Shown one piece after another: positions 1-35,064 of a DNA stretch of 35,064 nt (within the stretch, counting starts at the first letter, position 1; each line of letters begins with the position of its first letter). The notes under the pieces were generated by a model that worked only from the letters and a program-made list of their open reading frames with translations, searched no databases and was not told where the DNA came from. The DNA comes from Eubacteriales bacterium (lineage in GTDB: Bacteria > Bacillota > Clostridia > Lachnospirales > Lachnospiraceae). The position numbers and the translations under genes were made by a program. The DNA is taken from the NCBI GenBank assembly GCA_030527715.1, contig JAUNAF010000019.1, positions 1 to 35,064 on the forward strand, given 5' to 3'.

Positions 1-108
1 GTCACCGTAGTTTCTCTGTCCGTCACGCTTGTATCCACCCTGACGGTTGTCGCGGTCGCCGTAGTTTCTCTGTCCGTCACGGTTATATCCGCCCTGACGG
101 TTATTCTC
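1..108. repeat. Two 54-bp tandem direct repeats within infB
   Basis: Bases 1-54 and 55-108 are near-identical direct repeats. Each encodes an 18-residue unit containing NRQGGY, RDGQRNYGD and a variable Asn/Lys position. They lie in the disordered IF-2 linker and may continue past the left edge. The reading frame is kept in both copies. Confidence 0.8.
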
Positions 109-729
109 CCGGTTCTCACCGTTTCTCTGACTGTTTCCGCTCTGTGCCGGTCTGTTATTGTTCTGAGCCGGTCTTGCTGCCGGTCCTGCTGTCTGCTGCT
201 CTGCTGCCGGTTTTACCGGAGCTACTGCCTGTGCCGGCTTTGCAGTCTCTGCCGGTGCTGCACTCTTTGTCTGCTCAACTGCCGGTGCGCTGTTCTGTAC
301 CGGCTTAGCTGCCTGCTGCTCTGCTGCAGTTTTTACCGGTGCAGCTGCCTGTGCCGGCTTTGCTGCCTGCTGCTCTGCTGCCGGTTTTGCACTGCGCGCC
401 GGTTTTGCCGGCTGATGCTCAGTATTAGAACGCATGCCTGCCGGCTTCTGGATGCCGGTGCGGCTGTTCTGACCACGGAATACTCTGGAAATATTTTTCT
501 TTTTCGGACGATCAGCTCCGTCAGAAGCCTGCTTGTCCTCAGCCGGCTTCTGAACCTTTACCGGTGCCGGTCCTGCAGTAATATTCTTTCTGACAAGAGC
601 GATCTGGTCCTCATTCAGCTCTGTCATATGACTCTTGACTTCCACACCTTTACCGGTGAGGAAATTCATAATATCTTTTTTATCTCTGTTTAACTCTCTT
701 GCTATCTCATACACTCTCATTTTCGACAT
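1..729 (-). CDS. infB: Translation initiation factor IF-2, N-terminal part (cut by left edge)
   Basis: The 243 codons present encode the N-terminal part of IF-2, the GTPase that places initiator fMet-tRNA on the 30S subunit; the G domain lies beyond the left edge. The protein opens MSKMRVYEIARELN, the conserved IF2_N mini-domain, and has the motif DIMNFL at about residues 19-24. A long low-complexity linker follows, rich in Ala, Pro, Lys and Gln (repeated PAEQQ, AKPAQA), then an Asn/Arg/Gly/Tyr-rich stretch repeated in tandem near the edge. The start at 729 is preceded by GGAGG at good spacing; the internal ATG at 720 is too far from it. The gene overlaps the end of ylxQ by 23 bases, which indicates co-translation in the rimP-nusA-rnpM-ylxQ-infB operon. 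Identity rests on the N-terminal motif and the gene order. Confidence 0.88.
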   Translation of the reverse strand, partial: MSKMRVYEIARELNRDKKDIMNFLTGKGVEVKSHMTELNEDQIALVRKNITAGPAPVKVQKPAEDKQASDGADRPKKKNISRVFRGQNSRTGIQKPAGMRSNTEHQPAKPARSAKPAAEQQAAKPAQAAAPVKTAAEQQAAKPVQNSAPAVEQTKSAAPAETAKPAQAVAPVKPAAEQQTAGPAARPAQNNNRPAQSGNSQRNGENRENNRQGGYNRDGQRNYGDRDNRQGGYKRDGQRNYGD

Positions 730-1051
730 ATTCACTACCTCCGTCTGACTTCTTCAACAGTTTCGCTATGGCATCGGAAAGTCCCGGATCCGTTACTGCC
801 ATGGAAGCTCTGAATTCCTTTCCCATGGCGTTACCGAGTTCCTGTTTGGTTCCATATATAAATATCGGCACTTCATAGTAGCTGCACTTATCCTGAAACT
901 TTTTCTTAGTGTTCGCAGACGCTTCCTCAGATACCAGCACCAGGCAGGCAGTTCCCTGCTTGACAGCCTTCTCTGTAGAAAACTCTCCGCTCACCGTCTT
1001 TCCGGCTTTCGTTGCCAGTCCAATGAGAGACAGTATCTTATTTTGAATCAA
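707..1051 (-). CDS. ylxQ: L7Ae/L30e-family ribosome-associated protein YlxQ
   Basis: This 114-residue protein belongs to the small L7Ae/L30e/S12e/Gadd45 RNA-binding family, known in Firmicutes as YlxQ and always found between rnpM and infB. The family signature is visible: LSLIGLATKAGKTVSG near residues 7-22, a central hydrophobic LVLVSEEAS strand, and a Cys/Tyr-containing stretch before PIFIYGTKQELG. The start codon appears to be TTG at 1051, with GGAG about 10 bases upstream and no better ATG nearby. It overlaps rnpM by 14 bases and infB by 23 bases, so the three are translationally coupled. The family binds structured RNA such as kink-turns; the exact role of YlxQ is not settled. Confidence 0.88.
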   Translation of the reverse strand: MIQNKILSLIGLATKAGKTVSGEFSTEKAVKQGTACLVLVSEEASANTKKKFQDKCSYYEVPIFIYGTKQELGNAMGKEFRASMAVTDPGLSDAIAKLLKKSDGGSEYVENESV

Positions 1052-1316
1052 TCTGTTCTATCTCCTTCTTCAAAGTATCATATACATCGCCCGGGATGCT
1101 CATCTTAAGAGAGCGCTCCAGACCACGGCTTTTTACTGCCTTGTCAAAGCATTCCTTTGAAAGGCACAGGTAGGCACCTCTTCCATTTTTTCTGCCGGTC
1201 GTGTCTATGACAAGCTCATCCTCAGGAGTTTTCAGAATTCTGATCAACTCTTTTTTGTTTTTCATCTCCTGACATCCCACGCACTTTCGCAGGGGAACTT
1301 TTCTTGTCTGACCCAT
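1038..1316 (-). CDS. rnpM: RNase P modulator RnpM (YlxR family)
   Basis: This 92-residue basic protein is of the YlxR (DUF448) family. Diagnostic elements are RKCVGCQEM near residues 10-18, the RILK segment, GRKNGRGAYLC around residues 41-51 and the later C-F-D-K-A motif. In other Firmicutes this family has been described as a modulator of RNase P and as nucleoid/RNA-associated. It follows nusA by 18 bases and overlaps ylxQ, the standard order in the nusA-infB operon. The start is supported by GGAGAG about 8 bases upstream. Confidence 0.88.
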   Translation of the reverse strand: MGQTRKVPLRKCVGCQEMKNKKELIRILKTPEDELVIDTTGRKNGRGAYLCLSKECFDKAVKSRGLERSLKMSIPGDVYDTLKKEIEQIDSK

Positions 1317-1334
1317 GTTCTTTCTCTCCGATCC

Positions 1335-2492
1335 TTATTCCTCTGCTGCTTCTGTTTCTGAGGATCCCTCTTCGTCCTGCTCCGGAACCTCAAGGAATTC
1401 TTCCTCGTCGAAGTACTCGTCCTCTTCTTCCTCGTCAAAATCATCAAAGTCACCGGCCTCAATTGCCTGTGTCTCACTCTTGATATCGATCTTGAACTGA
1501 GTCAGCTTCGCAGCCAGACGCGCATTCTGTCCTTCTTTACCGATGGCAAGTGACAGCTGATAATCCGGTACGACTACCTGAGCAGTCTTCTCATCGTTAT
1601 CTGCCGCAACATAGATGACCTTTGCCGGGCTGAGGGCGTTCTCAATGAGCAGTGCCGGATTCTCATCCCAGTTGATGATATCGATCTTCTCGCCGCCAAG
1701 CTCTTCTACGATGCTGTTTACACGAGATCCGTTTACACCGACACAGGCACCGACTGCATCTACATCCGGATCATTGGACCATACAGCCATCTTTGTACGG
1801 TTGCCGGCCTCTCTGGAGATACATTTGATCTCTACGATACCGTCGCGCACCTCTGTTACCTCATTCTCAAACAGGCGCTTTACAAGCTCCGGATGAGTAC
1901 GGGAAACCAGGACTCTCGGTCCCTTGGAGGTATCCTTTACCTCAAGCACGTAAACCTTGATTCTCTGTGTCGGATAGAAGGTCTCGCCCTTTACCATCTC
2001 GTTCTCATTTAAGATAGCATCTACCTTACCGAGATTTACGCTGACATTCTTTCCTACATATCTCTGAACGATACCGGTTACTACCTCGCGCTCCTTACTG
2101 TAGTACTCGTTATACAGCACCTTACGCTCTTCCTCACGAATTTTCTGAAGAATAACGTTCTTTGCATTCTGTGTTGCAATACGTCCAAACTCTTTGGATT
2201 TGATCTCGACCGGAACGATATCACCGACATCGTAACGGCTGTCCTGCTTCTTTGCATCCACAAGGCTGATCTCAATCACCGGATCCTCAACCACTTCTAC
2301 AACAGTCTTATCCGCATAAACCGCAAAATCACCTGTCTCAGAATCGATGATGACTCTTGCATTGTCCGCTTTGCCAAAATGATTCTTTACTGCCTGTAAA
2401 AGAGACTGCTCAATTGCTTCGATCAGTGTATCTTTGCTGATATTCTTTTCCTTTTCGAGAATATTCAAAGCTTCAATCAGTTCGCTGTTCAT
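1335..2492 (-). CDS. nusA: Transcription elongation/termination factor NusA
   Basis: NusA binds RNA polymerase and nascent RNA and affects pausing, termination and antitermination. The 385-residue protein shows the N-terminal polymerase-binding domain (MNSELIEALNILEKEK...), the S1 domain beginning near residue 133 (REVVTGIVQRY), and two KH domains with GACVGVNGSRV (about residues 236-246) and LAIGKEGQNARLAAKL. It ends in a strongly acidic tail of roughly 45 residues (FDDFDEEEEDEYFDEEEF). Length is typical of Firmicute NusA, which lacks the C-terminal repeats of proteobacterial forms. It lies 59 bases after rimP in the same operon. The start is preceded by a G-rich Shine-Dalgarno site. Confidence 0.95.
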   Translation of the reverse strand: MNSELIEALNILEKEKNISKDTLIEAIEQSLLQAVKNHFGKADNARVIIDSETGDFAVYADKTVVEVVEDPVIEISLVDAKKQDSRYDVGDIVPVEIKSKEFGRIATQNAKNVILQKIREEERKVLYNEYYSKEREVVTGIVQRYVGKNVSVNLGKVDAILNENEMVKGETFYPTQRIKVYVLEVKDTSKGPRVLVSRTHPELVKRLFENEVTEVRDGIVEIKCISREAGNRTKMAVWSNDPDVDAVGACVGVNGSRVNSIVEELGGEKIDIINWDENPALLIENALSPAKVIYVAADNDEKTAQVVVPDYQLSLAIGKEGQNARLAAKLTQFKIDIKSETQAIEAGDFDDFDEEEEDEYFDEEEFLEVPEQDEEGSSETEAAEE

Positions 2493-2551
2493 TTTCCAAA
2501 TTCCCCCTTCTTCCTGTATGGGCGGCTGTCCTGCAGCCAGATCGTGCTGTT

Positions 2552-3019
2552 CTAAAAGTCAAATGCCAGACGGATCAGTGCAATATTTGCACGCTCGATC
2601 TGCATTGTGCTTTCATCCTCAAGTTCTATGGTAACTGTCTCACGGTCATAGCTTCTCAGCAGTCCCGTGTACATCTTTTCGCGATTCACCGCACGGAAAA
2701 GTCGTACCTCGACTTCCTCTCCGATGCTGCGGTTGAAATCCTTATCCTTCTTCAAAGGTCTTCCAAGGCCGGGTGAGCTGACTTCAAAGATGTAGGAATC
2801 TTCAATAAAATCCTGCTCGTCCAAGATGTCATTTGCCAGTCTGCTTACGGTCTCACAATCATCTACCGTGATTCCGCCCGGTTTATCAATGTAGGCTCTG
2901 AGGTACCATGTACCTGCCTCCTTTACGTACTCAACGTCTACCAGTTCAAACTGGTGTGCATCAACGATCGGCTGCAGAATCGCTTCCGCTCTCTGCTCAT
3001 ACTCATCTCTTCTTGCCAT
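2552..3019 (-). CDS. rimP: Ribosome maturation factor RimP
   Basis: RimP assists maturation of the 30S subunit. The 155-residue protein has the typical N-terminal alpha/beta domain (EAILQPIVDAHQFELVDVEYVKEAGTW), the conserved stretch LRAYIDKPGGITVDDCETVSR at about residues 55-75 and the family hallmark VSSPGLGRPLKKDKDF. It ends in the SH3-like C-terminal domain. It is the first gene of the operon with nusA downstream, which is the conserved context. The start at 3019 has a purine-rich Shine-Dalgarno site (GGAAGG) 6-7 bases upstream. A consensus promoter lies at 3151-3179, giving a leader of about 125 bases. Confidence 0.94.
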   Translation of the reverse strand: MARRDEYEQRAEAILQPIVDAHQFELVDVEYVKEAGTWYLRAYIDKPGGITVDDCETVSRLANDILDEQDFIEDSYIFEVSSPGLGRPLKKDKDFNRSIGEEVEVRLFRAVNREKMYTGLLRSYDRETVTIELEDESTMQIERANIALIRLAFDF

Positions 3020-3097
3020 CTAACCCTTCCTTTCCTCTTGATTTTCGAGACATTTTTACTGCCCCGGAACAGTCTCTCTTTTTTTCGACACAAACAA

Positions 3098-3125
3098 ATG
3101 TGAGTGGACAAATGCCCACTCACAT
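3098..3125 (-). promoter_or_regulatory. Leader hairpin of the rimP-nusA operon (possible attenuator; may also terminate the HPr-LDH mRNA)
   Basis: A perfect 10-bp stem (ATGTGAGTGG with CCACTCACAT) encloses an 8-base loop and, on the minus strand, is followed by the U-rich run TTTGTTTGTG. It lies downstream of the predicted rimP promoter, about 20 nucleotides into the leader, and also downstream of the HPr-LDH stop. It could therefore end read-through from the upstream gene and attenuate the rimP operon. A second weaker pairing (GAGAC with GTCTC, enclosing ACTG/CAGT) lies nearer the rimP start at about 3048-3077. Confidence 0.5.
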
Positions 3126-3150
3126 CTCGGTAATCTATAGAAACAATTCG

Positions 3151-3179
3151 ATTATAGCACTGAATTTCCGCAAATACAA
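3151..3179 (-). promoter_or_regulatory. Predicted sigma-A promoter for rimP-nusA-rnpM-ylxQ-infB
   Basis: On the minus strand, TTGTAT (3174-3179) and a perfect TATAAT (3151-3156) are separated by 17 bases. Transcription would begin near 3144, just past the end of the HPr-LDH gene and upstream of rimP. Confidence 0.7.
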
Positions 3180-3208
3180 GAGTAAATTTATTGACAGCCG
3201 CTGAGCCG

Positions 3209-4540
3209 TTATTTACACTCGGCAATTCCGAGAGGAAGACCCTCGTTGAAATTTCTTGCATTTTCCAGTGTCACAGTTGCGATCGCCTGCAGCGCCTCTC
3301 TGGTAAAGAATGCCTGATGGGAGGTGATCACTACATTCGGGAACATCAGAAGTCTTGCTGTGATGTCGTTGCTCAGATAATCACTGGAGTGATCGGTGTA
3401 TACATTTGCATCCTCACCCTCATATACATCCAGTGCCACCGCATGGAATTTACCTGCTCTGAGCGCTTCGATCAGTGCCTCATTGTCAACCAGACCGCCG
3501 CGGGCTGTATTGACAAACATCACACCGTCTTTCATTCTTCCGATACTTTCAGCATCGATCATATGATAGGTACCGCCCTCTCCCATGATCAGCGGAGCAT
3601 GCAGAGAGATCAGATCTGCTCTCTCAAACAGTTCTTCCTTGCTCACATAGGTAAGGAGTCCTTCCTCCTCCAGCTTTTTGTTCGGATAAGCATCCCAGCC
3701 AATGACCGTCATACCATAACCCTTGCAGATATTCGCCATGCACTGACCGATACGACCGGTGCCAACGATTCCTGCTACTTTATTATGAAGATCCACTCCG
3801 AGAAGACCGCTGAGTGCGAAATCATTTTCACGCACACGGTTTACTGCCTTGTGCAGTCTTCTGTTTGCTGTCATAAGAATACTCATGGCATGCTCAGCCA
3901 CTGCATACGGAGAATACGCCGGAACACGAAGCACCGTGATGCCGCATTCCTTTGCTGCCTGCAGATCCACATTGTTGAAGCCTGCACATCTGAGAAGGAT
4001 CAGACGTACACCGAGGCGATGCAGAGTCTCAACAGCCTCTCTCGGGCATTCATCATTTACAAAGATACAGATCGCATCAAAGCCTTTTGCCAGATCTGCT
4101 GTCTCCGGTGTAAATCTGGTTCCGAAGTTCTGGATCTCACAGTTGTAAGTTCCCTCTCCGGTACCCTTGGACAGCTCTTTAAAATAGATTCTGTCATAAT
4201 CTTTTCTTCCGAAAAAGGCGATCTTCAGAGTTTTTACCTGAGGCTTCTCCTCTGCATTCTCTGAAATACGTTCTTCACTCTCACGAATATTCTCAACAAG
4301 GACTGCTTCTACCTTCTTAAGAGCAGCCTCCTCATCGCCGCCGTTTGCAGTGATCTCCAGCACAGCGCCGTCGCAGATATCCAGACCAAGGATCTGCAGC
4401 ACGTCATTTGCATTCGCGGTCTTGTCACCGTATTTAATAATAATCTGAGAATCCAGTGCTGTGCAGACCTGTGCAAGGTTCGCAGCCGGACGTGCATGGA
4501 CTCCGTTTTTACTTTTTACATGATATTCCAGTTTCTTCAT
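3209..4540 (-). CDS. HPr-domain / D-lactate dehydrogenase (LdhA-type) fusion protein
   Basis: The 443-residue protein joins two domains. Residues 1-88 are an HPr-like PTS phosphocarrier: NGVHARPAANL carries His15 at the exact canonical position, and the fold runs without gaps through GDKTANANDVLQIL. Position 46, Ser in ordinary HPr and the target of HprK, is Asp46 here. A charged linker follows (about 88-103). Residues 104-443 are an NAD-dependent D-2-hydroxyacid dehydrogenase closest to LdhA: RCAGFNNVDL, VPAYSPYAVAEHAM, NAD motif G260-T-G-R-I-G265, Asp283 favouring NAD, and catalytic Arg347, Glu376 and His408 with the 29- and 32-residue spacing of known D-LDHs. It should reduce pyruvate to D-lactate. 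The HPr domain is probably regulatory (inference). The gene is a single unit with its own promoter and a Rex-like operator. The alternative of an unrelated 2-hydroxyacid dehydrogenase is less likely because of the LdhA-specific motifs. Confidence 0.9.
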   Translation of the reverse strand: MKKLEYHVKSKNGVHARPAANLAQVCTALDSQIIIKYGDKTANANDVLQILGLDICDGAVLEITANGGDEEAALKKVEAVLVENIRESEERISENAEEKPQVKTLKIAFFGRKDYDRIYFKELSKGTGEGTYNCEIQNFGTRFTPETADLAKGFDAICIFVNDECPREAVETLHRLGVRLILLRCAGFNNVDLQAAKECGITVLRVPAYSPYAVAEHAMSILMTANRRLHKAVNRVRENDFALSGLLGVDLHNKVAGIVGTGRIGQCMANICKGYGMTVIGWDAYPNKKLEEEGLLTYVSKEELFERADLISLHAPLIMGEGGTYHMIDAESIGRMKDGVMFVNTARGGLVDNEALIEALRAGKFHAVALDVYEGEDANVYTDHSSDYLSNDITARLLMFPNVVITSHQAFFTREALQAIATVTLENARNFNEGLPLGIAECK

Positions 4541-4592
4541 AAGCTGTTCCTTTCCGTGTTTTCCACTTCGGCTCGGAAGCCTCCTCTAAACC

Positions 4593-4610
4593 ATGTTATC
4601 TTTTTAACAA
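4593..4610 (-). promoter_or_regulatory. Candidate Rex (redox repressor) operator upstream of HPr-LDH
   Basis: Read on the minus strand, TTGTTAA-AAAG-ATAACAT resembles the clostridial Rex consensus TTGTTAA-N4-TTAACAA: the left half is exact and the right half matches in 5 of 7 positions. It lies between the predicted -10 box and the start codon. Fermentative ldh genes are well-known Rex targets in Firmicutes. No Rex gene is in the window. Confidence 0.5.
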
Positions 4611-4625
4611 TTTTATTACTCTGAT

Positions 4626-4654
4626 AAGATAGCACAATTTTTTCATGTTAGCAA
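4626..4654 (-). promoter_or_regulatory. Predicted promoter of the HPr-LDH gene
   Basis: TTGCTA (-35, 4649-4654) and TATCTT (-10, 4626-4631) have 17-base spacing on the minus strand. The -35 box and the bases upstream of it (to 4668) are nearly the same as at the hprK promoter, which supports the placement. An alternative -10, TAAAAT, lies at 4611-4616. Confidence 0.5.
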
Positions 4655-4754
4655 TAGAAAACTTTCGTCAGTCATCACATCCGGCACTATGCTCATGAAT
4701 GGCACGGTTTCACAATGATTTTTTTAAAAATGATATAAGAGATCACGTCAACGA

Positions 4755-5609
4755 TCACCGGTCTGGAAGAATGCTGTTGTCAAATTCTGCTCTGTGTACA
4801 GCCATGTGCATCCAGTTGTCTCCAATTCGCGCCAGCAGGCGATGACCTGCGTGGATTCCGGGACTTTTCATATCATAATAGCCTAACATATATCCGCGGC
4901 TGGTCACCCTGGTATTTTTCCAACACAGCTCTTTCTTTGGATCGTCTGTATAAAACAGCCCCTCCACCTGGTCGATCCCCATATTCTTAAGTGTTTTGGA
5001 CATCATCAGCTTCATTCCCCGCTTCCCGACGGTGTCAAAAATCAGGCGACCGCCGGGGAAACGCTGCGCAAGATCCTCGACCAGACTTGCGACTTCTGCT
5101 TTTCGAAAATAGTGAAACACTCCCGCAGCAAAAAAGATCACTCCATCGGAACCATCCAGCTGATCCATCCATGCATGGTCTTTCAGGTCCGTCCCAATAT
5201 TTCTCTCCCGTTCTCCGGTTGAGATCATCTGATTTCTGGCATCTATGATCTCCGGAAAATCCAGATTACAGATCCTGCAGCTGCCGTTGTCACAGGCTCT
5301 TCCTGTCTGATCCAGTCCGCATCCGAGATTCACAATCAGCGCATTCGGATACAGCTTCAGATAATCTCTGATTTCCCACATAATATCCAGCTGACGCATC
5401 GCAGCTTCCAATGCCCCAAACTCATAGAAGAAACTGTCTTTCTTCGCCTCCAGTTCCGAGAAATCATAGTCTATTGCTTCACACAACTGTCTGGCAGATT
5501 CATCTCTGTAGAGTTCCGGAAATTTTTCGGCACACATCTTCCGACCATACAAAGGTACAAGCAATGTCTCCTGTACGGAATTCTTTTCAATTCTGATTTT
5601 TTTAGTCAT
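4755..5609 (-). CDS. Class I SAM-dependent methyltransferase, LCMT/PPM1-like
   Basis: The 284-residue protein resembles the leucine carboxyl methyltransferase superfamily, which in bacteria includes O-methyltransferases of the TcmP type. Evidence: an N-terminal region of the form TLLVPLYGRKM...LYRDESARQL...DYDF, SAM-binding motif I IVNLGCGLDQTG at about residues 92-103, and NLDFPEII with Asp117 positioned to bind the SAM ribose. A central GVIFFAAGVFHYF stretch corresponds to motif IV. No signal peptide or membrane segment is visible. Its start overlaps the stop of the upstream TetR gene by four bases (ATGA), so the two form a coupled operon. The substrate cannot be told from sequence; a small carboxylic or phenolic metabolite is the usual guess for bacterial members. 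Confidence 0.8.
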   Translation of the reverse strand: MTKKIRIEKNSVQETLLVPLYGRKMCAEKFPELYRDESARQLCEAIDYDFSELEAKKDSFFYEFGALEAAMRQLDIMWEIRDYLKLYPNALIVNLGCGLDQTGRACDNGSCRICNLDFPEIIDARNQMISTGERERNIGTDLKDHAWMDQLDGSDGVIFFAAGVFHYFRKAEVASLVEDLAQRFPGGRLIFDTVGKRGMKLMMSKTLKNMGIDQVEGLFYTDDPKKELCWKNTRVTSRGYMLGYYDMKSPGIHAGHRLLARIGDNWMHMAVHRAEFDNSILPDR

Positions 5610-6217
5610 GTTTCATCTCCTTCAGAAAGAACTGACAGTAATGCTGTTAAGAGCTGCTGTTTCACCTTTTCATAATGATCGCGCTGTTTCAAGATTACAA
5701 TGCCAAGGATCGCCGTGTTCATCAGATCGGTCAGACGTTCCATTTTTTTCTCATTCAGAGACAGTTCTTTCTGCAATCCCATCTGCTCTATCATTTTCAA
5801 AGTCTGCTCCGTAGTTTCCCTGCAGATTTTCTGATACAGCAATTCCAGTTCCGGATTCCGTCTCTTTTCAATCAGAAACTCCGTGTATATTTCTGCAATT
5901 TCCGGATAGAAGAGCATTCCGTCACACAAGATCTCTGCTATCATCGGAATATCTATCTGTTCGCCATAAGCAGTTTTTTCAAGAGCCCTCTGCCTGTAAA
6001 AATCATTTCTTGCCCGAGCTCCATCGAGAATAATGTCTGACAGGATCGCCTGAGTAGACGAATACAGACGATAAACACCGCCTTTGGACAGTGTCACCTC
6101 CGAAATGATATTTTCCATCGTAGTGGCCTTAAACCCTTTTTCCAGAAATATCCGAATCGCTGCTGTCTTTATTTCCTGTTTTCTGCTCTCTGCAGGCAGT
6201 CTTTCAAATTTTTTCAT
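5606..6217 (-). CDS. TetR/AcrR-family transcriptional regulator
   Basis: The 203-residue protein has the TetR-type N-terminal helix-turn-helix (about residues 11-57: KQEIKTAAIRIFLEKGFKATTMENI...LSKGGVYRLYSS), followed by a variable all-helical ligand domain. It is the first gene of a two-gene operon with the methyltransferase. Its promoter is a perfect consensus, and an imperfect palindrome sits at the expected transcription start, so it probably represses itself and the methyltransferase until a ligand binds (inference). The start at 6217 has GGAG six bases upstream. The effector is unknown. Confidence 0.88.
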   Translation of the reverse strand: MKKFERLPAESRKQEIKTAAIRIFLEKGFKATTMENIISEVTLSKGGVYRLYSSTQAILSDIILDGARARNDFYRQRALEKTAYGEQIDIPMIAEILCDGMLFYPEIAEIYTEFLIEKRRNPELELLYQKICRETTEQTLKMIEQMGLQKELSLNEKKMERLTDLMNTAILGIVILKQRDHYEKVKQQLLTALLSVLSEGDET

Positions 6218-6235
6218 TCTATGCTCCGCACCATT

Positions 6236-6253
6236 ACTGACGTTATCGTCACT
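6236..6253. promoter_or_regulatory. Putative TetR operator
   Basis: An 18-base imperfect palindrome (7 of 9 pairs; core TGACG-ATAA-CGTCA on the minus strand) begins four bases downstream of the TATAAT box and covers the expected start site of the tetR-methyltransferase transcript. This is a typical position for TetR autorepression. Confidence 0.5.
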
Positions 6254-6256
6254 TTA

Positions 6257-6285
6257 ATTATATGGAACTAACTAATATTTGTCAA
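6257..6285 (-). promoter_or_regulatory. Consensus sigma-A promoter for the TetR-methyltransferase operon
   Basis: Perfect TTGACA (6280-6285) and perfect TATAAT (6257-6262) with 17-base spacing on the minus strand. A promoter this strong is often paired with tight repression, which agrees with the palindrome just downstream. Confidence 0.85.
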
Positions 6286-6296
6286 CGTTAACATGA

Positions 6297-6593
6297 TCAA
6301 TCATGTTTCATCAGACGATCTTCCATCTCGCAGATCAGATCATACAGCGTATCTTCCGCAAGGATCCCCCGCTTCATATTTCTCGGAAACTCGCCCCTCT
6401 GTTCTGCATCAAAGTCTTCCAGCCATTCTGCACCTTCATAATAATCCTGCAGTTCCTTTATCTGCGCTCGCAGTTCCTGAGCCAGATCTTCTGACACCGG
6501 ATTTTCTTTATTCAACCTCTCCCTGATACGCTCATACAGCGCCTCCATATAACTCACCCGCTCAAGCTTTGTCTCAAATCTGTTTCTCTGCAT
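6297..6593 (-). CDS. DUF4298 family protein
   Basis: A small acidic, mainly helical protein of about 98 residues. The segment LQDYYEGAEWLEDFDAEQRGEFP...KRGILAEDTLYDLI matches the DUF4298 pattern (ELxxYYExxxWLxDFExDExGxxPxxLKRGVLSED). I know of no assigned function for the family. The ATG at 6593 (MQRNRFETK) is chosen because GGGGGAG lies 7 bases upstream; the in-frame ATG at 6620 would overlap that site. It runs divergently from the PBP gene and lies just upstream of the tetR promoter, probably as a single gene. Confidence 0.75.
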   Translation of the reverse strand: MQRNRFETKLERVSYMEALYERIRERLNKENPVSEDLAQELRAQIKELQDYYEGAEWLEDFDAEQRGEFPRNMKRGILAEDTLYDLICEMEDRLMKHD

Positions 6594-6705
6594 CCTTATA
6601 CTCCCCCTCTGACTTCTCACTTTCTTTTATACCTGATTTCTGCTATACTCTTATACATCATATCATATGTTTTTCATTATTTTGAATGACTGAAAGGAAC
6701 AAAAC

Positions 6706-9567
6706 ATGAAATACGGCAGGAAGGATATCGAAAAGAAACTGAAGAATACCACTGCAGTAAAAATTGAACATAAGGCGGGTATGACACTGATGCGGCTTCT
6801 CGTCGTTGGGATCTTCACCGTCATCGTCGGTACCGCATCGACCGGCTACGGGATCATAGAAGGTCTGATCAAAAGTGCCCCCGACATCTCCTCGCTCAGC
6901 ACTGCACCGACAGAGGCGGCAACTTATATCTATGATACTGGCGGCAATCAGATCCAGAAACTGACAGCTCCGACTTCCAACCGTACACCCATCTCGATCT
7001 CTCAGATCCCTCTGGATATGCAGCACGCGATCGTTGCCATCGAGGACGAGCGTTTTTATCAGCACAACGGCATCGATGTCCGAGGCATTATAAGAGCCTT
7101 TGCTGTCGGAGTGCGAGGCGGAAGCTTTTCCGAAGGAGCCAGTACGATCACTCAGCAGCTTCTGAAAAACAGTGTGTTTACTGACTGGGTAAGCGAATCC
7201 TCTCTTACAGAGAGTCTGAAACGTAAATTTCAGGAGCAGTATCTGGCAATTGAGCTTGAGCAGGAACTTGAAAAAAATGCCTCCAAGGAAGATGTCAAAG
7301 CAAAGATCCTTGAGGATTACATGAATATGATCAACCTTGGAGCCGGAACCTATGGGGTTCAGGCCGCGGCACAGCGCTACTTTAACAAAAATGTTTCCGA
7401 TCTGACACTTTCAGAATGCACCGTGATCGCAGGGATCACCCAGAATCCTACCGGCTACAATCCGATCACCCATCCCGAGGCAAATGCTTTGAGGCGACAG
7501 AGAGTCCTCGATAAAATGCTGGAGCAGGGATATATCTCAAAGGCATCCTACGATGAAGCACTTGCAGATGATGTCTATACACGCATCGCCCAGACCGATA
7601 CGCAGACCGGAGAGACCACCGTCTATTCCTATTATACGGATGCGATGATCGAACAGATCATGGAGGATCTGATCAAAACCTACGGCTATACCAGCACACA
7701 GGCTTATCACGCACTGTATTCCGGCGGTCTCCGCATCTACAGCGTGCAGGATCCATATATTCAGCAGATCTGTGATGAAGAATTTGCAAATCCAGACAAT
7801 TATCCGTCAGAGACACTGCTTGGACTCGATTATGCTCTTACGGTCCAGACTGCAGCAGGCGAAACCATCAACTACGGAAGCGTTGATGTGCAGGAATATT
7901 TCGAAACAAATGATCCCTCTTTTCATATGATGTTCTATGATGAGGATACGCTGAATTCTTACGCAGCCGATTTCAAAGCCTCTGTCGTCCACGACGGAGA
8001 TACCGTGCTCGGCGAGCGCATCTCTGTGATACCGCAGCCGCAGGCATCCTGTGTCATCATTGAACAGTCCACCGGATATGTCAAAGCGATCGTCGGCGGA
8101 CGCGGAACCAAGGAAGCAAGCCTGACACTAAACCGTGCCACCGCATCCAGACGTCAGCCCGGATCGACCTTCAAGCCGATCGCAGCCTATGCCCCCGCAC
8201 TTGAGATGGGCGGCAAGACGCTCGGCACTGTTTACGACAATGCGCCGTATACCTATAATTCCGGAACAGAACTGAGAAACTGGGACAGTGACTATGGTTA
8301 CAGCGGACTGGAAACCATTCACAGTGCCATTATCAAATCCATCAATGTGGTTGCCGTAAAAGTACTGACAGAGATCACACCGCAGGTAGGTCTGAATTAT
8401 CTGGAACAGCTCGGCATCTCCACACTGTATAACAGTGACCTTGATGCAAACGGAAATATCATAACCGATGCCTACCAGCCGCTTGCGCTTGGAGGTGTCA
8501 CAGACGGTGTCGTAAATCTCGAACTGACTGCTGCCTATGCTGCTCTCGCAAACAGCGGAACCTACATTACACCGAAGTTCTACTCCCGCGTCGAGGACAG
8601 TCAGGGCAATATCCTTCTCGAAAATACGGTTGTTTCCCGTGAGGTATTCAGTCCGCAGACTGCATTTCTGATCACTAAAGCCATGGAGGATGTTGTCAGA
8701 GATCCGAACGGTACTGCAAATGGCTATATCGATCTTGGCGATCTTCCGGTCTCCGGAAAGACCGGTACGACCGATAATTCCAAGGATATCTGGTTTGAAG
8801 GTTATACTCCTTACTATACCTGCGGTATCTGGGGCGGCTATGACAGCAACGAGCCTCTTCCGGACTCAGATCGATCCTATTCCACCTATGCAAAGACACT
8901 CTGGAATTCGATCATGACAAGAGTTCACTCAGATCTGCCCGCAGTCTCCTTTACGCAGCCAGAAGGAATCACTACTGCTGTGATCTGTAAAAAATCTGGA
9001 AAACTGGCCGTTTCCGGTCTCTGCGATGCAGATCCGCGCGGCTCACAGATCATCACAGAATATTACAGAGAGGGTACTCAGCCGACAGAGAGCTGCAATG
9101 TACATCAGCTGGTTTCCATCTGCACACAGACACAGCTGCTCGCTACAGCCTCCTGTCCATCCGTTCAGAAAATCTGTATCAGACGTCCGGAAGGAAGTAC
9201 CGATACTACGGATGATTCCAACTATGCAGCTCCGACTGCCACCTGTTCGGGACATGCACAGAAACCGACGGAAAAAGAAACAGAATCTGAAACCGAGAGC
9301 GAAACACCTGCTGTTCTGAATGATGACGGTGTTCTGATCCTCCCGGGTCAGGAGGAGGATCAAAATGTTGTGGATCCTTCCTTATCAGATCCTTCCGCAA
9401 ATAACTCCAACGAAGATCATCCGGAAGCACCGCCGGCCGACAACGGCGATTATCAGTTTAACGAACAGTATTATAACTGGGATGATTCCCAGCAGAATTA
9501 CTATCAGGATAATACTTATGTAGAACCTCAGGCACAAAATGAAGACGGGACCATCACACTCTGGTGA
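6706..9567 (+). CDS. Class A penicillin-binding protein (bifunctional transglycosylase/transpeptidase, PBP1a-type)
   Basis: The 953-residue protein polymerises lipid II and cross-links peptidoglycan outside the membrane. It has one N-terminal membrane anchor (about 28-50). The GT51 domain contains catalytic Glu113 in IEDERFYQHNG, GASTITQQLLKN and the second Glu near 203 (KILEDYMNMINLG). The transpeptidase has S487-T-F-K490, S545-I-N547 and K685-T-G. A cysteine-containing region follows (about 770-860), then a long Glu/Asp/Asn/Tyr-rich low-complexity tail (about 865-953). The start has AAAGGAAC upstream. A weak promoter candidate (TTTCTT, 17 bases, TATACT) lies at 6621-6649. It is one of only two plus-strand genes and is transcribed convergently with glcK. 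The terminator hairpin overlaps the last codons. Confidence 0.94.
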   Translation: MKYGRKDIEKKLKNTTAVKIEHKAGMTLMRLLVVGIFTVIVGTASTGYGIIEGLIKSAPDISSLSTAPTEAATYIYDTGGNQIQKLTAPTSNRTPISISQIPLDMQHAIVAIEDERFYQHNGIDVRGIIRAFAVGVRGGSFSEGASTITQQLLKNSVFTDWVSESSLTESLKRKFQEQYLAIELEQELEKNASKEDVKAKILEDYMNMINLGAGTYGVQAAAQRYFNKNVSDLTLSECTVIAGITQNPTGYNPITHPEANALRRQRVLDKMLEQGYISKASYDEALADDVYTRIAQTDTQTGETTVYSYYTDAMIEQIMEDLIKTYGYTSTQAYHALYSGGLRIYSVQDPYIQQICDEEFANPDNYPSETLLGLDYALTVQTAAGETINYGSVDVQEYFETNDPSFHMMFYDEDTLNSYAADFKASVVHDGDTVLGERISVIPQPQASCVIIEQSTGYVKAIVGGRGTKEASLTLNRATASRRQPGSTFKPIAAYAPALEMGGKTLGTVYDNAPYTYNSGTELRNWDSDYGYSGLETIHSAIIKSINVVAVKVLTEITPQVGLNYLEQLGISTLYNSDLDANGNIITDAYQPLALGGVTDGVVNLELTAAYAALANSGTYITPKFYSRVEDSQGNILLENTVVSREVFSPQTAFLITKAMEDVVRDPNGTANGYIDLGDLPVSGKTGTTDNSKDIWFEGYTPYYTCGIWGGYDSNEPLPDSDRSYSTYAKTLWNSIMTRVHSDLPAVSFTQPEGITTAVICKKSGKLAVSGLCDADPRGSQIITEYYREGTQPTESCNVHQLVSICTQTQLLATASCPSVQKICIRRPEGSTDTTDDSNYAAPTATCSGHAQKPTEKETESETESETPAVLNDDGVLILPGQEEDQNVVDPSLSDPSANNSNEDHPEAPPADNGDYQFNEQYYNWDDSQQNYYQDNTYVEPQAQNEDGTITLW

Positions 9568-9584
9568 TGGCCCCGCCATTTTTT
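9546..9584 (+). terminator. Intrinsic terminator of the class A PBP gene, overlapping its stop codon
   Basis: Stem CGGG.CCATCAC / GTGATGG.CCCG (one internal mismatch, 6-base loop) spans 9546-9575 and is followed by ATTTTTTAT on the plus strand. The TGA stop (9565-9567) lies inside the 3' arm, so the final residues of the protein are encoded by the hairpin. Confidence 0.85.
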
Positions 9585-9604
9585 ATGATAATATTGTTTT
9601 TCAG

Positions 9605-10543
9605 TTACGGAAGCAGCATTTTCGCTGCACCGTAGATTCCGGCATCATTTCCCAGCTCTGCCAGTGCAAATCTTGCTCCTCTGCAGGCATGGAACGTATA
9701 TTTCTGGTAATACTTTTCAATGAAGGTAAGAAGGATCGGGCCGGCTTTGGAAACACCACCGCCGATAACGATCACTTCCGGATTTGTCACACATGCAACT
9801 GTGGCAAGTGCAACGCCAAGATATCTTCCGAACTCCTCAGCAACCTCAAGTGCCAGTGCGTCTCCCTCTTTGACTGCGTCGAACACAGTCTTTGCAGATA
9901 CCTCGCCATTGCGGAGCAGGCTGTCTCTCTGATCCTCAGCCAGCTTTCTGTTGGCAAGGAAGGTGATTCCGGTTGCGGATGCAAGCTGTTCCAGACAACC
10001 GGTATTTCCGCAGTTGCACGGCTTTGTCAGACTGTCGGTCACATGAATATGTCCGATCTCGCCTCCTGCACCGTTTGCGCCGTTAACGATCTTGCCGTCC
10101 TGGATAATTCCGCCGCCGACTCCGGTGCCGAGCGTTACCATGACAACATTCTTTGATCCTCTTCCGCCGCCGCGCCACATTTCACCGAGTGCTGCGACAT
10201 TGGCATCATTTCCTCCCATGACCGGAAGTCCGGTCAGTTCTTCCATCTGTTTTTTCAGAGGAATGATCGTGTCCCAATGCAGGTTGACTGCCTTCTGCAC
10301 ATCTCCCTCCTCAGTGACCGGTCCCGGAACGCCGATACCGATGCCTGCGATCTCCTCTTTGTTGAGACCGCGCTCGCTGATTTTTGCAGCGATCGTCTCT
10401 GCGATGTCCGGAAGGATCTGTACTCCGTTATTCTCAGATCTGGTCACGATCTCCCACTTGTCAAGTACTTCTCCGTTTACATCAAATAATCCGCATTTGA
10501 CGGTAGTTCCGCCCACGTCAATGCCAAAACAATACTTTTTCAT
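9605..10543 (-). CDS. glcK: ROK-family glucokinase
   Basis: The 312-residue protein phosphorylates glucose to glucose-6-phosphate with ATP. It has the N-terminal phosphate-binding motif GIDVGGTTVKCGLFD, the ROK signature region GIGIGVPGPV, GGNDANVAALGE with the catalytic Asp, LGTGVGGGII, GEIGH, and the Cys-rich zinc motif CNCGNTGCLEQL typical of ROK sugar kinases. Length fits the family (about 300-320). It starts 20 bases after hprK with no terminator between, so it is likely in the same transcript, linking cytosolic glucose phosphorylation with the HprK carbon sensor. Glucose is the best-supported substrate, though ROK kinases vary (mannose, allose, N-acetylglucosamine). Confidence 0.88.
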   Translation of the reverse strand: MKKYCFGIDVGGTTVKCGLFDVNGEVLDKWEIVTRSENNGVQILPDIAETIAAKISERGLNKEEIAGIGIGVPGPVTEEGDVQKAVNLHWDTIIPLKKQMEELTGLPVMGGNDANVAALGEMWRGGGRGSKNVVMVTLGTGVGGGIIQDGKIVNGANGAGGEIGHIHVTDSLTKPCNCGNTGCLEQLASATGITFLANRKLAEDQRDSLLRNGEVSAKTVFDAVKEGDALALEVAEEFGRYLGVALATVACVTNPEVIVIGGGVSKAGPILLTFIEKYYQKYTFHACRGARFALAELGNDAGIYGAAKMLLP

Positions 10544-10563
10544 CTCACACAGACTTCCTTTCT

Positions 10564-11499
10564 CTATGCCTCTCTTTTTCTTGCAAGGCTCTGCTGTACT
10601 CTGTTATAGAGCTCCTGAGCGGCATTGTAACCCATCTTCTTCTGTCTGTGGTTTACCGCTGCGGTCTCTACGATGACCGCCAGATTTCGTCCCGGACGAA
10701 TCGGAAGTGCATGGCAGACTACACGGTTTCCGAGGAACTCTGTGTACTCTTCTTCCAGACCGAGTCGGTCGTACTCCTTCTCACGATCCCACTCTTCCAG
10801 CTTGATGACCATGTCAATGCCCTGGGTGTTCTTTACGCTCTCAACACCAAACAGAGTTTTTACATCAATGATACCGATACCGCGAAGCTCAATAAAATGT
10901 CTTGTGATATCCGGAGCACTTCCCACCAGGGCAGCGTCACTGACTTTTCGAATCTCAACAACATCGTCTGAAACAAGACGATGACCTCTCTTGATCAGCT
11001 CCAATGCAGCCTCGCTCTTACCGATGCCGCTCTCGCCCATGATCAGGACACCCTCACCAAATACATCTACCAGCACACCGTGGATCGAAATACACGGAGC
11101 CAGTTCAACATTCAGCCAACGGATGATCTCAGCCATAAATGCAGAAGTAGCTTTCTCTGTGGTAAATACCGGAACGCCGTATTTTTCAGCAATTTCCAGC
11201 AGTTCCTGATCCGGAACTGTCTTTGAAGTATAGATCACACACGGAACCTTGCTGGACAGAAAACGCTCGTAGATCGGGAGCTTTTCTTCCAGAGTTCTGC
11301 TCTGAAGATAGGTATACTCTACATAACCGACGATCTGAACTCTTTCATTTGCAAAATGCTCAAAATATCCTGTCAGCTGCAAAGCCGGACGGTTAATATC
11401 AGGAATCGTCACCCTGATCTCTGAAAAATCGACATTGGGCGTCATATTCTTCAGATGCATCTTATCCACTACCTTGCTTAATAATACCCCATTTGCCAT
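10564..11499 (-). CDS. hprK: HPr kinase/phosphorylase
   Basis: HprK phosphorylates Ser46 of HPr (and Crh) when glycolytic intermediates are high, and removes the phosphate when they are low, so driving CcpA-dependent catabolite control. The 311-residue protein has the N-terminal domain, His140 in ISIHGVLVDVFGEGV, Walker A GESGIGKS (155-162), the Asp-Asp pair in LVSDDVVEIRK, the family signature ELRGIGIIDVKTLFG (about 204-218) and the C-terminal PGRNLAVIVETAAVNHRQKKMGYNA split by only small variations. It starts with ATG at 11499 after GGAG and has its own promoter and a leader of about 107 bases. The window also encodes an HPr-LDH fusion whose residue 46 cannot be phosphorylated. glcK follows in the same transcript. 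Confidence 0.95.
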   Translation of the reverse strand: MANGVLLSKVVDKMHLKNMTPNVDFSEIRVTIPDINRPALQLTGYFEHFANERVQIVGYVEYTYLQSRTLEEKLPIYERFLSSKVPCVIYTSKTVPDQELLEIAEKYGVPVFTTEKATSAFMAEIIRWLNVELAPCISIHGVLVDVFGEGVLIMGESGIGKSEAALELIKRGHRLVSDDVVEIRKVSDAALVGSAPDITRHFIELRGIGIIDVKTLFGVESVKNTQGIDMVIKLEEWDREKEYDRLGLEEEYTEFLGNRVVCHALPIRPGRNLAVIVETAAVNHRQKKMGYNAAQELYNRVQQSLARKREA

Positions 11500-11606
11500 A
11501 TACTGTTACTCCAGTCCTTTCTTCTTTGTTACAAACAGTAGAATCACACTGCACCGCTGTCTGAGCCTTATGACTCGGACATTGCACCAGCTGTGACCCT
11601 GTAGGT
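11500..11606 (-). promoter_or_regulatory. 5' leader of hprK with potential stem-loop
   Basis: About 107 transcribed bases separate the predicted start from the hprK ATG. GTCCGAG and CTCAGAC (11560-11581) can pair over an 8-base loop with one mismatch. An 11-base palindrome (TTTGT-A-ACAAA) lies closer to the start codon. No known riboswitch is recognised. Confidence 0.35.
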
Positions 11607-11612
11607 GTACTC

Positions 11613-11641
11613 ATTATATCACCAGTCTGAATGAATAGCAA
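11613..11641 (-). promoter_or_regulatory. Predicted promoter of hprK-glcK
   Basis: TTGCTA (-35, 11636-11641), a 17-base spacer and TATAAT (-10, 11613-11618) with an extended TG motif, on the minus strand. Immediately upstream (11644-11658) is CGAAA-GTGGT-TTTCG, an inverted repeat shared in modified form with the HPr-LDH promoter. Confidence 0.75.
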
Positions 11642-11729
11642 TCGAAAACCACTTTCGTAACATAAAAACCTTTTTTTCGCAATTTATTGTTCATTTTTTC
11701 TGTTTTTTATGCCGTTTTTTTATGAAAAC

Positions 11730-13604
11730 TTAAAGTTTGGGCTCTGAAACGGCATTTTCTTTATGAAAGAACGAATATACTGCCTCCGCAGATGCCTGAT
11801 TCATGGATTCTGTGGATGCAAGCTCCTCTAAACTGGCATCTCGAACCGCCTCCACTGACCGAAATCTTCTCATCAGCGCCTTTCTGCGTGTCTGTCCGAT
11901 GCCCGGAATATCATCCAGCACAGAATGTACCTGCTCCTTGCTGCGAAGCGATCTGTGATATTCTATCGCAAATCGATGCGCCTCATCCTGTATTCTCGTG
12001 ATCAGCATAAAGCCTTCTGAACTGCGCTCGATCGGAATCTCCTCGTTATTGAAATACAGTCCTCTTGTGCGATGGTTGTCATCCTTGACCATACCGCAGA
12101 CCGGGATATTCAGCTGCAGTTTTTCAAGTACATGCAGTGCTGAGCTGACCTGGCCCTTTCCTCCGTCCATCAGGATCAGATCCGGAAAACGTGAGAATCG
12201 TCCAAGTTCCTCTTTGTTTTCTTCCTGCTCCCTCTGTCCGTGCTCAAATCTTCTTGTCAGGACTTCTTCCATACTCGCGTAATCGTTCGGTCCGATGACG
12301 GTCTTGATCCGGAATTTTCGATAGTCACTGCGCTTTGGCTTTCCTTTTTCATAGACGACCATAGATCCAACCGATGCAAATCCACTGATATTGGAAATAT
12401 CGAAGGCCTCCATTCGCACGATCTCCTTCAAGCCGAGCAGCTTCGCGATTTCTTTTACCGCACCGATGGTCCTTCCTTCCTCGCGCCTGATCTTCTCACG
12501 ATCCTGTGCCAGCACCATCTCGGCATTCTTCTGTGCCAGCTCCACAAGCTTCTCCTTGCTGCCCCTCTGCGGAACCTTGAGGTACACTTTTCCTCCCCTG
12601 CGCCCGGAGAGCCACTCCTCGATCAGCTTTCTGTCCTGGATCTCCTCCTGCAGCATGATCTCTCTCGGAATAAAGGGCGTGCCTGAATAAAACTGTTTCA
12701 GAAAACTGTTCAGTACAGTGCTCTCGCTGTCTGCCCCTTCGGTAATATCCAGCCGGAAATGATCTCTTCCGATCAGCTTTCCACCACGGACAAAAAAGAC
12801 CTGAACCACTGCATCCCTATCATCCATTGCAACTGCCAGAATATCTTTGTCTCCTCCGTCGTCAGAGGTGATCTTCTGCTTCTGCGCCACCTGTGCGACA
12901 CTTCGCAGCAGCTCACGGTATTCGATCGCCCGCTCAAAGTCCAGTGCCTCAGAAGCTTCCTCCATCTGAGCCTTCAGCCGGTTCTGCACCGGTTTATAGT
13001 TTCCGTTCAAAAACTCAATCGCTGCATTGATCTGCTCACGATAGCTCTCCTGATCGACATATCCCTGACATGGTGCCTTGCACTGCTTAATATGGTAATT
13101 CAGACAGGGACGTTCCTTGCCGGTATCCCTCGGGAGTACACGGTTACAGGTACGCAGTTTGAACAGCTTCACCAGTAGTTCGATCGTATCCTTTACAGCC
13201 CCCGCACTGGTATATGGTCCAAAATACTTTGCCTTATCCTTTTTCATGGTTCTGGAAAACAGCACTCTCGGATACTCTTCCTGCACAGTGACCTTAATAA
13301 ACGGATAGGTCTTGTCATCCTTCAGCATCGTATTGTACTTCGGGCGATGTTCCTTGATCAGATTGCACTCCAGCACCAGTGCCTCCAGCTCAGAATCCGT
13401 GACGATGTATTCAAATCTGCGGATCTTTGTTACCATCCGCTCGATCTTCGGTCCCTTATTTCTGCTGGTCTGAAAATACTGTCTGACACGGTTTTTCAGA
13501 CTGACCGCCTTGCCGACGTAGATGATCGCATCTTTCTCATCGTGCATAATATAAACTCCCGGCTTAGCCGGGAGTTTTTTAAGTTCTTCCTGAATATCAA
13601 ACAT
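11730..13604 (-). CDS. uvrC: Excinuclease ABC subunit C
   Basis: UvrC makes both incisions in nucleotide excision repair with UvrA and UvrB. The 624-residue protein has the GIY-YIG nuclease domain at the N-terminus ([11 protein letters not shown]...IIYVGKA...LKNRVRQYF), a Cys-containing motif between the domains (LRTCNR...[15 protein letters not shown]), a UVR motif (about 200-235), the RNase H-like second nuclease with [10 protein letters not shown] and DGGKGQVS, and C-terminal helix-hairpin-helix repeats ([15 protein letters not shown]). The length is typical. It starts 22 bases after galE and has AGGAG at good spacing. It is probably read through from the upstream sugar-nucleotide genes; hprK has its own promoter 116 bases downstream. 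Confidence 0.95.
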
Positions 13605-13625
13605 GTATGCTCCTGTCAGTTATGG

Positions 13626-14642
13626 TCAGTCAGCATATCCGTTCGGATTGCCGCTCTGCCATCTCCAGCTGTCCTCGCACATCTCCTCAATGCCCTTTTC
13701 CGCAACCCAGCCGAGCTCGTTCTTAGCCTTGGTCGGATCTGCATAGCACATCGCAATATCACCCGCTCTGCGCGGACGGATGGTGTACGGAAGCTCCTTG
13801 CCGCAGGCTTTCTCAAAAGCATGCAGTACATCAAGTACACTGTAGCCCTTGCCGGTACCGAGGTTGTAAATGCAGACACCTGCCTTCTCCTCGATCTTCT
13901 TCAGCGCCTTTACATGACCCTTTGCAAGATCTACTACGTGAATATAATCGCGGACGCCGGTTCCGTCCGGTGTGTCATAATCGTCTCCGAACACACCGAG
14001 AGACTCCAGTTTTCCGACAGCTACCTGTGCGATGTACGGAACAAGGTTATTCGGAATACCCTTCGGATCCTCGCCGATGATACCGCTCTTATGTGCTCCG
14101 ATCGGATTGAAATAACGAAGCAGTACGACATTCCACTCCGGATCAGCGGTATGAAGATCGGTCAGTACCTGCTCAAGCATACCCTTTGTCTGTCCATACG
14201 GGTTTGTGATCTGTCCCTTCGGGCAGTCTTCTGTGATCGGAATGAATGCCGGATCACCGTAAACAGTTGCTGAAGAACTGAAAATGATATTTTTAACACC
14301 GTGATTGCGCATCACATCACAGAGGTAGAAAGTACCTGTCATGTTGTTATGATAGTACTCCAGCGGCTTCTGAACGGACTCGCCAACCGCCTTGAGTCCT
14401 GCAAAATGAATGACAGAATCGATCTGCTCAGCATCAAAGATGGCATTCAGTGCCTCTTTATCCAGCAGATCTGCCTGATAAAATTTCACCTTTTTTCCTG
14501 TGATCTTCTCAACTCGCTCGATCGCCTTCTCACTGGAATTGTAAAGATTGTCGACAACTACCACTTCATACCCAGCTTCCAGAAGCTCCACGCAGGTATG
14601 ACTTCCAATGTAACCGGCTCCTCCAGTAACTAAAATTGCCAT
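13626..14642 (-). CDS. galE: UDP-glucose 4-epimerase
   Basis: The 338-residue short-chain dehydrogenase-type enzyme interconverts UDP-glucose and UDP-galactose using bound NAD. It shows the N-terminal Rossmann motif [36 protein letters not shown] with the catalytic Ser, and the Tyr-Lys pair in [19 protein letters not shown]-type residues and RDYIHV are also present ([26 protein letters not shown]). Length matches the family. It follows the nucleotidyltransferase by 63 bases and precedes uvrC by 22 bases. Together the two sugar genes point to UDP-hexose supply for the Leloir pathway or for surface glycans. Confidence 0.95.
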
Positions 14643-14705
14643 GATTTTTCCTCCTGATCGTATGAAAGCATTTTTTATAAATCAAGACATTCTGTCTGAT
14701 TATTA

Positions 14706-15626
14706 TTATGATCTCCAGAGCTGCTCCGGATACAGACCTTCTTTTTTCAGGCGTCTGATCGCCTCCTCAACCATCGGTTTGTCCTCTTTATAGGTAACGC
14801 CAAACCAGCGGTCCTGAGTCGGAAGCAGTGCCACAGATGCCTTTCCTTCCTGAACAAGGTCATCTACTGCAAAAGGAAGGAAATACTCGCACTTCAGCGG
14901 ATTCACTGTAAGATTCTCCTCCAGGAATTTCGGGAAGCCGGCTTTCAGTTCCTCTAACAGGCTGTGGCTGAAGCCCCACATATTCATGGATACCATGCAT
15001 TCCGGATCCAGATCTGTCCATGTCTTTCCCTCATCCTCTGTATAGGCGGCACCGTCGCCCTTTTTCTCGATTCTTGTTCTCTCATGAATGCTGCAGAGCA
15101 TACCGTTCTCGTCGGTCTCGCAGACACCTCTTGCGACATGACCGTTTTCTGTCAGCGTATTCTTCAGTGCATAGCCGACCATTGCATAGCGGTATTTTTC
15201 ATCATCTTCATGAGTCGTCAGGTAATCGTAGAGCACCTGATATGCGTGCGGTCCATAGTAATCATCTGCATTGATCACTACAAACGGTCCCGGGATCTGA
15301 TCAGCCGCTGAAAGCACTGCATGACCGGTACCGAACGGTTTTACTCTTCCCTCCGGAACTTCAAATCCTTCCGGAAGACTGTTCAGCTCCTGAAAAGCGT
15401 AGGAGACCTTCAGCTGTTTTTCCATACGATTGCCGATGGAAGTTCGAAAATCTGCCTCATTCTCCTTTTTGATGATAAACACTACATGCTCAAATCCTGC
15501 ACGCACTGCATCAAAAATGGAAAAATCCATAATAATGTGTCCCTGCTCGTCCACCGGGTCGATCTGCTTTAATCCTCCATAGCGGCTGCCCATACCGGCT
15601 GCCATAATCACAAGTGTCGGTTTCAT
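14706..15626 (-). CDS. Sugar-phosphate nucleotidyltransferase family protein
   Basis: The 306-residue protein has an NTP_transferase fold: N-terminal MAAGMGSRYGGLKQIDPV (nucleotide-binding loop GxGxRxxxxxK variant), the metal-binding VVINADDYYG near residue 115, and a strongly conserved SMNMWGFSHSLL stretch. It resembles the nucleotidyltransferases found with sugar-1-kinases or galE in gut Firmicutes and bifidobacteria, expected to make UDP-hexoses or UDP-N-acetylhexosamines from the 1-phosphates. The substrate is not fixed by the sequence. Its position directly before galE makes a UTP-hexose-1-phosphate reaction plausible. AGGAGG lies 12 bases upstream of the ATG, a longer spacing than usual, and there is no alternative start. 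Confidence 0.8.
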   Translation of the reverse strand: MKPTLVIMAAGMGSRYGGLKQIDPVDEQGHIIMDFSIFDAVRAGFEHVVFIIKKENEADFRTSIGNRMEKQLKVSYAFQELNSLPEGFEVPEGRVKPFGTGHAVLSAADQIPGPFVVINADDYYGPHAYQVLYDYLTTHEDDEKYRYAMVGYALKNTLTENGHVARGVCETDENGMLCSIHERTRIEKKGDGAAYTEDEGKTWTDLDPECMVSMNMWGFSHSLLEELKAGFPKFLEENLTVNPLKCEYFLPFAVDDLVQEGKASVALLPTQDRWFGVTYKEDKPMVEEAIRRLKKEGLYPEQLWRS

Positions 15627-15655
15627 AACCAGTTATTTCCTCCTTATATCATCCA

Positions 15656-16900
15656 TTATCGATTCAGGCAGACACCATTTTTGTCAAATGTGTAAGATGT
15701 CCCCTTGATCGTAACTGTTTTGTTTCTGTATGCTGCACCCGAAGCACTCAGATAATACCAGGCTCCGGTCGTCTTATCCTTCAGCCAGTAATTCTTCAGC
15801 ATCTTTCCGTCCACAGCACTGAAAAAGTATCTCTTCTTTCCTTTTCTGACCCATCCGCTGATGCGCTCACAGGTTTCTTTGGAGAAGCAGTATTTCTTCT
15901 TTCCGATCTTTACGATACCGGTACGTGCAGCTTTGGTCTCCTCATCAAAATAGTAGGTCTTCTTTTTATATTTCTGCCAGCCGGTCTGCAGTCTTCCGCG
16001 CTTATCCGCATAATAGAGCGCACCATCCATTTTGATCAGTCCGGTCTTTCTGACCCCTTTGCTGTTCAGAATATAACTATTACCATCCACGTTGATCAGC
16101 CCGGTCTGCTTCACACCATCGATGTAATAATAGTATTTGGAACCGGTCTTTCTCCATCCGGTGTATCCAGTGAGATCTCCCGAGATCTCCGCTGCGGTAC
16201 GCTTCTTTAAACCATAGTAGGCAGCGATTCCCTCTGCATCTGCCACACCAAGCAGTTTCAGCTGCTGCGGGGTAGAGAGATATTTTTTGCAGTCACTCGG
16301 ATTATTGACAAAACAGTGCTCAATGATCATGCTCGGAATACGATACTTCATTCCGAACAGAATAATTCCCAGCTCGTCATCCAGCCAGTAGCCGTTATTC
16401 TTCATCCCGGTTCTCCTGCTTATGGATGCAAGGATCGCATCCGCCAGTTCACGGGATTTCTGTCCATAGATATCACTGTAACGCTGCGGCGAAGGCACGC
16501 AGGAATAACATCCTGTCAGATTGCCCTTCTGCGCTCCGGTCGAGTTGATATGGATGCTCACCAGTGCATCCGCTCCGTAGCTTTTTGCGATCTTAAGACG
16601 CGTCTCTCGATCCATCGTCTTAAAATTATTCTTTCTGGTAAGATAGACCTCCACTCCGCTGTATGTCTCCAGCTCCTCTTTCAGATACAGCGAGATGGAA
16701 AGGTTGATCAGTTCCTCCTTGTACGTCCCAAAGGACCAGGTTCTGCCCGCTCCGGCTTCCCGTCCGCCATGCCCCGGATCAACTACGATCACGACATTGT
16801 CTGCAGAAACCGAAAATGACAGAAGAAAAAGACAGCATGCCATCATCAGCACGATACGTCGCAGATAACTGCCCTCTCTGTTTTTCAAATTTTTCCCCAT
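15656..16900 (-). CDS. N-acetylmuramoyl-L-alanine amidase with cell-wall-binding repeats
   Basis: A secreted zinc amidase of about 414 residues that cleaves the bond between MurNAc and the stem peptide. A signal peptide (RRIVLMMACCLFLLSFSVSA) is followed by an Amidase_3 domain with VDPGHGG (zinc His), KEELINLSISLYLK (zinc Glu), VSIHINSTG (zinc His) and MIIEHCFVNN (catalytic Glu). The C-terminal half has about eight 20-residue aromatic/glycine repeats of the choline-binding type (for example GWRKTGSKYYYYIDGVKQTG), used for anchoring to wall polymers. The ATG at 16900 is preferred; the in-frame GTG at 16945 lacks a ribosome-binding site and adds a charged segment before the signal peptide. It lies downstream of ftsZ, beyond a hairpin, and 29 bases before the nucleotidyltransferase. 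Confidence 0.9.
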   Translation of the reverse strand: MGKNLKNREGSYLRRIVLMMACCLFLLSFSVSADNVVIVVDPGHGGREAGAGRTWSFGTYKEELINLSISLYLKEELETYSGVEVYLTRKNNFKTMDRETRLKIAKSYGADALVSIHINSTGAQKGNLTGCYSCVPSPQRYSDIYGQKSRELADAILASISRRTGMKNNGYWLDDELGIILFGMKYRIPSMIIEHCFVNNPSDCKKYLSTPQQLKLLGVADAEGIAAYYGLKKRTAAEISGDLTGYTGWRKTGSKYYYYIDGVKQTGLINVDGNSYILNSKGVRKTGLIKMDGALYYADKRGRLQTGWQKYKKKTYYFDEETKAARTGIVKIGKKKYCFSKETCERISGWVRKGKKRYFFSAVDGKMLKNYWLKDKTTGAWYYLSASGAAYRNKTVTIKGTSYTFDKNGVCLNR

Positions 16901-16951
16901 AATTTGCTCTTTCTTTCTATAGGCACTGCAATAAAAATTCTCCACATGTTA

Positions 16952-16984
16952 AGAAAGAGTTTCCAAATACAGGAAACTCTTTCT
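16952..16984 (-). terminator. Terminator hairpin after ftsZ
   Basis: A perfect 13-bp stem (AGAAAGAGTTTCC with GGAAACTCTTTCT) has a 7-base loop and sits 7 bases past the ftsZ stop. On the minus strand the 3' arm ends CTCTTTCTTAAC, a short U-rich tail, so termination may be partial, allowing some read-through to the amidase. Confidence 0.65.
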
Positions 16985-16990
16985 GTTTTA

Positions 16991-18169
16991 CTATCTTCTC
17001 TTTAAAAAGTCCGGAATCTGAATATCTCTCTCCTGAACTCTGCTCTCCGGTTTGCTCATTCTCTCTGAAGAGGACGGTGCAGAAAGCGGAGTAGATGCCG
17101 GTGCCTGTGCACGGAATGCGGAACCAGTGCTGCGTGCTCCTGCAGCTGCAGAGCTTCTTCCGAAATCCGGTGCAACACGCTTAGCTGCTGCTCTGGTCTG
17201 TTTCGGCTGAGTCTCTGTGTTCTCAGAAAGTCCGGTAGCAATGACTGTGATACTTGCCTCGTCTGCATAGGTGTCATCGTACATTGCACCAAAGATGATA
17301 TTTGCATTCTCTCCGGCAAGTTCCTGAACATAGCTTGCTGCATCATTTGCATCCATGAGGGAAATGTCACCGGAAATATTGATAATAACATGGGAAGCAC
17401 CATTGATGGTGGTCTCAAGCAGCGGACTTGCAACTGCCTGCTTAACTGCGTCAAGTGCCTTATCATCACCCTTCGCCTGTCCGATACCGATATGAGCGAT
17501 ACCCTTGTCAGTCATGACAGTCTGAACATCAGCAAAGTCGAGGTTGATCAGTGCCGGCAGGTTGATCAGATCTGTGATGCCCTGAACTGCCTGCTGAAGA
17601 ACTTCGTCAGCCTTCTTCAGTGCTTCCGGCATCGTGGTTCTGCGGTCAACGATCTCAAGAAGCTTGTCATTCGGGATAACGATCAGTGTATCTACATTTT
17701 CTTTCAGTCTCTCAATGCCTGAAAGTGCATTGTTCATGCGGGTTCTTGCCTCAAAACGGAACGGCTTTGTCACAACACCGACGGTCAGGATACCCATCTC
17801 TTTTGCAATACGGGCAACTACCGGTGCAGCACCTGTTCCGGTACCGCCGCCCATTCCGCAGGTAACAAAGACCATGTCCGCACCCTGTACAGCCTGACGG
17901 ATCTCTTCTTCGCTCTCCTCAGCTGCCTGCTGGCCGATCTCAGGTTTTGCTCCGGCGCCAAGTCCCTTGGTCACCTTTTCACCAATCTGAATCGTATGCG
18001 GTGCTCTGCAGAGCTCCAGAGCCTGTTTATCTGTATTTATACCAATGAATTCTACTCCGGCGATTGCGACATCTACCATTCGATTTACCGCATTATTGCC
18101 GGCTCCTCCGACACCGATGACAATGATCTTTGCAGCAGCATCGGTCTCATTTGACATGATCTCTAACAA
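16991..18169 (-). CDS. ftsZ: Cell-division GTPase FtsZ
   Basis: FtsZ polymerises into the Z-ring that organises septation. The 392-residue protein has the N-terminal [15 protein letters not shown], the tubulin signature [10 protein letters not shown] (107-116), the T7-loop NLDFADV with its catalytic Asp, a variable Ala/Ser/Pro-rich linker and the conserved C-terminal peptide [10 protein letters not shown] that binds partner proteins. Translation most likely begins at TTG (18169), seven bases after GGAGG; the first ATG (18157) is too far away. It has its own predicted promoter in the 104-base gap after ftsQ. There is no ftsA beside it. Confidence 0.97.
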
Positions 18170-18223
18170 GGTACTTCCTCCTTCACATTCTGTCCTTCGA
18201 CAGTAAATTCCAATATTTATTCT

Positions 18224-18252
18224 ATCATATATTTTTTTATTTCATTTATCAA
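18224..18252 (-). promoter_or_regulatory. Predicted promoter of ftsZ
   Basis: TTGATA (18247-18252), 17 bases, TATGAT (18224-18229) on the minus strand, in the ftsQ-ftsZ gap. A short hairpin CTGTC-GAAG-GACAG (18190-18203) lies in the leader before the ribosome-binding site. Confidence 0.65.
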
Positions 18253-18273
18253 GCTTTTTTTCACAATCTGCGC

Positions 18274-19434
18274 TTAATTCAGGATGTATGCTCCCGTATA
18301 TGGATCAATATAACCATATCCGTCGGTGATAACACTTCCATCCGGATTCAGATACTTCTGACTCATATCGTAGGTCGTATTTCCGGACGGATCTGTGTAA
18401 TACTGAGAACCGGAAGTATCCGTTCCGGTGCTGCCCTGTACGTACTGAGAATTTGCAGTCTGTCCGTCTGTGGCGGCATTATCTGTCACATTGCCCGTAC
18501 CGTTTGCATTCGTACCGTTTCCTGCAGCATTTGCATCTGTCTGACCATTCGCAGCTGTATTCGCATCTGTACCTGTGGTTCCGTCTGCTGCCGCAGTTCC
18601 TGTACTGTCGGTAATGCCGACCATATTCAGTGAAGATCCTTCTGTCTCCGTAACCGTCTCCGTCTGCACCTCATCACTGACAAGCTTCTCTTCTCCGCTC
18701 TCACCCTTTTTGAAGGTGATCGTCTTTGTCTCCGGAGTGTAATCCTCCATATGAAGTGTTCCTTCAAGCTCTTCCATCTCAGAGAACAGCGCTTTCAGAT
18801 TTGAGATCTTCTCCTCCATATATGCACTGCCGCCAAGAAGAACTCGGTTATTCTTGAAATACAGGATCAGATTGTGATTCTCATCATAGTGTACTTCCTT
18901 CGGATTCAGACCGCTCTGTGAGATCAGCCCTGCTGCCAGCACGATATCCTTCAGGAAGTTTTCATCCGTCACCGGAAGCAGCTGTGACACGGCAGGCTCG
19001 GTGATCGTGATGCCGGAATACGGCGGAATACCTTCACGCTGCTCCTGTGAAATATCTACCACCATGCCATCACTGTCAAAGTAGACCAGAGAACCATTGT
19101 TCAGCAGATATCCGACGATCTGTTTCTCATATACACGGATCTGAACATGATACGGATTGATCATGGACACCTCAACATCACTTAAGAAGTAAAGCTGTGA
19201 TGCGGCATCTGTATTTGCATACTTCCATGTCAGATAAATAGAATTCTCACTCAGGGAATCTGACATTACCATATTTTTTACTTCATCTGCGGAATAGTAC
19301 TCATTTCCGACCACGTCCACCTGACGGATGTGAAACAGTCCGAAAAAGACTGCTGCCAGGATAATAAGCAGTCCAAGAAGCACCAGTGCAGCGGTCTTCA
19401 CCACACTTCCGCCTTTTCTCCTCTGCAATTCCAT
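18274..19434 (-). CDS. ftsQ: Cell-division protein FtsQ/DivIB
   Basis: A bitopic membrane protein of the divisome that works with FtsL and FtsB to control septal peptidoglycan synthesis. The 386-residue protein has a basic cytoplasmic N-terminus, one membrane segment (about 11-32), a POTRA domain (about 35-105: IRQVDVVGNEYYSADEVK...) and a beta domain to about residue 245. An unusual tail of about 135 residues follows, rich in Thr, Gly, Asn and Ala, ending in three Tyr-x-(Asp/Asn)-Pro-type units (YTDPSG, YLNPDG, YIDPYTG). It lies 23 bases after murD; ftsW and murG, often found between them, are absent. AGAGG precedes the ATG. Confidence 0.88.
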   Translation of the reverse strand: MELQRRKGGSVVKTAALVLLGLLIILAAVFFGLFHIRQVDVVGNEYYSADEVKNMVMSDSLSENSIYLTWKYANTDAASQLYFLSDVEVSMINPYHVQIRVYEKQIVGYLLNNGSLVYFDSDGMVVDISQEQREGIPPYSGITITEPAVSQLLPVTDENFLKDIVLAAGLISQSGLNPKEVHYDENHNLILYFKNNRVLLGGSAYMEEKISNLKALFSEMEELEGTLHMEDYTPETKTITFKKGESGEEKLVSDEVQTETVTETEGSSLNMVGITDSTGTAAADGTTGTDANTAANGQTDANAAGNGTNANGTGNVTDNAATDGQTANSQYVQGSTGTDTSGSQYYTDPSGNTTYDMSQKYLNPDGSVITDGYGYIDPYTGAYILN

Positions 19435-19457
19435 ATTTTTTACCTCTTTCCCTCTAA

Positions 19458-20816
19458 TCAGAGTGCCTGTACCAGTTCTTTGAATCTTCTTCCGCGCACC
19501 TCATAGTTCGGGAACATTCCCCAGCTTGCGCAGGCAGGTGAAAGCAGTACTGCGTCACCTGTCACAGAATTCTCTGCGCAGAACGCAACCGCATCTTCCA
19601 GACTGTCCTTGAGAACGATCTGATCAAAGCCGCAGGCTCTTGCAGTTTCAGCGATCTTCTCTCTGGTCTGACCGATCAGGACAAGATATTTTACTTTTCC
19701 GTCAAATGCCTGGATCCATTCTTCGTAGGAAGAATTTTTATCATATCCGCCTCCGATCAGAAGTGTCGGGCGGTTCATTGCCTGAATACCTTTGATCGCG
19801 GCGTCCGGATTGGTACCCTTGGAATCGTTGTAATAATCTACACCGTTTACCGTTTTTACAAATTCGATCCTGTGTTCCACTGCCTTAAATGCGAACAGAA
19901 CTTTTCGGATCACTTCCAGTGAAACACCGTATGCCAGCGCCATGCCGACTGCAGCCATCACATTTTCGTGATTGTGACGTCCCGGCAGATTCAGCTGGTC
20001 TGTTGTACAGATTTCCGTGATCTGACCGTTTACACGATAGACGATGGTCTCTCCTTCAAGATACAATCCTTCTTCAAGGCTGCGCACACTGCTGAAATAA
20101 AGCACTCTGCAGTTCAGTGTCTTGCCAAACTCCCGAAGCACCTCATCCTCGTAATTTAAAACGCAGGTATCCTCTGCAGTCTGATTCGCACAGATCAGCT
20201 CTTTGACACGAATGTATTCCTCCATCGTATGATGACGGTTCAGATGATCCGGAGTGATGTTCAGGATCGCACTTACCTTCGGATGGAACGTATCAATGGT
20301 CTCCAGCTGGAAACTGCTGATCTCCGCTACTGTTACCGATTTTTCCTCTGTCTGCTTTGCGATCATGGTGTACGGAATACCGATATTTCCGACGATAAAA
20401 GAAGAATCATAGGCTTCCTTCATGATCGCACCGAGCAGGCTTGTAGTAGTGGTTTTTCCGTTCGTACCGGTAATTGCCAGAACATCTCCCTTTGCCTGCT
20501 GAAATGCAAGCTCGATCTCTCCGAGGATCGGAAGGCCGGCCTCTCTGAGTCTGTTTACGATCGGAAGGTCTGTCGGAACTCCCGGGCTCAGCACTACTGC
20601 CGAAAGTGTCGAAATCAATTCTTCCGGAAGCTCTCCAAGCACGATCTCTGCCTGTGTATTATCCGCAAGTTTCGCACGAATCTCTTCTTTTACCAGCTTC
20701 TCATTTCCGTCATAGAGTATCGGAAGATCTCCGGCCTCCCACAGAAGATCCGCTGCTGCGATACCGCTGATTCCGCTTCCGAAAACCAGCACGCGGCGCT
20801 TATTCTCGTTTTCCAT
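19458..20816 (-). CDS. murD: UDP-N-acetylmuramoylalanine-D-glutamate ligase
   Basis: MurD adds D-glutamate to UDP-MurNAc-L-Ala in the cytoplasm using ATP. The 452-residue enzyme has the N-terminal Rossmann-like UDP-binding domain (VLVFGSGISGIAAADLL), the Mur ligase P-loop ITGTNGKTTTTSLL (about 115-128), LNITPDHLNRH, the HRIEFV and YYNDSKGTNPDAA motifs, and C-terminal LLSPACASWGMF. Length fits the family. It begins 12 bases after mraY and has AAAGGAG upstream of the ATG. It is part of the mraY-murD-ftsQ-ftsZ half of the dcw cluster. Confidence 0.96.
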   Translation of the reverse strand: MENENKRRVLVFGSGISGIAAADLLWEAGDLPILYDGNEKLVKEEIRAKLADNTQAEIVLGELPEELISTLSAVVLSPGVPTDLPIVNRLREAGLPILGEIELAFQQAKGDVLAITGTNGKTTTTSLLGAIMKEAYDSSFIVGNIGIPYTMIAKQTEEKSVTVAEISSFQLETIDTFHPKVSAILNITPDHLNRHHTMEEYIRVKELICANQTAEDTCVLNYEDEVLREFGKTLNCRVLYFSSVRSLEEGLYLEGETIVYRVNGQITEICTTDQLNLPGRHNHENVMAAVGMALAYGVSLEVIRKVLFAFKAVEHRIEFVKTVNGVDYYNDSKGTNPDAAIKGIQAMNRPTLLIGGGYDKNSSYEEWIQAFDGKVKYLVLIGQTREKIAETARACGFDQIVLKDSLEDAVAFCAENSVTGDAVLLSPACASWGMFPNYEVRGRRFKELVQAL

Positions 20817-20828
20817 TGTAATCTCCTT

Positions 20829-21788
20829 TTAACTGAGGCTGAACAGTGCAATTGCGCAGAGTAAAGCCGTAACTACGGTAAACAGTGTCACGATCTGAGT
20901 CTCTGACCATCCGGAAAGTTCGAAATGATGATGAATCGGAGCCATTTTAAAGAAGCGTTTGCCGCCGGTCTTTTTAAAATAGGTCACCTGAATCATCACT
21001 GAGATCACTTCCACCAGATAGATCAGTCCGAAAATCGGGATCAGAATCGGAATCTGAAGCACATAGGCAGCTCCCGCAACAAATCCGCCCAGTGCAAGGG
21101 AACCTGTATCACCCATAAATACCTTTGCCGGATGAGAATTAAACATCAGAAATCCCATCAGTGCTCCGGCAACTGCAGCCGTGATCGTCTCAATACCTGC
21201 ATTTGTTGCGATAGACAGCACGGTAAAGAATACCGCAACCACCGCAGTCACACTGCTCGCGAGTCCATCCAGACCATCGGTAAAATTCACACCGTTTACT
21301 GTACCAAGAACCACAAAATAAACAAGCGGAACAGTTACCCATCTCACATTAAAATACATTCCATTGGTAAACGGGATCAGTATGATAAGACTGTCTGGAT
21401 CAAAAACAAGAATATACACTACAAAGATCGTAGTTACCACAAATTGAAGCAGAAGCTTCTGCTTCGGAAAAAGTCCGTCCGATCTGCGAAGCACGACTTT
21501 TAAATAGTCATCAATAAATCCGATCACACCAAATCCGATGGTGAGAAACAGAATTGGAATGATCCTTGGTGTGCTCCTCACAAACAGCAGCGAGGTGATC
21601 AGTACGCTGATCAGAATCATTAATCCACCCATGGTAGGTGTGCCTGCTTTTTTCAAATGTGACTTTACGCCTTCTTCTCTTTCCGTCTGTCCGACCTTTA
21701 ATCTGCGCAGAAACGGAATCACAAATGGTCCCAGCAATACGCTGATCGCGAATGCGATAAACAAAGAAAACAGTACTTCAAAACTCAT
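20829..21788 (-). CDS. mraY: Phospho-N-acetylmuramoyl-pentapeptide transferase (MraY)
   Basis: MraY transfers phospho-MurNAc-pentapeptide to undecaprenyl phosphate, making lipid I at the inner face of the membrane. The protein (about 319 residues) has roughly ten membrane segments and the catalytic motifs FIDDYLK, NFTDGLDGLA with the Asp pair, and HHHFE in the C-terminal half (APIHHHFEL). Two in-frame ATGs are possible; 21788 is preferred because GGAG lies nine bases upstream, against three for 21794. It has its own promoter (21829-21857) and follows a strong terminator, so it begins a transcription unit separate from spoVD. Confidence 0.95.
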   Translation of the reverse strand: MSFEVLFSLFIAFAISVLLGPFVIPFLRRLKVGQTEREEGVKSHLKKAGTPTMGGLMILISVLITSLLFVRSTPRIIPILFLTIGFGVIGFIDDYLKVVLRRSDGLFPKQKLLLQFVVTTIFVVYILVFDPDSLIILIPFTNGMYFNVRWVTVPLVYFVVLGTVNGVNFTDGLDGLASSVTAVVAVFFTVLSIATNAGIETITAAVAGALMGFLMFNSHPAKVFMGDTGSLALGGFVAGAAYVLQIPILIPIFGLIYLVEVISVMIQVTYFKKTGGKRFFKMAPIHHHFELSGWSETQIVTLFTVVTALLCAIALFSLS

Positions 21789-21828
21789 CTTCATCGTCTC
21801 CTATTCTTTATTCAGCATAATCTATCCT

Positions 21829-21857
21829 ATTATAGTCTGATTCTGAATATTAAGCAA
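21829..21857 (-). promoter_or_regulatory. Predicted promoter of mraY-murD-ftsQ
   Basis: TTGCTT (21852-21857), 17 bases, perfect TATAAT (21829-21834) on the minus strand, immediately downstream of the spoVD terminator. The short inverted repeat CGAA-T-TTCG lies just upstream of the -35 box. Confidence 0.75.
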
Positions 21858-21890
21858 CCCGAAATTCGCATTTCACTGGTCGGTATTTAC

Positions 21891-21931
21891 AAAAAACTCC
21901 CCTCACAGGACCAATTTTCCTGTGAGGGGAG
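21891..21931 (-). terminator. Strong intrinsic terminator between spoVD/ftsI and mraY
   Basis: A perfect 14-bp stem (21897-21910 with 21918-21931, mostly G-C) has a 7-base loop and is followed on the minus strand by six T residues. It lies 33 bases past the stop of the transpeptidase gene and divides the dcw cluster into two transcription units. Confidence 0.93.
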
Positions 21932-21964
21932 ACCTCTTTGCTTTTCGAATATCCGCCGAAGCGG

Positions 21965-24124
21965 TCATCCGACTCCAAATACATTTTCTGCGCTGCCTTC
22001 CTCCTGGGATTCATATCCGTTTCCGACATCGCCGTCCGAATCGCCGCCTGTCCAGACATCCTCCTGAACGTTTCCAGCTTCTTCCGCTTCTTCTGTTTCC
22101 TTCTCTACCGGAACCAGTTCGGTCAGCGGCTGCCAGGTCGTCTCATCATACATCAGATTTCCATATTCATCATAGACATACTGAACTTCCATCTCCTCGG
22201 TCTCTTCCGTCTCACGCTCTACCTTCATTCCGAGATCAGCTCTCTCCACCTCAGTGATGTCTCCGCTTGGATATACTCCAAGGTACGGCAGGATCTCTTT
22301 CAAAATTCCAGTGATCGCTCCTCGGATGTATGTTCCCGCATGCTCCTGATCATCTACGTTTGCTTCGTCAATAACGCCGTATACCACTACCTGCGGATCA
22401 TCGATTGGAACTGCGCAGATATAGGATACGATATATTTACCGTTGTTTCGCGGAAGTTTTTCCGCCGTTCCGGTCTTTCCGCCGATGCGGTAGCCTGCGA
22501 TCTGCGCATCTTTGGCCGTACCGTCGTCCGAGACTACCGTCTCCAGATACTGTCTGATCATTCCGGATGTCTTTGTGGAAACCGGCTGTCCGACCACCAG
22601 CGGTTCGATCGTTTTGAGCACTTCTCCGTTATCTCCTACGATCTGCTTCACCACATGCGGCTGATACAGATAACCACCGTTTACATCTGCACAGAACGCA
22701 GAAAGCTCCTGCAGCATGGTCGCGGTAAATCCCTGACCGAAACTGTAGGTACACAGCTCGATGATTCCCATCGTATTTTCATCATCCAGTGTTCCGGAAT
22801 TCTCATTCGGAAGGTCGATACCCGTCTTTCTTCCAAAACCGAAGACCGACTGGTACTCGCAGAATTTATCGATACCCATCTTCATGGCGATCGTCATCAT
22901 TCCCGGATTACAGGAGTTTTTCAGGATATCTCCAAGTGATTCCGCCCCATGAACAGAGGTACAGTTGATCGGATCCTCCTCTATTACCGGCTGAAGGTAA
23001 CCGATACAGGTGACTGCGAAATTGGAATCAATGCTTCCGGCATCCAGCGCCGAGGAGACAACGATCGGTTTATAGGTGGAACCAAGCTCAAACGCTTCAG
23101 ATACGCAGTAGTTATACCACAGTTTGTTCAGAGCCTCGGTCTTCTGCTCCTCTGTCATGGATGACTGCTCTTTTTTCGTCACCCATCCGCTCAGGTTCTG
23201 CGGATCATTCAGATCAAACACTCGATCCGTTGCCATCGCAAGAATCTCACCGTTATTCGGATTTGCCACAACGATGGCTGTATTGGCACTGGCACGACCT
23301 TTGGTGGTCGGCTGCGGACCGTTTTTATTCTGCTGTTCCAGTTCGGCAATATATTTTTCTACGACCTGCTGAACATTGACATCGATCGTTGTGACAATGC
23401 TGCTGCCATTCTCAGGTTCGATGATATTCTCCTGCAGCTCCAGCTTCTCGTTCAGATAACCGTACTGTCTGCCGTTTACTCCGTTCAGGGTATCGGAATA
23501 ATATGCCTCCAGGCCGGAAATACCGTCATTCAGACGGTTGGAAAAGCCGATCACCGTACAAGCAAGTGATCCAAGCGGATAATTTCGAATATAATCCTCC
23601 TCAAACCATACGCCCTGTACATTCTGCAGCCATTCACGCTGTGAATCGCTCAGATCCTTCCTGTCTTCCCCGGTATCCGTGTAGTCCTCAAATTTCTGAA
23701 CCTCCTCCAGTGAAAGCCCTTTTTTCACGACCTGATAGCGGCTGTCCCTTGTCTGTTCAGAGGAGACGATCTCCCGGATCTCGGCAGTGTCCAGACCAAG
23801 CTGGTCCGAAACCACCTGGATCGTCGGCTCTACATAGTCATCATTACTGTTGACTGCCTTGCAGTCCAGAACTACATTGTAGACCTTCTCACTCTTTGCC
23901 AGCAGATTTCCGTTGCGATCCTGGATCTCTCCTCTGCGATACGGCACTGCACGGCTGTCATAGGTCTGCTGCGAGAGCACCTGCTTTGCATAGGCATCTC
24001 CGCTTTTAATATTGATCCATGCGATACGTATGATCAACAAAATCAGTAATAATAAAACAAATGCAAATAAAAGCAAAAGCTTTATTTGCATTGATTTTCT
24101 AAACTTCTGTTCTCTTTTTCTCAT
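21965..24124 (-). CDS. Class B penicillin-binding protein (FtsI/SpoVD-type septal transpeptidase)
   Basis: The 719-residue monofunctional transpeptidase cross-links septal peptidoglycan. It has one N-terminal membrane segment (about 13-35), the PBP dimerisation domain beginning RAVPYRRGEIQDRNGNLLA, and a transpeptidase domain with S349-T-Y-K352, S404-C-N406 and K550-T-G. Unlike SpoVD of Bacillus it has no recognisable C-terminal PASTA domain. It ends in a Glu-rich, low-complexity tail (about 625-719) containing a YDEYGNLMYDETTW segment. It lies 49 bases after ftsL in the rsmH-ftsL unit and ends at a strong terminator. Whether it serves vegetative division (FtsI/PBP2b) or sporulation (SpoVD) cannot be decided from this window. 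Confidence 0.92.
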   Translation of the reverse strand: MRKREQKFRKSMQIKLLLLFAFVLLLLILLIIRIAWINIKSGDAYAKQVLSQQTYDSRAVPYRRGEIQDRNGNLLAKSEKVYNVVLDCKAVNSNDDYVEPTIQVVSDQLGLDTAEIREIVSSEQTRDSRYQVVKKGLSLEEVQKFEDYTDTGEDRKDLSDSQREWLQNVQGVWFEEDYIRNYPLGSLACTVIGFSNRLNDGISGLEAYYSDTLNGVNGRQYGYLNEKLELQENIIEPENGSSIVTTIDVNVQQVVEKYIAELEQQNKNGPQPTTKGRASANTAIVVANPNNGEILAMATDRVFDLNDPQNLSGWVTKKEQSSMTEEQKTEALNKLWYNYCVSEAFELGSTYKPIVVSSALDAGSIDSNFAVTCIGYLQPVIEEDPINCTSVHGAESLGDILKNSCNPGMMTIAMKMGIDKFCEYQSVFGFGRKTGIDLPNENSGTLDDENTMGIIELCTYSFGQGFTATMLQELSAFCADVNGGYLYQPHVVKQIVGDNGEVLKTIEPLVVGQPVSTKTSGMIRQYLETVVSDDGTAKDAQIAGYRIGGKTGTAEKLPRNNGKYIVSYICAVPIDDPQVVVYGVIDEANVDDQEHAGTYIRGAITGILKEILPYLGVYPSGDITEVERADLGMKVERETEETEEMEVQYVYDEYGNLMYDETTWQPLTELVPVEKETEEAEEAGNVQEDVWTGGDSDGDVGNGYESQEEGSAENVFGVG

Positions 24125-24173
24125 ATCTTGTATGCTCCGGTTCTTATCTCCGCGACATCTGCATCACTCGCTG

Positions 24174-24671
24174 CTATTCCTCCGGAATCTGAGCGTACTG
24201 ACGAATATAATCTCCATCCTTGCTGCTGTAGGTTATGATCTGGCCTTCCTCAGCATAATTCATCCCAAGCTGATTGATCGCGATATACTTTACCTGCTCC
24301 ATATCAACTGAGGAAACTGCATTATCATACTCGCTGTCATTGGAAACCTTCAGGTCGTTCAGCTGGCTCTGCAACGCAGCAATGTTGCTGCGATAAGCGG
24401 TACCGCCCGCCTGCAGTTTCAGGTAATTCACACAGACAGCCACGCTCAAAACAGAAACGATCGTCAGAAATACTACATACGGGAAAGTGACCGCCATAGA
24501 CCTTTCTCTGTTTCTTCGGATATTTCTGCGCGCATCCTCTCTGGGTCTTGATTCCCTTTTGCCGCCCGGTACTGCCTCCACCTGACGTACTACGCTTCCA
24601 TCTATATAGGAATTCGCGTAGCTGCGCGTATTTCTATTTTCAATTTGTCTGTAACTCTGCTGCACAGCCAT
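24174..24671 (-). CDS. ftsL: Cell-division protein FtsL-like
   Basis: A 165-residue bitopic protein: a long basic cytoplasmic N-terminus (about 1-60), one membrane segment (about 62-82: TFPYVVFLTIVSVLSVAVCV) and a short extracytoplasmic coiled-coil (AYRSNIAALQSQLNDLKVSND), then a C-terminal stretch with IAINQLGMNYAEEGQIITY, the typical FtsL/DivIC end. Its place between rsmH and the transpeptidase gene is the standard ftsL position. AGGAGG precedes the ATG. It probably forms the FtsQ-FtsL-FtsB complex that activates septal synthesis. Confidence 0.85.
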   Translation of the reverse strand: MAVQQSYRQIENRNTRSYANSYIDGSVVRQVEAVPGGKRESRPREDARRNIRRNRERSMAVTFPYVVFLTIVSVLSVAVCVNYLKLQAGGTAYRSNIAALQSQLNDLKVSNDSEYDNAVSSVDMEQVKYIAINQLGMNYAEEGQIITYSSKDGDYIRQYAQIPEE

Positions 24672-24726
24672 CGCTTTTCCTCCTTTACTATCATTTCTTA
24701 ATCATATTATAGTCAATCTGTCGTTA

Positions 24727-25671
24727 TCACTCTGCCAGATGACGTTCAAACACTCGAAGCTTTGCACTCTTGGATCTGGAATTCACTTCGAGCTCTTCCT
24801 CCGACGGAAGGATCGGTTTTCGCGTGATCACCCTGCCTTTGGACTTTCGTCCACAGACACAGACCGGAAACTCTTTCGGACAGATACATGGATCTTCGTT
24901 CCTGCGGAAACTGCTCTTTACGATCCTGTCTTCCAGAGAATGGAAGGTGATGATCGACAGTCTGCCGTCTTCATTTAAAAGATCGATCATGGTGTCCAGT
25001 GAATCCGTCAACACTCCCAGCTCATTGTTCAGCTCGATACGGATCGCCTGAAATGTGCGCTTCGCCGGATGTCCGCCTGTCATGCGTACTTTCATCGGAA
25101 TCGCTGCCTTGATGATCTCACCAAGCTCCAGCGTCGTCTCGATCGGTTTCTTCTGTCTGGCTGCCACAATGTGCTTTGCAATATTTTTTGCAAATCTGTC
25201 TTCGCCGTAATCACGGATCATGTGAAAAAGTTCTGCTTCACTGTACCCATTCACAATATCCTTCGCTGTCTTCGGCTGTCTTTGATCCATGCGCATATCC
25301 AGGGGTGCATCCTCTCGATAGGAAAATCCCCTCTCAGCTGTATCCAGCTGATAAGAAGACACGCCAAGATCCAGAACTATACCGTCCACGTGGTCAATAC
25401 CGATCTCCTGCAGGCGCTGTTTCATATCACAGTAATTACTGCGGATGATCGTCACTCGATCGCGGTAATCAGAAAGGCGCTCTGTCGCAGCTGCAATCGC
25501 TGCCTCATCCTGATCGATCCCGATCAGTCTGCCGTGTTCTGATAATCTTTTACAGATCTCAAGGGAATGACCGCCTCCGCCGAGGGTACCGTCCACATAG
25601 ATCCCGTCCGGTCTGACATTCAGAGACGAAACTGTCTCATCAAGCAATACCGATATATGTGAAAACTCCAT
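24727..25671 (-). CDS. rsmH: 16S rRNA (cytosine1402-N4)-methyltransferase
   Basis: RsmH (MraW) methylates N4 of C1402 in the ribosomal P site. The 314-residue protein starts with [15 protein letters not shown] and has the SAM-binding motif [64 protein letters not shown] and the end motif [11 protein letters not shown]. Length is typical. It is the first gene of the dcw cluster here; the usual upstream mraZ is absent. A predicted promoter lies at 25733-25761. Confidence 0.96.
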
Positions 25672-25732
25672 GCATCCTTCTCCTCTGCTTTTCTCAGGTC
25701 ATCCTTAGACCAGTATAATATAACTCATACTT

Positions 25733-25761
25733 ATAGTAGTATAAAATTAATGAATTTTCAA
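25733..25761 (-). promoter_or_regulatory. Candidate promoter of rsmH-ftsL-spoVD
   Basis: TTGAAA (25756-25761), 17 bases, TACTAT (25733-25738) on the minus strand, in a very A+T-rich stretch where other -10 choices exist. A perfect 10-base palindrome, ATTTCGAAAT, lies upstream at 25786-25795. Confidence 0.45.
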
Positions 25762-25833
25762 GTATTTTTTTGTATAAATGTATAGATTTCGAAATTTTTT
25801 CTTAATCTCTTCGCTTCCCGACTTCCGCATAAA

Positions 25834-25861
25834 GATTCACCGGCCAGACGGCCGGTGAATC
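25834..25861 (-). terminator. Terminator hairpin after the FN3/M15 peptidase gene
   Basis: A perfect 12-bp G-C-rich stem (GATTCACCGGCC with GGCCGGTGAATC) has a 4-base loop and sits 10 bases past the stop codon. The minus-strand tail CTTTATG is only weakly U-rich, but the stem is very stable. Confidence 0.7.
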
Positions 25862-25871
25862 CTTATAAATA

Positions 25872-26882
25872 TCAGGTCTCGAAATAGGAAAAATGCATGT
25901 AATCCTTGCTGTTGCCCCAGTCTCCCTGTGCGAATCCGTATTTTTTAAAGATTCTTGCCACTTCACCGTTCAGAGCGATGGAATACGGATCTTTTCCCGG
26001 TCTCCAGAAACTGCCCGCCGTGATCACACCGGTTTTTACATTCACCATGTAATTCTCCGTCCAGTTGATATCGATCGCAGTTCCTGTATTATGTTCGGAA
26101 TGTCCGCCTCTCCATGCATATCCGCCAAGCTCATGGATCGGGAATTTCTCAGTTCCGTTGTAGATCTCCTCAAAGATCTGTTTTACGGTCTCTGCAAGAT
26201 TCTTGTGAACCTGAATCGTCCAGGTTCTGGTGATCTTCTTTCCGCTCTTGCCGCTCTCAAAATCCCAGGTACGTACTGTGACGCTTGTCATATTCGCTGC
26301 AGCCTGTGATGAGCTTTTGTAATAACCACCCGGATAACGCATGGACAGGGAGGAGTCACCGAAGACCTTTGCATATTTCTGTTTCTCTGTCGGATTCACC
26401 AGGATTCCTGCAGCAGGCTTCTTATTTGTCGTTGTGCTGCCGGAATTATTTGTTTTTCCGGAATTTGTATTATTTGTGTTTGCCGCTGTCTTTTTGATAA
26501 ATCCGTAAGCCGGGGAGGAAAGTTTTCCGTACACTACTCCGGCTCCCGTTTTTCTGTAGGCTCGCACGATATAGGCATATGCCTTTCCCGGCTTTCTGTT
26601 CTTTACGATAACTGCGGTTTTATTTGCACCTTTCAGTGTCTTTGCCTTTTTGTATCGTCTGTCTGTGGAAGAATAGTCTTTTATATAGATCTGATATCCG
26701 GTCGCATTCGGCACTCTCGCCCACGTAACTCTGTGTGAATTCGAACCGTAAGCAACCGCTGTCAGCTTTTTCACTTGTCTTAATGATGCAGCGGAAACCG
26801 ATACTGTACTGCAGATCAGCATCACGCAGAGCACCGCAGTGATTGCCGCACCTTTGAGCATTGACTTGTATGTATGATTCAT
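25872..26882 (-). CDS. Secreted FN3-domain D-Ala-D-Ala carboxypeptidase-like protein (M15 peptidase)
   Basis: An exported protein of about 336 residues. It has a signal peptide (LKGAAITAVLCVMLICSTVSVSA), a fibronectin type III-like domain (about 30-130: VTWARVPNATGYQIYIKDY... ending with AYIVRAYRKTG), a Thr/Asn/Gly/Ser linker (about 135-165) and a C-terminal VanY/M15-type zinc peptidase domain with GGHSEHNTGTAIDINW (His and Asp ligands) and DYMHFSYFE (third zinc His). It probably trims peptidoglycan stem peptides; whether it is a carboxy- or endopeptidase is unclear. The ATG at 26882 is chosen because GAGG precedes it; the upstream in-frame GTG (26894) lacks a ribosome-binding site. It has its own promoter and terminator. 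Confidence 0.87.
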   Translation of the reverse strand: MNHTYKSMLKGAAITAVLCVMLICSTVSVSAASLRQVKKLTAVAYGSNSHRVTWARVPNATGYQIYIKDYSSTDRRYKKAKTLKGANKTAVIVKNRKPGKAYAYIVRAYRKTGAGVVYGKLSSPAYGFIKKTAANTNNTNSGKTNNSGSTTTNKKPAAGILVNPTEKQKYAKVFGDSSLSMRYPGGYYKSSSQAAANMTSVTVRTWDFESGKSGKKITRTWTIQVHKNLAETVKQIFEEIYNGTEKFPIHELGGYAWRGGHSEHNTGTAIDINWTENYMVNVKTGVITAGSFWRPGKDPYSIALNGEVARIFKKYGFAQGDWGNSKDYMHFSYFET

Positions 26883-26926
26883 ATCATGCCTCACTTTCTA
26901 TGATCAACCTCTTGTCTTTCTCAACT

Positions 26927-26954
26927 ATTTTATCACAGTGAAACAAAATTGCAA
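26927..26954 (-). promoter_or_regulatory. Predicted promoter of the FN3/M15 peptidase gene
   Basis: TTGCAA (26949-26954), 16 bases, TAAAAT (26927-26932) with an extended TG motif on the minus strand. It is divergent from the flippase promoter. Confidence 0.5.
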
Positions 26955-27003
26955 CAATTTTATTTCATTTTTATTAACTAATTTTCTTTTACTGTGTCTG
27001 CAC

Positions 27004-27032
27004 TTGTCTGGCATCGTTTTCCGTGATAAATT
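27004..27032 (+). promoter_or_regulatory. Predicted promoter of the flippase gene
   Basis: TTGTCT (27004-27009), 17 bases, TAAATT (27027-27032) with an extended TG on the plus strand, about 37 bases before the start codon. Confidence 0.5.
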
Positions 27033-27068
27033 AAATGAATCCATTCATTATTGTATAAGGAGAATTTT

Positions 27069-28529
27069 ATGAAACAGGAATCTACAGAGAATCTTCAGGA
27101 AAAATCTTCTCTGAACCGCCTTGCTGTAAAAGCCGGCATCTTCTATATCTTTGCCCAGCTGCTTGTGCGAGGAATCACATTTTTAACAACGCCGGTCTAT
27201 ACCAGACTGCTTTCCCAGGAACAGTATGCGGATATCCGTCTTTTTGAATCCTGGCTTCTGATCGCCGTACCGACCCTCTCCCTCTGTCTCTGGAAAAGTG
27301 TCGATCGGGCAAAATATGATACCGGAGAACATTACAACGAATATGTCAGCGCATCGCAGACACTCTCTTACCTCTCCATCGGCACCGTGTTTCTGCTCTG
27401 TCTGATTTTTAAAAGACAGGTGCAGTCCGCTCTGGAGCTGAATGATCTGATGTTTTACATGGCATTTCTCTACATTTTTGCCTACACCAGCATTCTCTTT
27501 CTGCAGAGACGCGAAAAGCAGATGATGCGTTATAAAGTAAGTACGCTGGTCACTGCCCTCACTGTGATCCCTGCCACTTTTCTCTCGATTCTTCTGATCT
27601 GGCTCGGACGCAGAAACGGAGACCTTGATCAGCTGGTCAATCTGCGCGTCATCGGATTTTATACCCCGCACATCATCGGCGGTGCAGCCATTGCCATTAT
27701 TCTTTGGCTGCAGGGCAAACATCTGGTCAATCTGAAATACTGGAAATACGGCCTGCTCTACAGCATCCCACTGATTCCGGAGGCTATCTCCATCCAGATC
27801 ATGAATCAGGCAGATAAGATCATGGTAAGGTATATGGTCAGCAAAACTGCTGCATCCATCATCTCGCTCGCGACCACCGTTTCCTTTATCATCTGGATCC
27901 TGGAGGATTCTGTCTGGAATGCATGGCTGCCCTGGCTGTTCGAGAAGATCTCCAGAGGTGAGGAGCAGGATGTAGAGAAGCCCTGGACCTTTATCATGCA
28001 CGGCTTCGGACTGATCTCCTGGTTTCTTGTGCTGCTTGCACCGGAAGTTGTTGCGATCCTCGGTCCAAAGGAATACCGTGCAGCGATCTATCTGAGTGCT
28101 CCGATGATCGTCGGCACACTTTTCCGCTTTTTCAGCTATATTTATTCTGCAGTAGAAAACTATTACAAGAAAACAGGCTATGTCGCCGCGACTACCGTGA
28201 TCACCATGATCATAAATATGATCCTGAATTACTTCTTTATTCTTCGTTTTGGATACATCGCTGCGGCATATACGACGGCAGCCTCCTACTTTATCCTGCT
28301 CCTGCTGCAGAGCTGGTGCGAGTACAGAATCACAGGTACACTTCTGGTACCGGTAAAAAAGACAGCGCTGATCTCACTCTCCTACTTCGTACTCTGCTGT
28401 CTCAGCATGCTGCTCTACAGTGTACCGTTCTATTTCCGCTACGCTGTACTGATCACAGGTGTTCTGATTGCTGCAAAGTTCCTGCTTCCGCAGCTGCTCG
28501 CGATCCTCAAAACACTTCGCAAAAAATAG
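27069..28529 (+). CDS. Polysaccharide flippase, Wzx/RfbX (MOP superfamily)
   Basis: An integral membrane protein of about 486 residues with some 12-14 hydrophobic segments and the oligosaccharide-flippase signature near its start (AVKAGIFYIFAQLLVRGITFLTTPVYTRLLS, written here as the span of residues 20-50). Mid-protein IPEAISIQIMNQADKIMVRYM is typical of Wzx proteins. It would move lipid-linked oligosaccharides across the membrane for surface glycan assembly. The ATG at 27069 has AAGGAG at ideal spacing; an upstream in-frame TTG (27051) is within the ribosome-binding region. It stands alone between a divergent peptidase and a convergent ppk, with no glycosyltransferases beside it, so its glycan is unknown. 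Confidence 0.87.
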   Translation: MKQESTENLQEKSSLNRLAVKAGIFYIFAQLLVRGITFLTTPVYTRLLSQEQYADIRLFESWLLIAVPTLSLCLWKSVDRAKYDTGEHYNEYVSASQTLSYLSIGTVFLLCLIFKRQVQSALELNDLMFYMAFLYIFAYTSILFLQRREKQMMRYKVSTLVTALTVIPATFLSILLIWLGRRNGDLDQLVNLRVIGFYTPHIIGGAAIAIILWLQGKHLVNLKYWKYGLLYSIPLIPEAISIQIMNQADKIMVRYMVSKTAASIISLATTVSFIIWILEDSVWNAWLPWLFEKISRGEEQDVEKPWTFIMHGFGLISWFLVLLAPEVVAILGPKEYRAAIYLSAPMIVGTLFRFFSYIYSAVENYYKKTGYVAATTVITMIINMILNYFFILRFGYIAAAYTTAASYFILLLLQSWCEYRITGTLLVPVKKTALISLSYFVLCCLSMLLYSVPFYFRYAVLITGVLIAAKFLLPQLLAILKTLRKK

Positions 28530-28553
28530 TGTCAAAGAATCATTCTATTACAG

Positions 28554-28607
28554 AAGACTGCCCTGCGGTATCTGTTCTTTTCGCAACAGATACCGCAGGG
28601 CAGTCTT
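28554..28607. terminator. Bidirectional terminator between flippase and ppk1
   Basis: A perfect 23-bp stem (28554-28576 with 28585-28607) has an 8-base loop, between the convergent flippase and ppk1 genes. A T-rich run follows on the plus strand. The stem is long enough to act in both directions. Confidence 0.92.
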
Positions 28608-28618
28608 TTCCTGTCTAA

Positions 28619-30748
28619 TCAGTTTTCATCTTCTACATGATATTCCGGGATGAATACCCGGTGATTTCCTGACTCCAGAGGTTTCTGTGTCCGCTCTCTC
28701 GCCTCCTCACAGAAATAGTCCTGTGCGCAGAGCAGTGTCTTTCCTCTCTTATCGATTTTTTCGTAACTTCCGTCCGGCTGAAGCACATGTGCCTTGACAT
28801 TATCGTCCAACTGGATCTTCAGGATATGCCAGAGCTCCTTCTGAAGTTCTTCCTTTTCAACCGGAAACAGGATCTCTACTCGCTTATCCAGATTTCTCGG
28901 CATCCAGTCCGCACTTCCCATGTAGTACTCCGGCTTTCCGCCATTGTGAAAATAAAAGATCCTCGCATGCTCCAGGAAGTTGCCTACAATGGAACGGACG
29001 CTGATACTCTCACTGATGCCCGGGATGCCCGTTTTCAGACAGCAGATACCTCGAACGATCAGCTCGATCTTAACTCCTGCCTGAGATGCCTCGTAAAGCT
29101 TTGCAATAATTTCCTTATCGCAAAGAGAATTCATCTTGGCAATGATATGTCCTTCCCCGCCCTTTCTCGCATGCTCTGTCTCACGCTCGATCAGACGGAG
29201 GAACCGGTCTCTCAGCCACAGCGGTGCGAGTGACAGTTTATTCCATTTCTTCGGCTCAGAATAGCCGGAAAGCATATTGAATACCGCTGTTGCATCCTCA
29301 CCGATGGCCTCTGAGCAGGTCAGCAGGCCGCAGTCCGTATAAAGCTTTGCCGTAGAATCGTTATAGTTTCCTGTTCCGAGATGTACATATCTGCGAATGC
29401 CGTCCTCTTCTCTGCGGACGACCAGCGTGATCTTGCTGTGTGTCTTCAGACCGACCAGTCCATAGATCACGTGACAGCCTGCTTTCTCCAGCATCTTCGC
29501 CCAGACAATGTTGTTTTCCTCATCAAATCTCGCCTTCAGCTCTACAAGTACAGAGACCTGTTTTCCGTTTTCCGCCGCCTGCGCAAGGGCTGCAATGATC
29601 GGAGAATTTCCGCTGACACGATACAGTGTCTGCTTGATCGCAAGCACATTCGGATCTTTTGATGCAGTTTTGACAAAATCCACCACCGGATCAAAAGTCA
29701 TGTACGGATGATGAAGCAGGATGTCGCTTTTACGGATCGCTGCAAAAATATCTGTCTCATCCATCAGAGCCGGCACCGGACACGGAGTGTAGCCCTGTAC
29801 CTTCAGATTCTCAAATCCCGGCAGACCATACATCTTCATCAGAAAGGTCAGATCCAGCGGACCATTGATCAGAAAAACATCATCTCCCTTGATAGCGAAT
29901 TCTTTCTTCAGGATCTTCAGGAGCTGCTTGTTGATGCCTTCTTCGACCTCCAGTCGAATCACCTCTCCCCATTGACGCTTCTTCAGCTGTTTCTGGATCT
30001 CCTTGAGCAGATCCGCCGCCTCATCCTCATCAATGGTAAGATCCGCATTTCTCATGATACGGTACGGATGTGCGCAGACTACATCATAATTCAGAAACAG
30101 TTTTCCGATATTCCTCTCGATCACTTCTTCCAGAAGGATCACACATTTTTTCCCTTTTTCAGAAGCCGGAAGTTCGATCAGTCTCGGCAATACCGACGGT
30201 ACCTGAACCGTTGCAAATTCTGCATCTGATTTCTTTCCTTTTTTCGAGATCAATGCACCGATATTGAGCGTTTTATTGCGGATCAGAGGAAACGGTCTGG
30301 AAGAATCCATCGCCATCGGCGTCAATACCGGATAGATGTTTTCCTCAAAATAACTGTCCGCATATTCCGCCTGTTCCCTGCTCATCTGCTCATGCTTTGT
30401 CACCACTTCCAGCCACGGCTTCAGTGCCGGGAGAAGGGAACGATTGTAGGTCGAGTACTGGAGATTTACCAGATCATGCAGCCTTGGCAGAATTAGATCC
30501 AGCTGCTCCTGCGCACTCAGTCCGGCGATATCCTTTTTGGTATATCCCGCATGCACCATATCCTTCAGGGAAGCTACACGGATCATGAAAAATTCATCCA
30601 GGTTCGATGCCGTGATACTCAAAAATTTCAGTCTCTCAAACAACGGCAGATTCTTATCTCTTGCCTCGCTGAGCACCCGCTCATCAAAACTGATCCAGCT
30701 GTCCTCACGATTGCGGTAGTATTCCGGTTTTTCAAAAATCGCATCCAT
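28619..30748 (-). CDS. ppk1: Polyphosphate kinase 1
   Basis: PPK1 reversibly makes long-chain polyphosphate from ATP through a phosphohistidine. The protein (about 709 residues) shows the N-terminal domain (YYRNREDSWISFDERVL, LKFLSITASNLDEFFMIRV), the central TPMAMDSSRPFPLI segment, and the two phospholipase D-like domains with KQTLYRVSGNSPI, LVELKARFDEENNI, the catalytic-His motif LVGLKTHSKITLVV and RRYVHLGTGNYN. The ATG at 30748 is preferred: GGGGGAG lies 8 bases upstream, while the alternative TTG at 30754 would be only two bases away. It is co-transcribed with ppx, whose stop lies 15 bases upstream of this start. Confidence 0.95.
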   Translation of the reverse strand: MDAIFEKPEYYRNREDSWISFDERVLSEARDKNLPLFERLKFLSITASNLDEFFMIRVASLKDMVHAGYTKKDIAGLSAQEQLDLILPRLHDLVNLQYSTYNRSLLPALKPWLEVVTKHEQMSREQAEYADSYFEENIYPVLTPMAMDSSRPFPLIRNKTLNIGALISKKGKKSDAEFATVQVPSVLPRLIELPASEKGKKCVILLEEVIERNIGKLFLNYDVVCAHPYRIMRNADLTIDEDEAADLLKEIQKQLKKRQWGEVIRLEVEEGINKQLLKILKKEFAIKGDDVFLINGPLDLTFLMKMYGLPGFENLKVQGYTPCPVPALMDETDIFAAIRKSDILLHHPYMTFDPVVDFVKTASKDPNVLAIKQTLYRVSGNSPIIAALAQAAENGKQVSVLVELKARFDEENNIVWAKMLEKAGCHVIYGLVGLKTHSKITLVVRREEDGIRRYVHLGTGNYNDSTAKLYTDCGLLTCSEAIGEDATAVFNMLSGYSEPKKWNKLSLAPLWLRDRFLRLIERETEHARKGGEGHIIAKMNSLCDKEIIAKLYEASQAGVKIELIVRGICCLKTGIPGISESISVRSIVGNFLEHARIFYFHNGGKPEYYMGSADWMPRNLDKRVEILFPVEKEELQKELWHILKIQLDDNVKAHVLQPDGSYEKIDKRGKTLLCAQDYFCEEARERTQKPLESGNHRVFIPEYHVEDEN

Positions 30749-30763
30749 ATGCAATGCTCCCCC

Positions 30764-32275
30764 TTAAAAATGTTTCTTCTGATGAATCACAGGACGTACA
30801 TGGAACACATCTTCAAAAAACTCGGCCTTTGGCGGGAAGAGTCCCTTTTCCAGTGTAATATCCTCTCGTGTATCAGTAGAAATAATAAGCTCATGCTCTT
30901 TTTGCTGTACCTTGATATTTTCAAACTTCTGCTTGTGACTTCGGTCGAGTGCATTGGACACACGCAGGATCGCTGTCAGTTTCAGGATCAGCAGATAGTC
31001 ATCCGGACTCATTCCAAGTCTGGAAGCGGCGTCCTCATAGTGAAACTCCTGTGTATTGTATTTCACTGCATTTGCAATAATACGTCTCTCCTTCAGTGAG
31101 AGTCCGATGATCTCCGTTGACATGATGATATTGTAGGAGCAGTCTGCCGCATTGGACAGATTGATATATTTTCCGCAGCCATGCAGGATCACCGCGATCT
31201 GAAGAAGAAGACGATGACGCTGATTCATTCCGGACACTTTTTTCATCTTGTCAAAAATGGAGAGCGCAATATTCTCCAGGTTTTTGATATGCACCTTGCT
31301 GCACTGATATCGTTTTGCGATCACGCGGGCTGCCGCAATAATATCATCATTAAAGTCATGCTCTACGCGAATATACTTCTTTTTCTGGGCGAAATCGTAA
31401 GCCATTCCATCTGACAGGGCCATATCAGTCACCCAGATCGTTTCCGCTCCGAGCTCTTCGATCAGACGCTTATAGAGGGTCAGTGACGGAAGGATCAATG
31501 ACGCACTCTCCGACGGGATCCCGTACTCTCTGGCGATCTCCTCTGGGCTGCACTCAATGACCTTCATAAAGAGTGCCTTGAACTCCTCACTGCTCACAGA
31601 CTCTTTTTCCAGAAGATCCGAAACATAATCTCCGCCGACTACCAGGTGACGGATCTGTCGATCTTTCAGATACATCTTTTTAAAGCTGATGATCTCGTTG
31701 CTGATCAGCTCTTCCACCATGGCTTCCATATGCAGAGTCTTTCCTGCAAGATCTGCCACCTTTTCACGGATTCGCAGATTTCCGATTCGGATATTCTGGG
31801 TTGTCACGAGCTTATCCTTGTCAAACAGACTGATCTGGATACTTCCGCTTCCGACATCGACGATCGCGGTACTCTCCTGAATGATCTTGAAGAAATCACG
31901 AACGCCGAGCGCAACAGACTTATAGTCCAGAAATCTCTGCTCGGAATTGTCCAGATTTTCGATCTCTATGCCGGTCGTTCTCTTCACATGCTCGACCAGC
32001 TGCAGCTTATTCTGCGCCTCTCTCACCGCACTTGTCGCACAGGCGCGCCAGCTTTCCACCTGATAGCCTGCCATGATCCTCTGGAAATCTTTCAGCACTC
32101 TGCAGAGCTCATCGATCTTTTCAATGCTGATTTTTCCTTCCGTGTAAGTATCCGCACCGAGTTCGATCCGGTGACTTACATAATCAATGCGCCGCACCCC
32201 CTTATGCGGAAGCATTTCAAAAATTTTCATTTCGACTTCATATGAGCCGACATCAATTGCAGCAAACAATGTCAT
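30764..32275 (-). CDS. ppx: Exopolyphosphatase (Ppx/GppA family)
   Basis: The 503-residue ASKHA-fold phosphatase is of the Ppx/GppA family, which degrades polyphosphate or pppGpp. It has the N-terminal phosphate-binding AAIDVGSYEVEMKIFE, SWRACATSAVREAQN, LDNSEQRFL, the second phosphate motif AIVDVGSGSIQISLFD, and a C-terminal HD-type helical domain (RHRLLLQIAVILHGCGKYI, residues about 350-370). The first motif has Tyr-Glu where many family members have Asn-Ser, so the exact specificity is open. It is coupled to ppk1 downstream and follows pheA by 30 bases. Confidence 0.88.
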   Translation of the reverse strand: MTLFAAIDVGSYEVEMKIFEMLPHKGVRRIDYVSHRIELGADTYTEGKISIEKIDELCRVLKDFQRIMAGYQVESWRACATSAVREAQNKLQLVEHVKRTTGIEIENLDNSEQRFLDYKSVALGVRDFFKIIQESTAIVDVGSGSIQISLFDKDKLVTTQNIRIGNLRIREKVADLAGKTLHMEAMVEELISNEIISFKKMYLKDRQIRHLVVGGDYVSDLLEKESVSSEEFKALFMKVIECSPEEIAREYGIPSESASLILPSLTLYKRLIEELGAETIWVTDMALSDGMAYDFAQKKKYIRVEHDFNDDIIAAARVIAKRYQCSKVHIKNLENIALSIFDKMKKVSGMNQRHRLLLQIAVILHGCGKYINLSNAADCSYNIIMSTEIIGLSLKERRIIANAVKYNTQEFHYEDAASRLGMSPDDYLLILKLTAILRVSNALDRSHKQKFENIKVQQKEHELIISTDTREDITLEKGLFPPKAEFFEDVFHVRPVIHQKKHF

Positions 32276-32305
32276 TTTTTCTACCCCAAAAGAAAAAACA
32301 AAAAA

Positions 32306-33436
32306 TTAATAGTTGCCCAGGATCTTCAGATTCAGTGCGTCGTTTGTAATTCCCCTCAATGCATTCTTGACCGCACTGTCATTCAGATTACCCTCAATAT
32401 CTACAAAGAAACGATACTCCCAGTTTCTCTCCGGTATCGGGCGGGATTCGATCTTTGTCATACTCAGATTATTGTAGATCAGATGCGAAAGGATCTGATA
32501 CAGAGATCCGCTGCGATGCGGTGTCTCAAAGCACAGACTGATCTTTTTGGCATCCTTGCGGAACACTCTCTGATTGGTTACAATGATAAACCTCGTTGAA
32601 TTTGCCGCATTTGCGCAGATATCCTTCTCCAGGGTCTCCAGTCCGAAGATTTCTCCCGCAAGTGCACTTGCGATCGCTGCCTGTGTAGGATCCTGGCTCT
32701 TGGATACTCTCGCCGCAGCCACCGCGGTATTCTCAACAGAGATCTGCTCCCAGCTCCGGTGCTCATTCAGATAAGCCTCACACTGCATCAGGCCCTGTTC
32801 ATGAGAATATACCTTTTTGATATCTGACAGCTTTGCCCCAGGAAGCCCAAGCAGACGATGCTCGATCCGGATGACCTGTTCTCCCACGATATAATCGTCG
32901 TACTTCATCAGAAGATCATAGATCTCGCTGACAAAGCCAGCCGTGGAATTTTCGATCGGAAGAACTGCAAAATCTGCCATTCCGTCCATGATCGCCTCAA
33001 GTGCATCTCTCCATTTATCGACATGGAAGGAATTTACCTCATCACCGAAGTAAGCCTTCATCGCTGCCTGAGAATATGCACCTTCCACCCCCTGAAATAC
33101 CACACGGGCTTTCTCTGTCTCGATATGGTCCACTTCTGTAAAGGGCAGTCTTCCGACAACTCCTTCTCTGGTCAGCAGCTGATACTGCAGCTTTCTGCTC
33201 ATCGACATGATCTGGATAAACAGCTCTTCAATTCCATGACAGTTAAAATCATTGTGTGTCTGCGCCTTCAGCGCTGTGATCTTTGCGTCCTCGCGCTCCT
33301 TGTCAAATACCTTTTTTCCGGTAGCGATCTTATACTTTGCAACATTCTCGCTGATCTTCATACGCTCCTCATAGAGGCGCACGATCTCGCTGTCGATCTG
33401 GTCAATTTCTTTTCTCAGTTCCAGTAAATCTATCAT
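32306..33436 (-). CDS. pheA: Bifunctional chorismate mutase/prephenate dehydratase
   Basis: The 376-residue enzyme converts chorismate to prephenate and then phenylpyruvate for phenylalanine synthesis. The N-terminal AroQ-type chorismate mutase is at about 1-90 (LRKEIDQIDSEIVRLYEERM). The dehydratase domain (about 110-290) has VVFQGVEGAYSQAA, PIENSTAGFVSE and the catalytic NSTRFIIV motif. The C-terminal ACT domain has SGSLYQIL and ESRP, the phenylalanine feedback site. It begins 38 bases after folC with AAAGGAG before the ATG, and ppx follows 30 bases later. No leader-peptide attenuator is visible in front of it. Confidence 0.95.
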   Translation of the reverse strand: MIDLLELRKEIDQIDSEIVRLYEERMKISENVAKYKIATGKKVFDKEREDAKITALKAQTHNDFNCHGIEELFIQIMSMSRKLQYQLLTREGVVGRLPFTEVDHIETEKARVVFQGVEGAYSQAAMKAYFGDEVNSFHVDKWRDALEAIMDGMADFAVLPIENSTAGFVSEIYDLLMKYDDYIVGEQVIRIEHRLLGLPGAKLSDIKKVYSHEQGLMQCEAYLNEHRSWEQISVENTAVAAARVSKSQDPTQAAIASALAGEIFGLETLEKDICANAANSTRFIIVTNQRVFRKDAKKISLCFETPHRSGSLYQILSHLIYNNLSMTKIESRPIPERNWEYRFFVDIEGNLNDSAVKNALRGITNDALNLKILGNY

Positions 33437-33474
33437 GTGTTCTCCTTTAGTTGTTCTGTTCCATCGGAACCGTT

Positions 33475-34761
33475 CTAGTTGATTTTTTCTGCAGCAGTTA
33501 CAAGTCTTCCAAGGAAGGAAAGCGAACCGAAGGCGAGGATCACATCCTCTTCTCCCGCTTCCGCAAGCGCTGCATTCAGCGCCTCCTCGACAGAATTCTT
33601 CACTCTGACATCCTTAAAAAATACTTCTGCCTCTCTGGCCAGTTCTTCTGCCGGCAGTGCTCTCGGATTATCCGGAGTTTCGATTGCAAAGAGATGATCG
33701 CTGTACGGTGATACGGTCTTTAAAATGGATCGGTAATCCTTATCGCGGAAAATACCGCAGATGCAGAAGATCTTTCTGCCGGAAAAATACTTTTCAATGG
33801 AATCTGCCAGCTTTGCAGCTCCATCCGGGTTATGTGCACCATCCATAACGATCAGCGGTTTTTCATGCAGGATCGTAAATCTGCCATCCCATCTCGTTTT
33901 AAACAGACCGTTTCTCAGAGCCTGTTCGCTGATCCGGAATCCATGTCTGTTGAGCGCCTCTGCTGCCGTCACGGCTGTTACAGCGTTTGCGATCTGATAG
34001 GTTCCGATCAGACGGATCTTCAGATCCTTATAGTTTCCATACGAAAAACTCTGCTCTGCAAGACCATAGCGGATATCGTATGCCTTCGACGGATCTGCGA
34101 TCGTCAGTCGGCTGTTCATCTGTGCTGCCTTTGTCTGAAGCACCTTTAGTGCCTCAGGTTCCTGAACGGTACTGACAACTTCCGTATCTGCTTTGATGAT
34201 CCCTGCCTTTTTCTCCGCGATCTCCGCGAGTGTATTTCCCAGAAATGACATATGATCCATGCTGATCTTGGCGATCACTTCCAACACGGTAGTCGAAATG
34301 ATATTCGTCGCGTCAGTGATTCCTCCCATTCCTGTCTCCAGAACCACAAGATCACATTTCTGCTCCTGAAAATAGAGAAAGGACAGTGCTGTCTCGACCT
34401 CAAACTGTGTCGGATGAGCGAACCCGTCTGCGACCATCTCACTGATCGCAGCCTCGATCCTGGAAGTGAGTCTTGCCAGTGCCTCTCTCGAAATATGCTC
34501 TTCATTTACCTGTATTTTCTCTCTGTATGAAAAAAGAGCCGGAGAAATATATCTTCCAACCCGATATCCTGCCTCTTTCAGAATCGTTGAGAGATATGCC
34601 AGAGTGGACCCCTTTCCATTCGTTCCTGCGATGTGAACAAACTTCAGATCATTCTCCGGATTTCCCAGTCTTCTCTGCAGTTCCCTGATGTTATCAAGTC
34701 CGAGCACGCTGCCGTATCTTGCAGTATCCTCAATGTATGCCCTTGCTTCTTCGTAATTCAT
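33475..34761 (-). CDS. folC: Folylpolyglutamate synthase / dihydrofolate synthase
   Basis: FolC adds glutamate to (dihydro)folate with ATP. The 428-residue Mur-ligase-like protein has the P-loop VHIAGTNGKGSTLAYLS (about 42-58), RVGRYISPALFSYREKIQVN, FEVETALSFLYF, LETGMGGITDATNII, SMDHMSFLGNTLAEIAEKKAGIIK and the C-terminal VMDGAHNPDGA. Both activities are usual for bacterial FolC. It is the first gene of folC-pheA-ppx-ppk1, with a consensus promoter at 34815-34843 and GGGAG a few bases before the ATG. Confidence 0.94.
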   Translation of the reverse strand: MNYEEARAYIEDTARYGSVLGLDNIRELQRRLGNPENDLKFVHIAGTNGKGSTLAYLSTILKEAGYRVGRYISPALFSYREKIQVNEEHISREALARLTSRIEAAISEMVADGFAHPTQFEVETALSFLYFQEQKCDLVVLETGMGGITDATNIISTTVLEVIAKISMDHMSFLGNTLAEIAEKKAGIIKADTEVVSTVQEPEALKVLQTKAAQMNSRLTIADPSKAYDIRYGLAEQSFSYGNYKDLKIRLIGTYQIANAVTAVTAAEALNRHGFRISEQALRNGLFKTRWDGRFTILHEKPLIVMDGAHNPDGAAKLADSIEKYFSGRKIFCICGIFRDKDYRSILKTVSPYSDHLFAIETPDNPRALPAEELAREAEVFFKDVRVKNSVEEALNAALAEAGEEDVILAFGSLSFLGRLVTAAEKIN

Positions 34762-34814
34762 AGTGCTCCCATCCGGCGGATCTTCTCCGCTTTCTTTTTC
34801 ACAATTTTCTCTTA

Positions 34815-34843
34815 ATTATAGGTTATTTCCGAAGTGATTTCAA
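34815..34843 (-). promoter_or_regulatory. Consensus promoter of folC-pheA-ppx-ppk1
   Basis: TTGAAA (34838-34843), 17 bases, perfect TATAAT (34815-34820) on the minus strand, just downstream of the terminator of the preceding gene. Confidence 0.8.
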
Positions 34844-34852
34844 GTTACAAGA

Positions 34853-34901
34853 GAAAAAATGGCCGAACCCGGAAACCTCCTGTTATTCCGGATCCAGCCA
34901 T
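34853..34901 (-). terminator. Intrinsic terminator of the gene at the right edge
   Basis: A 16-bp stem (34859-34874 with 34886-34901, three G-U pairs) with an 11-base loop is followed on the minus strand by a run of six T. It lies 36 bases past the stop of the partial gene at 34938. Confidence 0.88.
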
Positions 34902-34937
34902 CTTGCCGACACTGCGCATTTTCACTGAACTGTCTGA

Positions 34938-35064
34938 TTATTTCACAGTGACAGTCTTTGTATTCTTCTGCTTCTTATTCTGTTTTTTTGTGTTCTGTTT
35001 CTTTGTATTTTTCTTCCAAAATTGCAATAACAAGTTGCACACTTTTGCTCCACACCACACCTGT
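34938..35064 (-). CDS. Hypothetical protein, C-terminal fragment with Lys/Asn/Gln-rich tail (cut by right edge)
   Basis: An open frame enters from the right edge and ends at TAA (34938-34940). The visible 41 residues are a short hydrophobic/Cys-containing stretch (WCGAKVCNLLLQFW) and a very basic repetitive tail made of NTKKQ and NKKQK units, ending KTVTVK. It is followed by a good terminator, which supports a real gene end. I do not recognise the family. The repetitive tail may contact nucleic acid or membrane, but the fragment is too short for a call, and frame assignment rests on the stop and terminator positions. Confidence 0.45.
   Translation of the reverse strand, partial: QVWCGAKVCNLLLQFWKKNTKKQNTKKQNKKQKNTKTVTVK

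Follow-up and report, generated by a model that had tools for sequence, protein, structure and literature searches.

HPr (PtsH) is phosphorylated at His15 by Enzyme I (EI) with PEP as the donor, and its phosphorylation state follows the flux through the PTS. Crh is an HPr paralogue with one of two sites changed, i.e., His15 has been lost and Ser46 has been kept. HPr also occurs as a domain of larger proteins. In the accessible part of a 2008 evolutionary survey, multiphosphoryl transfer proteins (FPr/DTP, HPr-EI, HPr-IIA) are described in which HPr is fused with EI, IIA and other PTS domains; none of the partners named there is a catabolic dehydrogenase, and the word "dehydrogenase" is absent from that part of the text (PMC2405797). 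Furthermore, HPr can act on metabolic enzymes as a separate protein. According to the accessible parts of two reports, dephosphorylated HPr of V. vulnificus lowers the Km of pyruvate kinase A (PykA) for PEP and so stimulates the enzyme (PMC5987630), and HPr of E. coli binds PykF, PfkB, NagB and Adk (PMC8167557).

The locus described here is part of a stretch of 35,064 nucleotides from a Eubacteriales bacterium of the Lachnospiraceae (contig JAUNAF010000019.1), which is called the window in the following. In a few bacteria, enzymes around the pyruvate node are targets of HPr acting in trans; here HPr is attached to the enzyme that completes lactate fermentation. The resemblance to the trans-acting effectors (PMC5987630, PMC8167557, as far as their accessible parts go) lies in the proposed control by the phosphorylation state of HPr at the pyruvate node; in contrast to these separate proteins, the HPr of the present family is covalently bound or comes from a dedicated neighbouring gene. 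No description of an HPr-D-lactate dehydrogenase fusion was found in the open-access full-text literature. The domains and the regulatory logic are known, and the architecture seems to be undescribed, although these proteins may already carry an HPr family label in annotated genomes.

The fusion gene, its family and a split form

The fusion gene (3209..4540, minus strand) is a single open frame with an ATG start that encodes 443 amino acids, and both domains were matched by Pfam and NCBIfam profiles, confirming the assignment of an HPr domain fused to an LdhA-type D-lactate dehydrogenase (D-LDH) that had been made in an earlier, sequence-only reading. The HPr domain comprises approximately residues 1-83 (4292..4540, minus strand). 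It matched the Pfam profile PTS-HPr (PF00381) at residues 5-81 with 73.4 bits (cut-off 23) and the NCBIfam HPr family TIGR01003 at residues 1-81 with 62.9 bits (cut-off 47.9), and it scored below the cut-offs of the equivalog models PRK13780 and PRK13782. The earlier reading had extended the domain to residue 88; the domain itself stands, but the match ends at about residue 83, and most of residues 84-94 belong to a linker insertion that is rare among relatives. The linker as a whole (residues 84-103, 4232..4291, minus strand), which carries this insertion, is 10 amino acids long in 75 of 80 relatives and 9 to 11 in 79 of 80. The codons of His15 (4496-4498) and Asp46 (4403-4405), both on the minus strand, are located within the HPr domain at the positions given earlier. 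Of 34 pairwise placements of standalone HPrs, made to check the register, 32 put their Ser46 on residue 46 of the window protein, and 28 were free of internal gaps.

The remainder of the protein, approximately residues 104-443 (3212..4231, minus strand), is covered by the Pfam domains 2-Hacid_dh and 2-Hacid_dh_C (PF00389/PF02826). Only HPr and 2-hydroxyacid dehydrogenase domains were matched in the chain, which has no EI or EIIA domain. The best solved relatives include the D-lactate dehydrogenase 5z21 (E 5.7e-94, residues 102-437) and also 5z20, and on the basis of these structures the conversion of pyruvate to D-lactate is the predicted reaction; the score was below the cut-offs of the NCBIfam D-LDH equivalog models (PRK12480, VanH types). 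As had been noted from the sequence, the catalytic residues Arg347, Glu376 and His408 are present, and they are kept in all 80 relatives. With the LdhA-type enzymes of Fusobacterium and Pseudomonas (5z21, 5z20) the fusion thus shares the fold family and the catalytic residues, and it differs from them by the N-terminal HPr domain, by a clade-specific MGEGG loop (residues 319-323, 3572..3586, minus strand) and by other residues found only in fused proteins.

A scan of 84,980 species genomes yielded 204 relatives, and both domains were present in each of the best 80 of the 204 that were retained, which is far beyond chance. The carriers include isolates of Mitsuokella multacida, Sharpea azabuensis, Sharpea porci, Eggerthia catenaformis, Selenomonas montiformis and Floccifex porci, and a sequencing or assembly join could therefore be ruled out as the source of the fusion. 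The fusion is real. When the query was limited to the LDH part, a close LDH was detected in 173 of the 397 genomes searched in the family of the window. The 13 most similar LDHs (69-100% identity, window included) are encoded in frames of 431-512 amino acids, i.e., in the fused form, and the others among the matches listed have at most 63% identity and frames of 327-424 amino acids. A sample of the phylum gave matches in 6 of 398 genomes, three of them fused and three unfused, and the family of genome G158 gave matches in 7 of 61 genomes, all fused, one genome with an additional fragment at a contig end. The names of the two searched families, Lachnospiraceae and Selenomonadaceae, were assigned via match coordinates (G787 = L049 and G158 = L048, respectively). 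All 15 carrier genomes examined have the fusion as their sole LdhA-like D-LDH; the next-best relatives have 31-37% identity. Of plasmid records, 62 matched, none covered 80% of the query, and no fused copy was seen among them.

In a tree of 113 LDH rows, one branch with a support of 99/99 separates the 93 fused rows from the rest. The fused clade consists mainly of Lachnospiraceae and Erysipelotrichaceae with Selenomonadaceae rows inside, and members of four groups (Lachnospiraceae, Erysipelotrichaceae/Coprobacillaceae, Oscillospiraceae and Selenomonadaceae) are intermingled within it. The Selenomonadaceae rows are split between two positions in the tree, one with L048 and its relatives and one with L175 and L133 (100/93); several tree labels are metagenome-assembled genomes, so that single placements may be mis-assigned. 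The tree shows one fusion event that was followed by transfer between families. The clade is also marked in the LDH part, in a comparison that left out the very distant L120 and L121. A three-residue loop insertion, to which the MGEGG loop belongs, is missing from 18 of 18 unfused rows, and residue 320 within it is a gap in all 18 and Gly in 89 of the 93 fused rows.

The nearest unfused LDHs by identity among the matches listed, L134 and L135 (63 and 62%), come from two genomes of one genus. In both cases a gene for an HPr of 86 amino acids is located directly upstream of the D-LDH gene on the same strand; at L134 the HPr gene (2847-2587) and the LDH gene (2484-1480) are separated by a gap of 102 bp. 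The genomes with this split form have another HPr beside EI, and thus the split HPr is an extra, dedicated copy. It has kept His15, has Gln46 and carries an HARCAS motif with Cys where other HPrs have Pro18. In a tree of HPr domains, from which 8 odd or long-branch rows had been removed, 34 fused and the two split domains form a clade (96/85) apart from 50 other standalone HPrs; a clade of the fused domains without the split HPr was not rejected (AU p 0.398). Among the rows compared, a stretch of five residues (GEGTYN region) occurs solely in the fused clade and in L134-L136, while in the LDH tree as drawn, the root of which was not reliably inferred, L134-L136 join the other unfused rows (96/91). 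The split form was found in two genomes of one genus, among 18 unfused loci of the family with the upstream region read. A search of the 397 family genomes with the split HPr returned its own genus and then mostly fused and ordinary HPrs with 35-47% identity, and the matches themselves revealed no second lineage with a split pair. Judged from gene order and the HPr tree, a dedicated HPr is tied to the D-LDH in two gene layouts, fused and split.

His15 and position 46 of the fused HPr domain

His15 is invariant in the 80 relatives, always in a GxHARPA context. Gly13, Ala16, Arg17, Pro18 and Ala19 are conserved around it, with Arg17 and Pro18 likewise invariant in 80 of 80. The conserved positions cluster around the face of the active site (G13, H15-A20, A23, Q24, C26), and further ones are A42, V47, L48, L51 and L53. 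The count of 80 of 80 is the unbiased one, since sets of 92 fused and 36 standalone HPr domains had been chosen with a pattern that contains His15 and have it by construction (92/92 and 36/36). In loci chosen by profile, His was the only residue at position 15 of the long frames. The pooled pN/pS ratio of 24 disjoint close pairs was 0.214 for the HPr part and 0.099 for the LDH part. The fused HPr domain is thus under purifying selection. The HPr part evolves faster, with a mean pairwise identity of 56% versus 79% for the LDH part, which is what would be expected of a structural relic or solubility domain that has no signalling role; the invariance of His15, Arg17 and Pro18 and the constraint seen in the pN/pS ratio make this explanation very improbable. 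The fused domain resembles HPr (PtsH) in being a full domain with the His15 signature that passes TIGR01003. It differs by the attached non-PTS metabolic enzyme, by Asn or Asp instead of Ser (or Lys) at position 46, and by forming a clade of its own in which Cys26, Gln24 and Ala23 are nearly invariant, in contrast to standalone HPrs.

Position 46 is Asn in 75, Asp in 4 and Arg in one of the 80 relatives, and Ser was not found. Among the 92 distinct fused domains Asn occurred 82 times, Asp 6 times, Ser twice, and Glu and Arg once each; Ser46 was seen in the divergent fused proteins L131 and L175 and Glu46 in L124. In the genomes examined, the 36 standalone HPrs with His15 had Ser (19), Lys (13), Arg (2), Ala (1) or Gly (1) at this position, and neither Asn nor Asp was found among them. 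The fusion is thus the reverse case of Crh, as it keeps His15 and has Ser46 replaced, by Asp in the window. The closest relative of the window protein, L001, has Asn46 at 90% identity, and the Asp46 of the window is therefore a recent local state.

A gene for HprK is encoded in the window (10564-11499, minus strand; TIGR00679, 370 bits), next to what we take to be a ROK-type glucokinase-like gene (9605-11499 for both, minus strand). With the HprK of the window as query, no HprK was found in the 9 genome handles of Selenomonadaceae that carry the fusion, two of which (G001 and G158) are apparently one genome, while it was matched in 7 of 7 other genomes. A family search found HprK in 13 of 15 carrier genomes, with a control that missed Bacillus subtilis, a species that has HprK. 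Regulation via Ser46 can therefore not be the purpose of the fusion in those Selenomonadaceae hosts, and a dependence on HprK was ruled out as a requirement.

These data bear on the proposal of the sequence-only reading that the fusion is a permanent mimic of HPr-Ser-P, in which Asp46 would weaken phosphorylation by EI and favour binding to CcpA. The Asp46 of the window and of four relatives and the HprK gene in the window fit this proposal, but as a rule of the family Asp46 was ruled out as a conserved mimic by the predominance of Asn, which includes L001, and by the Ser and Glu of the divergent members; together with the HprK distribution this makes the mimic extremely improbable. Likewise, a role linked to CcpA or HprK is, on present sequence evidence, unlikely to keep the fusion. 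Judged from its residues, position 46 would in most members no longer respond to HprK. Helices are frequently capped at the N-terminus by Asn or Asp, and in HPr Ser46 is located where a helix starts; a helix N-cap role at position 46 would explain both residues without phospho-mimicry. The other half of the earlier interpretation, a tie between lactate formation and the PTS via His15, is in agreement with the 80 relatives. Loss of His15, random residues at position 46 or a sequencing join, which had been named as signs against the interpretation, were not found in them.

A proposed role at the pyruvate node

As the fusion is widespread, under selection and has His15 throughout, a tie between the PTS and D-LDH that is based on His15 is the leading reading. 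EI would phosphorylate His15, the phosphorylation state would tune the D-LDH, and lactate formation would be coupled to PTS and glycolytic flux; we assign this a probability of about 0.5. The fusion would be a fermentative D-lactate dehydrogenase that is regulated by an attached HPr domain acting as a switch. His15 would be phosphorylated by EI in proportion to the PEP/pyruvate ratio and the PTS flux. At high PEP the HPr domain would be phosphorylated and the D-LDH held back, and upon influx of PTS sugars the domain would be dephosphorylated and the D-LDH released or activated, so that pyruvate from glycolysis and the PTS would be converted to D-lactate. That the dephosphorylated form is the active one is a guess by analogy with the pyruvate kinase of V. 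vulnificus. The fused HPr would be a built-in version of the trans-acting effector, placed at the next step, from pyruvate to D-lactate. The single origin of the fusion, the dedicated HPr gene of the split form, the lack of a second LdhA-like D-LDH in the 15 carrier genomes and the known effects of HPr on other enzymes speak for this role; the faster change of the HPr part, the failure to find a conserved PTS neighbour at the 80 loci and the restriction of the split form to two genomes speak against it.

The conservation of the His15 face would be equally expected if HPr were a docking handle that brings the D-LDH to EI or to PTS permease complexes, where pyruvate set free by EI is consumed locally, and His15 were kept for recognition by EI without an allosteric effect on the LDH. 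Although the linker is of nearly fixed length, the window protein has extra linker residues; a rigid arrangement of the two domains is thus no strict requirement, which would suit docking. However, the HPr of the split form cannot tether the LDH covalently, so that docking would need a non-covalent HPr-LDH contact there, and we regard docking as unlikely, though worth weighing. In a combination of the two, EI would dock on the fused HPr, phosphorylate His15 and release pyruvate beside the active site of the D-LDH. Turnover of the PTS would then both switch the enzyme and supply its substrate, and the side-by-side genes would represent the unfused stage; as a whole, this combination is quite unlikely. 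The complete His signature and the position of the domain in the HPr tree, as a sister type that is not degenerate, would also suit an additional phosphocarrier between EI and EIIA or further PTS targets, the fusion merely co-ordinating the amounts of the two parts. However, a carrier is not missing in these bacteria, because at least one further HPr-family gene is present in 15 of 15 carrier genomes, and the fixed pairing with one fermentative enzyme across many species suggests that the enzyme is the target, which renders the additional phosphocarrier improbable.

In two sets of genomes with the fusion, EI itself scored above the cut-off throughout (15 of 15 and 19 of 19). All 23 genomes without the fusion that were searched along with the second set had it as well (42 of 42 together), so that its co-occurrence, although a prerequisite of the proposed link, is uninformative and was dropped as evidence.

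The carriers are many gut and rumen bacteria. If phosphorylation of His15 tunes the D-LDH, the branch between lactate and other products would be set by the PEP/pyruvate ratio and the state of the PTS within a single polypeptide and without transcription, which would be relevant for the output of D-lactate in the rumen. The D-LDH gene of Sharpea azabuensis was 12-fold more expressed in low-methane sheep, according to the accessible part of that report (PMC5069950). In two Sharpea genomes, one of them from an S. azabuensis strain other than that of the report, the fusion was the only LdhA-type D-LDH found.

Gene surroundings and other HPr paralogues

No conserved PTS neighbour or operon partner of the fusion gene was found, the largest cluster of neighbours comprising 10 of 80 loci, several of which end at contig ends. 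In the window the fusion gene seems to stand alone. At its 3' side a terminator-like hairpin (3096..3127, minus strand) with a 14-pair stem and a T-rich tail was detected as a consensus match only, and five such hairpins are present in the region versus 2.4 expected; the genes beyond it are presumably rimP-nusA. Just upstream of the fusion gene, a gene for a TetR-like regulator overlaps by a few bases with a methyltransferase-like gene (4755-6217, minus strand; weak PF04072 LCM match).

A perfect palindrome, TGTTA-N6-TAACA, is located at 4594..4609, 54-69 bases upstream of the start codon of the fusion, and we take it to be Rex-like. The exact palindrome was present in 3 of 99 upstream regions, including that of L001, and is therefore a feature of the lineage of the window and not of the family. 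With up to one mismatch it was present in 12 of 99 regions, compared to 2.2 (maximum 8) in mononucleotide shuffles; a family-wide Rex site was not found across the 99 regions.

In the genome of the window and three Lachnospiraceae-type genomes, the HPr next to EI has His15 together with Lys46 (Ala in L104), and Ser46 belongs to Crh-like proteins in which position 15 is Glu or Asp. The loci are C53:7750-7989 (L081) and C79:44046-44285 (L082) in the window's own genome, and L090, L098, L100, L104, L153 and L156. In these four genomes the residues at both sites suggest a division of labour between HPr paralogues. In G007 and G008 a Crh-like gene is located about 3.7 kb from hprK. Two Selenomonadaceae genomes (those of L048 and L065) encode a second HPr domain in a long frame of about 570 amino acids (L168, L169), located about 2 kb before a ptsH-EI pair; it carries an HARVAA or HARIAA motif and Ser46, and the protein is not a D-LDH. 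Another Crh-like state was seen in Sharpea genomes, which encode HPr-like proteins with Tyr15 and Ser46 (L160, L163).
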